Origin: Komagataeibacter nataicola
GTDB taxonomy: Bacteria; Pseudomonadota; Alphaproteobacteria; Acetobacterales; Acetobacteraceae
Length of the DNA stretch: 35,928 nucleotides
NCBI RefSeq assembly: GCF_003207795.1
Contig: NZ_NIRT01000029.1
Span: 1 to 35,928 of the forward strand
Direction of reading: 5' to 3'
This document shows positions 1 through 35,928 of the stretch, one piece after another. A program made the position numbers and the translations under genes. Under the pieces are notes generated by a model. It was not told the DNA's origin and did no database searches. It saw only the letters and a program-made list of their open reading frames with translations. Every line of letters begins with the position of its first letter. The stretch's first letter is position 1.

Positions 1-1704
1 CGCGCGGTTGCGGAAATGCACGGCAGACAGGTTCACGGCCACGGTGGGCACATGCACGCCGTCGCGGTCCCATTTCACGATCTGGCGGCAGGCCTCGAGC
101 AGCGACCAGCGGCCAATGGCCTCGATCTGGCCGGTTTCTTCCGCCACGGCGATGAAGCGCGAGGGGAAGATGTTGCCCAGGTGCGGGTGATGCCAGCGTG
201 ACAGGGCCTCGACGCCGCTGAGCTCAAGCGTATGGGTGCGCACCTGCGGCTGATAGTGCAGGTTGAGCATGCCCTTGGCCAGCGAATCACGCAGCGCCGA
301 GCCAAGCACCAGCCGGTCCTGCGCCACCTGGTTCTTTTCGAGGTTGGCGAAGCGGAAGATGCCGCGCCCGTCTTCTTTCGCCTGGCGCAGCGCCACATCG
401 GCGGTGCTGAGCAGGGATTCGCTGTCCGGCCCGTTATCGGGGTAGGTGCTGATGCCGATCGAGCATGAAATGGTCAGCGTGTTCTGGCCGATCTGCATGG
501 GCATGGTCATGGTGGCGAGCAGATGCTCGGCAAACGCGGTGGCTTCCTTGTGCGGGCAGTTGGGCACCACGACCACGAACTCATCGCCGCCCGAGCGGCT
601 GAGCACGTAATCCTCCTTGGCGATGGAGCGGATGCGGCTCGCGATCTCGACAAGGAACTGGTCGGCATAGACATGGCCGAGCGCATCGTTGATATCGCGG
701 AAGCGGTCGATATCGAGCATGAAGATGGCGAACTGCCGGTTGCCATCCTGCTTGCTGATCATGCCCTCGATCACCTTGTGCACCGAGGAGCGGTTGAGCA
801 GCCCGGTCAGGCTGTCAAAATTGGCGAGGTGGGAGATATGCTCCTGCGTCGCGTTCTGCTCAAAGGCCAGCGCGCAGAAGGGAATGCACGAATCAACAAT
901 GCGCTGCGGCCAGGTGTTGCGGCCCTGATCCTCACGTGAATAGAGGGCGAAAATGCCCTTCACCTGCCCCGAGCGCGTGCTGACGGGCGTGCAGAAGCAC
1001 TGCTGCAGGCCGAGCGAGATGCCGAGCGAGCGGTAGCTGTCCCACACCATGCGGGTGGCATGCTTGGGGTCGACGCGCAGCTTCTCGAGTTCTGATGACG
1101 AGACATACAGGCTCTCGAGCGAGGCACGGTAGCGCTTGGGCAGCGTGGGGCTCGACAGGACGCGCAGCTGCCCGTCTGGCGTAATCAGCATGAGCACGGC
1201 CACCGTGCCGGGCACGAAGCTTTCCACCCGGCGGCACAGCAGGTCGGCCACGTCCTGGATCATCATGTCGCTGGCGAGCGCCTGCAGCACGTCGTTCTGC
1301 AGGATCAGGATCTTGCGCTGCTGGCTTTCGTTGGTGACATTCTTCATCACGCCCATGAAGAAGATGCGCCCGTCATCGGTCACGACCTTGGACAGCGACA
1401 GCTCGCCGCAGATGTATTCCCCGTCCGAGCGGGTGAACTCCACCTCGCGCGAGGTACCGACAATGCGGTTGTGTTCGCTGCCCCGGCTGCGCTCGACAAA
1501 GGCGTCATGCCCGCCCCGATGCAGCGTGGGCACCAGCACGTTCACGTTCTTGCCCAGCACGTCGTGCTTGTCGAGGCCCCACAGGTTCGACGCTGCCTCA
1601 TTGAAAAAGATGACCTCATTCCTGTCATCAATAATCACGGTTGCGTCTATGGCCTGCTCCAGTGCCGAAATCAGGACTTCAGCGCTCAGGTTGGGCTTTG
1701 ACAT
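1..1704 (-). CDS. Heme-PAS, GAF-like, GGDEF-EAL cyclic-di-GMP enzyme (partial, 3' end outside window)
   Basis: About 568 residues are visible. Order: a PAS domain (residues ~10-120), a probable GAF-like region (~150-290), a GGDEF domain with intact SGGDEF (~371-376) and the start of an EAL domain with intact EAL (~499-501, GVEALSRW). The architecture and the PAS sequence resemble E. coli DosP and A. xylinum PDEA1, heme-based oxygen-sensing phosphodiesterases that break down cyclic di-GMP and so affect cellulose synthesis. By hand alignment, His66 falls on the proximal heme ligand (DosP His77) and Arg86 on the oxygen-contacting Arg97, while Thr84 replaces the distal Met95. The start at 1704 has a GAGGT ribosome site just upstream. 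Net activity (synthesis or hydrolysis) cannot be decided because most of the EAL domain lies outside. In K. xylinus such genes are usually followed by a dgc gene, which would lie to the left. No symbol is given because several paralogues exist. Confidence 0.88.
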   Translation of the reverse strand, partial: MSKPNLSAEVLISALEQAIDATVIIDDRNEVIFFNEAASNLWGLDKHDVLGKNVNVLVPTLHRGGHDAFVERSRGSEHNRIVGTSREVEFTRSDGEYICGELSLSKVVTDDGRIFFMGVMKNVTNESQQRKILILQNDVLQALASDMMIQDVADLLCRRVESFVPGTVAVLMLITPDGQLRVLSSPTLPKRYRASLESLYVSSSELEKLRVDPKHATRMVWDSYRSLGISLGLQQCFCTPVSTRSGQVKGIFALYSREDQGRNTWPQRIVDSCIPFCALAFEQNATQEHISHLANFDSLTGLLNRSSVHKVIEGMISKQDGNRQFAIFMLDIDRFRDINDALGHVYADQFLVEIASRIRSIAKEDYVLSRSGGDEFVVVVPNCPHKEATAFAEHLLATMTMPMQIGQNTLTISCSIGISTYPDNGPDSESLLSTADVALRQAKEDGRGIFRFANLEKNQVAQDRLVLGSALRDSLAKGMLNLHYQPQVRTHTLELSGVEALSRWHHPHLGNIFPSRFIAVAEETGQIEAIGRWSLLEACRQIVKWDRDGVHVPTVAVNLSAVHFRNRA

Positions 1705-1868
1705 TGGGTTACCTCGCAAAAGGGACAAGGGGCAGCCACCGCCAGGGCGGCTGCGGCAGGAGTATAAGGCGGCCTGAAATGCAGGGCGCGGCGCAGCGCT
1801 GTCCGGGCGGGAACAGCGCATGGCGGGCGCAGGAATATCATAAGATGATGATCGGCATATTACATATT

Positions 1869-1890
1869 ATTCAAGATAATCATTATACCA
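1869..1890 (-). promoter_or_regulatory. Fur-box-like palindrome overlapping an extended -10 promoter of the cyclic-di-GMP gene
   Basis: Plus-strand bases 1869-1887 match the classical 19-bp Fur box (GATAATGATAATCATTATC) at 14 of 19 positions. On the minus strand the same bases contain TATAAT (1887-1882) preceded by TGG (1890-1888), an extended -10 element. It would start transcription near 1875, leaving a leader of about 170 nt before the ATG at 1704. The only downstream minus-strand gene is the cyclic-di-GMP enzyme. No good -35 is visible. The assignment rests on a hand match in an AT-rich patch. The rest of 1705-2007 holds no gene or clear terminator that I can see. Confidence 0.45.
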
Positions 1891-2007
1891 CATTGATATG
1901 AATTAAGGCCGTATTCAATAATTTCCGTAATGGACGGGCCCGTATAGCATTCGCCGCGCGGTTGATCCATCACATCCCGCACGCAAAATTGCCATATTTC
2001 ATGTATG

Positions 2008-2259
2008 TCAGGTTTTGGGGCCGCAGTCGTTGCCCGCGCAGCCCGAACAACTGCCACATCCGCCCCTGGGGCGCGGGCGGGCCCTTGTCCGGGCATGGCG
2101 TATCAGGGCCTGCGGGGCATGGAGGCCACGCAGCAGCCCTGCCGTGGCCTGCCAGCCTTTGTACCCCAGCGGGGGGAACAGCCGCCCCAGCCAGTAGGCG
2201 GCGCACGCCATGACCAGCGCTGCCGCCACCAGCGCCTGCAGCCAGCCCGCGGCGTGCAT
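2008..2259 (-). CDS. Small Cys-rich membrane protein encoded after feoB
   Basis: 83 residues. An N-terminal hydrophobic helix (residues ~5-25) is followed by an Arg-rich stretch and a C-terminal cysteine cluster, GGCGSCSGCAGNDCG (four Cys within 12 residues). The start codon shares one base with the feoB stop (TGATG), which indicates translational coupling. Short single-helix proteins with a C-terminal CxxCxxC cluster are known downstream of feoB (FeoB-associated Cys-rich membrane protein and related families), so a role in cytoplasmic ferrous iron handling or FeoB assembly, comparable to FeoC, is inferred. The exact family is not certain. The ORF can be extended upstream inside feoB, but the TGATG start gives the coherent protein. 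Confidence 0.7.
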   Translation of the reverse strand: MHAAGWLQALVAAALVMACAAYWLGRLFPPLGYKGWQATAGLLRGLHAPQALIRHARTRARPRPRGGCGSCSGCAGNDCGPKT

Positions 2260-4094
2260 CAGAGCATCCGCGCGATGTGGTAGGTCAGGAAGGCTGCTGC
2301 GTAAGCCAGGCCGAACAGGTAACCCGCCGTCAGCGCCACCACGCGCCATGAGCCGGTCTCGCGCCGGATGACCGCAAGGGTTGCCACGCATTGCGGGGCA
2401 TAGACATACCATGCCAGCAGCGAAAGTGCGGTGGGCAGGCTCCAGTGCGTGGGCAGCATGCCGCCAAGCTGCAGGGCTGCCTGGTCGGTATCGGTCCCTG
2501 ACCCGAGCGAATATACCGTGGCCAGCGCGCCTACCGCCACCTCACGCGCGGCGAGGCCGGGAATGAGGGCCACGCAGATCTGCCAGTTGAAGCCCAGCGG
2601 CGCGAAGACGGGCAGCATGATGTGCCCGATGCGCCCGGCAAGGCTCCAGTCAATGGCGGGGCCCACGGCGCCCGCGGGTGGCTTGGGAAAGCTGGACAGG
2701 CCCCACAGCAGCACTGTCAGCGAGACGATGGTGGTGCCCACGCGCATGAGGAAGATGCGCGCGCGCTCCCACAGCCCCAGTGCCAGGTCGCGCGGGTTGG
2801 GCAGGCGGTAGGCGGGCAGTTCCATCAGCAGGGTGGCTTCGCGGCGGTCGGGGTTGCGCCAGCGCATGATGCGCGCCACCACCAGCGCGGATACGATGCC
2901 CAGCGCGTAAAGCCCGAACAGCACCAGCCCCTGCAGGTTCATGAAACCCGCGACATTGCGGTGCGGAATGAACGCCCCGATCAGCAGCGTGTAGATCGGC
3001 AGCCGGGCCGAGCAGGTCATGAGCGGGGCGACGAGAATGGTCACCAGCCGGTCGCGCGGGTTCTGGATGGTGCGGGTGGCCATGATGCCCGGCACCGCGC
3101 AGGCAAAGCTCGAGAGCAGCGGAATGAACGAGCGCCCGCTCAGGCCCGCAACCGACATCAGCCGGTCAAGCAGGAAGGCCGCGCGCGGCAGGTAGCCTGA
3201 TTCCTCAAGGGCAAGAATCCACAGGAACAGAATCAGGATCTGCGGCAGGAAGGTCACCACGCTGCCCGCGCCCGCGATCACGCCATCCACGATCAGGCTG
3301 CGTAGCACGCCATCGGGCATCAGGTGGCCCACCTGCTCGCCCAGCAGGCCCATGCCCGCGTCAATGCCATCCATGAGCGGCTGCGCCCAGGCAAATACCG
3401 CCTGGAACATGAGGAACAGCAGCACGAGCAGGATCACCGGCCCCCAGACCGGGTGCAGCACCCAGCGGTCGAGCCGCTCCTCCAGCCGGTCCGACAGCGG
3501 GGTGGCGTGGGTTACGCAGTCCGCCAGGATCTGGCGCACCATGGCGTGCAGGTCGGTGCCCGGCGGCAGGGGCGTGGGCACGGGTGGCGGCACGCCATCA
3601 AGCTCGGCCAGCAGGTCGCGCGCGCCATTGCGCTTTATGCCCACCGTGGGCACGACGGGCATGCCCAGCTCCGCCCGCAGGCGCGGCAGGTCGATCTCCA
3701 TGCCGTTGCGCGTTGCCGCGTCGATCATGTTCAGCGCCAGCACCACGGGGCGGCCGAGGCTGCGCATTTCCAGCACGAAGCGCAGGTGCAGGCGCAGGTT
3801 GGTGGCATCGGCCACGCACACCAGCAGGTCGGGCGCGGTCTCGCCGCGATAGGTGCCGGCACAGACGTCGCGCGTCACCGCCTCATCAGGGCTGGTGGCG
3901 TTGAGGCTGTAGGCGCCGGGCAGGTCGAGCAGGCGCACGTTGCGGCCCGCGGGTGTTGTGAACCAGCCTTCCTTGCGCTCCACGGTGGCGCCGGCATAGT
4001 TGGCCACTTTCTGCCGGCTGCCGGTCAGCAGGTTGAACAGGGCGGTCTTGCCACAGTTGGGGTTGCCGACCAGGGCGATGTTGAGCGGGTTCAT
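2259..4094 (-). CDS. feoB: Ferrous iron transport protein B, FeoB
   Basis: 611-residue inner-membrane Fe(II) permease with an N-terminal GTPase-like domain. G1 is GNPNCGKT (residues 10-17), the G2 threonine is about Thr37 in AGATVE, G3 is DLPG (57-60) and G4 is NMID (122-125). Two Gate-type membrane regions follow, beginning around residue 215. It is shorter than E. coli FeoB (about 770 residues), mainly in the linker and C-terminus, a common variant. It overlaps feoA by four bases (ATGA at 4091-4094) and the following Cys-rich gene by one base, so the three genes form one operon. The operon is probably iron-repressed through the Fur-like site at 4370-4388. Confidence 0.97.
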   Translation of the reverse strand: MNPLNIALVGNPNCGKTALFNLLTGSRQKVANYAGATVERKEGWFTTPAGRNVRLLDLPGAYSLNATSPDEAVTRDVCAGTYRGETAPDLLVCVADATNLRLHLRFVLEMRSLGRPVVLALNMIDAATRNGMEIDLPRLRAELGMPVVPTVGIKRNGARDLLAELDGVPPPVPTPLPPGTDLHAMVRQILADCVTHATPLSDRLEERLDRWVLHPVWGPVILLVLLFLMFQAVFAWAQPLMDGIDAGMGLLGEQVGHLMPDGVLRSLIVDGVIAGAGSVVTFLPQILILFLWILALEESGYLPRAAFLLDRLMSVAGLSGRSFIPLLSSFACAVPGIMATRTIQNPRDRLVTILVAPLMTCSARLPIYTLLIGAFIPHRNVAGFMNLQGLVLFGLYALGIVSALVVARIMRWRNPDRREATLLMELPAYRLPNPRDLALGLWERARIFLMRVGTTIVSLTVLLWGLSSFPKPPAGAVGPAIDWSLAGRIGHIMLPVFAPLGFNWQICVALIPGLAAREVAVGALATVYSLGSGTDTDQAALQLGGMLPTHWSLPTALSLLAWYVYAPQCVATLAVIRRETGSWRVVALTAGYLFGLAYAAAFLTYHIARML

Positions 4095-4339
4095 GCCGCC
4101 TCTTTCGCCACGTGCACACGCACGCGCTGTGCTTCCGTGCGGCGCAGGGCAAAGCGGGTGAAGCCAATGCGCACGGCCAGCGGGTCGCCGCCCAGCGGCG
4201 CGGTCGCCACGATGCGCACGGCCTCGCCCGGCACGAAGCCCAGCTCACGCAGGCGCGCGGCCACGGGGTCGGGGCTGCCGTTATCATCAACGCTGTCGAT
4301 CACGGCGTCGGTTCCGCGTGGCAGGTCATTCAGTCGCAT
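4091..4339 (-). CDS. feoA: Ferrous iron transport protein A, FeoA
   Basis: 82-residue SH3-like small cytoplasmic protein that partners FeoB. The core LRELGFVPGEAVRIVATAPL (residues ~31-50) and the following DPLAVRIG segment are typical of FeoA. It is the first gene of the feo operon and overlaps feoB by four bases. The ATG at 4339 begins MRLNDLPRG, as expected for the family. Confidence 0.95.
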   Translation of the reverse strand: MRLNDLPRGTDAVIDSVDDNGSPDPVAARLRELGFVPGEAVRIVATAPLGGDPLAVRIGFTRFALRRTEAQRVRVHVAKEAA

Positions 4340-4369
4340 AAGGTAAAGACAATCCGGACGGTAAAAGTA

Positions 4370-4409
4370 AGTAATAATTATTATTAAATACTACCGGGAA
4401 TATTGTCCA
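4370..4409 (-). promoter_or_regulatory. Predicted feo promoter with overlapping Fur-box-like site
   Basis: On the minus strand TGGACA (4409-4404), a 17-nt spacer and TAATAA (4386-4381) form a plausible sigma-70 promoter 40 nt upstream of the feoA start. The sequence at 4370-4388 matches the 19-bp classical Fur box at 13 of 19 positions (minus strand) and covers the -10 region, which fits iron repression of ferrous uptake. The match was made by eye in an AT-rich stretch. The -10 itself is weak. Confidence 0.5.
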
Positions 4410-4519
4410 TCACGTTTGCCCCGATACCTGCGTTATCTCTGGTACCGATATGTTTGCAGTGCAGGGGTTGGCCGGACGCGGGTGATTGTTCGTCTTTCTG
4501 GCGCGCGTAGAATGGCGTC

Positions 4520-5419
4520 ATGACCTCACTCATGTCGTTTGCCCATACAGTACCGCTCCCTGTCGCGCCGGAAAGGTGGGTGGATGTGGGCCATGTCGTG
4601 TTGATGGATGGCACGATCGCCACCACCCGCCGCACCATCGCGCGGAACGAGGCTTCTATGCGCATTACGGTATTTGATGGCGTGGCGGAAACGGAAGTCC
4701 TGTGCCTTGCCGGGCGTGATCCGTCATGGTGGTGCCTTGACCGCATGGCTGATGGCCGGTGGCTGTTTTATGACCCCGCCCGCCCCGGGCAGGTGCAGCG
4801 CGTGACACCCGATGGACAGGAAGACGGCAGCCTGCATGTGGGCGAAGACTTTTGCGCCGTGCAATGCGCGCCTGATCATACCGTGTGGGTGGGATATTAC
4901 GATCAGGGTATCTTTGCCCCGGAGGACGAGCACGGCAACCCGCCTGTCTCAGCCGGGGGGATCGTGCAGTTTGATGCCGATGGCCGCAAATCATGGGCCT
5001 GGAACGACACCCCGCCCTCAGGCATGGGGGTTGATGAGTGCTACGCCATGACCCTTGCGGGCAATGTGCTGTGGAGTTCCTTTTACTCCGGTTTTCCCGT
5101 GGCCTGCGTGCGCGATCATAAGCCGCGCGCATGGCGCAATACGATTGATGGCGCGCGCGCCCTTGCGATTGAAGGCGAGATGGTGGTGCTTGCGGGCGGG
5201 TATGCGCCCGAGGCGGACCGTATCGCCGTGCTGCGCCTTGGCCATGACAGTGCGGAATGCATCGGGGTGGGCACGTTTGCCCTGCCGCCCTCCACGGAGC
5301 CGTTGTGCCTGCAGGGGCGCGACAACATCGTGCATATCATCGCGCAGCAGCGCTGGACGCGGCTTTCGGTCAGGGCTGCGGTTGAGGGTGTGCAGCAAAA
5401 AATGGCCGGTCAGGAATAA
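4520..5419 (+). CDS. Uncharacterised protein, probable beta-propeller
   Basis: 299 residues, not recognised as a named family. It has repeated short strand-turn blocks with aromatic residues (DPSWWCLDRMADGRWLFYD, HTVWVGYYDQGIFAPEDEHG, GGIVQFDADGRKSWAWND, NVLWSSFYSGFP), spaced as in beta-propeller or SMP-30/NHL-like folds. No signal peptide or membrane segment is apparent, so a cytoplasmic location is inferred. The start at 4520 lacks a strong ribosome site, and a second ATG at 4532 is possible. It is transcribed away from feoA and converges on cobB. Neighbours give no clue to function. Confidence 0.7.
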   Translation: MTSLMSFAHTVPLPVAPERWVDVGHVVLMDGTIATTRRTIARNEASMRITVFDGVAETEVLCLAGRDPSWWCLDRMADGRWLFYDPARPGQVQRVTPDGQEDGSLHVGEDFCAVQCAPDHTVWVGYYDQGIFAPEDEHGNPPVSAGGIVQFDADGRKSWAWNDTPPSGMGVDECYAMTLAGNVLWSSFYSGFPVACVRDHKPRAWRNTIDGARALAIEGEMVVLAGGYAPEADRIAVLRLGHDSAECIGVGTFALPPSTEPLCLQGRDNIVHIIAQQRWTRLSVRAAVEGVQQKMAGQE

Positions 5420-5458
5420 GAGACAGTTTGAAAAGGCAGATCCAGTAAAACCCTGAAA

Positions 5459-5480
5459 GTATAAAAGCTTCAGAACGGAC
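5459..5480. repeat. Decayed copy of the convergent-junction palindromic repeat
   Basis: Bases 5463-5478 (AAAAGCTTCAGAACGG) match the second-hairpin half of the repeat seen at 11209-11290, with a three-base deletion. The remnant lies between the convergent 4520-5419 gene and cobB, as do all other copies. It is too short to identify alone; the call depends on context. Confidence 0.4.
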
Positions 5481-5490
5481 TGCCCCGCTT

Positions 5491-6819
5491 TCAGGCTGCA
5501 TTTCCAGGCGTGGACAGCACGTGGAAGAACGTGCCCGAAACATGCCCCCGCCTTGCCCCGCCCGTGCCCCGGTCCACGCCATAGCCATCGGTCATGTCGG
5601 CAAGGGGCGCATCCGGGCCAGGATCGGTTACCGTGGCATAGTGGAATTCATGCCCGCGCAGCACGGCGCCCGCAGGGCCTATGGCGCAGCCTTCGCGCAA
5701 TGTGGCGCTGCGGTAGCCGAGGTTCATGCGGCGTTTGGCAAAGGACGTGGCATGGCCGAGCAGGCCGGTCATGCGGTGGGTCTCGCCTGCTTTGTCGGTC
5801 AGGCTCTCGCCCAGCACCATGAAGCCTCCGCATTCCCCATGCACGGGTCTGGTGTGGGCGAAACGGGCCAGTGTGGTGCGAAAATTCCTGCACGTGGCAA
5901 GGCGGCCCGCATGCAGTTCGGGGTAGCCGCCGGGCAGCCAACAGGCATCGCAGCCTTCCGCCGGGCCTTCATCGGCAAGGGGGGAGAACGGATGAAGTTC
6001 CGCTCCGGCCTGCCGCCAGCCTGCGATGATGTGGGCATACAGGAACGAGAATGCTGCATCATCCGCCACCGCAATGCGCTGCCCCGGCGGCGGCAGCGCG
6101 CACGGATTGCCGATGGATGCGGGCAGGCGCGGAGGAGCCGCACAGGCCAGTATGGCGTCAAGGTCAAGGTCGCGCTCGGCCTGCGTGGCCAGCCGTTCGG
6201 CCAGCGCGTCGAGGCCGCCATGCTCGCGGGCCTGCACCAGTCCCAGATGGCGCTCGGGCAGTTCAAGCTGCGTATCGCGCCCGAATGCGCCGAGCACCGG
6301 CAGGCCGATGGCTTCCATGGCCTGTGTTGCCATGGCGGCATGGCGGGGAGAGCCGACGCGGTTGAGGATCACGCCCGCGATTTTCACCGCCGGGTCCAGC
6401 GTGGCAAAGCCCAGCGCGGTGGCGGCGGCTGACTGGCCCTGGCCTGAAATGTCGAGCACCAGCAACACGGGCAGGGCGTAGCGGGCCGCAATATCCGCCG
6501 GTGCCCCGCGTGCGCCCGCAGGCTCCATCAACCCGTCGAACAGGCCCATCGAGGCCTCGGTCAGCAGCACGTCGCAACCTGCCTGCGCCTGTGCCATCAC
6601 GCCATCAAGCAGGTGCGGGGGCATGGCCCAGCTATCAAGGTTGAGGCTGGTGCGTCCGGTCAGGGCTTCATGGAAGGCGGGGTCGATATAGTCCGGCCCG
6701 GTCTTGGCGCCGCGCACGGCCACGCCCCTGCGGCGCAGGGCGGCCAGCAGGGCCAGTGTGAGCGTGGTCTTGCCACCGCCCGAGCGCGGCGCGGCGATCA
6801 TCAGCCCTCGTGTCATCAT
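5491..6819 (-). CDS. cobB: Cobyrinic acid a,c-diamide synthase, CobB
   Basis: 442 residues. It uses ATP and glutamine to amidate the a and c side chains (hydrogenobyrinic acid in the aerobic pathway). N-terminal P-loop ATPase domain: APRSGGGKTTL at residues 10-20. GPDYIDPAFH and the SMGLFDG motif follow. The C-terminal class I glutamine amidotransferase has catalytic Cys330 in VHGECGGFM and a late GHEFHYA motif. The start is the first of two adjacent ATGs at 6819, with AGGA upstream. The open frame runs on to 7938, but that part is antisense to cbiD and unrelated to the family. It is divergent from cbiD (67-bp gap), and its stop faces the decayed repeat at 5459. Confidence 0.95.
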   Translation of the reverse strand: MMTRGLMIAAPRSGGGKTTLTLALLAALRRRGVAVRGAKTGPDYIDPAFHEALTGRTSLNLDSWAMPPHLLDGVMAQAQAGCDVLLTEASMGLFDGLMEPAGARGAPADIAARYALPVLLVLDISGQGQSAAATALGFATLDPAVKIAGVILNRVGSPRHAAMATQAMEAIGLPVLGAFGRDTQLELPERHLGLVQAREHGGLDALAERLATQAERDLDLDAILACAAPPRLPASIGNPCALPPPGQRIAVADDAAFSFLYAHIIAGWRQAGAELHPFSPLADEGPAEGCDACWLPGGYPELHAGRLATCRNFRTTLARFAHTRPVHGECGGFMVLGESLTDKAGETHRMTGLLGHATSFAKRRMNLGYRSATLREGCAIGPAGAVLRGHEFHYATVTDPGPDAPLADMTDGYGVDRGTGGARRGHVSGTFFHVLSTPGNAA

Positions 6820-6886
6820 GTCTGTTCCTGCTAAAGCGTGGCGAGCGATGTCACCCTTACCCCTGTTGGACGAGAAGGTCATCCCG

Positions 6887-7978
6887 ATGGAGCGTACCCA
6901 TACCCCCCTGCGCCGGGGATGGACGACCGGTAGCTGCGCCACCGCCGCCGCAAAGGCCGCGTGGGAAGCTCTGTGCGGGCACGGCTTTCCCGACCCGGTC
7001 ACCATCACGCTGCCCGGCGGGCAGAGCGTGGCCTTTGCGCTGGCGGCCCATGGTCTTGGGCCGGATGGCGCGTGGGCGGAGGTAGTGAAGGATGCGGGTG
7101 ATGACCCCGACGTGACCCACGGCGCGCATGTGCGCGTGGATGTGCGCCGTAGCCCGCCGGGTAGCGGCGTGGTGTTTCGCGCAGGCCCCGGCGTGGGCAC
7201 CGTGACCCTGCCGGGCCTGCCGATACCGCCCGGCGAGCCTGCCATAAACCCCGTGCCCCGCCGCATGATCCGCACGGCCCTGACCGGCCCGGACGGGCAC
7301 GAGGCGGATGTGGACGTGACCATCTCGATTGCGGGCGGAGAGGCGATGGCGCGGCACACGCTCAATGGCCGGCTGGGCATTGTGGGTGGCCTGTCCATTC
7401 TGGGCACGACGGGCATTGTGGTGCCGTTTTCCTGTGCTGCGTGGATCGACAGCATCCACCGTGGCGTGGACGTGGCGCGCGCGCTGGCCCTGCCGCATGT
7501 GGCGGGCTGCACGGGCGACGTGTCAGAACGCGCGACCCGCGCGCTGTACGACCTGCCCGAGGAAGCCATGCTGGAAATGGGCGATTTTGCCGGTGGCCTG
7601 CTCAAATACCTGCGCCGCCACCCCGTGCCGCGCATGACCATTGGTGGCGGCGTGGCCAAGATGACCAAGCTGGCGCAGGGGTTCCTCGATCTGCATTCCC
7701 GCCGGGGGCAGGCGGACATGACCCGCCTGGCCGACCTTGCGCGCGGCATTGGCGCGCCGGATGCGCTGGTGGGGGCGATTGCGCAGACCCATTCCGTAGC
7801 ATCCGCCTTCGCGCTGGCTGCCGAAGCTGGCTGCCCGCTTGGCCCTGCCGTGGCGCATGGCGCATGGCAGACAGCGTGCGATGTGCTGGCGGGCACGCCA
7901 TGCGTGCTCGATGTGCTGCTGTTCGACCGCGCGGGCACGCTGGTGGCCCGGCATGGGCCACATCCGGTTACGGACTGA
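6887..7978 (+). CDS. cbiD: Precorrin-5B C1-methyltransferase, CbiD type
   Basis: 363 residues. The N-terminal signature RRGWTTGSCATAAAKAA and the internal ISIAGGEAMARHTLNGRLGI and LSILGTTGIVVPF stretches identify CbiD. It methylates C1 of the corrin ring and is best known from the anaerobic pathway. Here it sits among oxygen-dependent genes (cobG, cobN), so it probably substitutes for CobF, which is not seen. The same CbiD-with-CobG arrangement is known, from memory, in Pseudomonas. The start at 6887 has AGAAGG eight bases upstream; an in-frame ATG at 6848 is the alternative. It converges on cobM. Confidence 0.94.
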   Translation: MERTHTPLRRGWTTGSCATAAAKAAWEALCGHGFPDPVTITLPGGQSVAFALAAHGLGPDGAWAEVVKDAGDDPDVTHGAHVRVDVRRSPPGSGVVFRAGPGVGTVTLPGLPIPPGEPAINPVPRRMIRTALTGPDGHEADVDVTISIAGGEAMARHTLNGRLGIVGGLSILGTTGIVVPFSCAAWIDSIHRGVDVARALALPHVAGCTGDVSERATRALYDLPEEAMLEMGDFAGGLLKYLRRHPVPRMTIGGGVAKMTKLAQGFLDLHSRRGQADMTRLADLARGIGAPDALVGAIAQTHSVASAFALAAEAGCPLGPAVAHGAWQTACDVLAGTPCVLDVLLFDRAGTLVARHGPHPVTD

Positions 7979-7983
7979 AAACT

Positions 7984-8010
7984 ATAAAAGCTTCACCAGA
8001 AACGTTTATC
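7984..8010. repeat. Decayed copy of the convergent-junction palindromic repeat
   Basis: The segment AAAAGCTTCACCAGAAACG (7986-8004), followed by TTTATC, matches the distal arm of the repeat at 11209-11290 when that copy is read on the minus strand. It lies between the convergent genes cbiD and cobM. Only about one arm survives. Confidence 0.45.
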
Positions 8011-8037
8011 ATCCTGGTTCCGTATGGGCCGCGTGCT

Positions 8038-8790
8038 TCAGGAGCGGAAGCGGCGGTGGTAATCAGCGTTATACAGCGCGCTCTCACGGAAATCATGCGT
8101 GCCCAGCGCCCGGCCCACCAGCACCAGCGCCGTGCGCTCGATGGGGTTTTCGGCCAGTTTTGCACAAATGTCGCCCAGCGTGCCGCGTAGCACGAGCTGG
8201 TCGGGCCATGTGGCGCGCGCCACGATGGCCACGGGGCAGTCCGCGCCATAGAACGGGGTGAGGTCGGCTACGATCTGGTCGAGCACATGAATGGCCAGAT
8301 GGATGGCCAGTGTTGCCCCCGTCGCGCCAAAGGCGGCCAGCTTCTCGCGCTCCGGCATGGCCGAGGCCCGGCCGCTCACGCGCGTCAGCACCACGCTCTG
8401 GGCTACTTCCGGCACGGTCAGTTCGCGGCCCAGCACGGAGGCGGCTGCGGCAAAGGCGGGCACGCCGGGGGTCATGGTCCATGGAATGTTGTTGCGGTCG
8501 AGCCTGCGGATCTGCTCGGCCACGGCGCTGTAGACCGAAAGATCGCCCGAATGCAGCCGCGCCACATCCTGGCCCGCCGCATGGGCGCGGATATATTCCT
8601 GCTCGATCAGGTCGAGTGTCAGCGGTGCGGTATCAACCAGCCGTGCATCGGGCGGGCAGTGTTCGAGCATTTCGGTCGGCACGATGGAACCCGCGTACAG
8701 GCACACCGGGCATTTTGCCAGCAGGTCGCGCCCGCGTAGGGTCAGCAGGTCGGCGGCACCGGGGCCTGCGCCAATGAAGTGTACGGTCAT
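8038..8790 (-). CDS. cobM: Precorrin-4 C11-methyltransferase, CobM
   Basis: 250 residues, a SAM-dependent tetrapyrrole methylase. It begins [20 protein letters not shown], the glycine-rich N-terminal motif of the fold. Other CobM/CbiF family landmarks are [26 protein letters not shown] and [23 protein letters not shown]. The start at 8790 overlaps the cobE stop (ATGA). The frame extends about nine codons upstream, but those lie inside cobE and add nothing conserved. It is the last gene of cobL-cobE-cobM. Confidence 0.96.
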
Positions 8791-9161
8791 GCATCCTCTC
8801 CCTGTGCCATGGCACATGTTGCACCGCTGCCTGTCAGGCGCGGCACGATCAGCCTTGAGTGCGGCCCTGCCACTGCGAGCGCACAGCCTTCCGCCACCGA
8901 GGCCACGCCTATGGCGGCCTGCGCCCGGGCGGAACGGGTCATGCAGCGGGGCTGGGCGGCCAGCAGTTCATCTGGCGTAACGGCCCGCAGGCCCAGCCCC
9001 AGATGGCGGGCGGCTGCCTGCACACCGGCCTCGCGGTAGCGGAAGGCGGGCACGGCCACAAGGTCCGCCCGCCTGCCGCAGCGTTGCTGTGCGGCCAGCA
9101 CGAGGGCAATGAGCGCCTGCGCATCGCACCCGCTGCGCAGGCCCAGACCGGCCACGATCAT
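8787..9161 (-). CDS. cobE: Cobalamin biosynthesis protein CobE (CbiG C-terminal-like)
   Basis: 124 residues. It begins [20 protein letters not shown] and contains [20 protein letters not shown] and a C-terminal [14 protein letters not shown], typical of CobE, which corresponds to the C-terminal domain of CbiG. CobE is required for aerobic cobalamin synthesis, but its exact role is not settled. It overlaps cobL by four bases at 9158-9161 and cobM by four bases, so translation is coupled. The longer open frame to 9359 is antisense-like coding inside cobL. Confidence 0.9.
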
Positions 9162-10396
9162 GCCGGTTTGCTCACGAGGTAGCTGGTCACGGTCATGCCG
9201 GGGCGAAAGCCGTGAAAGCGCCCGATCGGCTCCAGCCGCTCCACATGCAGCCGCGTGAGCGTGCCGCCCCAGCGGGCATGGGCGGCAATAACCGCAGCCT
9301 CGCTTTCCAGCGTTACGGCATTGGCCACCAGCCGGCCGCCGGGGCGCAGGGCCTGCCATGCGCCCTCCAGCATGCCGGGGTTGCTGATGCCGCCGCCAAT
9401 GAAGATGGCATCGGGCGCGTCCAGCCCTTCGGCCTGCATGCGGGGCAGGATGGCAGGGGCCTCGCCCGCCATCACGCGCAGGCCGGGCACGCCAAGGTTG
9501 AGCGCATTACGGGCAATCCGCGCGCCGCGGTCGGCTGATTTTTCAATGGCGATGGCGCGGTTGGCCGGGTGGCGCAGCATCCATTCAATGCTGATCGAGC
9601 CTGAGCCGCCGCCAATATCCCACAGCATCTCGCCCCGTTGTGGCGCCAGCGCCGAGAGGGTGACGGCCCGAATCTCGCGTTTGGTGATCTGCCCGTCATG
9701 GGCGAACATGTCATCAGGCAGGCCGCAGGCAAGGGGAATGACCTGCGCATCCCGGTCGGCCACGACTTCGAGCGCCATCAGGTTCAGCCGGGGCGGTAAT
9801 GGCCTTTCACCCCGCGCGGTCTCGGCCACCGTGGCGGAATGGTGGCTCTGGTTCGGGCCACCCAGCGCGCCCAGCACATGCAGCACCGAGGCCCCGAAAC
9901 CGCGCACGTTTAGCCAGCGGGCAAAGGCGTGGGGCGTGTGTTCATCCGCCGAGAGCACGACCAGCCTGCCACCGGGCTGAAGGGCGGGGGCCACGGCTTC
10001 CATCGGGCGGCCACACAGCGAGAGCACGCTGACCGCCTGCTCCGCCCAGCCCAGCAGGTTGCACGCCAGCGCCACGCATGATGGCGCGGGCAGGCACATC
10101 ATCTCGGCCAGTGCCACATGGCGGCGCAGCGTCGTGCCAATGCCGAACAGGAACGGATCGCCCGAGGCCAGCACGCACACATACCTGCCGCGCCAGCGCA
10201 GCACTTCGGCAACGCCATCGGCCAGCGGGTGCGGCCAGGCCAGCGTGCGGCCTGTTATTATCGGTGCTGCGAGGGCGAGGTGGCGCGCGCCACCCACCAC
10301 CAGTTCCGCCCCCGCAACCAGCGCGCGGGTGGCGGCGGGCAGGGCCTCGACACCGCCCTCCCCAATGCCGATAACATGCAGCCATGGCGTGCTCAT
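9158..10396 (-). CDS. cobL: Precorrin-6Y C5,15-methyltransferase (decarboxylating), CobL
   Basis: 412 residues, a fusion of CbiE-like and CbiT-like domains. The N-terminal methylase (residues ~1-205) begins WLHVIGIGEGG and has VLASGDPFLFGIG. The C-terminal class I methyltransferase (~225-412) has the SAM motif DIGGGSGSISIEW (260-272). It methylates C5 and C15 and removes the C12 acetate carboxyl. The start at 10396 lies 32 bp from the divergent cobK start, so both promoters must share this very short space. It overlaps cobE by four bases. Confidence 0.96.
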   Translation of the reverse strand: MSTPWLHVIGIGEGGVEALPAATRALVAGAELVVGGARHLALAAPIITGRTLAWPHPLADGVAEVLRWRGRYVCVLASGDPFLFGIGTTLRRHVALAEMMCLPAPSCVALACNLLGWAEQAVSVLSLCGRPMEAVAPALQPGGRLVVLSADEHTPHAFARWLNVRGFGASVLHVLGALGGPNQSHHSATVAETARGERPLPPRLNLMALEVVADRDAQVIPLACGLPDDMFAHDGQITKREIRAVTLSALAPQRGEMLWDIGGGSGSISIEWMLRHPANRAIAIEKSADRGARIARNALNLGVPGLRVMAGEAPAILPRMQAEGLDAPDAIFIGGGISNPGMLEGAWQALRPGGRLVANAVTLESEAAVIAAHARWGGTLTRLHVERLEPIGRFHGFRPGMTVTSYLVSKPA

Positions 10397-10428
10397 GGTG
10401 TGACCTTACAGGCGGCGGGAAGGAAAAG

Positions 10429-11208
10429 ATGCGGGTTCTGGTTCTGGGCGGCACGACGGAGGCCCGCCAGCTTTACGTGGCACTGGAGCAGCGCGCGGAC
10501 CGCTTTGCGGTGACCGTTTCGCTCGCGGGGGCGACCCGCGCGCCGGTCCTGCCCGCGCTTGATGTGCGCATTGGCGGCTTTGGCGGTATTGACGGCCTGC
10601 GCGACTGGCTGCTGGCCCATCATATCGAGGCGGTGATTGACGCCACCCACCCCTTTGCCGTGCAGATGAGCAACCACGCCGTTGCCGCCTGCGCGCAGGC
10701 CCATGTGAAGCTGCTGCGCATCGCACGCCCCGGCTGGACGCCTGTTGCGGGTGATTGCTGGACCTGTGTGCCCGACATGCAGGCTGCCGCCTGCGCGCTG
10801 GGCGTAACGCCCCGCCGTGTGCTGCTGACCGTGGGGCGCAAGGACCTGCTGCCCTTCCACCACGCAGGCCCGCATGACTGGCTGCTGCGCTGCGTGGATG
10901 CGCCTGATCCGGCCCTGCTGCCCGCAGGCACGCGGCTGCTGCTGGCCCGTGGTCCGTTTGATGAGGCGGGTGAGGAAGCGCTTTTGCGCCGGGAACGCAT
11001 TGATGTGATCGTGACCAAGAATTCCGGCGGCACGGCAACACAGGCCAAGCTTGCGGCGGCCCGCAGGCTGGGCCTTGGCGTGATCATGGTCGAGCGGCCA
11101 TCCGTGGCCCCGGCGCAGACCGTACCGGATGCCGCCGCCGCCATGGCATGGCTGGAAAGCCTGTCGGGGTTGCATGGAAAGCCTGCTCACAAAAAATCCT
11201 GTAAATAA
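10429..11208 (+). CDS. cobK: Precorrin-6A reductase, CobK
   Basis: 259 residues. NAD(P)H-dependent reductase of the corrin ring. It begins MRVLVLGGTTEARQLYVAL, the typical CobK/CbiJ N-terminus, and later has IDATHPFAVQMSNHA, LLTVGRKDLLPF and VTKNSGGTATQAKL. The start at 10429 is preceded by GGGAAGGAAAAG, a strong ribosome site. An upstream ATG at 10384 would overlap cobL and is rejected. It is the only plus-strand gene between cobL and cobJ. Its stop is directly followed by a full copy of the palindromic repeat. Confidence 0.95.
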   Translation: MRVLVLGGTTEARQLYVALEQRADRFAVTVSLAGATRAPVLPALDVRIGGFGGIDGLRDWLLAHHIEAVIDATHPFAVQMSNHAVAACAQAHVKLLRIARPGWTPVAGDCWTCVPDMQAAACALGVTPRRVLLTVGRKDLLPFHHAGPHDWLLRCVDAPDPALLPAGTRLLLARGPFDEAGEEALLRRERIDVIVTKNSGGTATQAKLAAARRLGLGVIMVERPSVAPAQTVPDAAAAMAWLESLSGLHGKPAHKKSCK

Positions 11209-11290
11209 AAAAGAAGTTTTTGGTGAAGCTTTTTCAAAAAGCTTCAGAAGAACACCGCTTTTTTGAAAAAAGGGCGGCACCCAAAAACTT
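11209..11290. repeat. Convergent-junction palindromic repeat, full copy A
   Basis: About 82 bp filling the gap between the convergent cobK and cobJ stops. It contains two adjacent hairpins: GAAGCTTTTTCAAAAAGCTTC (near-perfect, ~11225-11245) and CCGCTTTTTTGAAAAAAGGGCGG (~11255-11277), flanked by inverted AAGTTTTTGG / CCAAAAACTT arms. The T and A tracts make it a plausible bidirectional terminator. Copies B and C and two decayed copies occupy the other convergent junctions. Confidence 0.8.
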
Positions 11291-12052
11291 TTATTCCACC
11301 TCATCCACCCGCCGCGCGGTGTAGAGCCATTTTTCCCCGTTCGCGCGCGCGATGGTGTGCGTGAGCGGGCAGCCGATCAGCACCAGCGTGCTCATATCCA
11401 CCTGTTCGGGGTCGGCATGGGCAATATCGGTCAGGATCACGCGCTCATCGGGGCGGCCAATGGCGCGCGCAAAGGCAACCGGCACGGTGCCGGGCAGGAT
11501 GGTGCGCAGCAGGTCGAACGCCTCGCCCAACTGGTGCGGGCGGGCTTTCGAGCGCGGATTGTACAGCGCCATCACCAGCCCGGCTTCCGCCGCCGCCGCC
11601 AGCCTTTTGTGCACGACCGCCTGCGGCTTGAGGTTGTCAGACAGCGAAATGACGCAGAAATCCCCGCCGAGCGGCGCGCCCAGCCGGGCGGCGGCGGCCA
11701 GCACGGCCGAGACACCGGGAATGACCGTCACCTCCACCCCACGCCATGCGGCGGGGCCGTGGTCAATCGCCTCGAACACCGCACTCGCCATGCCAAACAC
11801 GCCCGCATCGCCACCCGACACGACCGCAACCACCCGCCCCGCAAGGGCAAGCTCAATGGCATGCCGGGCGCGTTCAAGCTCCACGCGGTTGTCACTGGCA
11901 TGGCGTACCACCTCCGGCCCGGCCTGCACGCGGGCTACATAGGGGGCGTAGCCAATCAGATCGGTCGCCTGCGCCAGTGCGGCATCAGCCTGCGGCGTGC
12001 GCTGTTCCGGCGCACCGGGGCCGAGGCCCACGACAAAGATGCGGCCAGTCAT
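11291..12052 (-). CDS. cobJ: Precorrin-3B C17-methyltransferase, CobJ
   Basis: 253 residues. It catalyses SAM-dependent ring contraction and C17 methylation. The N-terminus is RIFVVGLGPGAPEQRTPQA, followed by YAPYVARV, VVSGGDAGVFGMA, VIPGVSAVLAAAARLGAPLGGDF and LYNPRSKARPHQL, all standard CobJ/CbiH landmarks. It overlaps cobI by four bases (12049-12052). Its stop lies directly against repeat copy A. Confidence 0.96.
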   Translation of the reverse strand: MTGRIFVVGLGPGAPEQRTPQADAALAQATDLIGYAPYVARVQAGPEVVRHASDNRVELERARHAIELALAGRVVAVVSGGDAGVFGMASAVFEAIDHGPAAWRGVEVTVIPGVSAVLAAAARLGAPLGGDFCVISLSDNLKPQAVVHKRLAAAAEAGLVMALYNPRSKARPHQLGEAFDLLRTILPGTVPVAFARAIGRPDERVILTDIAHADPEQVDMSTLVLIGCPLTHTIARANGEKWLYTARRVDEVE

Positions 12053-12774
12053 CGCGCATCCTCCCGGCCCGGCACGAGGATGATGGAGAAATAGGGGGCA
12101 GGCCCCGTCATCTCGGTCAGTTTCAGGCAGCGCTGGGCGGGCTGGCTGGCGCGTTCCACATAGATCGCGCGCGCCTCGCGCCCCGTGCGGCGCAGGGCGG
12201 TGCGCACTTTTTCAAGGTTGCGGCCCAGCTTCATGATGACGGCGGCATCGGCTTTTTCCAGCCATGCCACCAGCGCGTCCTCATCCAGCGTGCCGGGGAT
12301 GACGCACAGCACGTCATCACCATGCACCATGGGCCGCTGGGCGGCCGACCAGCAGCCGCTCATGGCGGTGATGCCGGGCACGATGGTGCTCTCGAAGCGC
12401 TCATGCAGCCGGTCGAACACATACATCGCCGAGCCGAACAGGAACGGGTCGCCTTCGCACAAAAGCGCCACGTCGTGACCAGCCTCGAGATGTGTTGCGA
12501 CCTGTGCCGCGCATTCATCATAGAACTGGCCCATGCGCACCAGATAGGCCGGGTCGCTGACCGAAATCTCGGTGGTGAAGGGGTAGGCGAAGCGCAGCGT
12601 GGTGGCATCGGGGCCAATCATGTCGCCTGCGATCTGGCGGGCGTGGCCGGGGCGGTCATGGCGGCAGAACCAGCCTACGACCGGGCTTTCACGCAGCAGG
12701 CGTGCGGCCTTGATGGTCATGAGTTCGGGATCACCCGGCCCCATGCCGAGGATGGACAGGCGGCCCGCACTCAT
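12049..12774 (-). CDS. cobI: Precorrin-2 C20-methyltransferase, CobI
   Basis: 241 residues, first dedicated SAM methylase after precorrin-2. It has LSILGMGPGDPELMTIKAAR at the N-terminus, then LLCEGDPFLFGSAMYVFDRL and VPGITAMSGCWSAAQRP, as expected for CobI/CbiL. It overlaps both cobH and cobJ by four bases, so cobH-cobI-cobJ are translationally coupled. Confidence 0.96.
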   Translation of the reverse strand: MSAGRLSILGMGPGDPELMTIKAARLLRESPVVGWFCRHDRPGHARQIAGDMIGPDATTLRFAYPFTTEISVSDPAYLVRMGQFYDECAAQVATHLEAGHDVALLCEGDPFLFGSAMYVFDRLHERFESTIVPGITAMSGCWSAAQRPMVHGDDVLCVIPGTLDEDALVAWLEKADAAVIMKLGRNLEKVRTALRRTGREARAIYVERASQPAQRCLKLTEMTGPAPYFSIILVPGREDAR

Positions 12775-13412
12775 TCCGTGTCACTCGCCAGCGCGTTGAC
12801 GGTAGCCGCCGCCATGGCGCTGCCACCCAGCCTGCCGCGCACGATGATGAAGGGCAGGTCACCGAATTCGGCCAGCGCCTCCTTCGATTCGGCGGCACCG
12901 ACAAAGCCCACCGGCATGCCAATCACGGCGGCCGGGCGGGGCGCGCCCGCGCGGATCATCTCCAGCAGGTGAAACAGGGCAGTCGGCGCATTGCCAATGG
13001 CCACGACGGCGCCGGCCAGCTCCGCGCCCCACAGATCCATTGCGGCGGCCGAGCGGGTATTGCCGATGCGCCTTGCAATCTCGGGCGTGCGCGGGTCGCG
13101 CAGGGTGCAGATGACCGGGTTCTCGGCAGGCAGGCGCGCGCGGGTGACACCGTGGGCGACCATGTTGGCATCGCACAATATGGGCTTGCCCGCCCGCAGG
13201 GCCGCCTGTGCGCTGGCCACGAAATCGGGCGACATGCGCACGGCTTTCGCCACATCCACCATGCCGCAGGCGTGGATGATGCGCACCACCACGCGGGCTT
13301 CGGCCTCGGTCAGGCCGCCAAGGTCGGCTTCTTCACGGATGATGGCAAAGGAACGGGCATAGATCGCCGCCCCGTCGTGAATGTAGTCGTACGGTTCCGT
13401 TTGCGCGGTCAT
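12771..13412 (-). CDS. cobH: Precorrin-8X methylmutase, CobH
   Basis: 213 residues, the usual family length. It moves the C11 methyl group to C12, giving hydrogenobyrinic acid. The catalytic histidine is visible as His47 in RIIHACGMVDVAK. Other landmarks are ILCDANMVAHGVTRARLP and AVIGMPVGFVGAAESKEAL. It overlaps cobG and cobI by four bases each. Confidence 0.97.
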   Translation of the reverse strand: MTAQTEPYDYIHDGAAIYARSFAIIREEADLGGLTEAEARVVVRIIHACGMVDVAKAVRMSPDFVASAQAALRAGKPILCDANMVAHGVTRARLPAENPVICTLRDPRTPEIARRIGNTRSAAAMDLWGAELAGAVVAIGNAPTALFHLLEMIRAGAPRPAAVIGMPVGFVGAAESKEALAEFGDLPFIIVRGRLGGSAMAAATVNALASDTE

Positions 13413-14632
13413 GCCGGTTGGGTTCTCCCGTTCCGTGGCGTGGTCAGGTTGCGGGGCCAGTCCCGCACGATGTGCTGTATCTGTGCCAGTGAAAGCCCGT
13501 TGTCTACAGGCGTCTCATCCGCCCGGCCATGCGGGCACAGGCCATAGCCATCCACTTGTGCCACCAGCGTGATGTCAGCCGGTGCGGGATGGGCGCAGCC
13601 CTTGGGGCAGCCTGATACGTGCAGCGTGGCGTGGGCGGGCAGGTCCGGGGCCAGGGTCCGGGCATCGGCAAGCACGTCCCGCGCGGCACAGCCACAGCCG
13701 CGCGCGCCGATGCATGCGCTGATGCGCAGGCGTGGGTCATCCGCATGCGTGATCAGGCCGGGCAGGGGTGGCTGCGTGGCGCAGTCTTCAAATACGATCG
13801 CGCGCAGGGGGGCTACGCGCATGTGGCCGTTGCCCGCCTGCACGCTCCACTGCGCCATGGCGCCGAGCAGGTCGGCATCCATCGGGCCGGGAGGTAGTAC
13901 GGCACCCATGGCGTGGCCGGGCAGCGCACCTGCGAGGCAGGGGGTATTGCGCACGGCGGAGGGGGCTGCCCGTGTTGCCTCAAGCAGGCCAAGGCGGTCA
14001 AAGGCCTGCGTGCCAAGGGCCGGGTCGCGCAGGGGGCGGCTACCGCAGGCCGCCAATGCGTGTGCCAGCGCCAGCACCGTAGGGGTGATGGCAGCAGCCG
14101 GGCAGGGCAGGGCGCGCGCGCCGCACGCCACCAGCCAGCCAGCGCCCTGCGCGCGCACCACAATATCAGCCCGTAGCGTGCCTGCGGGCACATATCCCCC
14201 GCATTCTACCGCAATGACGAACTTGGCGGGCAGGCCGCGCAGGGTACTGGCTCGGGCAAGGGCGGCATCAAGCGCGTGGATGATGGCGGGGGCATCGGGG
14301 GCGGCCTGCGGGTCGATGCCTGCAAGAGGCGAGAGCAGCAGGCTGCGCCGGGCCTCGGTTGCGGCGTCGGTGCTGGCGAGACCCGCTTCGGCCATGTCAT
14401 GGGCAAAGGCGCGGGCGCTGTCCGGTGTCAGGCCACGCAGTTGCAGGTTGCCCCGGCTGGTCAGTTCAATCAGCCCGTTGCCATGCGTGCGGGCGGCGCG
14501 GGCTACAAGGCGGCCCTGTGGAGCGGACAGGCGGCCCAGCGGCGGGCGCACGCGCACCAGCCAGCCATCAGCGGCCTCCATGGGGGTGTGCAGGCCGGGG
14601 CACCAGCCGCGCACGGCGGGGGGTGTGGTCAT
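13409..14632 (-). CDS. cobG: Precorrin-3B synthase, CobG
   Basis: 407 residues. It is an oxygen-dependent monooxygenase of the nitrite/sulfite reductase ferredoxin-like fold that makes the C20-hydroxy gamma-lactone, a hallmark of the aerobic pathway. Two half-domains are visible. 4Fe-4S ligands appear as Cys307-x5-Cys313 and Cys342-x3-Cys346 (SGCPKGCAH). The start at 14632 (MTTPPAVRGWCPG) overlaps the cobN stop by four bases. An in-frame ATG at 14680 lies inside cobN and is rejected. It is somewhat shorter than the Pseudomonas denitrificans enzyme as I recall it. Confidence 0.93.
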   Translation of the reverse strand: MTTPPAVRGWCPGLHTPMEAADGWLVRVRPPLGRLSAPQGRLVARAARTHGNGLIELTSRGNLQLRGLTPDSARAFAHDMAEAGLASTDAATEARRSLLLSPLAGIDPQAAPDAPAIIHALDAALARASTLRGLPAKFVIAVECGGYVPAGTLRADIVVRAQGAGWLVACGARALPCPAAAITPTVLALAHALAACGSRPLRDPALGTQAFDRLGLLEATRAAPSAVRNTPCLAGALPGHAMGAVLPPGPMDADLLGAMAQWSVQAGNGHMRVAPLRAIVFEDCATQPPLPGLITHADDPRLRISACIGARGCGCAARDVLADARTLAPDLPAHATLHVSGCPKGCAHPAPADITLVAQVDGYGLCPHGRADETPVDNGLSLAQIQHIVRDWPRNLTTPRNGRTQPA

Positions 14633-17600
14633 GGCGCGGAGTCCAGCAGCATGCCAGCACTGTTGCTGCGTGGCCGCCACAGGTCGCGGCGCAGGGCATC
14701 GGCCATGAGGCGGCGGATCGCGGTATGGGCATCGGGGTTGGCTGCGAGGAGGAAGGCGTCCATTTCCGGATCATCGAGCAGGCGGCTGAAGGCGAGGTCG
14801 AACTGCCGGTCGAAGCGCGCGGGCACGGTGGCGGCAAAGCCGTGCAGCGCTTCCACGCCGCGCGCGATCTCGGCCGCCCCCCGGTAGCCGTGGCGGCGCA
14901 TGCCCGCAAGCCAGGCCGGGTTGGCCAGCCGCCCGCGCACCACGCGGGCGACCTCCTGCGCTGTGCCGCGCAGGCGGGGAGCCTCGGGGCGGCTTGTATC
15001 GCCATGCACGAGGCGTGGCGCATTGCCCAGCAGGTGGGCGGCCGCCGCCATGCCGCCTTCATGTGTGGCCATGTCCACGCTTTCGAGGATGTCGGTCTCG
15101 GCATGGTCCTGCACATGCAGCAGCACGCCCGCCTGCGCCATGCGCCCGGCCAGAATGTCTGGCGCCTGCTGGCCCTCGCGCCCGCCGCCATAGGTCCAGG
15201 CCGAGCCATCAAGCCATGCCTGCCCCAGCCCGTCGCGCGCCTGCCAGTCGCCACTGGCCAGCACATCTTCCACCCCCGTGCCGTAACTGCCGGGGGCGGC
15301 GCCAAACATGCGGGCGGTTGCGGTGTGCAGTGCGGCGCCTTCAAGCCCCTTGGTGCTGGTGGCCAGCGGGTTGAGGTCTGGGGCTTCGAACGTGCGGGCG
15401 GCAACGGCCTGCACCGCCTGCTCGAACAGGGCGATCTGGCCGGGGAAGGCATCGCGGAACAGCCCAGACAGGCGCAGTGTCACATCCACGCGCGGGCGGT
15501 CGAGCACCGCCATGGGCATGACCTCGATGCCGCTGACGCGCCCCGAGGCATTATCCCATACCGGCCTTACGCCCATCAGCAGCAGGGCGAGGGCGAGATC
15601 CTCGCCGCCGGTGCGCAGGCTGGCCGAACCCCACAGGTCGATCACCAGCGCGCGCAGCGGTTCGCCCTGATCCTGCAGGTGTTCCTCCAGCACCAGCGCC
15701 GCCGTGCGCTCGGCCAGCACCAGTGCCGAGCGGGTGGGGATGGCGCGGGGGTCCATGGCGTACAGGTTGCGCCCCGTGGGCAGTACGTCGGCGCGGCCAC
15801 GGGTGGGCGCACCCGCAGGCCCCGCGGGCACGAACCGCCCGTCAAGGGCGGCAAGCAGGGCATCACCTTCCGCCGCGCCGCAGGCATGCAGGCGGGCGGG
15901 CAGATCGGTGGGCGCGTTTTCGCCGCAGGCACGCGCAATGGCGTCGGCCAGTTCCGCCGTGCGGGTGGGGGGACGGCCAAAGACATGCAGCCCGTCACGG
16001 ATCTGGAGGTCTTTTACATCGCACAGATAGGCATCGAGTCGGGCGAGGGCTTCATCCTCGTTATCGGCGCGGGCAATGCCGCCTTCATCAAGCAGGCCAA
16101 GATCATCCGCGCGTTGCAGGATCTCGCCACGCAGGATGGCGCCCCGCCTGCGGTCAAGCCCGTCGGCGGCGGCATATTCATCAATCAGGCGTTCGAGTTC
16201 GCCCGTATCGGCGCCGGTGCTGCTGACCGGCACGATGGGTGGCGTCATGTGGCCGATGGTCACCGCCCCCAGCCTGCGCCGCGCGGCCGCCGCCTCGCCG
16301 GGGTTGTTGACGATGAAGGGATAGATGACCGGCAGCCCCCCCACCAGCACCGGGGGCCAGCAGTCAGCCGAAGGGGCTGCCGCCTTGCCCGGCAGCCATT
16401 CGAGCGTGCCATGCGTGCCCAGGTGCACCATGGCATCAAGCCCGCAGCCATGGCGCAGCCACAGGTAGAAGGCCACATAGGCATGGCGCGGCGGGGTGTC
16501 GGGGTCATGGTAGCCGCCGTGGCGGTCGGTCGTGATGCCCCGGTCGGGTTGCAGCGCCATCAGGATGCGGCCTGCGTGCAGGTGGCGCAGGTGGAACCGG
16601 CCATCACGCACGGCGGGATCATCCTCCGGCGCGCCCCAGCAGGCGGCAAGCTGGTCGCGCAGGGCCTGCGGCAGGGCTTCAAGCCACTGGCGGTAGGTTG
16701 CCACCGATACGAAGGGCGTGGCGCGCGCGCGGGCCAGCGCATGCACCAGTGCGTCCGCCGTTGGCGTATCACCCGTGTCGTAGCCTGCGCCGTGCAGCAG
16801 GGTCAGGATGTGTTCAAGGCTTGCAAAACTGTCCAGCCCCACGGCATGGGCAGCCTGCCCGGTGGGCGCACCCTGCGCGCCGGGATAGTCGGACAGGATG
16901 ATGCCGACCCGGCGCTGGCCAGGCGGTTCATGCCCCAGCCGCGCCCAGCCCAGTGCGCGGGCGGCGGTCAGGGCAATGCCATCGGCGTAAGGCGCATGGC
17001 GGCCAGGCAGGCCGGGGGTGGTCTCCTCCTTGAAGGAAATGGGGAAGGCGGGCATACGGCCATCGAGTTCGGGCAGCACCACCTGCATGGCCAGGTCCGC
17101 CTGCGACAGGCCGCGCACGCTGTCGCGCCACAGGCCGTGGGCAATGCCCGGCTGCTGCACCTGCAATACCGGCACGCCCGCCACATCCAGCGGAGAGAGG
17201 CCGTCCACCCCTGCGCGGGCAGAAAAGAAGGTGGCGTTTATGATGACATCCGGGGGCGCATCCGCCAGCCGTGCCGCGACAAAAGCCGCTGACTCCGGGT
17301 TCTTGAGGGACGTGACATAAACAAGCTCCGCCCCCATGCCGTGCTGTTCCAGTTCAGCGGCCAGCGCCGTGATGGGGGCGATGTCGGCGGCCAGCAGGTG
17401 GGCGCGGTAGAACACCACCATGGCGCGGTAGCGCAGGGCAGGGCTGGCCGCATGCAGCACGCCCGCGGGCGGTAACGGCTCGGGGCCTGCGCCGTCATCC
17501 GGCCCGCGCCCGGCAATATGGGCCATGAGCCGCAGGGCGGTGGCGGTGTTGACGGCCCCGCCGGTGCGCAGCAGGGTGTCGAGCCGTGTGCGGATGGCGT

Positions 17601-17994
17601 CGGGCACGGTGGACAGGGCGGCAAGGCGCGGATCATCGCGCCCGTCGCCTGCCAGCAGCACCAGCGGAATGTCTGCCTGCTGGCAGGCACGACCGAGTTC
17701 CTCCACTCCGTAGCGCCAGTATTCCAGCCCGCCGAGCAGCCGCGCCACCACGCAGCGCGACTCCATGATGGTGTCGGCTACGTACAGGTCGATCGACATG
17801 GGGTGGCGCAGGCGGGACAGCGTTGCGGTGCGCAGGCTGGCATCGGGGGCAGCCCCTGCGGCATGGGCCGCGTTGAGGCACAGCAGGTCACTGTCCGAAA
17901 AGGACAGGAACACGATATCAGCCGGGGCATGGCCGAGATCCTCGGCCTGATCGGCCTCGTCAAGCGTGCGGACCTCGCGTGCCAGCAGGTGCAT
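14629..17994 (-). CDS. cobN: Aerobic cobaltochelatase subunit CobN
   Basis: 1121 residues, the large corrin-binding subunit of the ATP-dependent CobNST chelatase that inserts cobalt into hydrogenobyrinic acid a,c-diamide. Family landmarks include ADIVFLSFSDSDLL (N-term), INATFFSARAG, DAMVHLGTHGTLEWLPGKAA, VGGLPVIYPFIVNNPGEAAAA with cognates in ChlH/BchH, and RPVWDNASGRVSGIEVMP. The start at 17994 has GGGGGAG upstream. CobS and CobT are not in the window. It lies 26 bp after cobW and overlaps cobG by four bases. The long open frame antisense to it (14359-17292) is a high-GC shadow. Confidence 0.97.
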   Translation of the reverse strand: MHLLAREVRTLDEADQAEDLGHAPADIVFLSFSDSDLLCLNAAHAAGAAPDASLRTATLSRLRHPMSIDLYVADTIMESRCVVARLLGGLEYWRYGVEELGRACQQADIPLVLLAGDGRDDPRLAALSTVPDAIRTRLDTLLRTGGAVNTATALRLMAHIAGRGPDDGAGPEPLPPAGVLHAASPALRYRAMVVFYRAHLLAADIAPITALAAELEQHGMGAELVYVTSLKNPESAAFVAARLADAPPDVIINATFFSARAGVDGLSPLDVAGVPVLQVQQPGIAHGLWRDSVRGLSQADLAMQVVLPELDGRMPAFPISFKEETTPGLPGRHAPYADGIALTAARALGWARLGHEPPGQRRVGIILSDYPGAQGAPTGQAAHAVGLDSFASLEHILTLLHGAGYDTGDTPTADALVHALARARATPFVSVATYRQWLEALPQALRDQLAACWGAPEDDPAVRDGRFHLRHLHAGRILMALQPDRGITTDRHGGYHDPDTPPRHAYVAFYLWLRHGCGLDAMVHLGTHGTLEWLPGKAAAPSADCWPPVLVGGLPVIYPFIVNNPGEAAAARRRLGAVTIGHMTPPIVPVSSTGADTGELERLIDEYAAADGLDRRRGAILRGEILQRADDLGLLDEGGIARADNEDEALARLDAYLCDVKDLQIRDGLHVFGRPPTRTAELADAIARACGENAPTDLPARLHACGAAEGDALLAALDGRFVPAGPAGAPTRGRADVLPTGRNLYAMDPRAIPTRSALVLAERTAALVLEEHLQDQGEPLRALVIDLWGSASLRTGGEDLALALLLMGVRPVWDNASGRVSGIEVMPMAVLDRPRVDVTLRLSGLFRDAFPGQIALFEQAVQAVAARTFEAPDLNPLATSTKGLEGAALHTATARMFGAAPGSYGTGVEDVLASGDWQARDGLGQAWLDGSAWTYGGGREGQQAPDILAGRMAQAGVLLHVQDHAETDILESVDMATHEGGMAAAAHLLGNAPRLVHGDTSRPEAPRLRGTAQEVARVVRGRLANPAWLAGMRRHGYRGAAEIARGVEALHGFAATVPARFDRQFDLAFSRLLDDPEMDAFLLAANPDAHTAIRRLMADALRRDLWRPRSNSAGMLLDSAP

Positions 17995-18020
17995 GATGCG
18001 CTCCCCCGTCTGCCCGGCGT

Positions 18021-19073
18021 CTAGCCCTGTGCCAGTGCTGCCGTAATGGCAGCCTGGTCCAGCCCCTTCTGGCCGATGACCACAAGGTTGCCGGTGCGCG
18101 GGCCATCCTTGGGCACGGGCTGGTCAAACTGGTGGCGAAAGCGGCTGCCAACGCCCTGCACGGCCAGCCGCATGGCCTTGCCGCGCACGGTGGCGTAGCC
18201 CTTCATGCGCAGGATGTCGTGCTGATCGGCCAGTTTCTTCAGCCGCGCGATGAAGCCTTCCACGCTGTCCTGCTCGGGGATGGGCAGCACGAAGCTCTCG
18301 AAATCATCATGCTCGTGCTCGCCGCCCTCGGCATCGTGGTGGGAGGGGCGGGCGGCAAGGTCGTCTTCCGCTGCCGCATCGAGGCCGAGCAGCACGGCGG
18401 GGTCAACCTGCCCGTCGGTGGCGCGCACCACCTTGACCGCGCGGGGAATCTCGGCGCGGATCGCGGCCTCGACCGCATCGGCCTGCGCGGGTGTCATGAG
18501 ATCGGTCTTGTTGAGCACCACGAGATCGGCGCACAGGAGCTGGTCCTCGTACACCTCGGCAAGCGGATTGTCGTGGTCGAGCGAGGGGTCGGCGGCCTGC
18601 TGGCGGGCGACTTCCTCGGGGTCATCGGCAAAGCGGCCGGCTTCCACGGCGGGGCCATCAACCACGGTCACCACGCCATCGACCGTCATGCGCGTGCGGA
18701 TGGTGGGCCAGCCAAAGGCCTTGAGCAGCGGCTTGGGCAGGGCGAGGCCGGAGGTCTCGATCACGATATGGTCGGGCGGGGTCGCGCGGTCGAGCAGGGC
18801 TTCCATGGTGGGCAGGAAATCATCGGCCACGGTGCAGCACAGGCAGCCATTGGTCAGCTCGACGATATCTTCGTCCGTGCAGCCTTCCACGCCGCAGGCG
18901 CGCAGCGTGTCGCCATCAATGCCCAGCGTGCCGAATTCATTGACCACGATGGCAATGCGCTTTCCCTTCGCATTGGCCAGCACGTGGCGCAGGAGCGTGG
19001 TCTTGCCCGCGCCCAGAAAGCCGGTGATGACGGTAACGGGTACCTTGGCGCGAGCCGTGGCGGCGGTGTTCAT
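18021..19073 (-). CDS. cobW: CobW-type GTPase (COG0523 metallochaperone)
   Basis: 350 residues. P-loop ITGFLGAGKTTLL (residues 17-28), the metal-binding CxCC in NGCLCC (Cys77, 79, 80), and the guanine-specificity NKTD (188-191). A His/Asp/Glu-rich stretch at ~245-258 (HHDAEGGEHEHDD) is suited to metal binding, and a C-terminal CobW_C domain follows. CobW is required for aerobic cobalamin synthesis and is thought to supply cobalt to CobNST; immediate linkage to cobN supports this. It sits five bases from the DUF1636 gene, so the two form an operon controlled by the upstream cobalamin riboswitch. Confidence 0.95.
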   Translation of the reverse strand: MNTAATARAKVPVTVITGFLGAGKTTLLRHVLANAKGKRIAIVVNEFGTLGIDGDTLRACGVEGCTDEDIVELTNGCLCCTVADDFLPTMEALLDRATPPDHIVIETSGLALPKPLLKAFGWPTIRTRMTVDGVVTVVDGPAVEAGRFADDPEEVARQQAADPSLDHDNPLAEVYEDQLLCADLVVLNKTDLMTPAQADAVEAAIRAEIPRAVKVVRATDGQVDPAVLLGLDAAAEDDLAARPSHHDAEGGEHEHDDFESFVLPIPEQDSVEGFIARLKKLADQHDILRMKGYATVRGKAMRLAVQGVGSRFRHQFDQPVPKDGPRTGNLVVIGQKGLDQAAITAALAQG

Positions 19074-19078
19074 GGCAC

Positions 19079-19468
19079 TCAGACTCCGGAAAAGAGGGAT
19101 GCGGGAAAACGGCCGCGCACCATGTCCGACAGGCTTGCGGGCCTGCGCGAGGGCATGACGGTGCCTTTGGCCGATGCGGCGTATGCTTCGATATAGGTCA
19201 GCAGGTCATCGGCCTTTTCCGGGCCGAGATTGGCCAGCAGCCAACCCCATTTGCCCGGTGTTGCGATAACGGCGGTGCAGCCATCGTTGCACGCGGCAAG
19301 GCAGGCGACCTCATGCACCACAATGTCGGGGTTGCCTTCGGCCAGTGCGTGCATGGCATCATGCAGCTGGCGGCCCTGCGGGTTATCCGATGCGGGCAGG
19401 CCCCGGCGGCAGGTCACGCACACATGCAGGTGCACGGCAGGGAGGTGTGGCTGGGGAGAGGTCGTCAT
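19079..19468 (-). CDS. DUF1636 small Cys-containing metal-binding protein
   Basis: 129 residues. It begins MTTSPQPHLPAVHLHVCVTCRRG and contains VVHEVACLAACNDGCTAVI, so four cysteines are arranged as in thioredoxin-like 2Fe-2S ferredoxin folds (CxxC near the start, CxxxCxxxC in the middle). DUF1636 proteins are often encoded beside cobW and cobN; their role is unproven, and an iron-sulfur or cobalt-handling function is inferred. First gene after the cobalamin riboswitch. The ribosome site before 19468 is weak. An in-frame ATG at 19612, next to the riboswitch, would add 48 residues that do not look conserved. Confidence 0.85.
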   Translation of the reverse strand: MTTSPQPHLPAVHLHVCVTCRRGLPASDNPQGRQLHDAMHALAEGNPDIVVHEVACLAACNDGCTAVIATPGKWGWLLANLGPEKADDLLTYIEAYAASAKGTVMPSRRPASLSDMVRGRFPASLFSGV

Positions 19469-19627
19469 CTGGTCCGTGCCCTTTCGCGGCGCTGCCGCGC
19501 GGGCAGCACAAAAAGCGGGGTGCGCGGTCATGCCCCGCCCGGCGGCAAAGCACCAGGTGGTGGCCAGTCGCGTGCCGGGCACCCCGCCGGCCATGCGATC
19601 GAATACGGTCATCTTATCCCGCACGGG

Positions 19628-19832
19628 CGGGGATGGCAGGTCTCCTGGCTTGTGGCGAAGGGCGTGGCGGGCCACACCCTCATTATCCGGCGGCCTTCCC
19701 GGCCCCTACGGGACCAGTGGCGGGACCGGTGCAGGCACCGGGCCGGATTCGACCACCTACAGTTGCGGGGGCAGCGACGGAATTGCCATCAGGCGCACCG
19801 TCTTCCCTATTCTCCCTGTGGGGGAACCATCA
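19628..19832 (-). promoter_or_regulatory. Cobalamin (adenosylcobalamin) riboswitch
   Basis: Read on the minus strand, the conserved elements appear in order: GGGAAGACGGTGCGCC, GCTGCCCCCGCAACTGTAG (core, around 19760), CCGCCACTGG, GGGGCCGGGAAGGC, and the closing AGCCAGGAGACCTGCC (ending at 19635). It stands upstream of DUF1636-cobW-cobN-cobGHIJ and should lower their expression when cobalamin is plentiful. Just after it, CCCG(CCCGTG)CGGG could form a small hairpin containing the GGGA in front of ATG 19612, hinting at translational control. Limits are approximate. The remaining bases between 19469 and 19890 hold no other gene that I recognise. Confidence 0.93.
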
Positions 19833-19890
19833 GGGGCGGATCTAGCCGATTGCGGCCCGCGCTGTCAAAGCCGCATGCCAGCCCGTGCCC

Positions 19891-20424
19891 TCAGGGCAGG
19901 GGTGCGCTGCTGGTGGCCAGCCGCCATGTGGCGTGGCGGGTCAGCACGGTGCGGGTGAGGGGGGCGATATCAAGCCGCGCCATCATGGCGCCATCACCGC
20001 CGAGGGCCGCGATGGCAAGGGCGCGGATGACCGTGGCATCGGCCAGCACAAGCATGCGGGCTGGCGTTGCGGGCAATGTAGCCAGCCATATGCCCGCGCG
20101 GCGTAGCAGCGAGTCGCGGCTTTCACCTCCCGGCGGGGCAAAACCGCTCTCTCCCACCCAGCGGGCGAGGTCGGCAGGGGGGAGGGTTTTGAGCGAAAGC
20201 CCATGCCATGCCCCCATATCGGCAGCATTCAGGGCAGGCACGGCTTCGCACGTAGCGGCTCCGGCATCCGTGCTCAGGGTGGGGGGCGCAAAGAGGCGCT
20301 CGGCTGGTGGCAGGCGGGCCATGAAGCCTGCGGGCAGGATGGGGGCGGCATCGCGCGCGGGGATGACGCCCCGGTTCAGCCCATCAGGCGCGGGCAGGGC
20401 GATGCAGGTGAGGGTCTGGTTCAT
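19891..20424 (-). CDS. Degenerate histidine-phosphatase-like protein of the cobalamin locus
   Basis: 177 residues. The order of segments fits the histidine phosphatase (phosphoglycerate mutase/CobC-like) fold: an N-terminal strand LTCIALPAP, MGAWHGLSLKTL, PPGGESRDSLLRRAGIWL, and a late strand MLVLADATVIRALAIAAL. The catalytic motifs are lost. The usual RHG is replaced at LTCIALPAPDG, and the second histidine (normally SHG) is replaced by ADAT. It is therefore probably not a phosphatase. Similar His-poor relatives are encoded, from memory, near cbtA/cbtB in other alphaproteobacteria. It is divergent from cbtB, and its stop lies just before the cobalamin riboswitch. The start at 20424 (MNQTLTC) is chosen on fold grounds; the ribosome site is weak. 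Confidence 0.7.
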   Translation of the reverse strand: MNQTLTCIALPAPDGLNRGVIPARDAAPILPAGFMARLPPAERLFAPPTLSTDAGAATCEAVPALNAADMGAWHGLSLKTLPPADLARWVGESGFAPPGGESRDSLLRRAGIWLATLPATPARMLVLADATVIRALAIAALGGDGAMMARLDIAPLTRTVLTRHATWRLATSSAPLP

Positions 20425-20590
20425 GCTGCCCTGCGTGGCCCGAAAGGGTGGGGCGAGCAATGGATGATTGACCTTGCCGGTTGATTTTGAAACCATGGCG
20501 CCTGATCCGGTTACACGGCAAGGGCATTGCATGCCGCCCTGTCATGCCATACTGCTCCGGGTCCGAGCATGATCCATGGAGTTTTTCAGC

Positions 20591-20812
20591 ATGAGCCAAG
20601 ACACATCCGTCCTGTCCGCCAATATTGCCGCCCCGCCGGTTGCCATTCCCGTGCGCGACCTGCTGCCGTGGGGTGTGTTCGGGCTGGTTCTGGCCTCGCT
20701 GCTGATCTACTTCGTCGGCGCGGAGCAGGGCGCGACGTCGCTCATTTCCGGCCATTACGTGCATGAATTCGTGCATGATGGCCGCCATCTGCTTGGCTTC
20801 CCCTGCCACTAA
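20591..20812 (+). CDS. cbtB: CbtB, small subunit of a predicted cobalt transporter
   Basis: 73 residues with one membrane helix (LLPWGVFGLVLASLLIYFVG, residues ~25-44) and a His-rich C-terminus, HEFVHDGRHLLGFPCH, the CbtB signature thought to bind cobalt. CbtB is predicted to work with the membrane protein CbtA, but no cbtA is nearby. The start at 20591 has GGAG nine bases upstream; an ATG at 20576 is the alternative. No riboswitch is visible upstream. A strong terminator follows. Confidence 0.9.
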   Translation: MSQDTSVLSANIAAPPVAIPVRDLLPWGVFGLVLASLLIYFVGAEQGATSLISGHYVHEFVHDGRHLLGFPCH

Positions 20813-20853
20813 GGCGGGCGCGGGGCCTCTGCTCCGCATGGCCTGATGTGAAG

Positions 20854-20886
20854 AACGGCATGCGCCCTCGCGCCTGCCGTTTTTTA
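20854..20886 (+). terminator. Rho-independent terminator after cbtB
   Basis: AACGGCA and TGCCGTT arms, reinforced by inner GCGC/GCGC pairing, are followed directly by a run of six T (20880-20885). It is oriented for plus-strand transcription and lies just ahead of repeat copy B. Confidence 0.85.
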
Positions 20887-20896
20887 TTGTCTGCTT

Positions 20897-20960
20897 TGTT
20901 TTCAAAAAGCGCCTGGAGAACGCCACCTTTTTGAAAAAAGGCGACGCCCGGAAACTTTTG
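20897..20960. repeat. Convergent-junction palindromic repeat, copy B (left arm shortened)
   Basis: Same layout and orientation as copy A: TTTTCAAAAAGCGCC, then GGAGAACGCCACC, TTTTTGAAAAAAGGCG and a terminal CGGAAACTTTTG. The second hairpin is kept and the first is weakened. It abuts the stop of the reductase gene at 20961 and lies between the convergent cbtB and that gene. Confidence 0.75.
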
Positions 20961-21950
20961 TCATTTTGAAGCACTGAGGTGGACGACGGTCCGCCCCCGG
21001 ATATGCCCCGCCAGCAGCCGTGGCGCGAGGTCCGGCACCTCGGCCAAAGTGGCGTCATGCAGCATGCTGTCCAGCCGTGTGGGGTCGATGTCACGCGCCA
21101 GTCGTGCCCATGCCGTCATGCGGCGCGGGCGGGGACACATGACGCTGTCGATTCCCTGCAGGCGCACATTGCGCAAAATGAAAGGGGCCACCGTCAGCGG
21201 CAGGGCCATGTCGCCTGCCAGCCCGCAGGCCGCCACCGTGCCGCCCTGCGTGATGGAGGCGCACATCGTGGCCAGCATCTCGCCGCCCGCCACGTCGATC
21301 CCGCCTGCCCAGCGCGCCTTTTCCAGCGGCCTGCCGGTGGGGGCGAGTGCTTCGCGCGGCAGCACTTCGGCCGCACCCAGGCTGGTCAGATAGGCCTGAA
21401 GCTGCGCCCGCCCGGTCACCGCCACCACCTGATAGCCGAGCTGGGTCAGCAGCATCACGGCCATGCCGCCCACGCCGCCGCCCGCCCCGCTGACGATGAT
21501 GGGGCCGGAGGCAGGCGTGATGCCGCCATCCTCCAGCGCCATGACGCACAGCATGGCGGTAAAGCCCGCCGTGCCGATTCCCATCACCTGCCGTCCCGAC
21601 AGGCCCGCGGGGTGCGGCAGCAGCCACCGCCCCGGCAGGCGGGCCATGCGGGCGAGGCCCCCCCAGTGCTTTTCCCCCAGGCCCCAGCCGGTGGCCAGAA
21701 CCTGATCGCCGGGGCGGAAGACCGGATCATCGGAGTGGAGGACGCGGCCCGCAAGGTCGATGCCTGGAATCATGGGAAAATGCCGCACCACCGGCGCGCC
21801 GCGCGTAATGGCCAGTGCATCCTTGTAGTTGAGGCTGGACTGCGCGACCTCGACCGTTACATCGCCCTGCGGCAGGCTTGCGGGATCGACCTGTTCCAGC
21901 CGGGTGGTGGTCGCGCCATTGGTGTGGCGGATCATGAGGGCCTCGAACAT
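20961..21950 (-). CDS. acuI: AcuI/YhdH-type zinc-free alcohol dehydrogenase family reductase (probable acrylyl-CoA reductase)
   Basis: 329 residues of the medium-chain dehydrogenase/quinone oxidoreductase family. The N-terminal GroES-like half has SSLNYKDALAITRGAPVVRHFPMIPGIDLAG; the NADPH-binding SGAGGGVGG lies at residues 154-162. KHWGGLARMARL and IDSVMCP are typical of AcuI/YhdH, which reduce acrylyl-CoA to propionyl-CoA in the relatives studied. No structural zinc cysteines are seen. Substrate in this organism is inferred. It is divergent from the nitroreductase-like gene with a 318-bp gap. Confidence 0.88.
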   Translation of the reverse strand: MFEALMIRHTNGATTTRLEQVDPASLPQGDVTVEVAQSSLNYKDALAITRGAPVVRHFPMIPGIDLAGRVLHSDDPVFRPGDQVLATGWGLGEKHWGGLARMARLPGRWLLPHPAGLSGRQVMGIGTAGFTAMLCVMALEDGGITPASGPIIVSGAGGGVGGMAVMLLTQLGYQVVAVTGRAQLQAYLTSLGAAEVLPREALAPTGRPLEKARWAGGIDVAGGEMLATMCASITQGGTVAACGLAGDMALPLTVAPFILRNVRLQGIDSVMCPRPRRMTAWARLARDIDPTRLDSMLHDATLAEVPDLAPRLLAGHIRGRTVVHLSASK

Positions 21951-22268
21951 GCGGACAGGTTTCCTTGCAGGTCATGAAAACAGGGATGTGCTGTCGCCTT
22001 ACATGACTCTTTTGGGTGTTCCTTCCTATTTACAGCCGTGTGATTTCGCATGAACGTGATGGGATTTTTGCAATAAGATACTGATATAGCGTATAATTTT
22101 TAAAAAATCAGATCATGAGTGAAAAGGGGACGGGCGCACGGTGTCCACAGGCCGGGCGGTGACATGAAAATGCGCAGGGCAGGTGTGATATCGCCCCGCT
22201 ACCTGTCCCTGTTGCGCTGTGGTGTGCTGCTTTTTCAGCCAGCATTGCACAGGCAGGAGGCATGCCCA
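21951..22268. promoter_or_regulatory. Divergent intergenic region with candidate -10 element
   Basis: 318 bp between the acuI-like gene (minus) and the oxidoreductase gene (plus). An AT-rich core carries TATAAT at 22092-22097 on the plus strand, followed by an A/T run. TTGCAA at 22066-22071 is 20 nt upstream, too far for an ideal -35, so an activator may be needed. No gene or recognised operator is seen. A frame open from 22119 joins the downstream gene but lacks a convincing start. Confidence 0.35.
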
Positions 22269-23120
22269 ATGTCCGACAACACCGTTTCTTCCTTTTCCGC
22301 CCAGTCCTCCATGAACGCGCTGTGGCAGGCCCGTTATGGCACCAGGCCGCCCGCGCAGCCGCTGCCTGAAAGCCCGGTGGCGCGCAGCCTCATGGCGCAT
22401 CGTTCCGTGCGGCATTTCAGCCCCGCCCCCCTGCCCGAAGGCGTGGTGGAGGCGGCGATCGCCGCAGCCCAGTCGGCCTCGAGTTCGTGCAACCTGCAGG
22501 CGTGGAGCGTGATTGCCGTGCGCGACCCCGCGCGGCGCGCCCGGCTGGCAAAAATAGCGGGCGATCAGGCTTTCATTGTGCAGGCGCCGCTGTTCCTGGC
22601 GTGGGTGGTGGACCTGTCGCGGCTGGAGCATGTGGGGCAGGCGCAGGGCCGCGCGCTGCCGGGGCTGGACTGCCTCGATACGTTCCTCGGTGGCGCGGTG
22701 GATACGGCGCTGGCGGGGCAGAATGCCGCCGCGACGTTTGAATCCTACGGGTTGGGAATCGTGTACGTGGGCGCGGTGCGCAACCAGCCCGAGGCCATTG
22801 CCGCCGAACTCGGCCTGCCGCCCAGAACGTTCGCGCTGTTTGGCATGAGCGTGGGCTACCCCGACCGCGCGCAGCCCACCACAATCAGGCCGCGCCTGCC
22901 GCAGGCTCTGGTGCTGCATGAGGAACGCTACAACCCCGCCGCCGCCACGGATGAAGCCAGCATCAACGCCTATGATGACCACCTCAGGGCCGCCCGCGCG
23001 GGCGCGCGGAGCTGGAGCGAAAGCGTGGTGGCGCGACTGGGTGACACAGGCGCGCTCCATGGCCGCGAGCACCTGCCTGCCGCCCTGCGCGCCTTGGGTT
23101 TTGTGCTGGGCAAGGCGTAA
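22269..23120 (+). CDS. Nitroreductase-family NADPH-dependent oxidoreductase (NfsA-like)
   Basis: 283 residues, flavin reductase fold. HRSVRHFSPAPLPEGVVEAA (residues 44-63) supplies the FMN phosphate-binding Arg/Ser, followed by AQSASSSCNLQAWSVIAV. GQNAAATFESYGLGIVYVGAVRN and FALFGMSVGYP match the NfsA/FRP branch. It probably reduces quinones, nitro compounds or flavins using NADPH. The start at 22269 is marked by AGGAGG eight bases upstream; the frame is open earlier (22119) but without a ribosome site. The true substrate is unknown. Confidence 0.88.
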   Translation: MSDNTVSSFSAQSSMNALWQARYGTRPPAQPLPESPVARSLMAHRSVRHFSPAPLPEGVVEAAIAAAQSASSSCNLQAWSVIAVRDPARRARLAKIAGDQAFIVQAPLFLAWVVDLSRLEHVGQAQGRALPGLDCLDTFLGGAVDTALAGQNAAATFESYGLGIVYVGAVRNQPEAIAAELGLPPRTFALFGMSVGYPDRAQPTTIRPRLPQALVLHEERYNPAAATDEASINAYDDHLRAARAGARSWSESVVARLGDTGALHGREHLPAALRALGFVLGKA

Positions 23121-23261
23121 AAGCAGGGGTCATGCGCATGGGGCGGGGTTGACCGGCGCAATGTTCTGGTGAACTTCTGGTGCGGTTGCCCGCAGCTTGA
23201 GGCGGGCAGGGGCGCGCTCCGTATGGCGCGCCAGCGCCATGATGAAAGAGAAATAACGGCT

Positions 23262-24353
23262 ATGGACAGCGCCACTTCCCTTCCCTTCACGCTTTCACCC
23301 ACCACCACGCCGGTTTCACCCGAGCGACGGGCGGAAATTCTGGCCAATCCCGGTTTCGGGCGTGTCTTTACCGACAACATGGTCGTGATCCGCTACCAGG
23401 AAGGCAGGGGGTGGCACGATGCCCGCGTGCAGCCTTATGCGCCGTTCACCCTCGACCCGGCCGCCGCCGTGCTGCACTACGCGCAGGAAATATTCGAGGG
23501 CATGAAAGCCTACCGCACGGCGGAAGGGGGCATCACCATGTTCCGCCCGCAGGCCAATGCCGCGCGCTTCCGCAAATCGGCGGCGCGCCTGGCCATGGCA
23601 GAACTGCCCGAGGACGTGTTTGTCGAGGCCGTGCGCCAGCTCGTGCGCGTGGACCATGCCTGGGTGCCGGCCAAGCCGGATGAGAGCCTGTATATCCGCC
23701 CCTACATGATTGCGAGCGAGACTTTCCTGGGCGTGAAGCCCGCGTCGGAATATCTGTTCATGGTCATTGCCTCGCCCGTGGGGGCGTATTTCGGGGCGGA
23801 AGCGGTGAGCGTGTGGGTGTCTGACTTCTGTCGCGCCGCCCCCGGCGGCACGGGTGAGGCCAAGTGCGGCGGCAACTATGCCGCAAGCCTGCTGGCCCAG
23901 CAGGAGGCCAAGGGCCATGGCTGCGCGCAGGTGCTGTTCCTCGATGCGGTGGAGCGCCGCTGGGTCGAGGAAATGGGCGGCATGAACGTGTTCTTCGTGT
24001 TCGATGACGGCTCGGTCGCCACCCCGCCGCTGACCGGCACCATCCTGCGCGGCATCACCCGCGATTCGCTGCTTACCCTTGCGCGTGAGATGGGCCTGAC
24101 CGTGCGTGAGGAGCCTTACGCCATCGACCAGCTTTATGCTGATGCGGCCTCGGGCCGCCTGAAGGAAGTGTTTGCCTGCGGCACGGCGGCAGTGGTTTCG
24201 CCCATCGGGCGTTTCCGTGGCCACAGGGGCGAGGCGGTGATTGGCGATGGCGCGGGTATGGGTCCGGTCACGGCCAGACTGCGCAATGCCCTGATCGGCA
24301 TCCAGCGCGGCACGGCGCCCGACACCCATGGCTGGGTGGAAAAGGTGCTCTGA
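23262..24353 (+). CDS. ilvE: Branched-chain amino acid aminotransferase
   Basis: 363 residues, fold-type IV PLP enzyme that interconverts Leu, Ile and Val with their 2-oxo acids. HYAQEIFEGMKAYRT (residues 72-86) and the catalytic Lys201 in GEAKCGGNYAASL are clear. EMGGMNVFFVF, PLTGTILRGITRDSLL and EVFACGTAAVVSPIG follow. The length and N-terminus fit the longer BCAT group (about 350-370 residues). The start at 23262 is preceded by AAAGAGAA; an in-frame ATG at 23223 is possible. A terminator follows at 24388. Confidence 0.95.
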   Translation: MDSATSLPFTLSPTTTPVSPERRAEILANPGFGRVFTDNMVVIRYQEGRGWHDARVQPYAPFTLDPAAAVLHYAQEIFEGMKAYRTAEGGITMFRPQANAARFRKSAARLAMAELPEDVFVEAVRQLVRVDHAWVPAKPDESLYIRPYMIASETFLGVKPASEYLFMVIASPVGAYFGAEAVSVWVSDFCRAAPGGTGEAKCGGNYAASLLAQQEAKGHGCAQVLFLDAVERRWVEEMGGMNVFFVFDDGSVATPPLTGTILRGITRDSLLTLAREMGLTVREEPYAIDQLYADAASGRLKEVFACGTAAVVSPIGRFRGHRGEAVIGDGAGMGPVTARLRNALIGIQRGTAPDTHGWVEKVL

Positions 24354-24387
24354 TTTCCCGCCCGCAAGGCAGGAAAATGGAAAAAAG

Positions 24388-24418
24388 ACGGGTCATGCTG
24401 TAAGGCATGGCCCGTTTT
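24388..24418 (+). terminator. Rho-independent terminator after ilvE
   Basis: The arms ACGGGTCATGC and GCATGGCCCGT pair around a TGTAAG loop and are followed by TTTT. It sits 35 bp after the ilvE stop and before the next small gene. Confidence 0.75.
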
Positions 24419-24453
24419 GCATATGGAAGCAGCGCAGGGGCGGGGAGATTGCA

Positions 24454-24855
24454 ATGGCCGAAAACAGGCTTGATGTGTCGGGGCAGTGGGATGGCCAGTT
24501 CAGCTACCCGCGCACGTTGCCGCCGGAGTTTTTCTCCGCCTCCCTGTTTGAATCCGGTGGCGCCATTGGGGGCACGGTGACGGAGCGCCCGGCTTCAGGT
24601 CAGGCCGGAGCGGAATGTTTTGTCTCGACCGTGCGTGGCGTGCGCCACGCAGCCGAGGTGCGTTTTACCAAAACCTATGAAGGCGGCTCTCGCCAGCATG
24701 TCGTGCTGTACGCGGGCAGGCTGAATGCCGATAGCACTGAAATTGAAGGAACGTGGCGGATCGAAGGCTCCTGGTCCGGGCATTTCCTCATGATCCGCAG
24801 GGATGGCGGCGCGGCGGTGGCCGTGCAGCGGGAGGCGGTGGTGGCCTCCCGGTAA
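24454..24855 (+). CDS. Small uncharacterised protein, probable beta-barrel fold
   Basis: 133 residues. It begins DVSGQWDGQFSYPRTLPP and ends IEGTWRIEGSWSGHFLMIRR. The GxWxGxF-type repeats and alternating hydrophobic strands recall small lipocalin- or avidin-like barrels. There is no signal peptide, so a cytoplasmic location is inferred. I recall similar unnamed proteins in other alphaproteobacteria but know no function. GGGGAG seven bases before 24454 supports the start. It converges on thiC. Confidence 0.75.
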   Translation: MAENRLDVSGQWDGQFSYPRTLPPEFFSASLFESGGAIGGTVTERPASGQAGAECFVSTVRGVRHAAEVRFTKTYEGGSRQHVVLYAGRLNADSTEIEGTWRIEGSWSGHFLMIRRDGGAAVAVQREAVVASR

Positions 24856-24884
24856 CATCTTTCCCTTTTAATTAAAGCACGGAT

Positions 24885-24955
24885 GAAAGTTTCTGGGTGC
24901 CGCCTTTTTTCAAAAAGGCGGCGTTCTTCTCAAGCTTTTTGAAAAAACCTTTATC
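24885..24955. repeat. Convergent-junction palindromic repeat, copy C (inverted orientation)
   Basis: In the orientation opposite to copies A and B: GAAAGTTTCTGGG, then hairpin 1 GCCGCCTTTTTTC / AAAAAGGCGGCG, GTTCTTCTC, and hairpin 2 AAGCTTTTTGAAAAAACC. Hairpin 1 is near perfect. It fills the gap between the 24454-24855 gene and the thiC stop at 24956. Confidence 0.78.
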
Positions 24956-27045
<2,090 letters not shown>

Positions 27046-27127
27046 CAGGATCATCAATCGTGCCTGGCTTGTCAATCACGCAGACAGGGCTGAGGGTGCT
27101 GGCCTGAAAAAGAATTCGTGTGCCGAT

Positions 27128-27154
27128 TTGCCAGCCGCCCTGTTGTGATAGAAT
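27128..27154 (+). promoter_or_regulatory. Predicted promoter of the adenine deaminase gene
   Basis: TTGCCA (27128-27133), a short 15-nt spacer, and TAGAAT (27149-27154) preceded by TGA, an extended -10. Transcription would start near 27161, about 30 nt before the ATG at 27191. Confidence 0.45.
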
Positions 27155-27190
27155 GGCAGCGAACATCATTTTGCGGGGAAGCAGGACAGG

Positions 27191-28891
27191 ATGGCAGCAA
27201 GCACGATTTCCAGCCGGATTGCACAGGGTAGTGGGCGCACGGTGGCCGATACCGTCATTCGTGATGTGCGCCTGTTTGATCTGGTGACGGGGGAGATGCT
27301 GCCAACCGACATCGCCATCTGTGGCGACACCATTGTTGGCACGCTGGAGCATTACGAGGGGACCAATGTGATCGAGGGGCGGGGCCGCATTGCCGTGCCC
27401 GGCTTCATCGACACGCACCTGCATGTCGAATCCTCGCTCATCACGCCCTTCGAGTTCGATCGCTGCGTGCTGCCCCACGGCGTGACCACCGCCATATGCG
27501 ATCCGCACGAGATGGCCAACGTGCTCGGCCGCCCGGCGCTGGATTACTTTACCGAAGCCGCCATGCGCACGGTCATGGACCTGCGGGTCAACCTTTCAAG
27601 CTGCGTGCCCTCCACCCACCTTGAAACCTCGGGGGCGACGCTGGGTGCGGCTGACCTGCTGGCCTATCGCGATCACCCCAAGGTGATTGGCCTGGCCGAG
27701 TTCATGAACATCCCTGGCGTGCTGAATGGCGACCCCGGATGCCTGGAAAAGCTCGAAGCCTTTGCCGGTGGCCATATTGACGGCCATGCCCCGCTGCTGC
27801 GCGGGCGCAGGCTCAATGGCTATCTGAGCGCGGGCATCACCACTGATCATGAGGCCACCACGGCGCAAGAAGCGCTGGAAAAGGTGCGCAAGGGCATGAT
27901 GGTGCTGATCCGCGAAGGTTCGGTGTGCAAGGACCTGCGTGCGCTGGCGCCGCTGCTCAACCCGGTTACCTCGCCGTTCTTCGCCTTCTGCACCGATGAT
28001 CGCAACCCGCTCGAAATCGCGCATGAGGGGCATCTGGATTACCTGATCCGCCTGGCCATCTCGCTGGGTGTCGAGCCGCTGGCCGCCTATCGCAGCGCCT
28101 CGCTCAGTGCCGCCAACGCCTTCGGCCTGCGTGACCGGGGCATGATCGCACCCGGCAGGCGCGCCGATATCGTGCTGCTTGACGACCTGCGCGAATGCGT
28201 TGTGTCGGACGTGATCAGCGCGGGCCGCCTGGTGGATGATGCGCTGTTCGCCGCCCGTGACATCATTCCCCCCGTAGGGCTGGAGAGCATCAGCCTGCCC
28301 GCCCCGGTCAGTGCGGCGGATATGGAAATGAAGGGCAGCGGCACGCAGCGCCCCGTGATCGGCCTGCTGCCCGGCCAGATCATAACACCCTTCCTGCATG
28401 CCGACCTGCCGGTGGAAGATGGCATCGTGCAGCCTGACCCGGCACAGGATATCGCGCGCATCTGCGTGGTGGCACGGCATGGGCATAACGACAATATCGG
28501 TCGGGGCTTTGTTAAGGGCTTCGGGCTGTCTGGCGGAGCGCTGGCCTCATCGGTGGGGCATGACAGCCATAATATATGTGTGGTGGGCATGAACGATGCC
28601 GACATGGCGCTGGCGGTCAACCATCTGGAAAAGACCGGCGGCGGCTTTGTGGTCGTGCGTGATGGCAAGGTGGTGGCCGACATGCCGCTGCCCGTGGCGG
28701 GGTTGATGAGCGATGCGCCGTTCGAGGCTGTGCGCGACCAGCTCGAGGTGCTGCGTGCCGCGGCCCGCGCCCTGGGCTGCCTGCTTGATGAGCCGTTCCT
28801 CCAGCTTGCCTTCCTGCCGCTGCCGGTGATTCCGCACCTCAAGATTACGGATTTCGGCATGGTGGATGTCAACCGGATGGAACTGGTCTGA
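27191..28891 (+). CDS. ade: Adenine deaminase
   Basis: 566 residues, amidohydrolase family. It deaminates adenine to hypoxanthine for purine salvage. The N-terminal metal motif is [12 protein letters not shown] (His76, His78). [48 protein letters not shown] and [13 protein letters not shown] are typical of Ade. A C-terminal domain with [18 protein letters not shown] is also typical. A ribosome site, AGGACAGG, directly precedes 27191. The recombinase-like gene begins 22 bp after its stop and may be cotranscribed. Confidence 0.96.
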
Positions 28892-28913
28892 TCCGGCCAG
28901 GCGGAAACTGCCC

Positions 28914-29780
28914 ATGACCACGCCACAGGAGGCCCCCTCGCGGGCGGCCACGGCCACCCTGCGCGCCTATCGGGCGGACTGGGTGCATTTTACGCAATGG
29001 TGCGCGGAACAGGCCATCGCCCCCATTCCCGTAACGCCTGAAGGGGTTGCAGCCTATCTGCGCAGTCTGGGCACGTTTGCCCCGGCCACCATCCGCCGCC
29101 GCCTGGCCGCCATTGGCAAGATGCACCGCTTTAACGGGCTGGCGTGGGATGTCACGCATCCGCTTATCCGCGCGGCACTGGCTGAGATGCTCGAACAGGC
29201 CAGCCGCCCCGCGCTGCCGCCTGCCGTGGTCACTCCCGCCATGCTGGGCGCCATGTCGGCACACTGTACCGATGGAGTGCGCGGCCTGCGCGACCGCTGC
29301 CTGCTGCTGTTCGGCTTCGCAGGCGCGCTGCGGCGTTCGGAGCTGGTGGGGCTGCAGGTGGAAGATGTGCGCCTCACCCCCGAGGCGGTGATGCTGACGG
29401 TGCGCGACGGCCATGAGGCCCCCACCATCGCGCTGCCCGTGGCGCAGGAGCGCGAGATATGCCCGGCGGCGGCCTTTACCGCATGGCAGCAGGTGGCGCA
29501 CCGGCAGACCGGGCCGGTGTTTCGCGCCATCTCCAAGGGCGAACGCGTGGGCGGCCGCGCGCTGACCCCCTATGCCGTGACCCGCATCCTGCAACGCCGG
29601 GCGCTGATGGCCGAGGTGCCCCCCGCCACGGTGGCCCGGCTCAGCGCCCATGCGCTGCGGGCGGGCTTTATTGTCGAGGCCCTGCGCCACGGCATGGACC
29701 CTGCGGCTCTGGGCCAGCGCACCCGGTACCGTGATCCGCGCGCCCTGCGCCCTTATGCGGACCTGCTGGCCCATGACTGA
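28914..29780 (+). CDS. Tyrosine recombinase/phage-integrase-like protein with altered active site
   Basis: 288 residues. The N-terminal SAM-like DNA-binding domain (~10-95) has TLRAYRADWVHFTQWCAEQ and APATIRRRLAAIGKMHR. The C-terminal catalytic domain (~105-288) has Arg140 (FAGALRRSELVGLQ), His246 and Arg249 (SAHALRAGF), and a probable nucleophile Tyr281. The position normally His/Trp is Tyr272 by hand alignment, and the usual catalytic lysine is not evident. Its base composition matches the neighbours, and no att sites or cargo are seen. It overlaps the next gene by eight bases, so it belongs to a three-gene operon rather than acting as a classical integrase. Whether it cuts DNA is open. Confidence 0.85.
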   Translation: MTTPQEAPSRAATATLRAYRADWVHFTQWCAEQAIAPIPVTPEGVAAYLRSLGTFAPATIRRRLAAIGKMHRFNGLAWDVTHPLIRAALAEMLEQASRPALPPAVVTPAMLGAMSAHCTDGVRGLRDRCLLLFGFAGALRRSELVGLQVEDVRLTPEAVMLTVRDGHEAPTIALPVAQEREICPAAAFTAWQQVAHRQTGPVFRAISKGERVGGRALTPYAVTRILQRRALMAEVPPATVARLSAHALRAGFIVEALRHGMDPAALGQRTRYRDPRALRPYADLLAHD

Positions 29781-30477
29781 AACCCTGCGCCTGCCCTGGG
29801 CCGACCTGCCCCCCACGACCCCGCGTGAGGGGGAAGGTTCATCCGCCCCGACCCGCCGGCCGCCCGCACGCAGGGGGCGGCGGCCACTTTCCGCCTGGCC
29901 CGCGCCTGCGGGGCCGCTGCCCTGGCAGGGGTGGCACCTGCTGGTGCATGGGCCTGACGCGGGCATGGCGGCCTTCGCCACCGAAGCTGCCGGGCCGGGA
30001 CTGATTCCGTGGCCGTTCGATGCGGCGCAGGTGGAAGAAGACATGTTCGCGCTGGCCATCGGGGCCAATACGCCCGGATCGGGCCGGGGCGGCCTGTCGG
30101 TGGAAGGGTGCCGCATCCTCGCCCGCCAGTTCCGTGCGGCGGCGGAAGCGCGTCATGCCCGTCTCGCCCTGCGGTCTGATGGCGCCTGCCCGCTGGATTT
30201 CAATCGTCTGGTGCCCGTGCCGGATCGCATCCTGCACCTTGGCGCGACCCACCCCGATGCCCGCGCCTGGCTGCTGGCCAACTGGGGCGTGGTGGAAGCT
30301 CCCGCCCAGGTGGCGCCACTGCCGGGGCGTAAGGCGGGCAGGCGGCTGCCGCGCGGGCATCGGGCCGTGGTGTATGGCTTCTTTACCCGTGGCGGCACGC
30401 CAGCGCCCGTAGTGCGAAGGATGGAGGAGCATTACCCCCTGCTGACCTTCCGCCTGACCGGGCGGCCCCTGACATGA
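29773..30477 (+). CDS. Uncharacterised protein with Api92-like C-terminal domain
   Basis: 234 residues. The N-terminal ~45 residues are Pro/Arg-rich and probably disordered. The middle (HLLVHGPDAGMAAFATEAAG) is unassigned. The C-terminal half, LDFNRLVPVPDRILHLGA, AWLLANWGVVEAP, FFTRGGTPAPVVRRMEEHYP and LLTFRLTG, follows the pattern of Api92-like/DUF1281 ferredoxin-like domains (FN-x-IIPMP, NWGTKW, TAWSPP-PV, FP-x-xF) known from phages and plasmids. The normally conserved Trp after NWG is missing. It overlaps the recombinase gene by eight bases and the kleisin gene by four. Function unknown. Confidence 0.72.
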   Translation: MTETLRLPWADLPPTTPREGEGSSAPTRRPPARRGRRPLSAWPAPAGPLPWQGWHLLVHGPDAGMAAFATEAAGPGLIPWPFDAAQVEEDMFALAIGANTPGSGRGGLSVEGCRILARQFRAAAEARHARLALRSDGACPLDFNRLVPVPDRILHLGATHPDARAWLLANWGVVEAPAQVAPLPGRKAGRRLPRGHRAVVYGFFTRGGTPAPVVRRMEEHYPLLTFRLTGRPLT

Positions 30478-31289
30478 CCGGCCAGCCCGACCTGTTCGAC
30501 CCCGCGCGGCCCGGCCTTGAGCCGATTATCGTGCTGGAGGCCTATCAGGGTGACCTGTCACATCTGGTGCAACTGGCCCACGCGCGTGAAATCGACCTGA
30601 CCCGCCTTGATATCGTAGCCCTGATCGACCAGCTGGCCGAGGCCGCGCGGGCGCATGCCGCCCTGCCGCTGGGCATGAAGGCGCAGTGGGTGGTCATGGC
30701 GTCAGGCCTGCTGCTGCTGCGCTCGCGGCTGCTGCTGCCAGCCGATGATCCGCGCCAGCAGCAGGCAGAGCAGGAAGCCCACGACCTGCGCGCGCGCCTG
30801 ATCGCGGCCGAGCAGGCAGGGCACCTGGCGGGGTGGCTGGCCGCACGCGCGCAACTCGGGCGTGATGTCCATGCCTTTGGTGGCGCACAGCCTGTCCGGC
30901 GCGACGAATCGGCTGAATGGGAAGTGGACCGGATCGAATTCCTGTGGGGTTGCCTTGCGGTGTTTGATGGCAACTGGGGCGCCATGCCCGAGCAGGCGCC
31001 CTTCTATGCCCCGGTGCAGCTTGACCTGTTCTCGGTCGAGGAGGCGCGGGCACGGGTGCGTGCGTGCCTGGCGCATGCCCGCAAACCCGTGCCGCTGGAC
31101 CGCATGCTGCCCGATTCCGTGCGGCATGGGGCGGAAGGTGCGCGGCGCACGGGGCTGCGGCGCTCGGCATGGAGCAGCACGTTCACCGCCTGCCTCGAAA
31201 TGGTCAAGCAGGGCGAGGCGCTGGCCTACCAGCCCGGCCCCGATACGCTGCCCCGCTTTGGCAAGGTGGAGCGCGACGGCGCGGCCTGA
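30474..31289 (+). CDS. Divergent ScpA-family kleisin
   Basis: 271 residues. The N-terminal SMC-neck-binding helices are recognisable: VLEAYQGDLSHLVQLAHARE, IDLTRLDIVALIDQLAEA, and VVMASGLLLLRSRLLLP, matching the ScpA pattern (GPLDLLLHL, IDI, MAA-x-LL-x-KS-x-LLP). The C-terminal winged-helix, SAWSSTFTACLEMVKQGEA, also fits. ScpA bridges SMC heads in chromosome condensation. Unlike a housekeeping scpA it has no adjacent scpB, the GPLDLLL core is altered to QGDLSHLV, and it ends a recombinase/Api92-like operon. It may be an additional, specialised kleisin. It overlaps the preceding gene by four bases (ATGA). Confidence 0.8.
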   Translation: MTGQPDLFDPARPGLEPIIVLEAYQGDLSHLVQLAHAREIDLTRLDIVALIDQLAEAARAHAALPLGMKAQWVVMASGLLLLRSRLLLPADDPRQQQAEQEAHDLRARLIAAEQAGHLAGWLAARAQLGRDVHAFGGAQPVRRDESAEWEVDRIEFLWGCLAVFDGNWGAMPEQAPFYAPVQLDLFSVEEARARVRACLAHARKPVPLDRMLPDSVRHGAEGARRTGLRRSAWSSTFTACLEMVKQGEALAYQPGPDTLPRFGKVERDGAA

Positions 31290-31354
31290 ACCGTTTTTGA
31301 AAAGAAACCAAAGTGGTGGCGTGACTGTTGCCGCCCGTACTTCCGGTGCGGCCG

Positions 31355-31370
31355 CATTCATATCGAATAA
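31355..31370 (+). repeat. 16-bp direct repeat, copy 1 (possible operator)
   Basis: CATTCATATCGAATAA, containing the inverted repeat ATTC-N5-GAAT. It recurs exactly at 34808-34823. Both copies follow a similar GCGGC(C/T)G and lie upstream of Ton-system genes. Confidence 0.45.
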
Positions 31371-31409
31371 GTAATATGCTGGTGGCGTGGCTGGCCCGCA
31401 CAGGCGTGA

Positions 31410-31432
31410 AGGGTTTTTTCCCTCATTTTTTT
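31410..31432 (+). terminator. Weak rho-independent terminator after the kleisin operon
   Basis: AGGG-TTTTTT-CCCT hairpin followed by CATTTTTTT. The four-pair stem is short, so efficiency is doubtful. Confidence 0.35.
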
Positions 31433-31914
31433 AACACTTTGCTTGACTGGATTTTTTTTTTGATCAAGCTGGAACGAACGGTTTTTTGTTTGGCTGCCAT
31501 GCGGATGGAACACAGCTTCATGGAGGCCTTTTGGCATGGATGAGGTGGCCTGGCGGGCAGCAGGTCACATAAAAATATTTCATATAAGATCAGGGTTGAT
31601 TTCGAGATGTTAATAATGTTTATGGATAAAACGTGATGAATGAATGGCTTGGCTTGTCAGGGCAGGATGCATCCAGTGTCCGTGCATTGGCGTATGGACT
31701 GCCGGAGGCTACGACTGTCATGCTTTTCCGTTCCGCCGGGAAAGAGGGTTATCGTGCTTCAGGGTCAAGCCGGGGAGAACAAGGCGGATCGCATCAGTCG
31801 TTTCGTAGAAATCTGGTCATACTCCCGTAGTCAAATTGGTGAAATCAGAACATCCAGAACAAATTCTGTAATAATCCTTCCTAAAAACTATGCCGTTCTG
31901 AGTGAGGTATGGGT

Positions 31915-32577
31915 ATGACGTATGCGGAACAGAGTGATAACACACTACAAAAGGTAATCGTTTTTGCCCTCGTCCTGGCATTCGAGGGGCTGCTGGTGCT
32001 CGCGCTTCTGTTCGGGCTCAGCTCGCCGCCAGATGCGCCCCAGGAGCCGCCCAAGCCGCCGGTCGAGGTGCACATGATCAAGGAGCCGCCGCCACCGCCG
32101 CCGCCGCCGCCGCCACCCCCGCCGCCGCCGGAAATTACGCAGCCGCCGCCGCCGTATATTCCGCCGCCGAAGATTCAGGTGCCGACGCCGCCGCCGCCGA
32201 TGAAGGTGACTCACGAGAAGCCGCCCAAGGCCATGCCGCCCGCAAAGGCGACCCCGCCGGCTGATGCGCCCGTCTCCAACGCGCCGCCCGTGCCCGATCA
32301 CTCGGCAGGCACGTCGCCGCTGAACCATGTCGTGCCGGAATATCCGGAGGAGATGTCGGAAGAAGGCCGTGAGGGCGTTGTGTCCGTGGCATGCGACGTG
32401 GAGCCGACCGGCGTGACCAGCAACTGCCAGGTGGTCAACGTAAAAGGCGGCCAGGCATTTGCCGACGCAGCCCTGAAGGCGGTCCGCCGTTCGCGTTATG
32501 CGCCGGCAGTCAAAAATGGTGTGCCCGTCAAGGAGTTCCACCATCTCTATACGATCACGTTCAGTCTGAACGACTGA
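31915..32577 (+). CDS. tonB: Energy transducer TonB
   Basis: 220 residues. One N-terminal membrane helix (VIVFALVLAFEGLLVLALLFGL) anchors it in the inner membrane. A long Pro-rich periplasmic linker follows, with an uninterrupted run of 15 prolines (residues 58-72) and TPPPPMKVTHEKPPKAMPP. The C-terminal TonB domain is VVPEYPEEMSEEGREGVVSV ... FADAALKAVRRSRYAPAVKNG. Two cysteines in ACDVEPTGVTSNCQ could form a disulfide. It couples the proton motive force, through ExbB/ExbD, to outer-membrane receptors. The start at 31915 is favoured because GAGG lies seven bases upstream; 31909 is possible. First gene of tonB-exbB-exbD-exbD. Confidence 0.93.
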   Translation: MTYAEQSDNTLQKVIVFALVLAFEGLLVLALLFGLSSPPDAPQEPPKPPVEVHMIKEPPPPPPPPPPPPPPPEITQPPPPYIPPPKIQVPTPPPPMKVTHEKPPKAMPPAKATPPADAPVSNAPPVPDHSAGTSPLNHVVPEYPEEMSEEGREGVVSVACDVEPTGVTSNCQVVNVKGGQAFADAALKAVRRSRYAPAVKNGVPVKEFHHLYTITFSLND

Positions 32578-32665
32578 GCCTGAGTGTTAGGTCAGGCGCG
32601 GCGGGGGCCGGCAGCACCCCGCCGCATCGCGAAAAAAACATCCTGCTCCAGAGGATTTTGGTTAA

Positions 32666-33709
32666 ATGATCAGACTGCATCGTAAACACACTCTTGTTGC
32701 CTCGGCCGCGTTCGCTGCCATGCTGTGTGCTGCCTCGCCGCTTGCGGCGCTGGCGCAGGATGCCGCCCCGGCCGCGAACGATGCGGCCACGGCTCCGGCG
32801 GTTTCCGCTCCGCCCACCGATGGCGCTGGCGCACCGGCAACCCCGGCTCCAGGCACCGACGCCCCTGCCGCCGAAGCACCGGCCCCCGGCGCTGACGCCG
32901 CTCCGGCAACCCCCGCGCCAGAAGCGCCGGCCCCCGCGCCCGCCGCTGACGCCGCACCGCCGGCCGATGCGCCCAAGGCACCCGAAGGCAACCCCTACGG
33001 TCTTGGCGCACTGTGGGCCAATGGTGACTTCATCGCCCGTGGCGTGCTGCTCATCATGGTGTTCATGTCGCTGGGCACCTGGTACATCATGATTACCAAG
33101 TTCTTCGAGCAGGCCCGCGTGATGAACGCCGCCAAGCAGGTCATGAGCGATTTCTGGACCAAGGGTTCCATCAAGGAAGGTGCTGCTGCGCTGCCCGCGA
33201 ACTCCCCGTTCCGCTACATTGCCGATACGGGTGTCAAGGCCGCCGAGCACCACGAAGGCACGATGCAGGAATCCATCGACCTGCATTCCTGGACCACCAT
33301 GTCCATCCAGCGTTCGGTTGACGTGATCCAGACCAAGCTGCAGGGCGGCCTTGCCTTCCTCGGCACCGTGGGTTCCACCTCGCCGTTCGTGGGTCTGTTC
33401 GGCACCGTCTGGGGTATCTATCACGCCCTGACCGCCATCGGCATCGCGGGCCAGGCCTCGATCGACAAGGTTGCCGGTCCGGTTGGTGAATCGCTGATCA
33501 TGACCGCCATCGGCCTCGGCACCGCCGTTCCCGCCGTTCTGGGCTACAACCTGCTGGTCCGCCGCAACAAGGGCGCGATCGACAAGGTGCGCAACTTCGC
33601 CGCAGACGTGCAGTCGATCCTGATGGGTGGCTACCGCCATGGCGCGGACATCACCATCCATCCCGACAACTCCCCCACAACCACGACTATCGATAACCGG
33701 GTGGCCTGA
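32666..33709 (+). CDS. exbB: ExbB/MotA-TolQ-family proton channel with Ala/Pro-rich extension
   Basis: 347 residues. A signal peptide (MIRLHRKHTLVASAAFAAML ... ALAQ) is followed by about 80 residues almost entirely Ala, Pro and Asp (to ~110). The ExbB domain has three helices: FIARGVLLIMVFMSLGTWYI, LAFLGTVGSTSPFVGLFGTVWGIYHAL, and ESLIMTAIGLGTAVPAVLGYN. With ExbD it forms the proton channel that energises TonB. E. coli ExbB is about 240 residues; the extra length is the periplasmic Ala/Pro segment, seen in some alphaproteobacterial ExbB. Two bases separate it from the first exbD. Confidence 0.95.
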   Translation: MIRLHRKHTLVASAAFAAMLCAASPLAALAQDAAPAANDAATAPAVSAPPTDGAGAPATPAPGTDAPAAEAPAPGADAAPATPAPEAPAPAPAADAAPPADAPKAPEGNPYGLGALWANGDFIARGVLLIMVFMSLGTWYIMITKFFEQARVMNAAKQVMSDFWTKGSIKEGAAALPANSPFRYIADTGVKAAEHHEGTMQESIDLHSWTTMSIQRSVDVIQTKLQGGLAFLGTVGSTSPFVGLFGTVWGIYHALTAIGIAGQASIDKVAGPVGESLIMTAIGLGTAVPAVLGYNLLVRRNKGAIDKVRNFAADVQSILMGGYRHGADITIHPDNSPTTTTIDNRVA

Positions 33710-33711
33710 TC

Positions 33712-34134
33712 ATGGGTATGCAAGTTGGAGGTGGCGGCGATGAAGACGAGGTGGTGTCGGCCATCAACACCACACCGCTTGTCGACGTCATGCTGGTGCT
33801 GCTGATCATCTTCCTGATCACCATCCCCGTCGCGACACATACCATCAAGGTTAGCCTCCCCATGGATGCTAACCAGCCAACCCGGACGTTGCAGAACAAC
33901 ATCGTCGTGGCGATCACCCCGACCGGGCAGGCCTACTGGAACGAGACGCCGCTCACCAGCTATGCCGACCTGGAATCGCACCTGGAACACGTGGCTGCAC
34001 AGGTTCCGCAGCCCCAGATCCAGATCCGCGGTGACCAGACGGCAAAATACGAAGGTGTGGGCAAGGTGATCGCGGCCTGCCAGCAGGCTGGCATCGTTCA
34101 CGTCGATTTCATCACTGAGCAGCCGCACGGCTGA
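33712..34134 (+). CDS. exbD: ExbD biopolymer transport protein, first copy
   Basis: 140 residues. Short cytoplasmic start (MGMQVGGGGDEDEVVSAINT), one membrane helix with the essential proton-carrying aspartate at Asp25 (TPLVDVMLVLLIIFLITIP), and a periplasmic domain. Asp25 has the same number as in E. coli ExbD. The gene is two bases after exbB and 54 bp before the second exbD. Confidence 0.95.
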   Translation: MGMQVGGGGDEDEVVSAINTTPLVDVMLVLLIIFLITIPVATHTIKVSLPMDANQPTRTLQNNIVVAITPTGQAYWNETPLTSYADLESHLEHVAAQVPQPQIQIRGDQTAKYEGVGKVIAACQQAGIVHVDFITEQPHG

Positions 34135-34188
34135 TATCCATTCCCGGCCGGGGTTCATGCTCCGGCCACATTGGGGAGAGTAGACACC

Positions 34189-34626
34189 ATGGGCATGAAT
34201 GTCGGCTCAGACAGCACGACCGAGGACGAAGGTATTGTCGATATCAATACCACGCCCCTGATTGACGTCATGCTGGTGCTGTTGATCATGCTGATCATCA
34301 CCATCCCGCTCCAGACGCATTCAGTCTCGATCGATCTGCCGCAGGGCAATCCGCCGCCTTCCGCAGCCCCCGATCCGGTTGTGGATACGGTGGCGATCGA
34401 TTTTGACAACACCATCACCTGGAATGGCGAACCCGTTGCAGGCGAGGCGGACCTCCAGTCCCGCTTCAAGGATGCGGCGGCCCAGCCGGTCCAGCCCGAG
34501 ATGCACATCCACCCCGATCGCCTGGCCAGCTACAAGGTCGTGGCGCATGTCATGGCGGATGCACAGCGTCTTGGCGTGACCAAGCTGGGAATCATGGGAA
34601 GCGATCAGTTCATGGACGCGCAGTAA
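34189..34626 (+). CDS. ExbD biopolymer transport protein, second copy
   Basis: 145 residues, paralogue of the preceding gene (INTTPLIDVMLVLLIMLIITIP, Asp26 in the helix) but with a different periplasmic domain. Two ExbD per system are known in some proteobacteria, where the second may serve a subset of substrates. The start at 34189 follows GGGGAGAG; an in-frame ATG at 34171 is less likely. It ends the operon before a strong terminator. Confidence 0.93.
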   Translation: MGMNVGSDSTTEDEGIVDINTTPLIDVMLVLLIMLIITIPLQTHSVSIDLPQGNPPPSAAPDPVVDTVAIDFDNTITWNGEPVAGEADLQSRFKDAAAQPVQPEMHIHPDRLASYKVVAHVMADAQRLGVTKLGIMGSDQFMDAQ

Positions 34627-34660
34627 GCGCTCCGTTTTCACGATACAGCATCATGACCTG

Positions 34661-34698
34661 AAAAGCGGTCCTTCCCTTGTGGGGAGGGCCGCTTTTTT
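34661..34698 (+). terminator. Strong rho-independent terminator of the tonB-exb operon
   Basis: AAAAGCGGTCCTTCCC and GGGGAGGGCCGCTTTTTT form a long GC-rich stem around a TTGT loop, followed by a run of six T. Confidence 0.9.
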
Positions 34699-34807
34699 CA
34701 TGCGTCCGGCACGGATATGAAATGCCGCTTTTTAGGGCACATGGCTCCGGGCAGCTGTAGCATAAAAAGCACGCAACCCACATTGTTGGGGCCGTTCAGG
34801 CGGCTGT

Positions 34808-34823
34808 CATTCATATCGAATAA
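34808..34823 (+). repeat. 16-bp direct repeat, copy 2 (possible operator)
   Basis: Exact second copy of CATTCATATCGAATAA (copy 1 at 31355-31370), about 300 bp upstream of the receptor gene. Apart from this, 34699-34975 is AT-rich, with no gene or clear promoter that I can name. Confidence 0.45.
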
Positions 34824-34975
34824 AAAACGGAATGTTGTAAAATCGTTAGTTTATAGCGGGATAGGCGTTATTGCCTCTGCCGGGTCATGCCCGGTTTCCA
34901 GATAGATAAACACGCTGTTGCGTTTTTTAAGCTTGGCCTGTCCAAGTGTATTTCATAAGTCAACAGGAAGGCGGA

Positions 34976-35143
34976 ATGTTCAGTTTCCGCAACTACTTCA
35001 GCATGACCGGTACGGGACGGAAAATGCTGTCAGTGAGGCAGACGGGGATGGCTGCCGCTGAAAACCGTATGGCTGCACGCAATGGCGCGCCGCTGGACAG
35101 ATTTGCGGGGGGAACGAATGAAGACGGGCCGGGATATCTATAA
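34976..35143 (+). CDS. Possible short leader ORF overlapping the receptor start
   Basis: 55 codons (MFSFRNYFSMTGTGRKMLS ...) with a strong AGGAAGG site six bases upstream. It overlaps the receptor start at 35118 by 26 bases in another frame. The good ribosome site and overlap suggest translational coupling, but the peptide resembles nothing I know and has no cysteine or signal peptide. It could be chance. Confidence 0.3.
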   Translation: MFSFRNYFSMTGTGRKMLSVRQTGMAAAENRMAARNGAPLDRFAGGTNEDGPGYL

Positions 35144-35885
35144 CGTCATGATACGACAGGTGCGCAATGCGGCGGGGCAGGGCGGACTGGCCGGGCTGCG
35201 CAGGCCGGGGCTGAAAACGCGCCTGCGTGCCGTATCGTGCCTGGTGGGCACGATGTGCATCGCCACGGGCGGTGAGGCCTGGGCGCAGGTCGCCACGACG
35301 CAGGCCACCACCCACCGCCATGCGCCGGTTCGGCAGGCGGCGGCCCCGAAGCGGCAGGCCGCAGCACCTGCGGGCGTTACGGATACATCCGCCCCCGAGC
35401 AGATCCGCGTGGCTTCGTCGCGCCAGCAGCGTGATGGCGGCGGCGGCATGATGCGGCAGGAAACCGCGCCCCATGCAGTGCAGACCATTGGCAAGCAGTT
35501 CATTGAAATGCGCAGCCCCACCAGCACGGCGCTTGATCTGGTCAAGAACCTGCCGAGCATGAACGTGACCACGCCGGACCCGTCGGGCATGGAAGGTGGC
35601 CAGATCCAGACCCGTGGCCTGACCGATCTCGACATGGGGCTGATGCTTGATGGCGCACCGGCGGCAGCGGCCAAGTACCTGAACGAGGATATCGATTCCG
35701 AAAACCTCGAGAGTGTCGAGGTCACGCCCGGCAGCTCCGCCACCGACCTGCCTGCCATGTCCGCCGCAGGTGGCGTGATGAACGAGCGTTCGCGCACGGC
35801 GTCGCACAAATTCGGCGGTATGATGGATTTCTTCTGTGGTTACCGTCCGTTATGCAAGAGTTTTCTGACCCATATTGACGTGTGA
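35118..35885 (+). pseudogene. TonB-dependent outer-membrane receptor, frame departs after the plug domain
   Basis: 255 codons to a stop, against 700 or more expected. The start at 35118 follows GGGGGAACGA. A long signal peptide ends near GGEAWAQ (~57). A linker and a TonB-box-like PEQIRVASSRQQ follow, then the plug domain (ALDLVKNLPSMNVTTPDP, GGQIQTRGLTDLDMGLMLDG, ENLESVEVTPGSSATDLPAMSAAGGVMN). After HKFGGMMDF (about 35829) the protein changes to FCGYRPLCKSFLTHIDV and stops. GC drops sharply there, consistent with an inserted element or rearrangement. The substrate may be a ferric siderophore or another TonB cargo. The window ends before the rest can be seen. Confidence 0.75.
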
Positions 35886-35928
35886 TCGTGTGCGGTCTTC
35901 TGTAAGGCCTGTTGATGTGGCCTTTCAG

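Follow-up and report, generated by a model that had tools for sequence, protein, structure and literature searches.

A Xer-like recombinase, an Api92-fold protein and an ScpA-type kleisin encoded in one conserved operon on chromosomes and plasmids of the Acetobacteraceae

The DNA analysed here is a stretch of 35,928 nucleotides from Komagataeibacter nataicola (hereafter, the window, by which we mean the whole stretch). It contains three consecutive genes, which we refer to as the trio:

28914..29780, + strand: gene 1, Xer-like tyrosine recombinase of 288 aa (assigned by family, profile and alignment matches)
29773..30477, + strand: gene 2 (g2), Api92/YubB-fold (ferredoxin-like) protein of 234 aa (assigned by fold)
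30474..31289, + strand: gene 3, ScpA-type kleisin paralogue of 271 aa (assigned by family, profile and Foldseek matches)

As an initial annotation of the sequence had stated and the coordinates bear out, the three genes overlap by 8 bases (genes 1 and 2) and 4 bases (genes 2 and 3), and the trio is a co-translated operon. A family scan of the two nearest genes recognised an adenine deaminase upstream and TonB downstream, and no phage genes were seen among them; further out stand genes that we take, from their sequences, to be thiC upstream and exbB downstream.

The first gene was correctly described as an integrase-fold protein. In the family search, Phage_integrase scored over its cut-off and a SAM-like domain just below, and the protein resembles XerC/XerD and matches the XerD structure 1a0p, with the N-terminal SAM-like and catalytic domains expected of the fold. 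By eye in the alignment, and with catalytic roles assigned as in the family, the window recombinase retains ArgI (GALRRSEL), HxxR (HALR) and the Tyr (RPY). A Tyr stands in place of the third catalytic His (TRYRD for TRHRD), and no hairpin Lys was found. This copy does not carry the complete catalytic set (Arg, Lys, HxxR, His/Trp, Tyr), and we do not claim that it is an active XerC/D. The third His is Tyr throughout the Komagataeibacter rows of the alignment and is retained in those of Novacetimonas.

For the second gene, the proposed likeness to Api92/DUF1281 held for the fold and failed for the sequence family. The protein has the Api92 fold, the window g2 had no match to a Pfam family in the family search, and no credible DUF1281-type match was found across 32 g2 members; g2 thus folds like Api92 but lies outside that sequence family. 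Comparisons with the PDB gave no match by Foldseek at E<=1e-3 and none by profile search of the PDB sequences at E<=1, and a DUF1281 search of 13 genomes gave no match, but as its control did not match anywhere either, that search is uninformative. The ferredoxin-like proteins Api92, DUF1281 and YubB share the fold of g2, which differs from them in having no significant Pfam sequence match, and we know of no pairing of these proteins with recombinases or kleisins. A phage origin of g2 was also considered, and of 12 pattern matches in viral contigs none was confirmed.

Kleisins are the clamp subunits of the chromosome-folding SMC machines, and ScpA contacts SMC through its N domain (at the neck) and its C-terminal winged helix (at the cap). 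The identification of the third gene as an ScpA-type kleisin is upheld by homology to ScpA over the whole length (HHalign of 66 trio against 18 canonical kleisins: 100%, E 7e-70, 232 columns). The kleisin profile matches the solved ScpA N-domain structures 4i98, 3w6j and 3zgx, and the best Foldseek matches of the kleisin model, none of which reached E<=1e-3, were the ScpA C-terminal winged helices 4i99 and 5h66 (E 0.01-0.03, prob 1.00), which were solved with SMC heads. Judging from its sequence, the window kleisin, in which both the N domain and the winged helix were recognised, retains its two SMC-contacting ends and is predicted to bind SMC and ScpB. Its genome (3.67 Mb, with the trio on contig C34) encodes three kleisins, namely the window copy, a canonical scpA beside scpB on C14, and a copy on C10 that stands behind a fused recombinase-g2 gene. 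The same genome has one ScpB match and one SMC match, and thus any working extra kleisin must share them. The canonical pair on C14 means that the window kleisin is not the only ScpA of its genome, and a ScpB match was found in all 31 Acetobacteraceae genomes with g2; the exception to a separate scpA is G017, a MAG in which the sole kleisin match is that of the trio.

The trio extends well beyond this strain. Of 150 Acetobacteraceae genomes, 31 carry g2, with up to five matches per genome, and these 31 fall into 22 of the 102 genera covered; 108 relatives were confirmed in the named collection, of which 80 were kept. Among the loci with enough flank, a recombinase match lies upstream of g2 in 74 of 77, a kleisin lies downstream in 66 of 76, and both are present in 63 of 73. 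The initial annotation's view of the recombinase, the Api92-like protein and the kleisin as one system is therefore supported, in that the trio is a real conserved system across the Acetobacteraceae, present on plasmids and chromosomes and neither confined to one strain nor made of genes that are rarely adjacent elsewhere. Ten of the 76 loci have no kleisin downstream, five of them with a site of the kind described below, and thus the recombinase and g2 can exist without the kleisin. Pairwise distances among 67 trios, calculated with shared descent ignored, correlate with r values of 0.93 (g2 and gene 3), 0.81 (gene 1 and g2) and 0.75 (genes 1 and 3). Outside the family g2 is rare, occurring in at least 2 of 385 class genomes (that of the window and G485) in a search that scored at most 8 candidates per genome, and a few g2-bearing MAGs of the named collection are labelled otherwise, for example as Rhodocyclaceae, Nevskia or Caulobacteraceae.

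Many copies are found on plasmids. With the window g2 as the query, 32 PLSDB records from five genera were retrieved, and with a Gluconobacter g2, 49 records from seven genera, all of them Acetobacteraceae according to PLSDB. Newer NCBI ranks place Roseomonas and its kin in the Roseomonadaceae. Six consecutive R. mucosa accessions (CP099473-CP099478, the last from strain TT14) carry at least one g2 each, with two in CP099473, which would suit a replicon-specific function. In two of the plasmid records opened, the order is integrase, hypothetical protein and ScpA; in the others, the kleisin is annotated as hypothetical in one and, in CP099478, is unannotated yet matches. The trio can also be joined by further Scp genes. 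For instance, the Gluconobacter plasmid pGS1191_1 has scpB, integrase, g2, scpA and repA with no intervening gene, an Acetobacter aceti plasmid has scpB, two IS630, integrase, g2 and scpA, and a contig of genome G108 (C43) has scpB, recombinase, g2 and scpA. G017 has smc, scpB and the start of a recombinase on each of two contigs, with one smc cut, and a third contig, separate from these smc-scpB-xer pieces, opens with g2 and scpA. Thus, the observation that no scpB lies beside the kleisin is right for the window but not in general, as some plasmids have scpB directly upstream, and this clustering of scpB and smc with the trio links the kleisin, at the level of gene content, to SMC biology. 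Neighbourhoods of xerD and scpA occur in streptococci and actinobacteria as well. No SMC match was found in G108, the genome of the four-gene contig, and for the SMC head of G017 the end branch is 0.71 long, where the median is 0.13; as three other rows are also long, this is only suggestive of a paralogue. Like the ScpA of the SMC-ScpA-ScpB complex (bacterial condensin), the trio kleisin is ScpA-like over its full length, and its cluster can include scpB and, in one genome, smc, but it is of a plasmid type and comes in addition to the canonical kleisin, and the trio loci examined usually have no ScpB or SMC of their own.

The dif site consists of 11-bp arms around a centre of 6-7 bp, with a TAA...TTA core. 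By the start of the recombinase gene, many trio loci have palindromes of approximately the form ACACGCGATAA-N6/7-TTATCGCGTGT, for example ACACGCGATAA-gccctc-TTATCGCGTGT. Under a rule of 11-bp arms with at most 2 mismatches, a spacer of 4-8 and a TAA...TTA core, which was shaped on part of the loci later tested, 32 of 81 loci (75 named and 6 from PLSDB) have such a palindrome between -600 and +150 of the recombinase start, compared with a mean of 0.05 loci and a maximum of 1 in 60 rounds of dinucleotide shuffling. The density in that interval is 0.53/kb versus 0.014/kb elsewhere in the loci, where 11 palindromes were found in 805 kb, 10 of them being the same motif located 0.8-1.5 kb upstream. 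With a wider rule (-1700 to +250, one asymmetric half allowed), a site was recognised in 34 of 46 loci that have a full-length recombinase and lie outside the chromosomal clade to which the window belongs. In total, 21 of the 55 full-length-recombinase loci with enough flank were without a recognised site, and 9 of these 21 belong to the chromosomal clade.

A second arrangement is found where the operon recombinase has lost its catalytic part. After the removal of fragmentary genes, the tree comprises 80 operon recombinases, of which 64 extend as far as the Tyr and 16 are without the C-terminal catalytic part (HxxR, His and Tyr), a loss that requires two changes on the tree, with the deep position of a 14-member dead-recombinase group uncertain owing to missing columns. 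By eye, ArgI is altered in this group as well. The dead recombinase is fused to g2 in the second copies of Komagataeibacter and in that of Novacetimonas, and several dead-recombinase loci encode a second recombinase, transcribed divergently from the operon, that retains Arg, Lys, His and Tyr, with Lys in place of the Arg of HxxR in some. Between the two recombinases of such loci lies a half-asymmetric 28-bp site, ACTTCCGACAA-gataac-TTATCGGAAGT or similar. Among the dead-recombinase loci listed, a symmetric site at no more than 3 mismatches was found in a single one (L160), and also in L133, where the recombinase is in pieces; relaxing the half-site to CGACAA, a rule made after the data were seen, recovered the site in several other dead-recombinase loci. 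From these sequences we infer a pair of a dead and a live recombinase, in which the dead partner would be retained for binding. The operon persists in lineages in which its recombinase is dead, and recombination is thus not its whole purpose.

As a check separate from the loci on which the rule was shaped, the same site accompanies a different set of genes in other Alphaproteobacteria. Twelve plasmid records of Hyphomicrobiales and Rhodobacterales were found through scpB and picked by hand from the listing, and in 11 of them scpB is associated with a gene for DUF1403; 6 of these 11 stretches show rep genes. All 11 of these loci have the palindrome (at most 2 mismatches) just before or at the DUF1403 start, and 9 encode an integrase that matches the gene 1 profile (E 6e-64 to 6e-70). 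The locus of the twelfth record is disrupted by transposition genes, and neither DUF1403 nor the site was found in it; a Bosea plasmid has scpB with no annotated DUF1403 or integrase nearby. The recombinase family, the palindrome and an Scp subunit are thus common to these plasmids and the trio, but DUF1403 replaces g2 and scpA. DUF1403 does not appear to be a hidden kleisin, as HHalign against canonical and trio kleisins gave a probability of <1%; no relatives were confirmed in viral contigs, only one of 240 class genomes gave a match in a family search, and no mention of it was found in the open-licence PMC literature searched. The palindrome accompanies the recombinase in both gene sets, which differ in other respects, and the simplest view is therefore of a candidate recombination site for this recombinase. 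The recombinase resembles XerC/XerD, and the layout and TAA...TTA core of the site resemble dif, but in contrast to XerC/XerD-dif, the trio has a single recombinase with a palindromic site or a dead and live pair with a half-asymmetric one, and its recombinase gene is translated together with, or lies close to, genes for a kleisin and an Api92-fold protein.

On balance, we give about even chances to the reading that the trio of the window is a vertically kept chromosomal copy of a plasmid module for Xer/dif-type resolution and segregation with its own SMC-kleisin complex. Of the functions suggested initially, segregation or dimer resolution is favoured by the dif-like sites, the plasmid location and the neighbouring repA. 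For such a module we infer protein-protein contacts, coupling to SMC and recombination as follows. On plasmids, the recombinase would bind the 28-29 bp dif-like site that lies close to its gene; copies with an intact active site would also resolve plasmid multimers there. The kleisin may form a plasmid-dedicated SMC complex, drawing on the ScpB and SMC of the host or on a ScpB, and in rare cases an SMC, encoded by the plasmid. We propose g2 as the adaptor between the two, that is, this Api92/YubB-like protein would link the recombinase to the kleisin, leading SMC to be loaded, paused or unloaded at the site, and the action of SMC there could pair or separate sister plasmids and steer recombination. 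In some lineages, the operon recombinase would have become a dead DNA-binding subunit, with recombination performed by the second, divergent recombinase at the half-asymmetric site.

Such a mechanism agrees with earlier reports. The unloading of SMC by XerD at the terminus in B. subtilis is attributed to Karaboja et al. (2021) in PMC8357415, PMC8669397, PMC12322038, PMC9733580 and PMC13342612, and the last of these describes Hi-C of pSymB as suggesting SMC unloading at dif. There too, a Xer recombinase is reported to act on SMC at a defined place, but the trio differs in having the recombinase and a kleisin in one operon and in occurring on plasmids. The initial impression that this was not a known system therefore stands for the trio, of which we found no description in the open-licence PMC literature searched, but a link between Xer and SMC was, by these accounts, already known.

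The window copy itself has a distinct history. All 19 genomes examined from the genus, its own included, carry a copy of its type (at least 72% identity), and 17 of these 19 also have distant copies at 35-39%. The named loci that share the window's neighbours are from Komagataeibacter, with g2 identities of 72-93%, and the chromosomal copy has the same neighbours in every one of the 13 loci compared, among them that of Novacetimonas (two members of this set, L066 and L097, are probably the same contig). The dN/dS ratios are 0.10-0.33 for all three genes in nine comparisons each. By these comparisons of sequence, the copy is vertically inherited and under purifying selection. A search of the window that allowed up to 3 mismatches found no dif-like site, nor was one found in the nine named chromosomal loci (L090-L098) under the wider rule, and the genome's single match to the core pattern is on C10, next to the second copy. 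Given the missing local site, the altered active site and the vertical inheritance, the window copy looks domesticated in the chromosome and is probably no longer a normal resolvase; the initial suggestion of domestication thus gains from the shared synteny of Komagataeibacter and Novacetimonas and from the presence in all 19 genomes. What probably remains for it to do is to regulate SMC site-specifically, either on the chromosome or against plasmids in the same cell. A related possibility, which concerns this copy alone and is compatible with a plasmid origin of the module, is that it regulates SMC site-specifically at a distant chromosomal site and no longer has to do with plasmids. Vertical inheritance under purifying selection, a third His altered in Komagataeibacter and kept in Novacetimonas, and the lack of a local site would all fit, but no chromosomal site was found and the sole pattern match is on C10, although that pattern need not be the one used by the window recombinase. 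We regard this as a serious possibility, but one against which we lean.

A rival to the reading of the trio as a plasmid resolution and segregation module with its own SMC-kleisin complex is that no working SMC complex is built. The recombinase could carry out ordinary Xer-type dimer resolution while the kleisin and the Api92-like protein act as a decoy that competes for the SMC or ScpB of the host, guarding the plasmid or weakening its rivals. In favour of this, SMC gives one match per genome in the 126 genomes of 150 in which it was found, and ScpB usually one, versus as many as 10 for the kleisin in a single genome, and the kleisin is missing from 10 of 76 loci. However, scpB accompanies the trio on several plasmids and contigs, and smc in G017, which suits a working complex better, and both SMC-contacting ends of the kleisin are kept; we therefore consider a decoy unlikely. 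More doubtful still is the idea that the recombinase serves a small mobile element as its integrase, with the other two genes as passengers. Its matches to phage integrase families and the up to five g2 matches in one genome could be read in this way, but the same chromosomal neighbours in Komagataeibacter and Novacetimonas, the presence in 19 of 19 genomes, the persistence of the operon where the recombinase is dead and the lack of any confirmed g2 relative in viral contigs make it improbable. Finally, defence against circular DNA had also been raised, and a system in the manner of Wadjet is highly improbable. In its favour, a kleisin is present, and a TIR gene or a type I-C CRISPR locus can be found close to copies of the trio, but many carriers are themselves plasmids, no PADLOC match was obtained for the three window proteins, the family search found no nuclease among the trio, and the locus, flanked by adenine deaminase and TonB, shows neither the SMC nor the nuclease subunit that Wadjet/Jet loci carry, and we see no positive support for this function. 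The SMC of G017 matches 32 PADLOC families, with mad3 as the best at E 2.7e-51, which may be expected of any SMC-type ATPase.

Beyond the single operon, we tentatively suggest, while thinking it somewhat more probable that the generalisation goes too far, that the trio belongs to an unnamed class of site-specific recombination-segregation systems in which a recombinase has SMC clamp subunits of its own. In these, a plasmid kleisin would direct SMC translocation through an Api92-fold adaptor, and this translocation would play for plasmids the part that FtsK plays at dif; the class would take two forms on alphaproteobacterial plasmids (xer-yubB-scpA with or without scpB, and xer-DUF1403-scpB) and would have been domesticated in Komagataeibacter with loss of the site. 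The module bears on how Alphaproteobacteria disentangle large sets of plasmids and keep them monomeric, and on whether SMC complexes serve plasmids through dedicated subunits. It also offers a compact genetic test case, with a single recombinase, a site of 28-29 bp, a proposed adaptor and a kleisin, in which the natural dead-recombinase variants separate recombination from the control of SMC, a distinction that bears on the proposed unloading of SMC by Xer proteins. The carriage of scp genes by plasmids may be a common theme, given that scpB-like matches were found in 745 and 743 PLSDB records, counts that include canonical scpB on chromids.

On Hyphomicrobiales and Rhodobacterales plasmids in PLSDB (L199-L202 and L204-L210), we found the order dif-like palindrome, DUF1403, scpB, with DUF1403 standing in place of gene 2 and scpA. 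A divergent integrase of the gene 1 family is carried by 9 of these 11 plasmids, and rep genes are in view in six. An scpB-like match occurs in 743-745 PLSDB records, a figure that includes canonical scpB on chromids.

TniB/TniQ or Mu-type transposition genes flank the putative recombination site on three plasmids (L206, L209, and L211), a placement that fits Tn402/Tn5053-like transposons, which are res-site hunters. A serine recombinase lies among them in L206 and L209, and a TniQ gene is also present in L201.

The following features belong to loci with relatives of the trio:

L183 (genome G017): SMC (1156 aa), then directly scpB, then the start of the trio recombinase
L184 (G017): SMC (cut), then directly scpB, then the start of the trio recombinase
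L086, 6653-7990 (Komagataeibacter plasmid): fused recombinase-gene 2 gene, annotated "transposase"
L186, 7293-10614 (G485, different family): recombinase-gene 2 pair overlapping an upstream 572-aa ATPase-like gene
L083, 9761-11251 (Acetobacter vaccinii plasmid): TIR-domain gene adjoining a trio copy
L085, 10637-16507 (Acidisoma plasmid): type I-C CRISPR locus adjoining a trio copy

The SMC head of L183 has a long branch, and no kleisin match was found at the G485 pair. "Transposase" is likewise the label on the feature under gene 2 in other Komagataeibacter plasmid matches (H170-H172, H181, H182, H187, and H191), which hides the trio system. The window kleisin (30474-31289) further matches phrog_30628 (function unknown; E 1e-6), and thus, judging from sequence, phages may carry kleisins of this type.
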